Shown here in pieces: positions 1 to 25,031 of a DNA stretch of 25,031 nucleotides. Source of the DNA: a virus; the IMG/VR virus record IMGVR_UViG_3300005265_000034, positions 1 to 25,031 of that record. One strand, 5' to 3'. How positions within the stretch are numbered: position 1 is the stretch's first letter; each line of letters begins with the position of its first letter. Under the pieces are notes generated by a model. That model was not told the origin of the DNA. It did no database searches and saw only the letters and a list, made by a program, of their open reading frames with translations. Made by a program: the position numbers and the translations under genes.

Positions 1-612
1 GCCCTTGTAGCTGGAAACCTCATCCAGTCCGCCGCATTAGGTGGGGCTGACACTACAGTTCAGCATGACCTTACTCCTGCCGCTGCTGCTGCAGGTTCAT
101 ACACAGTCACCGTAACCCTGAAAACGACTGCCCAGGCCAAGGATACCTTCAAAAACGGCTGGCTTGCAGTAACCGATGGTGATGCCGCTAACGCAATGGG
201 AGACTTGTACCTCATTAAGTCTCATCCTGCGGCTGATGGTGGAGCTGCTTGTGTTATTACCCTTTATGAACCTTTGAAAAGGGCCATTACCACTAACTCC
301 CGAATTTCCTTGCTGGCTAATATCTACAGTGGGGTAATTCAGGCTCCTGCTACTACTCCAACAGGTCTTGCTGTAGGAGTAGCCCCAACGGCTGTACCTG
401 CTAATAACTACTTCTGGCTCCAAACCTGGGGGATAGCAAACGTGCTAATCCAGACTGCTACTACTGCAGGTGTCAGGGTACAGAGGGATGTTGGTGCTGC
501 CGGGGCAGTTGGGAAGACCGCAAACACAATCCTTACCGAGATTGTTGGGATGTGTGGATACGTGAACGACACTACCGATGCCGGTTTTGTGTTCCTGACT
601 ATTGCGCCTTAA
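1..612 (+). CDS. Capsid-associated phage structural protein, C-terminal part (5' truncated)
   Basis: The frame is open from base 1 to the TAA at 610-612, so at least 203 residues are present and the start lies outside the window. An internal ATG at 196 is not a credible start because the same frame continues upstream with similar composition. The protein is rich in Ala, Thr, Gly and Val with few charged residues and looks all-beta, as expected for a capsid or decoration protein. The segment around KIKSHPAADG/ITLYEPL and the ending VFLTI-P resemble a protein I remember next to the major capsid gene in podovirus-like phages. Its position just before the tail adaptor genes fits a head structural role. 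It could be the major capsid protein itself; decoration or head-fibre protein is my preferred reading. The virion role is fairly secure, the exact identity is not. Confidence 0.6.
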   Translation, partial: ALVAGNLIQSAALGGADTTVQHDLTPAAAAAGSYTVTVTLKTTAQAKDTFKNGWLAVTDGDAANAMGDLYLIKSHPAADGGAACVITLYEPLKRAITTNSRISLLANIYSGVIQAPATTPTGLAVGVAPTAVPANNYFWLQTWGIANVLIQTATTAGVRVQRDVGAAGAVGKTANTILTEIVGMCGYVNDTTDAGFVFLTIAP

Positions 613-619
613 CTACTGT

Positions 620-639
620 GGGGAGGGGAAACCCTCCCC
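620..639 (+). terminator. GC-rich GAAA-tetraloop hairpin after the capsid-region gene
   Basis: GGGGAGGG (620-627) pairs perfectly with CCCTCCCC (632-639) around a GAAA loop, a GNRA-type tetraloop. It lies in the 45-bp gap between the stop at 612 and the ATG at 658. No U-tract follows, so a classical intrinsic terminator is not certain. It may instead be a partial terminator or a 3' mRNA-stabilising hairpin that sets capsid transcript levels relative to tail genes. Confidence 0.45.
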
Positions 640-657
640 CAACCCTGGAGGACAAAA

Positions 658-822
658 ATGAAAATACATGCAATCAACAAACTATTGTGTATGGCTTATC
701 GGGAAATTCTCAGAGATTTGCTCTTACAGGCCATCAATGATCCCGACGAGGAGTGGGATGATATGGTATTGATGGTCCTGGACAGGTTGTTTGATTATAA
801 TCCTATCGCAACTAAGGGCTAA
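658..822 (+). CDS. Small conserved phage protein, 54 aa
   Basis: This ORF begins at ATG 658 with a strong ribosome binding site (CTGGAGG, 7 nt upstream) and ends with TAA at 820-822, which overlaps the next gene's ATG (TAATG). The predicted protein is acidic and mostly helical. It contains NKLLCMAYREILRDLL, then an acidic DPDEEWDD stretch, then MVLDRLFDY near the end. This pattern is familiar to me from small proteins between capsid and tail tubular genes in podovirus-like phages, but I know no function for it. Its position suggests a virion or head-completion role, which is inference only. Confidence 0.75.
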   Translation: MKIHAINKLLCMAYREILRDLLLQAINDPDEEWDDMVLMVLDRLFDYNPIATKG

Positions 823-1391
823 TGATCTCTTTTGTCTCTATCTGCAATATGGCCCTCGCTGAACTGGGGGCCACCCGAATAACAGACCTGGGCTTGGCAG
901 ATAAGAACTCCCAACTATGTTCGGAGTTTCTTTCGCCAACGATAGACCAGGTTTTGAGGTGCCACCCCTGGAACTGTGCCCGCGCACGAGCAAGCCTTGC
1001 AGTCCTTTCTGATACTCCTGCTTTCGGGTTTGCTTACCAGTACACACTTCCAGCGGCGCCTTACTGTCTCCGGGCATTGCGGATTAATGAAGATGCCAGA
1101 TACGTATTCAAAGTAGAAGGAAGGAGGTTACTGACTGATCAGGCCTCCGTGGACCTGGAGTTCATCAAAAGAATTGTCAATCCGGCAGAGTTTGATCCCC
1201 TGCTGGTAGCTGTTATTGTAGCAAAGCTTGCTCACTGTTTGGCGTATCCAATAACACAATCCTCTGCAGTCCGGGACAGAATGGAGAAGAAATTCATTGC
1301 AGCCCTCAGCGAGGCCCGGTCTGTGGATAGTCAAGAGGGTTCCCCGGATGTATTAAAAACTTCCACGTGGTTGGACGCCCGATTGGTGTGA
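822..1391 (+). CDS. Tail tubular protein A-like head-tail adaptor (T7 gp11-like)
   Basis: The 189-residue product has about the usual length of T7-type tail tubular protein A (gp11). These proteins form the adaptor ring between portal and nozzle in the short tail. Recognisable pattern: an N-terminal helix with NMALAELGATRI, then residues ending in LRCHPWNCARARASLA, followed by FGFAYQYTLP and a Cys-Leu-Arg segment (about residues 48-87). The HPWNFA...LP.dC.R pattern is typical of the family. The start ATG overlaps the previous stop. The next gene is tail tubular protein B-like, the standard partner. Confidence 0.85.
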   Translation: MISFVSICNMALAELGATRITDLGLADKNSQLCSEFLSPTIDQVLRCHPWNCARARASLAVLSDTPAFGFAYQYTLPAAPYCLRALRINEDARYVFKVEGRRLLTDQASVDLEFIKRIVNPAEFDPLLVAVIVAKLAHCLAYPITQSSAVRDRMEKKFIAALSEARSVDSQEGSPDVLKTSTWLDARLV

Positions 1392-1392
1392 C

Positions 1393-4149
1393 ATGAGCTT
1401 AGCTAATCCCATCATCTGCTCGTTCAATGCTGGAGAATTATCCTCCTCTCTTTACGGTAGAGTGGACCTCCAAAAATATTTCAATGGCTGCAAAACTCTC
1501 AAGAATTTTATTCCCCTTCCCCATGGCCCTGCCCAGCGAAGAGCAGGAACCAGATACATAAACGAAGTCTTTGGCAGGGAACAGGTCATTAACGGAGACT
1601 TTGTCTCCGATACTGGCTGGACACAAGGAACAGGGTGGACTATTGCTGATGGAGTTGCTACCGCTACTGCCGGAGCCAAGAGTGCTCTTTGTCGATCCAG
1701 TGACTGTATTGAGGGCAGAGAATACCTTGTCACTTACACTATAGATTCCGTAACTGCTGGTTCCGTCCAGGCTTATCTCGGGGGAACACTTTTGACTGCT
1801 CGTTCCACTGCCGGCACTTTCACTGAAAGGGCAACCTTTGGAGGTGACGATGACTGCGTCGGTTTCCTGAAGGCTGACGATTTTGCTGGAGTAATTGGTG
1901 ATTTCTCTGTTATGGAAGTCAATCCTCCTGCTGTCCTCATAAGTTTTGAATTTTCCACTGTCCAGGCTTATATCCTGGAGTTCACTGAGAAACAGATCCG
2001 ATTTTACAAAGATGGAGGAATCATTCTGGATGGGGATGATCCTTACACTCTTGAAACTCCTTACCTGGAAGATGACCTAACAAGCCTGCACACAACTCAG
2101 TCTGCTGATGTCCTTTATATTGCCCACCCAGATTATGCTCCCAGGAAATTGTTGAGGTATGGTCACACCGACTGGGAACTGACGACAATAACCTTTTTGG
2201 GTTCTCCTGTCAAAAACATAACAGGAGCGGACAAAACAGACCCAGTCAAGGTCTATTGCCCCCAACACAATTTTGAGAATGAGGATCAGATAGCCATTTG
2301 GGACGTCGCTGGCATGTATGAGATTAATGGTTTTCATATAGTGACGGGACGAACTGATGACTCTTTCAAATTAAGAGGTGTTGATGGAGAACATTTCCAT
2401 GCTTATACTGGGGGTGGCAAGACTTGGAAGATTCGGCGTCCAATAACAGGAGCAACACAAGCCAATCCTGTAGTAATAACTCTCCCCAATCATGGGTTTG
2501 CAAATGGGGACCGGATCAGAATTACTGGTGTTGGTGGAATGACTGAGATCAATGACAAGAATTTCACTGTTGCCAACCGGACCGAGGATACTTTCGAGCT
2601 TCAGGGAATAGACGGCACCGGATATACTGCTTATACAATTGGTGGATATGCCGGTATCTGGTCCGAATTGTTTGAGGAAGAAGACCACTACCCCTCTTCT
2701 GTAGAGTTCTTTGAAGAACGCCTGATCTGGGCAGCCACTAACGAGAAGCCCCAAACCATTTTCGGCTCCAAGGTCGGGGACTATGAGAACATGGGTGCAG
2801 GACCGAATGATGATGATGCCTTTATCTACACGATTGCTGCCAAGGGGGTCAACCCTATCCAGTGGATTGTCCCCATGGACAAACTCTTGCTTGGGACAAG
2901 AGGAGGCGAATGGGTGATGCGTTCCTCCGGAGCCGACGAACCCATCACACCTTCCAATGTGAATATCAAGAGAGAATCTACCTGGGGGTCTGCAAATGTC
3001 CAGGCCCTATTGGTTAACGACGTTGTGCTCTTTCTCCAGCGAGGAAGGTCCAAGATTCGGGAACTTGTCTACAATTTTGAGAAAGACGGCTATGTGGCTC
3101 CTGATCTCACTATCCTGTCCGAGCATATCACTACTGGGGGCATCCAGAGAATAGCTTATCAGCAAGAACCGTACTCCTTTCTCTGGGCTGTCCGGAAAGA
3201 TGGTGTCCTCCTGAACATGGTCTATGAGAGATCACAGAATGTTGTGGGTTGGAGCCGCCAAGTAACAGATGGGAAAGTTAAAGATGTAGCAGTCATCACA
3301 AGTTCCGGAGATGATGAGGTCTGGCTGCTGGTGGAACGCACGATAAACGGTTCCCCGCGGCTATACATGGAAAGGTCTGAAGACCAGTACCTGGATTCTT
3401 ACCTTACTTGGTCCGGGGGAGGTCCTGTTGCCATTACTGGAATTACAAATGCTTCCCAGGCAGTTGTCACGGCTCCCGGTAACTATTGCGATAATGGGGA
3501 TCATGTTAGGATTGTCAACGTTGAAGGCATGACAGAGGTAAATGAGTGTGTCTTCACTGTCTCAGATAAGTCCGGAGACACCTTCAAGATAAAAGATTCT
3601 GATGGCAACTACGTTAATTCCTCAGATTTCGGGACTTACACAAGTGGGGGAACTGCCGAGGTTGTGTCTATTGATTTCTCAGGAGTAGAGCACTTGGCAG
3701 GAGAATCTATACACCTTCTTGGTGATGGGTGTGTCCTTCCTGCCGTGACAGTCAGTGCTACCGGAACTTTCTCATTGTCCGCTTATGTGGGAGAACTCGT
3801 TGCAGGGCTCCAGTTTGATTCTGTTCTCCAGCCAATGAATATCGAAGCCGGGGCGCAGGCTGGAACAGCCCAAGGGAAGATTAAAAGAGTTCATGAGTTA
3901 ACAATCCGGCTCAAAGACACCAAAGCATGTTGGGTTAAGGCCGCAGATGACACCTGGCAGGAAATAGCTTTCCGGGGAGATGAGGACCCTGCTGATGCCC
4001 CGATTCCGGCTTTTACCGGAGACAAGAGAGTCTGTGTCTATCCTGGAAGCTTTGGCACCGAGGGAGATATCACCTTGATGGTAAAGGAGCCTTATCCGGC
4101 AACAATTGTGGCTCTTCTCCCAAAACTAAAAACTATGGATGTGCTATGA
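1393..4149 (+). CDS. Tail tubular protein B-like nozzle protein with inserted modules
   Basis: At 918 residues this is larger than T7 gp12 (about 794). The opening, with FNAGELSSSLYGRVDLQKYF and then PLPHGPAQRRAGTRYI, is typical of tail tubular protein B, as is SVEFFEERLIWA...PQTIFGSKVGDYENM around residues 436-467. Two kinds of insertion are visible. Residues about 64-176 read as a jelly-roll or carbohydrate-binding-like module (VINGDF...GW...GWTIADG). Three repeats at about 275-342, 350-418 and 680-756 share G(D/N)-x-(I/V)-x-I-x-(G/N)V-x-GM-x-E(I/V)N and D(T/S)F(K/E)L, similar to FCCH-like domains seen in phage tail proteins. The insertions probably decorate the outside of the nozzle. The TGA overlaps the next ATG (ATGA). 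Confidence 0.85.
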   Translation: MSLANPIICSFNAGELSSSLYGRVDLQKYFNGCKTLKNFIPLPHGPAQRRAGTRYINEVFGREQVINGDFVSDTGWTQGTGWTIADGVATATAGAKSALCRSSDCIEGREYLVTYTIDSVTAGSVQAYLGGTLLTARSTAGTFTERATFGGDDDCVGFLKADDFAGVIGDFSVMEVNPPAVLISFEFSTVQAYILEFTEKQIRFYKDGGIILDGDDPYTLETPYLEDDLTSLHTTQSADVLYIAHPDYAPRKLLRYGHTDWELTTITFLGSPVKNITGADKTDPVKVYCPQHNFENEDQIAIWDVAGMYEINGFHIVTGRTDDSFKLRGVDGEHFHAYTGGGKTWKIRRPITGATQANPVVITLPNHGFANGDRIRITGVGGMTEINDKNFTVANRTEDTFELQGIDGTGYTAYTIGGYAGIWSELFEEEDHYPSSVEFFEERLIWAATNEKPQTIFGSKVGDYENMGAGPNDDDAFIYTIAAKGVNPIQWIVPMDKLLLGTRGGEWVMRSSGADEPITPSNVNIKRESTWGSANVQALLVNDVVLFLQRGRSKIRELVYNFEKDGYVAPDLTILSEHITTGGIQRIAYQQEPYSFLWAVRKDGVLLNMVYERSQNVVGWSRQVTDGKVKDVAVITSSGDDEVWLLVERTINGSPRLYMERSEDQYLDSYLTWSGGGPVAITGITNASQAVVTAPGNYCDNGDHVRIVNVEGMTEVNECVFTVSDKSGDTFKIKDSDGNYVNSSDFGTYTSGGTAEVVSIDFSGVEHLAGESIHLLGDGCVLPAVTVSATGTFSLSAYVGELVAGLQFDSVLQPMNIEAGAQAGTAQGKIKRVHELTIRLKDTKACWVKAADDTWQEIAFRGDEDPADAPIPAFTGDKRVCVYPGSFGTEGDITLMVKEPYPATIVALLPKLKTMDVL

Positions 4150-4571
4150 GACTGGTACCTTACAAAGCAGGCCATGCCCGGCAAATCCTTCTCCGGGAAG
4201 TGGAAGGCTATCTGCAAAGTTGTGAAGACTTTGATGAATGGGCAAAGACCAATGAAGGTCCGGAGGCCTGGACGGCTCTTAACAGTGACAATGTTGTAGT
4301 TGCCTGCGGGGGCGTACGTGAAATGTGGAAAGGGGTTGGGGAAGCCTGGCTCCTCTTGGGGAAAGGCATTGTTGGACACGAAATTTGGGTTTGCAGGGAA
4401 ATAGTTGAGAGGTTAAAGGTTTTAAAATTTCACAGGATTCAGGCTCATGCCCGAACAGATTTCCCCCTTGCCCACACACTTCTCCACAGGCTGGGATTTG
4501 AGGAAGAGGGATACATGAGGATGTATTACCCTGACAAGTGTGATGCAATTCTTTATGCGAGGACAGAATAA
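4146..4571 (+). CDS. GNAT-fold protein, T7 gp13-like
   Basis: The 141 residues match the size and layout of a GNAT acetyltransferase fold. VVVACGGVREMWKGVGEAWLL (about 50-70) gives the beta4-beta5 region, and the C-terminal part has FPLAHTLLHRLGFEEEGYMR, the typical acetyl-CoA-side helix and strand pattern. In T7-like phages a protein of this kind (gp13) sits between the nozzle gene and the internal virion proteins and affects virion assembly. Order and coupling here (ATGA overlap upstream, TAATG downstream) agree. Whether it still acetylates anything cannot be told. Confidence 0.75.
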   Translation: MRLVPYKAGHARQILLREVEGYLQSCEDFDEWAKTNEGPEAWTALNSDNVVVACGGVREMWKGVGEAWLLLGKGIVGHEIWVCREIVERLKVLKFHRIQAHARTDFPLAHTLLHRLGFEEEGYMRMYYPDKCDAILYARTE

Positions 4572-5041
4572 TGGCTGTCGCAGCACCAGTAGTGATAGCG
4601 ATGACAGTTGCTGCTGCCGGGTTTTCTGCTTATGCTTCAGTTAAGCAGGGGAAATCCCAGGCTGCCTGGAACAAATACAATGCTCAGGTTGCCGAGCGTA
4701 ATGCCAAAGCCGCCAAAGCTGTTGCTGAAGCAGAAGCCGCAAGAAAACGCCGGGAAACACAGAGACTACTGAGCAGGCAGCGAGCTGTGTATGGAAAAGC
4801 CGGAGTAACCTTTGAGGGGTCCCCTCTCCTTGTTATGGAAGACACAGCCGCAGAGGGAGAACTGGACGCCCTCCTCATTGAATATAGAGGGCTTATGCAA
4901 AAACAAGCTTATCGTTCCCAGGCCGAAACTGACAGGATGAGAGCCCAGCAAGCCAGAGCCGCAGGATGGTATGGAGCAGGAACGTCCCTTTTGGGGGCCG
5001 CTTCCAGTATCGCAGGCCTATATGCCCCAAGAGGAAGGTAA
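4571..5041 (+). CDS. Internal virion protein B-like (T7 gp14-like)
   Basis: The 156-residue protein has a hydrophobic Ala-rich N-terminus (AVAAPVVIAMTVAAAGFSAY, residues 2-21), a long Ala/Arg/Glu-rich helical stretch (about 28-75), and a second hydrophobic Ala/Gly segment near the C-terminus (about 132-152). Two hydrophobic ends around a helical middle is the plan of gp14-type ejection proteins, which leave the capsid and insert in the cell envelope during genome delivery. The middle GVTFEGSPLLVMEDTAAEGELD is common in this family. Gene order (gp13-like before it, two large helical proteins after it) supports the call. Confidence 0.75.
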   Translation: MAVAAPVVIAMTVAAAGFSAYASVKQGKSQAAWNKYNAQVAERNAKAAKAVAEAEAARKRRETQRLLSRQRAVYGKAGVTFEGSPLLVMEDTAAEGELDALLIEYRGLMQKQAYRSQAETDRMRAQQARAAGWYGAGTSLLGAASSIAGLYAPRGR

Positions 5042-5043
5042 TT

Positions 5044-6477
5044 GTGCCAAGGATACCAAGATATTTCAGTCAAGAATCTGTAGCCGCAACACCTCTCCCC
5101 AGGGTTTCCCCGGAAGCTATGACACAAGGGATCAGGGCTGCTTCTGCTTTTGCCCAGGAGGCACAGCAAGCTTCAGCCTATTTTGCTGCACGCTTAACAG
5201 AAGCCCGCCGGAAATCCGAACTCATGCGTGCCCAGAACTCCTGGAGACAGGGAGTCAATGACTTTGTCCTGGGCCTGGAGGGAGACACAGACTATGATAC
5301 CTATGAAACCCGTTTTGAGGCATTCCAGAAGAAACTGTACGGGACGATCAAGAAAAACTACAAAGGGGATATCCAGGACTTTGACAACTTCACTGAACGG
5401 GAACTCATAGGAACCAGATTTGAAATAGGTAGGGCAGCCCGCAAAGGTCTCATCAGACAGATGGAAGGCCAGTACTGGGAAGACCTTGCCATGGCTACCA
5501 AAAGAGGAGACAGAGATTTCATTGAGGAGTCCACGGATACTGCAATCGAGAACGGATATCTTGATCCTGTCGCCGGAGAAAAGGCAAAAGCACAAGCTCT
5601 CAAGAAAATAGACATACAGGAAGCCTGGAATGACGTTATGGCCTCTGAGAGCCACGCAGAGGCCCTCAAAATTATTAAGGCTACCCACCTATCCCCAAGT
5701 GAGAAAAGCTCGCTGGTGGCTGCTTATGACCGTGAAATGGCATTTCGGGAAGCACAAGAGAAAGAAGTGAGGGAGGCAGAGATAACCGAAGTTCAGGATG
5801 ATTTTATTACCCGGGCTTATGATTCCAGCAATCCCCTAACTCATTCTGAGGTGGATAACTCCATTCTGGAGCCAACAGGAGGTGGCAGCAAAGCCTTTTT
5901 CCACGACCTGATCGAGAAGCGGGTTAAGGCTATCCAAAAAGGTGAAAGAGAACCTTACACTGAAACAGATCCCAGGGTGCTGGCAAAAGTCTTACTGCGG
6001 GAAAATGATCTTAACCAACCCCCAATGTCCGCAACTGAAATTCTGGACCTTGTTGGGGAGGGGCTTGGAGTTAAAACAGCCCAATCCTTGATCAAGACCA
6101 TGAGTGTCCGCAACACTGACATCTTCAAGCAGACTGAGGCTGCTTTGAAAGCCCAGTTCGGGTTTGAGGGATTACTGAAGGGCTTCGGGGCCAAGCCTCT
6201 TGGAGCAGTCTACTACAATAAGGCCATGACAGACATCCTGGCGGAGTTAACAGCAAAGCCCCTCAAAGGCAAGGAACTCAGGGACAGGATGTATGAACTG
6301 GCCCAGCCTTACTTGGAACAGTATTGGGAAGCCTCTGATAAAGACCCTGAGTATGTGGATAAGACATTAGAGTTGATGGGGTTGAAGCCTTCCCCTATGG
6401 GCAAAATGTTACTGAAGAAAGCTCCCCCAAAGGACTATGACTTGGAGTATGTACCCGGGAAGGGTTGGGTTAAATGA
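5044..6477 (+). CDS. Internal virion (ejection) protein, gp15-like position
   Basis: The frame is open from 4966, but the best start is GTG 5044. GAGGAAGG lies 5 nt upstream and the start falls 2 nt after the previous stop; the ATG at 4966 would overlap the previous gene by 76 nt and has no clear site. The 477-residue product is hydrophilic, mainly helical and rich in Lys, Glu and Ala (for example AFAQEAQQASAYFAARLTEA near the N-terminus). It has no membrane segment and no catalytic motif I recognise. Size, composition and position fit the middle internal virion protein (T7 gp15 analogue), which with its neighbours forms the ejected translocation channel. No residue-level homology to gp15 is claimed. 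Confidence 0.7.
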   Translation: MPRIPRYFSQESVAATPLPRVSPEAMTQGIRAASAFAQEAQQASAYFAARLTEARRKSELMRAQNSWRQGVNDFVLGLEGDTDYDTYETRFEAFQKKLYGTIKKNYKGDIQDFDNFTERELIGTRFEIGRAARKGLIRQMEGQYWEDLAMATKRGDRDFIEESTDTAIENGYLDPVAGEKAKAQALKKIDIQEAWNDVMASESHAEALKIIKATHLSPSEKSSLVAAYDREMAFREAQEKEVREAEITEVQDDFITRAYDSSNPLTHSEVDNSILEPTGGGSKAFFHDLIEKRVKAIQKGEREPYTETDPRVLAKVLLRENDLNQPPMSATEILDLVGEGLGVKTAQSLIKTMSVRNTDIFKQTEAALKAQFGFEGLLKGFGAKPLGAVYYNKAMTDILAELTAKPLKGKELRDRMYELAQPYLEQYWEASDKDPEYVDKTLELMGLKPSPMGKMLLKKAPPKDYDLEYVPGKGWVK

Positions 6478-9400
6478 TTGTCAAAGTCGGAAACCAGAGA
6501 CTGAAATTTCCTGACGATATGTCAGAGAATGAGATGGAGGCTGCTATCCAAGCTCTTCCCCCCGAAACTCCAACAATAAGGGGCCGCCTTAAAGCGAGGA
6601 AAGCGGTAGAGGCCCTTCCCCCTTTGATAGTCGATGAGGTGCGTAAAGAGGCCCTGGAGCGTCAATATGGCTACATTGCCAATGAGCCCTTTTCAGTTCG
6701 CACAATGATTGGGAACATCCCCAGGAACACGGAAGAGATAGTTACCTCAATAGGTTCTCTGCTTGCGGGTTCCGCTATTTTCGCTTGCAGATTCGGTAAA
6801 AACTTTATTGATGATGTCAATGAGTTCGCCTCCCAGCCTGAATCAACAGACTACTCCAACATTTTCCCGAGAACCAGAGAGCAGATTAAGCCTGCTACTG
6901 ATCTGGGGAAGGCCATCTATACAGATTGGCAGGCCTTGCTTGCCGGCAGGCTCCCCACTGAAACAGCAAAAACACCTCTCGTTAAGGGCACACAAGAGTA
7001 CATGGACTATCTTTGGGAAAAGGTAGAGCGGCAGGGATTAGGAGACACCATCAAGTTTTTCATCCAGGATAACCCGATTGATGCCATGCTTATCGGGAAC
7101 GCAATGTATAGGGCAACGGCTGCCGGTACAAGGCTGACCGCCGAAGGGATTCGTAAAGTGGTCCCCAAGGGGCATAAAGTTGCAAAGGCCATGGATCAGG
7201 TTTTATCCACAAAACGGACCCCTCTCGTCTATGAGGTAGGTATGACACAAGAAGGCACCCCCAAGGTTGTCACTTTTCCCAGGGCATACTCAAAGGACCC
7301 TCTCACAAAGTGTCTATTCCAGGAATCCTTTGATTCCGTCCTGGATAAATACCCTGGGATAAGCAAAGCCCTGACGGAACACAAGGCCAAGAAGCTCATC
7401 AATACTCTGCGGAATGCTTATGAGGATGCCAATTTTGAAGAGCGTTCCCTGATGCACAAAGAGATTTTTGAGAAACTGGATACCTTGACCAAAGAAGAGC
7501 GTGAGATAATTGTGCCTTACCTGGAGGGACGAGCGAAACTCCTCACTGAGCCCTCTGCCAAATTCAAAGCATTCGAGGGATGGTACAGAGACTTCTATGA
7601 AGGTGTCCAAAGGGACCTTATTGAGAGAGGCAAATTAACCCCAGAGATTATTCAGGCCAGGGCTTATCAACCTTTAGTTAGGGCCACGGGACAGACTACA
7701 GATCAGGTCATGGCGGAGTTCGGGGATTTCAAACCTGTCTACGTTCACCACTACTTCCCCAAAGTTTACGAGGATAAGACGAGTATCCACTTTGCCGAAA
7801 CGACCGGACAAAGGTTTAAGCCATCCTGGCTAAAAAAGTCCAAAGGAGTAGAAGGATACTCTGAAAACCTGTCCGAAATTTTGCCTAAGTGGGCCAGCGA
7901 GTATGTCAAGTTCAAGAACACTGAAGCCTTCATTAAAGATTTCACAGACAAGTTCGGGATCAAAGTTAACATTCGGGATATAGATTATGTTGAGGGGGGC
8001 CTCAAGGTGGGGGACACCCTTTACCCTAACCACAAAATAGTGGCCCCGGACGGATATCTCCGATTCTACAGAGGCAAGGTTGACTTCCAGCGGGAAGTCT
8101 CCAAGCGCATGGGGAACATGACCTTTGATGAAGCAATCGGGGAAGTGCTTAACGAGACTGTTACCGAGAGTGTTTCCACAACAAAAGGAGGAGCAGAACT
8201 TTCCAAAGCGGGGAAATTAATAGAGCAACGTGTAAAGGACGCCCTGGAAGCCAGGGGTTTTTCAATAGGTGAGGCAGAACAGATGCTTTCAAGGGTGAAG
8301 GCAGGCGAGGCCCCGGAGACTGTAATAAAGATTGTGAAAGAGAAGGTTGTCACAAAACGCACGGGAACTTCGCCGGAAGATATACTCAAACTCTTTCAGG
8401 GGGTGCAAAGGGAATATGTTGGCGTAGCAAAGAATCAGACTGTTTACCTTGTCCCCAAAGAGGCAGTAAAGGAATTGGAATCTTTTGCTACCCCTTTTGC
8501 AGGTTCCCAGAAAGCTCAAAATGTTGTCAGGCTGATTGTGGATAAGCCTACCCAGGTCTGGAAGGATGCAGTTCTTGCAGGCAGCCCCCGCTGGCTGAAA
8601 AACAATATCATGGGGGATATCATATTCAATACCGCAGAAGGGGTTGGCCCTCTCTCATACTCCAGGGCTTTCAGAGATATTTACAGGGACGTTATTCCTG
8701 ATGAACTCCTCAAGGCCTCCTTTGCCAATATCATGAAGTACAATCCTAAGTTGGGGAAGACAGTTGAGACAACCTTTGGAAGACTGGTAGCAGAGTTAGA
8801 GAACACGAAGGTTGTCAGGAATATCGCCAAGGTGAAAGATAAAGGGTACACTGTTAACACCGCCGGCGAACAACTTTTTGTCAGGGCTCTCTACATTGCT
8901 AAAGCCCGTCCCCTTGCCAAAGAATTGTTGAAAGCGGAGGGGCTTCCCCGAACTGAAGTCAATATAATGAACAAGCTCAGGCTCATCAAAGCTGACCCCA
9001 AATTGTTTGGGCCTATTATTGATGAGATCAAAACGAAATTGCCGGTGTTCAACCTTACCAGCTCCTGGGAGAGGAAGTACATTAAAAGGTTCCTACCCTT
9101 CTACAACTGGTACAAGTTCATGATCAAGTATGCAGCCAAGCTTCCTGCTGAGCACCCCTTTCTGACAGTCGGGGGCAGGGGCCTGGGAGCACTTTCGGAA
9201 AACCAGAGAGAAAAAGCCTTCATGCTCTACTTCCCCTTTATGATTCGGGAGATTGAGGAGAACGGGATTCCCCAGAGATTTGACAATCTGTGGCCGGTTG
9301 GGGAAATCGGAAAAGAAAAAGCAACATTCTTTAACACTCGTGGCCTGAACCCTTTTGCTACTATTGAGGATGTTGTCAACCTGGACGTCCTTCCAATGTT

Positions 9401-9977
9401 TTCTCCTGTCTTCACGATCCCGATGGAACAGATTACAGGCAAAGCAGTTTTTGGGGATAGGGAGTTTAGGAGCGGGGAAGAGGGAATTGTTGTAAATGCA
9501 GACGGAAAAGTTACTTATAGGGACTTCACCAAAGTCCGGCCCCCACTGTGGGACCACATACTTAGTCAGCTTCCTCAGTATGAGATGGCTAAGCAACTCT
9601 TGGTTCCAGCCAAACAGTTTGATACCGGAACAATCTTTAATCCGGACCCGATTATGGACCCCGTTACCGGAGAATACAAGTACCCGATTGAGAGCATTGA
9701 AAAGGTACTCAATTTCATGGGCATTGACAAGAAAACCCTGGACATCAGGGAAGTTTGGGAAGCATTCCTGAAACGGAAGAGCATAGCTTTCGGTAGAGCA
9801 GTAAGTAAGGGAATCTCTAAGGACAACCTATCTTTTGAGGATATCAGGGAAGTTATCAAGACCCTGGACAAAAAAACCTTGAAACAGATAAAGAAAGAAT
9901 TGGAGTTAAAACAGAAAGAGAAAGCTGAAGAGACAAAGGAGCTTCTCAGAATGATTCGGGAAGAAGAGAAAAAATGA
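6474..9977 (+). CDS. Large internal virion/ejection protein, gp16-like position, 1167 aa
   Basis: This is the largest gene in the window and overlaps its neighbours by ATGA at both ends. The first 30 residues, with VKVGNQRLKFPDDMSENEM, match a short motif common at the N-terminus of very large phage virion proteins. The middle and C-terminal halves are helical, including VLAGSPRWLKNNIMGDI (about residues 700-716), a pattern seen in large phage polyvalent proteins, and RFLPFYNWYKFM near 870. The last 80 residues are a highly charged Lys/Glu helix. By length and place it is the analogue of T7 gp16, the main ejected protein. I do not see a convincing lytic transglycosylase motif, so cell-wall cleavage should not be assumed. 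Confidence 0.75.
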   Translation: MIVKVGNQRLKFPDDMSENEMEAAIQALPPETPTIRGRLKARKAVEALPPLIVDEVRKEALERQYGYIANEPFSVRTMIGNIPRNTEEIVTSIGSLLAGSAIFACRFGKNFIDDVNEFASQPESTDYSNIFPRTREQIKPATDLGKAIYTDWQALLAGRLPTETAKTPLVKGTQEYMDYLWEKVERQGLGDTIKFFIQDNPIDAMLIGNAMYRATAAGTRLTAEGIRKVVPKGHKVAKAMDQVLSTKRTPLVYEVGMTQEGTPKVVTFPRAYSKDPLTKCLFQESFDSVLDKYPGISKALTEHKAKKLINTLRNAYEDANFEERSLMHKEIFEKLDTLTKEEREIIVPYLEGRAKLLTEPSAKFKAFEGWYRDFYEGVQRDLIERGKLTPEIIQARAYQPLVRATGQTTDQVMAEFGDFKPVYVHHYFPKVYEDKTSIHFAETTGQRFKPSWLKKSKGVEGYSENLSEILPKWASEYVKFKNTEAFIKDFTDKFGIKVNIRDIDYVEGGLKVGDTLYPNHKIVAPDGYLRFYRGKVDFQREVSKRMGNMTFDEAIGEVLNETVTESVSTTKGGAELSKAGKLIEQRVKDALEARGFSIGEAEQMLSRVKAGEAPETVIKIVKEKVVTKRTGTSPEDILKLFQGVQREYVGVAKNQTVYLVPKEAVKELESFATPFAGSQKAQNVVRLIVDKPTQVWKDAVLAGSPRWLKNNIMGDIIFNTAEGVGPLSYSRAFRDIYRDVIPDELLKASFANIMKYNPKLGKTVETTFGRLVAELENTKVVRNIAKVKDKGYTVNTAGEQLFVRALYIAKARPLAKELLKAEGLPRTEVNIMNKLRLIKADPKLFGPIIDEIKTKLPVFNLTSSWERKYIKRFLPFYNWYKFMIKYAAKLPAEHPFLTVGGRGLGALSENQREKAFMLYFPFMIREIEENGIPQRFDNLWPVGEIGKEKATFFNTRGLNPFATIEDVVNLDVLPMFSPVFTIPMEQITGKAVFGDREFRSGEEGIVVNADGKVTYRDFTKVRPPLWDHILSQLPQYEMAKQLLVPAKQFDTGTIFNPDPIMDPVTGEYKYPIESIEKVLNFMGIDKKTLDIREVWEAFLKRKSIAFGRAVSKGISKDNLSFEDIREVIKTLDKKTLKQIKKELELKQKEKAEETKELLRMIREEEKK

Positions 9978-10270
9978 GTTTGAGAGAAAGACAATCTGAG
10001 TTTGCCAGGAAAGTGGGCTTGCTGATTCTCTACATTTATGAGAAAGGCTATGAGGTCACACTGGGTGACGCTTATGCCAGAACCGGGCACAGTGAAAGAA
10101 GCTTTCATTACAGAAGGCTTGCCATTGATCTCAACTTGTTCAAAGATGGAAAGTACCTGACACGAACCGCAGACCATTATCCCTTTGGCAAATTCTGGGA
10201 ATCTATAGGAGGTTCCTGGGGTGGCCGCTGGGGTGATGGAAACCACTACTCTTACGGAGAAGGACGGTGA
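9974..10270 (+). CDS. M15-family endolysin (L-alanyl-D-glutamate-type peptidase), compact
   Basis: The 98 residues follow the phage M15 peptidase plan. RERQSEFARKVGLLI at the N-terminus is followed by GYEVTLGDAYARTG, then FHYRRLAIDLNLF, with His45 and Asp52 as the H-x6-D zinc pair. Near the C-terminus WGGRWGDGNHYS supplies the third ligand, His91. Such enzymes cut the peptide stem of peptidoglycan for lysis. Compared with relatives I remember (about 110-130 aa), the stretch between the Arg-Thr motif and the first zinc His is short (about 9 residues instead of about 20). All expected ligands remain. Lying between the ejection protein and tail fibre genes, it could also be packaged in the virion, but lysis is the simpler reading. 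Confidence 0.88.
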   Translation: MSLRERQSEFARKVGLLILYIYEKGYEVTLGDAYARTGHSERSFHYRRLAIDLNLFKDGKYLTRTADHYPFGKFWESIGGSWGGRWGDGNHYSYGEGR

Positions 10271-11412
10271 CAGTATCCGCAGAAACCAATAAAGTCACTT
10301 ATGATTGTGACGGCGAACAAACAGAGTTCTCATTCAATTTTAAGGTCTTCAAGAAGACTGACCTCAAAGTTGTTGTTGCAGATTCTGCCGGAAATGAGAC
10401 AGTCTTGGCCTTAACAACTGACTACACTGTTTCCGGAAACCTGAGCGATGGAGGTAAGATAACAACTGTTGCTACTTGGCCGTCCGGATATACGATCACA
10501 ATTACCCTGGACATGGACTTTGATCAGCCGACTGACCTGATCTATGGGGGCTCTTACTCCTCTGAGGCTGTTGAGACCATGGTGGATCGTGCAGTCAAAA
10601 TGATCCAGCAACTTGTTGTGGCCTCCAACAGGTCAATTCTCCTGAAAATATCTTCGGCACTCTCAGGCCTGGAACTTCCTGATCCCGAAACCGGCAAATG
10701 GTTATACTCCCCTGATGGGGAAACCCTCCAATGGGCCTCCACGGCAGACCCAGACACTTTGGCTGTGTCGGATTTTGTCAAGACACTCCTGGATGATGCT
10801 ACGGCCTCCGCTTTCCTTACAACCCTGGGATTTTCCGCTTTCGTCAAAACCCTCCTGGATGATGAAGATGCTGCCACTTTCCTCACGACCCTGGGAATAG
10901 ACACGGACTTGCTAACCTTTGCCCTGCCTGCTAACACAACCATCTCGGCATTCATCAGGACTCTTCTGGATGATGCCAATGCTGCTGCCGCCCGCACCAC
11001 TTTGGGTTGCCCGACTGATCCTGCTGCTGAAACTGCCGGTCTAAGGACATTGGGGACCGGAGCGCAACAGGCCATGCCCGGAAATTTTGCGAGTGCAAAT
11101 GCTATCATAAAAGCCTGGATATCCTTCAATGGCACAGGCACCATCGCAATCCTCAGTAGTTTTAACGTGGCATCTATAACAGACAATGGAACAGGTGACT
11201 ACACGGTTACCTGGGATACTGACTTTGCAAACGCTAACTATTGTGCTACAGGAATGACAGGAGATGAAAGTGGGGATCAGAGGGCCGCCCAAGTATTCAT
11301 CCAGGCTTGTGCTGCCGGAAGCCTTCGTATAAGGACCAAACAAGATACTGGGAACGACATTAACAGTCATGACTACAATCGAATCAATGTGATGGCGATA
11401 GGAGCACAGTAA
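10267..11412 (+). CDS. Tail fibre protein with T7-fibre-like N-terminus
   Basis: Translation starts at GTG 10267, which shares its bases with the previous TGA (GTGA). The 381 residues begin with a T7-fibre-like attachment domain (about 1-125: NKVTYDCDGEQTEFSFNF, then a DYTVSG...GGKIT pattern and EAVETMVDRAVKMIQQL). Residues 169-247 carry three copies of a shaft repeat, (S/A)(D/A)F(V/I)(K/R)TLLDD-x(2,3)-A...TTLG. The C-terminal 100 residues (KAWISFNGTG...FNVASITDNGTGDYTV) form a small tip domain that I recall at the end of many phage fibres. The tip is the likely receptor-binding part. The protein is shorter than T7 gp17 (553 aa). Confidence 0.85.
   Translation: MTVSAETNKVTYDCDGEQTEFSFNFKVFKKTDLKVVVADSAGNETVLALTTDYTVSGNLSDGGKITTVATWPSGYTITITLDMDFDQPTDLIYGGSYSSEAVETMVDRAVKMIQQLVVASNRSILLKISSALSGLELPDPETGKWLYSPDGETLQWASTADPDTLAVSDFVKTLLDDATASAFLTTLGFSAFVKTLLDDEDAATFLTTLGIDTDLLTFALPANTTISAFIRTLLDDANAAAARTTLGCPTDPAAETAGLRTLGTGAQQAMPGNFASANAIIKAWISFNGTGTIAILSSFNVASITDNGTGDYTVTWDTDFANANYCATGMTGDESGDQRAAQVFIQACAAGSLRIRTKQDTGNDINSHDYNRINVMAIGAQ
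10771..11007 (+). repeat. Tail fibre shaft repeats (three coding copies)
   Basis: Within the fibre gene, residues 169-188, 190-210 and 228-247 repeat the pattern F(V/I)(K/R)TLLDD-x-A...TTLG. The first two copies are directly adjacent and the third follows an 18-residue linker. Repeats of this kind build trimeric fibre shafts and can expand or contract by recombination. Confidence 0.75.
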
Positions 11413-11657
11413 TGAAGGTCAGAGTCTTATATAATCCGGATAAGACAGTTAGTATCATTTACCCTGTACCCGCCTCAAGAAGGTCCAAAGAGACAGAAGA
11501 GGAGTGGTTAAGCAGAGTTTTTGTCAAGGCCAACCCACAGGAGCTTCCTTTTGAGGATATGGATGCTTCTGAGTTACCTGAAACAAGAGAGAAAAGGAAC
11601 TTGTGGCGGGGGGAAAAGGGAAAGAAAATCTGGATTGAGAAGGCTGCTACTCAGTAA
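11412..11657 (+). CDS. Small phage protein after the tail fibre, 81 aa
   Basis: The ATG overlaps the fibre gene stop (TAATG). The protein opens with MKVRVLYNPDKTVSIIYP and continues with RRSKETEEEWLSRVFVKA, a pattern I recall from small proteins near phage fibre genes. It is hydrophilic and has no membrane segment or catalytic motif. The location suggests a fibre-associated or chaperone role, which is inference. It is the last rightward gene, and its final 7 bp overlap the end of the leftward DNA polymerase gene. Confidence 0.7.
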   Translation: MKVRVLYNPDKTVSIIYPVPASRRSKETEEEWLSRVFVKANPQELPFEDMDASELPETREKRNLWRGEKGKKIWIEKAATQ

Positions 11658-13597
11658 TCTTTCATGCTGCCCCAACGCTTACCTATCTCAAAATCTACCG
11701 CAACAGGGGCCAAGAATGTGGAGGGAACAGAGGCGCACATTATCTCTTCAATAATCGGCAGGGCAACACTCACCATCTCTTCCGGCATTTCCCAAAGAAT
11801 TTCGTCATGGATTTGTAAAAGCGGTTTGATTCCCAAATCCGGATAAACAGGCACAAGCCTCCCCATTGCCTCTTTAATAATACCCTGAGCCCCCATCTGT
11901 ATTGGGGCATTTCCAGCCTGACGCTCAGCCTCCATCCGTATCCACTTGTTTGTTGATCGTATCCCAGGAACATATCTGCGGCGCCCCCACATATCTTTGA
12001 CGTACCCGTAGCGTTTAGCAAATTCACCATTCCGTTTCATGTAGTCTGCTACCCCGGAGTAGATTCGGAACCAGGCCTTGATCTTATCTTCACATTCCTG
12101 AAGAGTCCAGTCCACACCATCAGCGGCAAGCTCTCTTTGTAGGCCCTCAGCCGTGATCATGTAAAGAATGCCAAAGCCCACCCGCTTGGCAGGATACCTA
12201 TGCTTTTTGGCATCTACCTTGTCTGTTGGAATCCCAAACATATCACTGGCAGTCTGAGTGTGGATATCTCCTCCGGACCAGAATATCTCTAACATTCTCC
12301 CATCTGCGCTCTCACTCGCTACAACCTTCATCTCTATTGCGGAGTAGTCTCCGGAAACCAAGACATATCCGGGAGCAGCAATAAAGCAATCCCGGATTCG
12401 TCTCCCCTCTTCGGACCGGACAGGCTGAGCCATCAGATTTGGGGAAGCCGAACTCAGGCGGCCGGTAGAAGTCCGGGTGACTTTCAAGTGGGTGTGAATC
12501 CTTCCATCTTCCTTAACAAGTTTCGGGATGGCGTCGGCATATGTGGATTTCAGTTTCTGGTATCCCCGCCAATCCATGATATCTTTGACAACCGGATGTA
12601 GGCCCACATATCTCTTGAGCACTTCTGCTGCTGTGGACTTCTGCTTTCCACCCTTTTTGGCCTTATGCTTTCCCCCTTTGAGGTGCAACTCCAGTTTGTC
12701 ATAGATCAGGGTTGCCATTTGTTGGGAACTCCCGGGATTGACAACCTTGTTATCCAGCAACTTCCCAACCTGAAGTTGAATCCTTCCCTGAATCTGATCC
12801 ATCTTTGTCTGGAAATATTGAGAGAGTTCGGCAAACTTTTCTTGGTCAATCAATATCCCGTTCTTCATCATGTTTATGACCATGGGAAGCATTCTCATAT
12901 CTCGCCAGAAAGTGCCCTCAAGGCCCTGGGATTGAATCCTCTCCCACAGGATGGGGTAGATACGTATTGTGGCGTCTGCGTCCCGTGCAGCGTAAAATAC
13001 GGCGTCCTCGTGAGGGATGTCACATAGCTCTCCGGCACGAAGAGGACCGAGACGTTCTTCCACAATCTCTTTGCCCTCACTAATTGTTTTCCACTTGAGA
13101 GCAAAGTCTTTTCCGGCCTTCAAAATTCTCAGGGCTTTCCTCTGAATGTTCTGGGGTTGCCGGACTTTGGGTTCACCTTTTGCCCATTCCAAAACTGGAG
13201 CAGGCTTGGGCCAAGGCTGAGAGACAATTTGCAAGAGATAGTCCAGGGCAAGCTCTTCTGTTTTAGCCTCAACCATATCCTTGTAGTCAGTCATAATCAT
13301 ACCGCAATGGCGGTAGGCAAGTTGTTTGAGAGCTTGGGGCTCATCCTGGAGGAGGTAAGCCATTACCATTGTGTCTGCTATCTTGGCAGGATAGACACCC
13401 ATCTGAGCCAGAACAGGAAGATCATAGAGGGCATTATGGAGAACTGTAAGAGTTTCCGGCTCCTGGAGTTGCTCATTGAAAGCAGTCAGGGCCTGGACTT
13501 GGTCTGCCCTGATAACAGTTGCAGTTCCAGGCTGAGAGGAGAAAGAGAGGCAGAAAGGTTTGTCTCTGGCCCACTCAGTATCAACGGCTATCAACAT
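11651..13597 (-). CDS. Family A DNA polymerase with 3'-5' exonuclease
   Basis: The chosen start ATG 13597 gives 648 residues that begin directly with the DnaQ-type exonuclease strand (D6-T-E8, ExoI). The frame extends to a TTG at 13654, but that would overlap the 47-aa gene. ExoII is N55...D59 and ExoIII Y202-x3-D206. The polymerase domain shows TGR near 378, motif A DYSAIE (D417, E422), O-helix R467...K471...F475...Y479, and motif C HDE (597-599). There is no 5' nuclease domain, as is usual in phages. The glycine normally following the O-helix Tyr is Met here. It is the probable replicative polymerase and lies last in the leftward operon. No strong Shine-Dalgarno site precedes ATG 13597, so the start is uncertain. 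Confidence 0.93.
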   Translation of the reverse strand: MLIAVDTEWARDKPFCLSFSSQPGTATVIRADQVQALTAFNEQLQEPETLTVLHNALYDLPVLAQMGVYPAKIADTMVMAYLLQDEPQALKQLAYRHCGMIMTDYKDMVEAKTEELALDYLLQIVSQPWPKPAPVLEWAKGEPKVRQPQNIQRKALRILKAGKDFALKWKTISEGKEIVEERLGPLRAGELCDIPHEDAVFYAARDADATIRIYPILWERIQSQGLEGTFWRDMRMLPMVINMMKNGILIDQEKFAELSQYFQTKMDQIQGRIQLQVGKLLDNKVVNPGSSQQMATLIYDKLELHLKGGKHKAKKGGKQKSTAAEVLKRYVGLHPVVKDIMDWRGYQKLKSTYADAIPKLVKEDGRIHTHLKVTRTSTGRLSSASPNLMAQPVRSEEGRRIRDCFIAAPGYVLVSGDYSAIEMKVVASESADGRMLEIFWSGGDIHTQTASDMFGIPTDKVDAKKHRYPAKRVGFGILYMITAEGLQRELAADGVDWTLQECEDKIKAWFRIYSGVADYMKRNGEFAKRYGYVKDMWGRRRYVPGIRSTNKWIRMEAERQAGNAPIQMGAQGIIKEAMGRLVPVYPDLGIKPLLQIHDEILWEMPEEMVSVALPIIEEIMCASVPSTFLAPVAVDFEIGKRWGSMKDY

Positions 13598-13631
13598 CGT
13601 TCTATTACCAAGAGACAGCTCATGCAATCCC

Positions 13632-13775
13632 TTATAAACAAACCCATGTAGCAACTGTTTTCCAGTAATTTATTTTCTTTTTTAGGGTTGGTGCACAGGC
13701 AACAACTCCGTTGTTTTTGATAACAAAACCTGCGCAAAGATAATGTCTTTCAATTCTGTATAGACCATCTTTCAT
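13632..13775 (-). CDS. Small conserved phage protein, 47 aa (CAGF...CAP motif)
   Basis: ATG 13775 overlaps the preceding stop by ATGA and the frame ends at TAA 13632. The protein reads GLYRIERHYLCAGFVI, then NNGVVACAPTL, then KKKINYWKTVA. The spacing of Tyr-Leu-Cys-Ala-Gly-Phe, a Gly-Val turn and Cys-Ala-Pro, followed by a basic Tyr-Trp segment, is a pattern I remember from very small proteins in phage and prophage early operons. The two cysteines could pair or bind a metal, but no function is known to me. It lies immediately before the polymerase gene. Confidence 0.75.
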   Translation of the reverse strand: MKDGLYRIERHYLCAGFVIKNNGVVACAPTLKKKINYWKTVATWVCL

Positions 13776-14149
13776 GACTTTTCCGCAAAAACGATATTTT
13801 CGGCACCTACTACTTGAACAGTTCCGTCATCAAACTCTATAACTGCTACTGGGCCTGCCTCGTCTCTATCAGACCAATCAAAGAACCCGTGGATGAGGCA
13901 ACTCCTTTTCTCTTCCCTCCACCCCTTTTCTGTTTCGTAAGCTTTTGTGTACCCTTTACGTGGTTTCCCGTAGTCCGTCTCTTTCTCATCAGCCAATGCT
14001 AATACTACCTTCTGGTGGCATTCCCCTTCCTCAATGGCCTTCTCCTTGGTGGTCCAAGCCCCCCGTATGCCATTATACAGGCTGTAGAACCTGTATAGGG
14101 TGCAGCTGCAGCACACATCATCAAATGTCTCAAGGTTATACATTTTCAT
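13772..14149 (-). CDS. Unknown early phage protein, 125 aa
   Basis: ATG 14149 is preferred because GAGGTG lies 6 nt upstream; the frame is open to 14197 without a better site. ATG 14143 two codons on is possible. The product has an N-terminal Cys pair (DVCCSCTLYRFY), a basic central stretch around KPRKGYTKAYETEKGW, and a beta-rich end (VAVIEFDDGTVQVVGAENIVF) that looks like a small barrel. I do not recognise the family. It is coupled by ATGA to the 47-aa gene. Confidence 0.65.
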   Translation of the reverse strand: MKMYNLETFDDVCCSCTLYRFYSLYNGIRGAWTTKEKAIEEGECHQKVVLALADEKETDYGKPRKGYTKAYETEKGWREEKRSCLIHGFFDWSDRDEAGPVAVIEFDDGTVQVVGAENIVFAEKS

Positions 14150-14154
14150 CCTTT

Positions 14155-14340
14155 TCACCTCAATTTGTCTTGTCTGGCCTTTTCTTTTGCAGCCCACGTA
14201 AGCAATTGATCTGCAAACAGAGGATCAGTTGTCCTTATTCGTTCACTGTAAGCAATCATTGCATCTTGTGAGGCACGTGCAAACATATCATACCTATCTT
14301 TGGCTCTTGGTTTTAAAACGAAATACTTCATTTCCAACAT
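14155..14340 (-). CDS. Small conserved phage protein, 61 aa
   Basis: ATG 14340 has AAAGGGGG 8 nt upstream; ATG 14331 three codons later has no good site. The protein has a short beta start (MKYFVLKPRAKDRYD) followed by a long helix ending in ADQLLTWAAKEKARQ. This pattern is familiar from small phage proteins of unknown function. It is basic and soluble. The next gene starts 5 nt after its stop. Confidence 0.7.
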   Translation of the reverse strand: MLEMKYFVLKPRAKDRYDMFARASQDAMIAYSERIRTTDPLFADQLLTWAAKEKARQDKLR

Positions 14341-14362
14341 CTATCATACCCCCTTTCTCATC

Positions 14363-14578
14363 TCAGTAAACTTTATACTTGCCATCTGCTCTTGGAAAGA
14401 CGTTGATTAAGTTCTTATCGGCTCCTTTAAGCTTATGATGATCTTCAGGGCCACGAAATATTATGCACTCACTTGGTTGAATGCCATGTAACTGCATAAG
14501 TCTTGAGGCAGATATATAGTGTTGGTCTCCATCAGTTCTTGATGTTATGTATCCTGGTCTTACTATGTACTTTATCAT
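14363..14578 (-). CDS. Small conserved phage protein, 71 aa
   Basis: ATG 14578 overlaps the UDG stop (ATGA). The sequence has VRPGYITSRTDGDQHYISA, then SRLMQLHGIQPSEC and a C-terminal VFPRADGKYKVY. I recall the HYISA-x-x-L-M-x-L-x-G pattern from small proteins in phage early regions, but know no function. No membrane segment or obvious binding motif is present. Confidence 0.7.
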   Translation of the reverse strand: MIKYIVRPGYITSRTDGDQHYISASRLMQLHGIQPSECIIFRGPEDHHKLKGADKNLINVFPRADGKYKVY

Positions 14579-15177
14579 AAGGCCTCCTCATATTTTTCCT
14601 TTCCGGCAAACTCATCCACTACCGGATAAGGGCTAACTTTCCCTTTGACCACATTCCCTGCTGTAGTCATATCACCCAAAAACAGGATCATCTTACTTGG
14701 GTCATGTAATCCTGCTGCTGGGTGATAAACCGGAATGTGAATGAAACTCAGCCCCTGGAAAAATGCCGGGCGGGGAATCCCATGCTCTAACTCTATACTG
14801 AACTTGGGACCTGCTAATACCTGACCAGCTATTTTCCCGACAGTGATAACCCACTGAGGTTGTACCTCCTGGAGTTTGGGGATAAGGTGAGCCTCAACAC
14901 AGTTCTTGATTTCCTGCGTTTTGGGGTCACGGTTCCCTGGTGGGTGGCACAGGCACACATTAGTAATGTAAACCCCAAACCGGGGAAGACCATTCATCCT
15001 CAAAGCATGTCGTAACTCATCCCCACTAACCCCCACAAAGGGCCGTCCGGTTAAGTTTTCTTGAACTCCGGGGGCCTCCCCGATTAGAACAATAGAGGGT
15101 AAGGCATCCCCAAAGAGTTCTCCGTTTACGATCTTCTTCCGGGAGGCTACCAATTCGGGGCAGAGGTTACAGGTCAT
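14575..15177 (-). CDS. Family 4-type uracil-DNA glycosylase with Fe-S cysteines
   Basis: The 200-residue protein has the UDG core: GEAPGVQENLTGRPFVG (33-49) is motif 1 with its substrate-binding loop, ITNVCLCHPPGNRDP (71-85) is the central motif, and HPA (152-154) is motif 3. Cys3, Cys6, Cys77 (or Cys75) and Cys93 sit where family 4 enzymes bind a [4Fe-4S] cluster. Family members remove uracil from DNA. In this operon with polymerase and nucleases it probably takes part in phage DNA repair or base-identity control. ATGA overlaps occur with both neighbours. Confidence 0.88.
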   Translation of the reverse strand: MTCNLCPELVASRKKIVNGELFGDALPSIVLIGEAPGVQENLTGRPFVGVSGDELRHALRMNGLPRFGVYITNVCLCHPPGNRDPKTQEIKNCVEAHLIPKLQEVQPQWVITVGKIAGQVLAGPKFSIELEHGIPRPAFFQGLSFIHIPVYHPAAGLHDPSKMILFLGDMTTAGNVVKGKVSPYPVVDEFAGKEKYEEAL

Positions 15178-15410
15178 GCTTCCTTCTCAATTAAAGTGTG
15201 GTAGATATATGACCAAAAAGCATGTCCTTCTGGTGTTAATTCCCGGATAAAAGCCCCCGAAAGTATATCTGCTGGAAGCCTCTCTGATATTCCATCCAGG
15301 GAAGCCACATCCTCTTGCCTTCTGTGATACCTGAACCTGTGTCCGGCTTCGGTATCTATACTGAAGATTGCCCTTTCCAGCCTATCAAAATTTGTTTCTC
15401 TTCTATCCAT
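15174..15410 (-). CDS. Unknown small protein, 78 aa
   Basis: ATG 15410 lies inside the end of the ERCC4-type nuclease gene (8-nt overlap) and the stop overlaps the UDG start by ATGA. The protein is charged and mostly helical, with DRRETNFDRLERAIF at the start and a helical end FWSYIYHTLIEKE. No family recognised. Its position between two DNA repair genes suggests a DNA-related accessory role, but nothing in the sequence proves this. Confidence 0.6.
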   Translation of the reverse strand: MDRRETNFDRLERAIFSIDTEAGHRFRYHRRQEDVASLDGISERLPADILSGAFIRELTPEGHAFWSYIYHTLIEKEA

Positions 15411-16113
15411 TGATCTGCCTCACTATATTCTTTGCCAAAGTTTTGCCAATTCCCTCAACCTTTTCCAACTCTTCTTTGGTAGCCAAAACCAATTCTATCG
15501 GGGATTTGAACTTCTCTGCCAGGTGTCTGGCTCTACCCAAACCAATCCCCGGAAACTGATTTGCAATTCGGGCAACAAGACTTGGTCTTACCAAATGAGC
15601 ATGGTCACTGTCACGGAATTGGAGATGAGATTTGTGTGCCTCCCACTTTTTCTGCCACCAGCTATAACAGGATTCCAACCACTTAACGGTCTCAAGGTCA
15701 TTATAAGTTGTCACAACATGCACACCGCAGATTACCTGAAGAGTGTTAATGAAATTGTAGATATCCCGGACCATGAAACGCCTGGAGCCTTGTTGAGCAG
15801 CTTGCCAACCCTTTCCGCAGGGAACCTGGAGAATACCTGTTCCCCTTTCGGGACGCCAAACTCCCTCTACTATGAGATACACGAAATCAAAGTTAGCGGA
15901 AAGCCCTATTAGCTGGTGGCCTGAGAGGCGCCCTGTTGTCATAGAGGACAGGAAATCTGAAATCCGTTTCCTCTCAACCCCGATAGAGACTTGTCCTTCA
16001 GGTCCGTGGCCTGACCAGGCAAAATCCCCAAACTCCAAACGGCAGACGCTGTTGGGGATAGATAACAAGGGGGCCAGCTCAACACTTCCAATGCGGTCAT
16101 CTACCAGAATCAT
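15403..16113 (-). CDS. ERCC4/XPF-type structure-specific nuclease
   Basis: The 236 residues carry the ERCC4 nuclease signature: Asp5-Asp6 in the first strand, Gly29-Asp30, then Glu47-Arg48-Lys49 followed by Asp53 (VERKRISDF). The C-terminal part (about 180-235) contains paired helix-hairpin-helix-like elements, FPGIGLGRARHLAEKF and VEGIGKTLAKNI, that bind DNA backbone. This matches the XPF/Mus81 layout without the helicase part. The likely substrates are branched or flapped DNA made during phage replication and recombination. It is coupled by ATGA to the Sak4-like gene upstream. Confidence 0.88.
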   Translation of the reverse strand: MILVDDRIGSVELAPLLSIPNSVCRLEFGDFAWSGHGPEGQVSIGVERKRISDFLSSMTTGRLSGHQLIGLSANFDFVYLIVEGVWRPERGTGILQVPCGKGWQAAQQGSRRFMVRDIYNFINTLQVICGVHVVTTYNDLETVKWLESCYSWWQKKWEAHKSHLQFRDSDHAHLVRPSLVARIANQFPGIGLGRARHLAEKFKSPIELVLATKEELEKVEGIGKTLAKNIVRQING

Positions 16114-16799
16114 GACAACACAAGAGATTTAAGTATCTCAAAGTTACAGAGCGGGCCTTCCAGAATTTCCCCAGTAAGTTCAGGCTTGTGCCGGCAGTCC
16201 TCTATTGTGAGCATAAATTCTTCATCCTCATAGTTGCTAACAGCATTGACCTGCACGAGGTAACCCGTGTCACCGAATCCAGACCTTTCAAACCTGTCTA
16301 CCCTTTTGTCATTGATGTAGACTGGGCGCATCTTGTGGAGCAGGATTAGGTTCTTGTCATAGCTGTAAGCCTCTCTGAGCAGGGAGCGGAACTCATTATT
16401 CACCGGACCATACTGGTATGGCATGACTTGGGTGAGCTTGCCGAATCTTGCAAGGCGGAGCAGCTCCCAGATTTCAGTAGCAGTGTCAAAGACAATTGTT
16501 TTGACATCCTTTCCCCGGAGCAATCTGAGGTAGGCGGTACGGAATTTACTGAACTCTTCAGGAGCCTTATCTGAATCCTCTTCATCAAACTTGCTGAGGT
16601 ACATAATTGCTATGTCCTTGTCCCTGAACTTCTGAACTACACCCTCTTCTCCGATGTCCGTGGAGAAAACAGCAATTGGGTCCGGGGCAGTAAGGGAGAA
16701 ATGGGTCTTACCCTGTTTCTCAAGACCGGAAATGGACATGATAAGGCGTTGTTGTATTGATATCGTTTTCGCATCTACAAAACCTTGTGGGATTTTCAT
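16110..16799 (-). CDS. Sak4-like RecA-fold ATPase (recombination)
   Basis: ATG 16799 is chosen because AGGAGG lies 5 nt upstream; the frame itself is open to 16898. The 229-residue protein has Walker A GLEKQGKT (25-32) and Walker B TIVFDT (101-106), and overall resembles short phage AAA_24/Sak4 single-strand annealing proteins, which are minimal RecA-like recombinases working with an SSB and a nuclease. All three partner types lie in the same operon here. It could alternatively be a DNA repair ATPase of the wider RecA/RadA family. Confidence 0.85.
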   Translation of the reverse strand: MKIPQGFVDAKTISIQQRLIMSISGLEKQGKTHFSLTAPDPIAVFSTDIGEEGVVQKFRDKDIAIMYLSKFDEEDSDKAPEEFSKFRTAYLRLLRGKDVKTIVFDTATEIWELLRLARFGKLTQVMPYQYGPVNNEFRSLLREAYSYDKNLILLHKMRPVYINDKRVDRFERSGFGDTGYLVQVNAVSNYEDEEFMLTIEDCRHKPELTGEILEGPLCNFEILKSLVLS

Positions 16800-16818
16800 T
16801 CTGCCTCCTACTGAGTGT

Positions 16819-17001
16819 TTAAAAACAAACTCCAAACCGGTGGTAATTAAATTCGAGAATGTTGCCCTCCTTACTTGTTGTTGTCCTGGTGAAGCCATTT
16901 TTTATCATAGCTTCATCAAGATCATCTTCAATCTGCTGGATAAGTTTGATACTGCAATTATCGAGGCCTGTATCGGTTTTTACTTTAACCTTTTCTATCA
17001 C
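16819..17001 (-). CDS. Small phage protein, 60 aa, GTG start
   Basis: The start is GTG 17001, 17 nt inside the end of the PD-(D/E)XK gene, with GGAG 4 nt upstream. The frame ends with TAA at 16819, 19 nt before the Sak4-like start. The product has an N-terminal helix and a segment MIKNGFTRTTTSKEGNILEF, a GF-x-R-T-x-T-S pattern I recall from small phage proteins near recombination genes. No function known. Support comes from the gap between flanking genes and the family-like pattern. Confidence 0.6.
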   Translation of the reverse strand: MIEKVKVKTDTGLDNCSIKLIQQIEDDLDEAMIKNGFTRTTTSKEGNILEFNYHRFGVCF

Positions 17002-17557
17002 CTTTCTCCATCCTTGCCTTCTCTTTCAGAATCATATCCCAATTTGCTTTCAATTCGGCCTCACTGAAAGTGAACCTGGCAACCTTATACAATGGGCCGG
17101 AGCCTCTGTAATCTCCCATGACATAGAATACCCGCATGATCGCTACAGTAGTACCAACAGCACGACAATAAGCTTTCACCTGGGTCATGTACCGGAAATC
17201 CTCTGCCAGAGAGTTTTTGACTGCTTTCCAGGTCGCTTTGTATTCTTCAACAATTAGAGGGACCTCACCTTCAGGGTCCGGGCCAATGCCATCAGGTGAC
17301 ATCCAGATTCCATCTTCACAAATCTGGGGGGGCCTGGTGGCATACTTGTCTCTCATAACCTTGGACAGGACATTTTCCCACAGGAGACCTATTTCAGCCG
17401 TGAGTTGCATATCCGTGAAACCCTTGCCCTTGTAGCCGAGTCCTGCCCTGTCCAGGAGGGAGTCAATAATGATTGAGAGGTGAAGACCCTCAGCACGAGG
17501 TTCGGCATCCTCAAACATTGTTTTCGGCCAATTTACAATGCTTGTCTGTACTTGCAT
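16985..17557 (-). CDS. PD-(D/E)XK superfamily nuclease (RecB/Cas4-like)
   Basis: The 190-residue protein has the core of a PD-(D/E)XK nuclease: Asp89 in MSPDGI, then VEEYKATWK with Glu105-x-Lys107, and Gln126 in TQVKAYCRAVG, the RecB-type motif. An upstream Glu61 (LLWENVL) could be the early acidic residue. GGAG lies 7 nt before ATG 17557. Phage nucleases of this kind often work as 5'-3' exonucleases with single-strand annealing recombinases, and a Sak4-like gene lies two genes downstream. I see no four-cysteine Fe-S set, so it is not a full Cas4. Confidence 0.85.
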   Translation of the reverse strand: MQVQTSIVNWPKTMFEDAEPRAEGLHLSIIIDSLLDRAGLGYKGKGFTDMQLTAEIGLLWENVLSKVMRDKYATRPPQICEDGIWMSPDGIGPDPEGEVPLIVEEYKATWKAVKNSLAEDFRYMTQVKAYCRAVGTTVAIMRVFYVMGDYRGSGPLYKVARFTFSEAELKANWDMILKEKARMEKGDRKG

Positions 17558-17560
17558 ATC

Positions 17561-17884
17561 CTATCTCCGCTTCTTTGCAAGGACAAAATATATTCTCTTC
17601 ATATCTACACCATCCATATATGATGTTCCGATATCCAAAAGTGACCAACCCTTTTTAAGCAGCGCATTTGTTTCGTTTTCTTTTCTTGCAATTTTTACTT
17701 CCCCAGCGTCAGAAATTTTTTCGATATGCAAATCATTAAAGGCAGCCTGCTTCTCCTCAAAGTCTTGAATAAGCCTCCCTATTTCACAAGCAAACTTCCA
17801 AGATCGTTCGTGGTCATATCCCTGTTGCCATAAGTATTGTACTATGGCAGCGCATACACCATCAGTTGTAGTTTCTCTTTTCAT
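17561..17884 (-). CDS. Unknown early phage protein, 107 aa
   Basis: ATG 17884 has GAGAGG 8 nt upstream. The N-terminal half is helical (VCAAIVQYLWQQGYDHERSW...IGRLIQDFEEKQAAF) and the C-terminal half more beta-like, ending in IYFVLAKKRR. I do not recognise the family. It lies just after a large hairpin in the leftward transcript and 3 nt before the PD-(D/E)XK nuclease gene, so it probably shares that transcript. Confidence 0.65.
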   Translation of the reverse strand: MKRETTTDGVCAAIVQYLWQQGYDHERSWKFACEIGRLIQDFEEKQAAFNDLHIEKISDAGEVKIARKENETNALLKKGWSLLDIGTSYMDGVDMKRIYFVLAKKRR

Positions 17885-17910
17885 GTTTTTGGCCTCTCAA
17901 TAATCCAATT

Positions 17911-17953
17911 ATTATAATCCGAATGCTTATAGCAAAAGCATCCGGATTATAAT
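17911..17953. repeat. Large near-perfect inverted repeat between SSB-like and downstream genes
   Basis: Two 18-nt arms (17911-17928 and 17936-17953) are complementary except for one A/C position, with a 7-nt loop ATAGCAA. Each arm ends in ATTATAAT, so TATAAT can be read outward on both strands. It occupies the 90-bp gap between the genes at 17884 and 17975. No U-tract follows on either strand. It may be an RNA processing or stability hairpin in the leftward transcript, a regulatory operator, or a weak terminator. Confidence 0.6.
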
Positions 17954-17974
17954 AAATATGTGAATGGACTTATA

Positions 17975-18733
17975 TTACAAAGTCAGCGTCCCTTCTCCAG
18001 AGTTATAGGTCCAGGGACCCGCTTCCAGAAATTCATCGTCAAATGCAATCTTGATAATAGCATTACGATCTGGGTCAGTCTTCAAGGTTGTGAACAACTT
18101 CGCTGGAAGGTCTTTCTTTGCAAGTGTTCCATCACCTTCGGCCAAGAGCTTTGTAATGTGTTCGATGGCCTTTGCATTCAGGTCACTATCACCTTCGGCC
18201 TCCTCTGTCTTGGTGGAGGTCTTTGCCTTGGCTTTGGCCTTCGTCGTTTTCTTTGACTTCTTCTCCCAGGGCAGCTTAATGATCTCGTCTACTACGAGAA
18301 TTGTTTTCTCAAAGTCGCCTTCCTTCTTTTTGAGGCCGGCACGTTTTGGGGCCGGAATCTGGATCACGTGGGCCACCAGTCCTTTAAGGATGCTGATATC
18401 TTCACCCAGTTTGTCCGCGGGGAATCCCACATCGACAAGATTCTGGAGAAAGATACCGCAATTGGAGGACAGCCGGAGGGCCGTTGCCTTTCCTACAGCA
18501 ACTAACCCTTTACCATCCTCGGAAGGTGCCCAGTCTTTCGGGCTTCCTACGGAATAATTCTGGGTTACCTCGTCCCCATCTTCCGTGGTCATGGAGACTT
18601 TGAGAGTGGGAACACCTGGGACAATCTTTCCTCCATAGTCGAACATTTCAAAACTACATTCGTCAAAGGTGACTTTGGCGTCATCAATAAGGCCACCACC
18701 CTCAACGAATGTTTCCGGATTTAAGCTAATCAT
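17975..18733 (-). CDS. Putative ssDNA-binding-like protein, 252 aa
   Basis: ATG 18733 overlaps the helicase stop (ATGA) and has AAAGGAG 8 nt upstream. The N-terminal 150 residues look beta-rich (FDECSFEMFDYGGK, TLKVSMTTEDGDEV, GLVAHVIQIPAPKR), consistent with an OB-like fold. Next come a Lys/Thr/Ala-rich linker (about 160-178, KKTTKAKAKAKTSTKTEE) and a C-terminal domain of about 70 residues with helices. I remember proteins starting ISLNPETFVEGGGLID in phage recombination operons, usually without a function. ssDNA-binding is inferred from beta-rich make-up and position between helicase and Sak4/nuclease genes. The classical acidic SSB tail is absent. Confidence 0.6.
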   Translation of the reverse strand: MISLNPETFVEGGGLIDDAKVTFDECSFEMFDYGGKIVPGVPTLKVSMTTEDGDEVTQNYSVGSPKDWAPSEDGKGLVAVGKATALRLSSNCGIFLQNLVDVGFPADKLGEDISILKGLVAHVIQIPAPKRAGLKKKEGDFEKTILVVDEIIKLPWEKKSKKTTKAKAKAKTSTKTEEAEGDSDLNAKAIEHITKLLAEGDGTLAKKDLPAKLFTTLKTDPDRNAIIKIAFDDEFLEAGPWTYNSGEGTLTL

Positions 18734-20187
18734 GTTGTTTTCTCCTTTGGTATTAGATTTTTAATTGAATAACTTTCCAAGAACCACTCTGGTACCAGGT
18801 CCCTGTTGCGGTTCATGAACCAAACAATGTTGTTGTCCAGGATAAATGTCTCGCACCAATCATCCTTTGATCGTGTTCCCCTGCCGACGGTTTGAACCAA
18901 TTGCTGTGCCGTCAGATAGGAAGCAAATCTCGGGTCCTGCTTATTCCTGGTCTGAGCAATGACGCCCCGCATGTCCGGATAAGGGAGCTTGACAATTATC
19001 TGCCACCGGCATTGGTCACCTGGAAAATCCCAGCCGGTTGCCATGGACGGGGATATCAAAATCCCCTTCTTTGCTTTCTTAAACTTTTGCACCACCTCCT
19101 CTGTGTTCTTACTGTTATGGGTTAACATCAATTTTTTGTGTTTTGAGAACTTCAGGAGAAGATCCCGCCGGGCATATGACACCGTGTGGATGATCCCCTT
19201 CCCTTTCCTTTTGTTGATTATCTGATCCACTTTCCGAATCCACACGTGTTCTTCGGCTTCAGTGGACCTGAAATTTATTCTTACAGTCGGCAAGTGAATG
19301 AACCTGCGATTTGCTACTGGAAATGAGGACTGTACCGTTCGATAAACATAATCCTGAATACCCAGCAAGTCTGCTGTCTTTGGGACCAGTGTTGCGGATG
19401 TCAGGAGCACCTTTGGAATACTCAGGAATAACCTGCCTGCATAGGGAGCAGGCCAAACCGGAGAAAAGAAAATTTTTTCCGGGGATGCCTCCCATTTCCA
19501 GTCTTCAGACATCTCCGCCAGCCTGGATATTTTTGTGAGCCTGGCACGTAGAATAGCAAAAGTTTTCTCTTTCCGGGCTTCCTTTGCCTTCTTTATGTGT
19601 TGCTCCACCGCAAACTTCTCACCTTCGGCCCATTCCCGCCAGCCTGCTAATGTTTGGGGAGGCTTACGAGGAGGTTTGATAGTTACTGCCATGTGATCCA
19701 GGATATGCTTGGGGATTTCATGGGCCTCATCCAGTACAAGGAAGTCAAAGTCCCCTAATCCCTCAGAGTATTCATGTTGTGCCAGCCAGTAACTGTAATT
19801 CGTGATCACAAGTTTGGAATGCCTTGCCCGTTTCAATTGGTCAAGGTAGAGGCAACCGCCCTCCTCTCTCATAGGGCACCTGACGCCAAATAAACAGAGC
19901 CCTTGATCGCATGTGAGGTGTGTGTTGAGCCTGCAAGGATAATTGTTACGGCCCCGAATGTCTACTCCACCAAAATCTCGCTTTAACTGAGATTGTAACC
20001 CCTTTGTGGAGGTCAAAATAGCTGTCCTGCCGGAAAGCGCTGCCGCTGCAACATAAACAACAGACTTACCAAATCCAGTGGGGGCAGCCAGGAGCCGGAA
20101 ACGGGGTCCGGGGCCTATAATGTGAATGCACTCTTCCTGTTGGCCTTCCCGCCAAACTGAAAATTTCGGAGGTAATCCGAAGATCAC
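18730..20187 (-). CDS. XPD/DinG-like superfamily 2 DNA helicase with Fe-S cysteines
   Basis: Translation starts at GTG 20187 (GTGA overlap with the regulator stop, AGGGG 7 nt upstream). The 485 residues have Walker A APTGFGKS (35-42), DEAH (153-156), a late motif LLTSATL, and motif VI-like QLVQTVGRGTRS. Between Walker A and DEAH lies a cysteine set C85, C93, C98, C104, C112, placed as in the Fe-S domain of XPD/DinG helicases, which unwind DNA 5'-3'. It is smaller than XPD or DinG (about 700 aa), apparently through a short arch region. It is the only replicative-type helicase in the window. Confidence 0.88.
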   Translation of the reverse strand: MIFGLPPKFSVWREGQQEECIHIIGPGPRFRLLAAPTGFGKSVVYVAAAALSGRTAILTSTKGLQSQLKRDFGGVDIRGRNNYPCRLNTHLTCDQGLCLFGVRCPMREEGGCLYLDQLKRARHSKLVITNYSYWLAQHEYSEGLGDFDFLVLDEAHEIPKHILDHMAVTIKPPRKPPQTLAGWREWAEGEKFAVEQHIKKAKEARKEKTFAILRARLTKISRLAEMSEDWKWEASPEKIFFSPVWPAPYAGRLFLSIPKVLLTSATLVPKTADLLGIQDYVYRTVQSSFPVANRRFIHLPTVRINFRSTEAEEHVWIRKVDQIINKRKGKGIIHTVSYARRDLLLKFSKHKKLMLTHNSKNTEEVVQKFKKAKKGILISPSMATGWDFPGDQCRWQIIVKLPYPDMRGVIAQTRNKQDPRFASYLTAQQLVQTVGRGTRSKDDWCETFILDNNIVWFMNRNRDLVPEWFLESYSIKNLIPKEKTT

Positions 20188-20372
20188 TTTTTTACCCCTG
20201 CACTCTTTAAGACAATGTGTCTCAATACTGCATCAACAGTATCATCCAACGCTATTGCCATCTTCGTGAGGCAGTCAACGGATGGTGTTGTTTTGCCTAA
20301 GAGTACCCTGGAAATATGGGGTTCTGAGAACCCTGTTTTCCTGGCTAACTCTTTGTTTGACATCTTTTTCAT
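20184..20372 (-). CDS. XRE/Cro-type helix-turn-helix regulator, 62 aa
   Basis: The start at ATG 20372 overlaps the upstream stop (ATGA) and has AAGGGAAG about 7 nt upstream; ATG 20378 is an alternative. SNKELARKTGFSEPHISRVL is a clear HTH with recognition helix EPHISRVL, followed by GKTTPSVDCLTKMAIAL, the standard XRE pattern. It is small and probably dimeric, a candidate repressor or modulator of the early operon. The tight coupling to the helicase gene (GTGA) is noteworthy. Confidence 0.85.
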   Translation of the reverse strand: MKKMSNKELARKTGFSEPHISRVLLGKTTPSVDCLTKMAIALDDTVDAVLRHIVLKSAGVKK

Positions 20373-20584
20373 ACCCATTCTTCCCTTTCTGCGAACCAAA
20401 GTGCTATGTCCAGGTCCATGTCTCCTTCGTAATCAACGTCATAACCGTCTCGGATACAGCTTTTTGGGACCCAAAGCTCTGTGTCCCCGTTGTCTAATAA
20501 GACGGTCATCTCAGTTTCGTGAATAACCTTCACACCTATCTCCACGTATTCCCGGTAACCAGACACAGTAACCCCCTTATACAT
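20369..20584 (-). CDS. Small phage protein, 71 aa
   Basis: ATG 20584 has GGGA 9 nt upstream. The first half is beta-like (GVTVSGYREYVEIGVKVI, then MTVLLDNGDTELWVPKSCI), resembling a small barrel seen in short phage proteins, and the second half is acidic and helical, ending AEREEWV. No function known. Its start overlaps the end of the membrane protein gene by 49 nt, and its stop overlaps the regulator start. Confidence 0.7.
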   Translation of the reverse strand: MYKGVTVSGYREYVEIGVKVIHETEMTVLLDNGDTELWVPKSCIRDGYDVDYEGDMDLDIALWFAEREEWV

Positions 20585-20721
20585 TTTGAGATTCCCAGGG
20601 CAATAAATCCAACACCGGCTAAGGGCAGGGCAATAATCACTCCCACTACCATAATAGCCCCAAGTAGCTGTTGCAGGCTGCTAATAGTTTTCATAGAAGC
20701 GCGGCTCTCCCTCGTGTCCAT
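20536..20721 (-). CDS. Small membrane protein, 61 aa (holin candidate)
   Basis: ATG 20721 has AGGGAGG 5 nt upstream, stronger than any site before ATG 20694. About residues 19-43 (LLGAIMVVGVIIALPLAGVGF...) are strongly hydrophobic, long enough for one long or two short membrane spans, followed by a basic tail. It overlaps the lipoprotein-like gene upstream by 41 nt and the next gene by 49 nt. A small membrane protein next to a lipoprotein suggests a holin/spanin pair, but it lies far from the endolysin, so the lysis role is speculative. Confidence 0.55.
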   Translation of the reverse strand: MDTRESRASMKTISSLQQLLGAIMVVGVIIALPLAGVGFIALGISKCIRGLLCLVTGNTWR

Positions 20722-21064
20722 AGCTCCCTCCCTGACGGCAACTTTCCGGTTGCTGGTTTCTTAACAGTTCCCGATACTCTTGGGCCTGTCGAGCAGATTC
20801 TTCTCTCTGGTACTGATACAGGCGGTCGTTGAGTTCCATCTGGTACTGGCTCCACTGGCCCTGATCTTGCGGCATATCTTCAAGGAAGGCCAATACCTGG
20901 TCTTGTGGCATGCCCTCAAGGAAGGCCAACATAAACTCTTCCAGAGTAGAAGGAGGAGGCTTAGAGCAAGACCAGATAATAGACAAACTCATCAAAATGT
21001 AAAGAATAAGCATCTTTTTGAAACGCCATATCCAAGTCAATGTTGATAATAACATTCTTTTCAT
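20681..21064 (-). CDS. Lipoprotein-like protein with tandem 12-residue repeat
   Basis: ATG 21064 overlaps the previous stop (ATGA). The N-terminus is basic, followed by a hydrophobic stretch (MLILYILMSLSIIWSC, residues 18-33) ending at Cys33, which could be a lipobox, although Trp at -2 is unusual. After Cys come SKPPP and then two tandem copies of a 12-residue unit, LAFLEGMPQDQV and LAFLEDMPQDQG. The rest is Gln/Glu/Arg-rich and helical. Outer-membrane attachment would suit an o-spanin or envelope protein. The family is unknown. Confidence 0.6.
   Translation of the reverse strand: MKRMLLSTLTWIWRFKKMLILYILMSLSIIWSCSKPPPSTLEEFMLAFLEGMPQDQVLAFLEDMPQDQGQWSQYQMELNDRLYQYQREESARQAQEYRELLRNQQPESCRQGGSYGHEGEPRFYENY
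20860..20931 (-). repeat. Tandem 36-bp duplication inside the lipoprotein-like gene
   Basis: Copies at 20860-20895 and 20896-20931 match at 30 of 36 positions, and all six differences are transitions. The unit keeps the reading frame and encodes LAFLE(G/D)MPQDQ(V/G). It looks like an older in-frame duplication. Confidence 0.75.
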
Positions 21065-21336
21065 GATTCAACCTCTTTTACATTTTCTACAGCCTTCTTC
21101 AGTTTTTCCACGTATTCATTGAAAAGCCAAACTTCTTGGAGCAGATTCTTAAATTTGGGACTTTCTGACAGAGCCTTAACACGTTTGATTGTATCTGCAT
21201 AATCAACCGCTGCAATCTTCTGGCCAATACATATTTGATCATATTTTATACCAGTCACTGCACTCAGAATCTCTTCGACTTCTTTCTGTGTTGCCTCAAT
21301 TAAGTAACCATCCCCAGTTGTTGCTACAATTTTCAT
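21061..21336 (-). CDS. Small conserved phage protein, 91 aa
   Basis: ATG 21336 has AGGGGGA 5 nt upstream; the frame is open further but without another credible start. The opening MKIVATTGDGYLIEAT and the next line KEVEEILSA fit a small beta-plus-helix protein I remember from phage early regions. The C-terminal half forms charged helices (VWLFNEYVEKLKKAVENV). Function unknown. It is coupled by ATGA to the lipoprotein-like gene. Confidence 0.7.
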   Translation of the reverse strand: MKIVATTGDGYLIEATQKEVEEILSAVTGIKYDQICIGQKIAAVDYADTIKRVKALSESPKFKNLLQEVWLFNEYVEKLKKAVENVKEVES

Positions 21337-21347
21337 GTTTTCCCCCT

Positions 21348-21530
21348 TTACCCGGAAGCTTGTTCGTTTTCCATGTCCTCTATAACCTGAAACAACACTT
21401 GTTCGGCCCTGACGAGGTCTTTCCATGCCTTCCGTCCCTCCAAGGTCCTTCGGCTTCCTATGTCATAGTATCTGTCAGAGCAATCTTTGAACCTTTTTGC
21501 CACACGATATAGAGTACAAAGTCTCCCCAT
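21348..21530 (-). CDS. Small helical phage protein, 60 aa
   Basis: ATG 21530 has GGGAGG 8 nt upstream and lies 2 nt after the previous stop. The product is a single basic helical unit (YRVAKRFKDCSDRYYDIGSRRTL...WKDLVRAEQVLFQVI) with no membrane segment. I do not recognise a family. Its strong ribosome site and tight packing support reality. Confidence 0.65.
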   Translation of the reverse strand: MGRLCTLYRVAKRFKDCSDRYYDIGSRRTLEGRKAWKDLVRAEQVLFQVIEDMENEQASG

Positions 21531-21532
21531 CT

Positions 21533-21733
21533 TTAGGCCTCCCTTTCTGCCAGGATTCTTTTGATCCTGAGAATAATATTCCGCTGCCCCAACATGAAGG
21601 CTGTCTCGTCCGGAAACCCTTTGGAGAAGCAGGGCTTATTGTAACCTGCGAACTCTTCTAAGTCTGCAAGAACATGCCTGCCATGCTCTGAATTGAACGT
21701 GATTTTGTAGTCCACTACCAGTTGCTGAATCAT
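21533..21733 (-). CDS. Bbp19-like phage protein, 66 aa
   Basis: The pattern YKITFNSEHGRHVLADLEEF, a central loop, then ETAFMLGQRNIILRIKRIL matches the Bbp19-like family that I recall: F-x-S-x-x-G-(R/K)-x-V-L-x-D-L followed by T-A-F-x-x-G-x-R. These proteins occur widely in tailed phages, commonly near structural genes, with no clear function. Here it lies among early leftward genes. The start ATG 21733 overlaps the previous stop (ATGA). Confidence 0.7.
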   Translation of the reverse strand: MIQQLVVDYKITFNSEHGRHVLADLEEFAGYNKPCFSKGFPDETAFMLGQRNIILRIKRILAEREA

Positions 21734-22047
21734 ACCTTCGCCCTTACAAACTTGATTACCTCTTTCTCCCAGTCCGAGCTTGATTTTTGGATGGTGTCAG
21801 TGATAACGTCCGGGTCCAGATTCAAGTCCAGGAGATTTTCAATAAGCTTGAGCCTGTTAATGGAACTCCCCTTGCTGATACTTCGGGTGACGGTTCCCAC
21901 ACCTTCCAGGGTGCTTGTCTTGAGGCCCAAAACAGGCATCAATGCCGTAAGGATGTCGTTCGCCCCCTCTTTCAGGTTTGCGGCTTCATCTTCCAGGGCC
22001 TTGGCCCGGGCTCTCATTCGGATTGCTTTGTCAATTTCTGTCTGCAT
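21730..22047 (-). CDS. Unknown coiled-coil phage protein, 105 aa
   Basis: ATG 22047 is preferred over ATG 22059 because GGAGGG lies 4 nt upstream and the predicted transcript start at about 22061 leaves a short leader. The N-terminal 35 residues are a charged helix likely to form a coiled coil (IDKAIRMRARAKALEDEA). The middle KTSTLEGVGTVTRSISKGSSI is beta-like, and the end is helical. The plan (coiled coil then small domain) resembles Gp157-like phage proteins loosely, but I would not assign it. Confidence 0.65.
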   Translation of the reverse strand: MQTEIDKAIRMRARAKALEDEAANLKEGANDILTALMPVLGLKTSTLEGVGTVTRSISKGSSINRLKLIENLLDLNLDPDVITDTIQKSSSDWEKEVIKFVRAKV

Positions 22048-22067
22048 CGTTCCCTCCATGATTGTCT

Positions 22068-22096
22068 GTTATAACATTTTCTTGCGTACTTGTCAA
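22068..22096 (-). promoter_or_regulatory. Near-consensus sigma70 promoter (leftward)
   Basis: On the - strand, TTGACA (22096-22091) is followed after exactly 17 bp by TATAAC (22073-22068). The -35 matches fully and the -10 at 5 of 6. The predicted start near 22061 lies about 14 nt before the ATG at 22047. The -35 overlaps the stop codon (TGA, 22095-22093) of the previous gene. It would drive the Bbp19-like to polymerase part of the operon with the host RNA polymerase. Confidence 0.7.
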
Positions 22097-22335
22097 TAAA
22101 AATTGTCTCCGGAATCAAATTCCGGCTCAAGCAGTTTTCGGAAATATTCCTGAATTGCCTGTCTGGAAAGTTCTCTGTCCCCTTTGGGACAATTTCCAAA
22201 AGCTAAAACTCTGTCAAACTCCAGTTCTGTTACAGTCCTGAAGTTCAAAAGCTTAGAGATTGCTGTGAGTGCAATCCTTTGATTACACTCACAAGCTTTT
22301 TCAGACATTTTGCATTTCCGGGGGGCACAAAACAT
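22093..22335 (-). CDS. Cys-rich small phage protein, 80 aa
   Basis: ATG 22335 overlaps the TAA of the clamp-like gene (TAATG). The N-terminus has MFCAPRKCKMSEKACECNQR, with Cys3, Cys8, Cys15 and Cys17, and FGNCPKG further on, which could make a small zinc-binding site. A second start at ATG 22308 would keep only part of that cluster. The rest is helical (RELSRQAIQEYFRKLL). I recall similar Cys-x4-Cys...Cys small proteins in phages, function unknown. Confidence 0.65.
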   Translation of the reverse strand: MFCAPRKCKMSEKACECNQRIALTAISKLLNFRTVTELEFDRVLAFGNCPKGDRELSRQAIQEYFRKLLEPEFDSGDNFY

Positions 22336-22946
22336 TATACTTTCACTATTCCCATAACCAAGACTGTCATAGACGCCCCGGGATCGTTTTTGCACCTGAA
22401 GGTTATCCCAGCGGCTTCATTTTCTCCTGACCTAAACTTGTGCAGGGATACTCTGCCCCGGACAGGCTTAAATTCCTTTAGGGCTTTGATGGCTTTTTCC
22501 ATCAAGGCTACATCAAGAACGATTATCTCTTCCCCTTCTTGATTTATCTCTTTCTCCAAGTCAGGGAAGCATTCGTCTATGTTTCTCTGTGAGATAATGA
22601 CTGAAGTATCCAGATCGGTGCAGCCGAATTTAAGGGTTTCTTCTTCCTTGTCCATGATAGCGCGCTCCAATACAGGGAGAGCCTCTTTCTTGGGCATATT
22701 CCTGAGTACCTTCTCTGCTGTGGCTGGAGTGATAAGATCGTCCGGTGTGTAACCGTCCTTAACCCCTATGTCAGGATAATCGGAATCGGGGAGGCGTACC
22801 TCCTCTGTATCCTTCACGGCAATTAGAATATTGCCATCTGTGACAATGGCCTGGTCACCTTTCAAGTATAGGCGTCTTACAGCCTTGCAGTTATGGTTTT
22901 TTGGGGCGTATTTTGCTAAAGCCAGTTTCTCTCTCGTGATAAGCAT
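22335..22946 (-). CDS. Sliding clamp (DnaN)-like protein, 203 aa
   Basis: ATG 22946 has GGAGG 8 nt upstream. The 203-residue product opens with MLITREKLALAKYA, then RRLYLKGDQAIVTDGNILIAV (about 25-45), a pattern seen in beta-clamp domains (strand, TDG turn, strand). The C-terminal third, LDVALMEKAIKALKEF, has the layout of a later clamp domain. It is shorter than bacterial DnaN (about 370 aa), so it may form two domains per subunit like small viral clamps. A processivity role with the family A polymerase is inferred. This is by pattern only and could be wrong. Confidence 0.6.
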   Translation of the reverse strand: MLITREKLALAKYAPKNHNCKAVRRLYLKGDQAIVTDGNILIAVKDTEEVRLPDSDYPDIGVKDGYTPDDLITPATAEKVLRNMPKKEALPVLERAIMDKEEETLKFGCTDLDTSVIISQRNIDECFPDLEKEINQEGEEIIVLDVALMEKAIKALKEFKPVRGRVSLHKFRSGENEAAGITFRCKNDPGASMTVLVMGIVKV

Positions 22947-23086
22947 TTTTTATCCTCCATTTTTAGGGTTTCTTCTCTCAGGCGTTGCTTGATTTCCGGT
23001 GACGCCTCCGGAAGCATGTTCAAGTAAGCATTGATTCTCTCACATGCTTCCAGTTGCTTTATAATGTCTTCAATCCCGGGCTTCAT
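22916..23086 (-). CDS. Small helical protein, 56 aa
   Basis: ATG 23086 overlaps the upstream stop (ATGA). The protein is helical and charged (IEDIIKQLEACERINAYLNML, then SPEIKQRLREETLKMEDKK). Its last 31 bases overlap the clamp-like gene start and carry that gene's GGAGG. No family recognised. The coupling and start overlap support it. Confidence 0.55.
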   Translation of the reverse strand: MKPGIEDIIKQLEACERINAYLNMLPEASPEIKQRLREETLKMEDKKCLSRERNWL

Positions 23087-23301
23087 AGTTCGCCTAAACA
23101 AAGAGTTTTGAATTCACCTTTGCCTTGCCATGGAATCAAATCTACAATGTACTTGTCCCGGTCTGCTTTTTCGTCATACTGAAGATAGACTCTAATTGCA
23201 CCTTCCCAGCCGGCGGCGGTTACGATCAAACCAGATTCCTTGGTTCCACACCTGGTAGCCTGGCCTCGGTTTCCTTGTAAAGTGCCATAAAAATGTGACA
23301 T
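23083..23301 (-). CDS. Small conserved phage protein, 72 aa
   Basis: ATG 23301 has AAAGGGGG 4 nt upstream; the ATG at 23331 has no good site. The sequence SHFYGTLQGNRGQATRCGTK, then GLIVTAAGWEGAIRVYL, and a later IPWQGKG is a pattern I know well from small proteins in phage and prophage early regions. It looks like a compact beta-rich domain. No function is known to me. Confidence 0.75.
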   Translation of the reverse strand: MSHFYGTLQGNRGQATRCGTKESGLIVTAAGWEGAIRVYLQYDEKADRDKYIVDLIPWQGKGEFKTLCLGEL

Positions 23302-23350
23302 AAAACCCCCTTTCGAGCAGTTTATTGTCATGCTCAGGACGTTTAGAGTT

Positions 23351-23710
23351 TTAGTTGCGAAACCAGTAATCTACACCGTCAAAGTCTACACAAAAGTAGT
23401 CTGCTTTCAGGTCCTGGGCGGCCCATTCCCAGTCAATGCAGTACAACGGCCAATTGGAGATATCTTGTACTGCTCCTATGTCTTCAGCGAGTTCCTGGGC
23501 ATACTGTTTAAAGTAGCTATCCCTGATTAAGGTTTCTCCATACTCCCAGTCAGGGGAGCGGTCTGCTTGTTCTGCAAGGGATGTCAAAATGTCCAGTTCT
23601 TCCTGTTCTTCGGGTTCAAGTAGATCATCTTCTGCGCGTTCGTGGAGTTCCACAATACGGGCAATAATGTCTCTGCTATCAATTATGTCTTGGGAATTAT
23701 CAACGATCAT
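23351..23710 (-). CDS. Acidic conserved phage protein, 119 aa
   Basis: ATG 23710 has GAGGGGG 7 nt upstream. The protein is very acidic. It has IIDSRDIIARIVELHE near the start, then WEYGETLIRDSYFKQYAQELAEDIGA, and ends with DWEWAAQDLKADYFCVDFDGVDYWFRN. This layout recurs in early regions of phages and mobile elements, sometimes annotated as antirestriction-like because of its acidity and DNA-mimic look. I consider that label unproven. The tandem hairpin region lies just upstream of it. Confidence 0.75.
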   Translation of the reverse strand: MIVDNSQDIIDSRDIIARIVELHERAEDDLLEPEEQEELDILTSLAEQADRSPDWEYGETLIRDSYFKQYAQELAEDIGAVQDISNWPLYCIDWEWAAQDLKADYFCVDFDGVDYWFRN

Positions 23711-23737
23711 CTTTGTACCCCCTCATAAAATGCCCGA

Positions 23738-23814
23738 ATCAGGAGCGGAGAACTTATCCATGTCCTGATCCAGGCTAAACAATTGCCACCATGGAGAATC
23801 TATCCGCCTGGCAA
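23738..23814. repeat. Two tandem hairpins with shared core and different stems
   Basis: Hairpin 1 (23738-23769): ATCAGGA pairs with TCCTGAT, enclosing GGAGAACTTATCC at 23747-23759. Hairpin 2 (23783-23814): TTGCCA pairs with TGGCAA, enclosing GGAGAATCTATCC at 23793-23805. The 13-nt cores differ at only two adjacent positions (CT versus TC) and lie 46 bp apart, whereas the closing stems have unrelated sequences yet both pair. The elements fill most of the 112-bp gap upstream of the 119-aa gene. Confidence 0.65.
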
Positions 23815-23822
23815 CTGCTGTC

Positions 23823-24194
23823 TTACTTGTCATAGTAATCTTTCCGGGAATCCCAGTTGGCATAGAAACCATCGGTTATACCATCTTCAAACACTCCCCA
23901 AACGTCAAAAGAGGCTACTTCATCCAAGGCTTTGAGTTCATGGCAAAAGAACTCAAATGGAGAAAACTGTCGGTTACTAACTTCTGCACTATAGCAGATG
24001 GATATGAATACTTCCTGGGCGTCCTCCACGTTCTCAATGATTCCGGAGAAACCGTCTACCATAAAGCGTGGTATCTCTGTTCCAATTTCGGGTAAGTCCT
24101 GCCAGGAGGCTATATTATAGCCTCTCTCAAAGCCTTCTTCATATATCTGCTTTTCAAGCATTTTGTATCGCAGCTCAGTGGTTACTTCAGTCAT
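23823..24194 (-). CDS. Acidic conserved phage protein, 123 aa
   Basis: ATG 24194 has GAGGAGGT 5 nt upstream, located inside the preceding 20-codon ORF. The protein is acidic, with YKMLEKQIYEEGFERGYNIA near the start and NRQFSPFEFFCHELKAL in the middle; the F-S-P-F-E-F pattern recurs in phage early proteins of this size. No catalytic motif, no membrane segment. It is the first full-size gene of the leftward operon. Confidence 0.75.
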   Translation of the reverse strand: MTEVTTELRYKMLEKQIYEEGFERGYNIASWQDLPEIGTEIPRFMVDGFSGIIENVEDAQEVFISICYSAEVSNRQFSPFEFFCHELKALDEVASFDVWGVFEDGITDGFYANWDSRKDYYDK

Positions 24195-24249
24195 GGTTTA
24201 CCTCCTCTTCCGGCAATGTTACAATCTCTCTAATCGTGAATTGTTTCAT
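24187..24249 (-). CDS. Leader-type small ORF, 20 aa
   Basis: ATG 24249 has AGGAGGT 6 nt upstream and the frame ends at TGA 24187, 8 nt inside the next gene. The peptide is MKQFTIREIVTLPEEEVNHD. The Shine-Dalgarno of the next gene is inside its codons EEEV, so its translation would open or block that site. It may be a real microprotein, or a translational-coupling leader. Only the ribosome site supports it. Confidence 0.5.
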   Translation of the reverse strand: MKQFTIREIVTLPEEEVNHD

Positions 24250-24464
24250 TATCCTTACCTCCTGAGATTGTGTTTGTCTTTTGTCAATTAACTCCTGCAC
24301 AAGTCATGCCAAACACAAGAGAGTGACAGGAAATAATAACAATAACAGTACGTTAAAAGGAAATTGCTACAGTAAGCAAGTATTTTTGGCATTGGTTAAG
24401 AATCTCCAACAGTTTGCCAGGATATTAAGGGGAGAAAGTGAGAAAGGAAGTGAAAAAGTAACAG

Positions 24465-24493
24465 AGTATTGGGAGGTTAAAAGTAATAGTCAA
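24465..24493 (-). promoter_or_regulatory. Candidate early leftward promoter beside operator-like repeats
   Basis: On the - strand TTGACT (24493-24488) and AATACT (24470-24465) are separated by 17 bp. The -35 matches 5 of 6 and the -10 4 of 6. The TTAGCCAA palindrome and direct repeat lie directly upstream, at about -43 to -90 from the expected start. This position suits activator binding or looping repression of the early operon. Confidence 0.4.
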
Positions 24494-24509
24494 AGTAGAC
24501 TGGTCAGAA

Positions 24510-24525
24510 TTAGCCAATTGGCTAA
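24510..24525. promoter_or_regulatory. 16-bp perfect palindrome TTAGCCAATTGGCTAA (operator-like)
   Basis: The 16 bases are their own reverse complement and consist of two inverted TTAGCCAA half-sites. Two further direct half-sites are at 24528-24535 and 24584-24591. A dimeric HTH protein is the expected type of binder; the XRE-type regulator at 20184-20372 is a candidate, by inference only. Confidence 0.6.
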
Positions 24526-24554
24526 AGTTAGCCAATACGTAATCAGAGTACGTA

Positions 24555-24573
24555 TGTGTAACCAAGTTACACA
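24555..24573. repeat. Inverted repeat TGTGTAAC-CAA-GTTACACA
   Basis: Eight-base perfect arms with a 3-nt centre. It lies between the two direct repeats and is flanked on the left by two TACGTA palindromes (24536-24541 and 24549-24554), giving a dense run of dyads typical of control regions. Confidence 0.65.
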
Positions 24574-24661
24574 CTGGTCAGATTTAGCCAACACGTACAA
24601 GTACCTGTACAATTCACCACACATTACCTGTAGTCACTAATTCAACCCATAATCCCCTGAA

Positions 24662-24673
24662 ACAGTTAACTGT
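24662..24673. repeat. 12-bp perfect palindrome ACAGTTAACTGT
   Basis: A perfect 12-base palindrome, 18 bp from the weak promoter candidate at 24691-24719. It may be a binding site of a second regulator; no homologous copy was found in the window by eye. Confidence 0.45.
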
Positions 24674-24690
24674 CTGATATTACTACATTC

Positions 24691-24719
24691 CTTATGTCGC
24701 TTAACGTACATTATGTAAA
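24691..24719 (-). promoter_or_regulatory. Weak candidate leftward promoter
   Basis: On the - strand TTTACA (24719-24714) and CATAAG (24696-24691) are 17 bp apart, matching consensus at 5 of 6 and 4 of 6. The 12-bp palindrome at 24662-24673 would lie just after the start site. Chance occurrence in AT-rich DNA cannot be excluded. Confidence 0.3.
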
Positions 24720-24945
24720 ATTCGGGTTTCTGAGATGGGTTTCCAGGGTTCGATTTCCTGAATGTGAAAAAGGTAATGAGAGACAGAACACAGTTTCTTC
24801 ATATTTGCACAAAAAGGTGTCTCTATTGAACGCAGGATACTCAGGAGCACCTTACCCCTTTGTAATGTCCTTTGCGTTGAATCTACCCACCAAAGAATGA
24901 GAATTTGAAGATTCAGGGGTTTCTTGGGTCTTGAGTATTCACACT

Positions 24946-24981
24946 CATGCACACACGCACACGCACATACGCACGCGCGTG
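24946..24981. repeat. 36-bp alternating pyrimidine-purine tract (CA/CG-rich)
   Basis: From 24946 to 24981 every step alternates pyrimidine and purine, mostly CA and CG with few TA/TG steps, ending in GCGCGTG. Such tracts can form left-handed Z-DNA under negative supercoiling and are slippage-prone. Confidence 0.75.
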
Positions 24982-25020
24982 AGAGAGAATCATAGAGAAT
25001 GAGAGTAACAGGAATAGAGA

Positions 25021-25031
25021 GGGGGGGGGGG
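25021..25031 (+). repeat. Terminal run of 11 G
   Basis: The window ends in 11 consecutive G after a GA-rich segment. A homopolymer exactly at the end may be a real genome-end feature but is equally expected from sequencing or assembly artefact. Confidence 0.7.

Follow-up and report, generated by a model that had tools for sequence, protein, structure and literature searches.

Two adjacent inverted repeats with a common central sequence and unrelated arms, lying between two genes of a phage, raise the question of whether they form a functional element and, if so, whether it acts as RNA or as DNA and on what. They occupy positions 23738-23814 of the window, i.e. the whole 25,031-nucleotide stretch of DNA analysed here (IMG/VR record IMGVR_UViG_3300005265_000034). 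The window carries a T7-like podophage: its rightward genes include those for the tail tubular and internal virion proteins, and its leftward genes those for DNA polymerase A, a UDG, an ERCC4-type nuclease, a Sak4-like protein and a helicase. It is contig C50 of a genome bin (995 kb, 57% complete), which is taken as the host by assumption. The repeats are flanked by two leftward genes. The upstream one (23823..24194, minus strand) codes for a 123-aa protein with no family match and no assigned function, whose only relative is its counterpart in a near-identical phage contig. The downstream one (23351..23710, minus strand) codes for a 119-aa protein, and the preliminary description had correctly placed the repeats just upstream of it. 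By sequence comparison this protein is an ArdA-like antirestriction protein, a membership based on PHROG matches (phrog_25535, 2.5e-29; phrog_2059, anti-restriction protein, 5.4e-7) and on phage homologues: tblastn recovers matches in 27 phage records annotated as ArdA-like, the family alignment agrees, and its start, MIVDNSQDIIDSRDIIAR, coincides with that of the ArdA-like family. Against the Pfam ArdA profile the window protein itself gives no match and its relatives only weak ones, and none of the solved structures matches the protein.

The sequence of the repeats is as first reported. The two cores (23747-23759 and 23793-23805; 46 bp apart, start to start) read GGAGAACTTATCC and GGAGAATCTATCC on the plus strand and GGATAAGTTCTCC (23759-23747) and GGATAGATTCTCC (23805-23793) on the minus strand, and both closing stems are present, namely ATCAGGA/TCCTGAT (23738-23769) and TTGCCA/TGGCAA (23783-23814). 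Read as leftward RNA the stems are longer, reaching 13 bp (23732-23775) and 11 bp (23778-23819), and two hairpins separated by two bases are recovered in both the MFE and the centroid structure. Hairpin 1, the 5' one on the leftward RNA (23778..23819, minus strand, with its core at 23793..23805), is predicted to have an 11-bp lower stem AGCAGUUGCCA/UGGCAAUUGUU, a 3x4 internal loop, a 3-bp GGA/UCC upper stem and a 7-nt loop, UAGAUUC. Hairpin 2 (23732..23775, minus strand, with its core at 23747..23759) is predicted to have a 13-bp lower stem GCCUGGAUCAGGA/UCCUGAUUCGGGC, a 2x1 internal loop, a 4-bp UGGA/UCCG upper stem and a 7-nt loop, UAAGUUC. The two thus have GGA(UANNUUC)UCC in common and are unrelated in their lower stems, bearing out the earlier claim of two hairpins with one loop and different stems.

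Both hairpins are real as predicted minus-strand folds. The minus-strand RNA of the gap between the 123-aa and 119-aa genes folds at -42.3 kcal/mol (z -3.25), with two of 200 shuffled versions being equally stable, and the plus-strand fold of the hairpin stretch reaches -29.3 kcal/mol (z -2.0). A hairpin pair with a common core arose 72 times in 4731 dinucleotide-shuffled windows, i.e. about 0.015 per window, by a criterion set after the element had been seen (two hairpins, each of at least 6 Watson-Crick bp, within 40 bp of each other and with a core match of 11/13). Stability alone does not set the pair apart, because about 4% of the 96-nt windows of the early region have z below -3, part of them being coding sequence. 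Two further minus-strand stretches, 22206-22301 and 14646-14741, form very stable hairpins within leftward genes (GC-adjusted z of -5.1 and -4.5) and are more stable for their composition than the tandem pair. In sum, the early operon of this phage holds a tandem RNA hairpin that is real but ordinary-looking and as yet unclassified.

The sole relative that we found is the phage contig IMGVR_UViG_3300013103_001005, which is 98.3% identical to the window across 4.8 kb. Over the 88-nt element it differs by seven substitutions: two in loop 1, one between the hairpins and four in the stems, with three of the last in hairpin 2. Those in loop 1 make both loops identical (UAAGUUC), while those in the stems are G-C/G-U or A-U/G-U exchanges, such that all 31 of the 31 pairs are kept in both phages. 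On the leftward RNA each of the five pairs that are not Watson-Crick is a G-U, whereas the rightward RNA would hold just 26 of the 31. The substitution pattern in this one comparison therefore favours a leftward RNA, yet it is not covariation: no pair is changed on both sides, four are changed on one side and still pair (two sequences giving such a count little power), and the two-sided compensation by which selection for a structured RNA is recognized is not seen between window and relative. Four arbitrary substitutions would rarely spare all pairs (P 0.003), but four random transitions would do so with P 0.13. The description of the stems as compensatory hence stands as regards the retained pairing, also in a relative that has the flanking gene, and fails as regards compensation proper. 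Likewise, its choice between a structured RNA and a protein-recognised DNA hairpin leans toward the leftward RNA by the pair counts above, on a conservation that rests on two sequences; the evidence for that conservation is thin because the single relative is 98% identical.

Searches for further copies point to a lineage-specific element, known from the window phage and this near-identical relative only. Rfam 15 gives no match at the gathering score in the window and none at E-values up to 10 in 23650-23900. A covariance model of the element, the test originally proposed, gives clear scores only for the window itself and the near-identical contig and finds no other phage with the element. With the relative in reverse complement the model reaches 32.6 bits, as the mutual symmetry of the cores leads one to expect. 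Among 80 ArdA-like loci, one of them the near-identical contig, the core is present in none of the 79 others, the upstream folds of 14 having been inspected. The element is also absent from the genus and phylum relatives of the assumed host genome, and the right arm of the window, used as a DNA query against the phage collection, returned no match. A contig with a 51%-identical helicase (L137) ends short of the hairpin region. Across viral contigs and the genomes of 84,980 species the tandem core pattern yields nothing beyond chance except the near-identical phage, and in searches with two flanked single cores the closing stems of the matches are no better than chance. Several matches were set aside: those in Bacillus fonticola and Nostoc look like repeat arrays, probably coding repeats; those in contigs L130 and L132 are DnaA-box-like arrays; others are single chance sites. 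In the Bacillus fonticola genome NZ_CP052135.1 a 20-bp unit, GCGGATATATTCTCCTGACC, is repeated in large, probably coding arrays that resemble the tandem core pattern. The virus-like contig IMGVR_UViG_3300025794_000001 was likewise rejected as a relative: it has palindromic sites but lacks long closing stems. Its two intergenic pairs of TGTGGATANNTTCTCCAC-like palindromes (L010 962-1022 and L012 7833-7882), one of them directly upstream of a TATA-like stretch, look like an operator pair, and their match to the core is probably due to chance.

Taken together, we tentatively favour the reading, in which our confidence falls somewhat short of even, that the hairpins act in cis, within the leftward early mRNA of this T7-like podophage, as a dual binding or processing site that affects the ArdA-like message. 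Two adjacent stem-loops would display one recognition module, GGA-UANNUUC-UCC beneath an asymmetric internal loop, with lower stems that need only pair, whatever their sequence. Unrelated stems that carry a common module are the expected mark of a recognised hairpin, and here the module is presented twice. The candidate recogniser might be an RNA-binding protein of the phage, an RNase of the host (RNase III, for example) or the RNA polymerase, and its recognition of the paired modules would set the stability or translation of the antirestriction message. Sequence data bear out the pair of hairpins, the preference for one strand, what the downstream gene is, and the pairing kept in one relative; transcription across the site, a bound protein and an effect on the antirestriction gene are inferred. 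Sequestration of the ribosome-binding site was considered and rejected: the hairpin pair ends 21 nt upstream of the start codon, and the Shine-Dalgarno-like GAGGGGG of the ArdA-like gene (23718..23724, minus strand), 7 nt below hairpin 2, is unpaired in the predicted ensemble (pairing probabilities 0.03-0.20), making simple sequestration unlikely. The routes that the predicted fold leaves are protein binding, processing, or coupling through an open 36-codon frame described below, with a dual binding or processing site being the likeliest. Against any cis-acting RNA stand the hairpins of equal or greater stability that other parts of the leftward operon contain, partly within genes, the ArdA-like genes of other phages that lack the element, and the open frame that crosses the hairpins. 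Antirestriction proteins must act once the phage DNA enters the cell, and the timing of their expression matters for the success of infection; a compact RNA element placed immediately ahead of one of their genes would offer a control point. At present this one amounts to a leader element that is plausible but narrow, specific to its lineage and common in its general type.

That general type has several precedents. Guanidine-II (mini-ykkC) RNAs likewise consist of small hairpins in tandem, constant in a loop or bulge and variable in their stems. The pan motif is comparable: it, too, sets two small hairpins in a leader position, keeps a loop or bulge constant and lets the stems vary, and tandem pan RNAs have been interpreted as a dimeric protein-binding site (PMC2864571). 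Both differ from the window element in their conserved nucleotides and downstream genes, and no Rfam match links it to either. The STAXI motif (RF01728) consists of repeated structured units often found beside antirestriction genes (PMC2864571), but STAXI units are pseudoknots and the window element has no Rfam match even at an E-value of 10. A further parallel is the put RNA in the early operon of the lambdoid phage HK022, with two stem-loops in about 70 nt (PMC9378689): the likeness, one of architecture only, lies in two adjoining stem-loops in the leftward operon, here 88 nt long and two bases apart, and the difference in that both stem-loops here share one loop.

The foremost competing explanation is that the stretch is coding. 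An open 36-codon frame, MTSKTAVARRIDSPWWQLFSLDQDMDKFSAPDSGIL, spans both hairpins (23723..23833, minus strand): its ATG at 23833 lies 11 nt within the 123-aa gene, overlapping the stop of the latter, and its TGA (23725-23723) precedes the ATG of the ArdA-like gene by 12 nt. The supposed 112-bp gap in a packed operon, though correctly located between the 123-aa and 119-aa genes, therefore need not be empty and may be filled by a putative 36-aa ORF, so that a coding role for the stretch is possible. Such a small gene might have the hairpins as an incidental feature or by-product of its sequence, or serve as a leader ORF that opens the hairpins when translated and is coupled to the antirestriction gene; this we consider rather unlikely, though to be taken seriously. 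The tight junctions with both neighbours speak for it, as do the persistence of the frame in IMGVR_UViG_3300013103_001005 despite 11 substitutions and the occurrence of strong hairpins within other genes of the leftward operon. However, these substitutions fall 3/5/3 across the codon positions, without the third-position bias seen in neighbouring genes (9/7/22 in the 123-aa gene and 1/2/6 in an 82-aa gene), and the peptide has no relatives by tblastn or in PHROGs or Pfam. Further, the two copies of the core fall in different frames (GG|ATA|GAT|TCT|CC and G|GAT|AAG|TTC|TCC), and coding constraint thus cannot produce the repeated core; the objection named at the outset, a core conserved only through a coding frame, therefore does not hold for the repeat, even if the stretch may still code.

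With the dual binding or processing site as the preferred reading, the remaining alternatives concern what would recognize the hairpins and at which level. The early RNA of T7 is processed at hairpins with internal loops between early podophage genes, and a pair of such intercistronic processing sites of the RNase III type, setting transcript ends and stability, would suit a window with T7-like tail, internal virion and DNA polymerase A proteins, an antirestriction gene near the early operon start and a second intercistronic hairpin (17909-17955, where a near-perfect inverted repeat of 20 bp enclosing a 7-nt loop separates two leftward genes). The upper stems of 3-4 bp and lower stems of 11-13 bp are nonetheless short for RNase III, and processing neither needs nor leads one to expect a near-identical loop in both copies, leaving this account unlikely. 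A DNA-level element, in which two quasi-palindromic sites (GGA-K-AA-N-TT-M-TCC) bind a protein as an inverted pair, is a little harder still to sustain. It can draw on the symmetry of the cores, each of them quasi-palindromic: the 18-nt core regions GCGGAUANNUUCUCCAUG and CAUGGAUANNUUCUCCGC are mutually reverse-complementary at 15 of 18 positions (with one G-U in the window), five of them flanking positions at which a match does not follow from the quasi-palindromic core (P 0.0017), and this count of 15 is the same in the relative despite its GA/AG change in loop 1. Intergenic pairs of TGTGGATAAATTCTCCAC-like palindromes also occur in a viral contig of another kind. An operator, however, needs no long outer stems of unrelated sequence, no sigma-70-like promoter is called in the gap, and the confinement of the non-Watson-Crick pairs to G-U on one strand is as expected for RNA. 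The same complementarity could serve a put-like antitermination RNA acting on the elongating polymerase, or an attenuator in which a partial terminator (hairpin 2 and the AUUUUAU trailing it) is switched by alternative pairing of the cores. Its general architecture, the AUUUUAU tail and the stability of the duplex of isolated cores (-18 to -20 kcal/mol) are in its favour, but the terminator scan makes no call despite that tail, nothing ties the window phage to lambdoid phages, and the long hairpin formed by paired cores reaches -23 as against -42 kcal/mol for the two local hairpins; we regard it as improbable. Core pairing would consequently need loop-loop contact or help, and the predicted structures would allow such contact between the hairpins. 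A bolder combination, to which we give comparably little credence, is a new class of phage regulatory RNA whose complementary 18-nt loop regions lock together by pairing loop to loop (or rearrange into a single long hairpin), with the 36-codon leader frame timing antirestriction expression early in infection. A CsrA-type pair of sites is very improbable: each hairpin has a GGA motif, the two lying 46 nt apart, and ACAUGGAU in hairpin 2 is close to the CsrA consensus, but GGA pairs with UCC in both predicted hairpins rather than being looped out, hairpin 1 fits poorly, and CsrA was not found in the assumed-host bin (57% complete) or in five further genomes, a set that comprises five members of the host genus and one of the same order.

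Beyond the element, a noncoding region upstream of the leftward genes (24485-24640) is rich in palindromes (TGGTCA/TGACCA and TTAGCCAA) and has four inverted repeats in a row; at the corresponding place (~1880-2180, reversed) the relative has about 55 extra bases made up of additional TGGTCA...TGACCA units, a pattern resembling a variable operator array. A possible 20-aa ORF, MKQFTIREIVTLPEEEVNHD, with a strong AGGAGGU Shine-Dalgarno sequence overlaps the start of the 123-aa gene (~24187-24252, minus strand). The contig end (24930-25031) is CA-rich and of low complexity with a run of G, probably an assembly or sequencing artefact. In the tail-fibre gene, three 63-nt direct repeats with 65-76% identity are found at 10768-11007.
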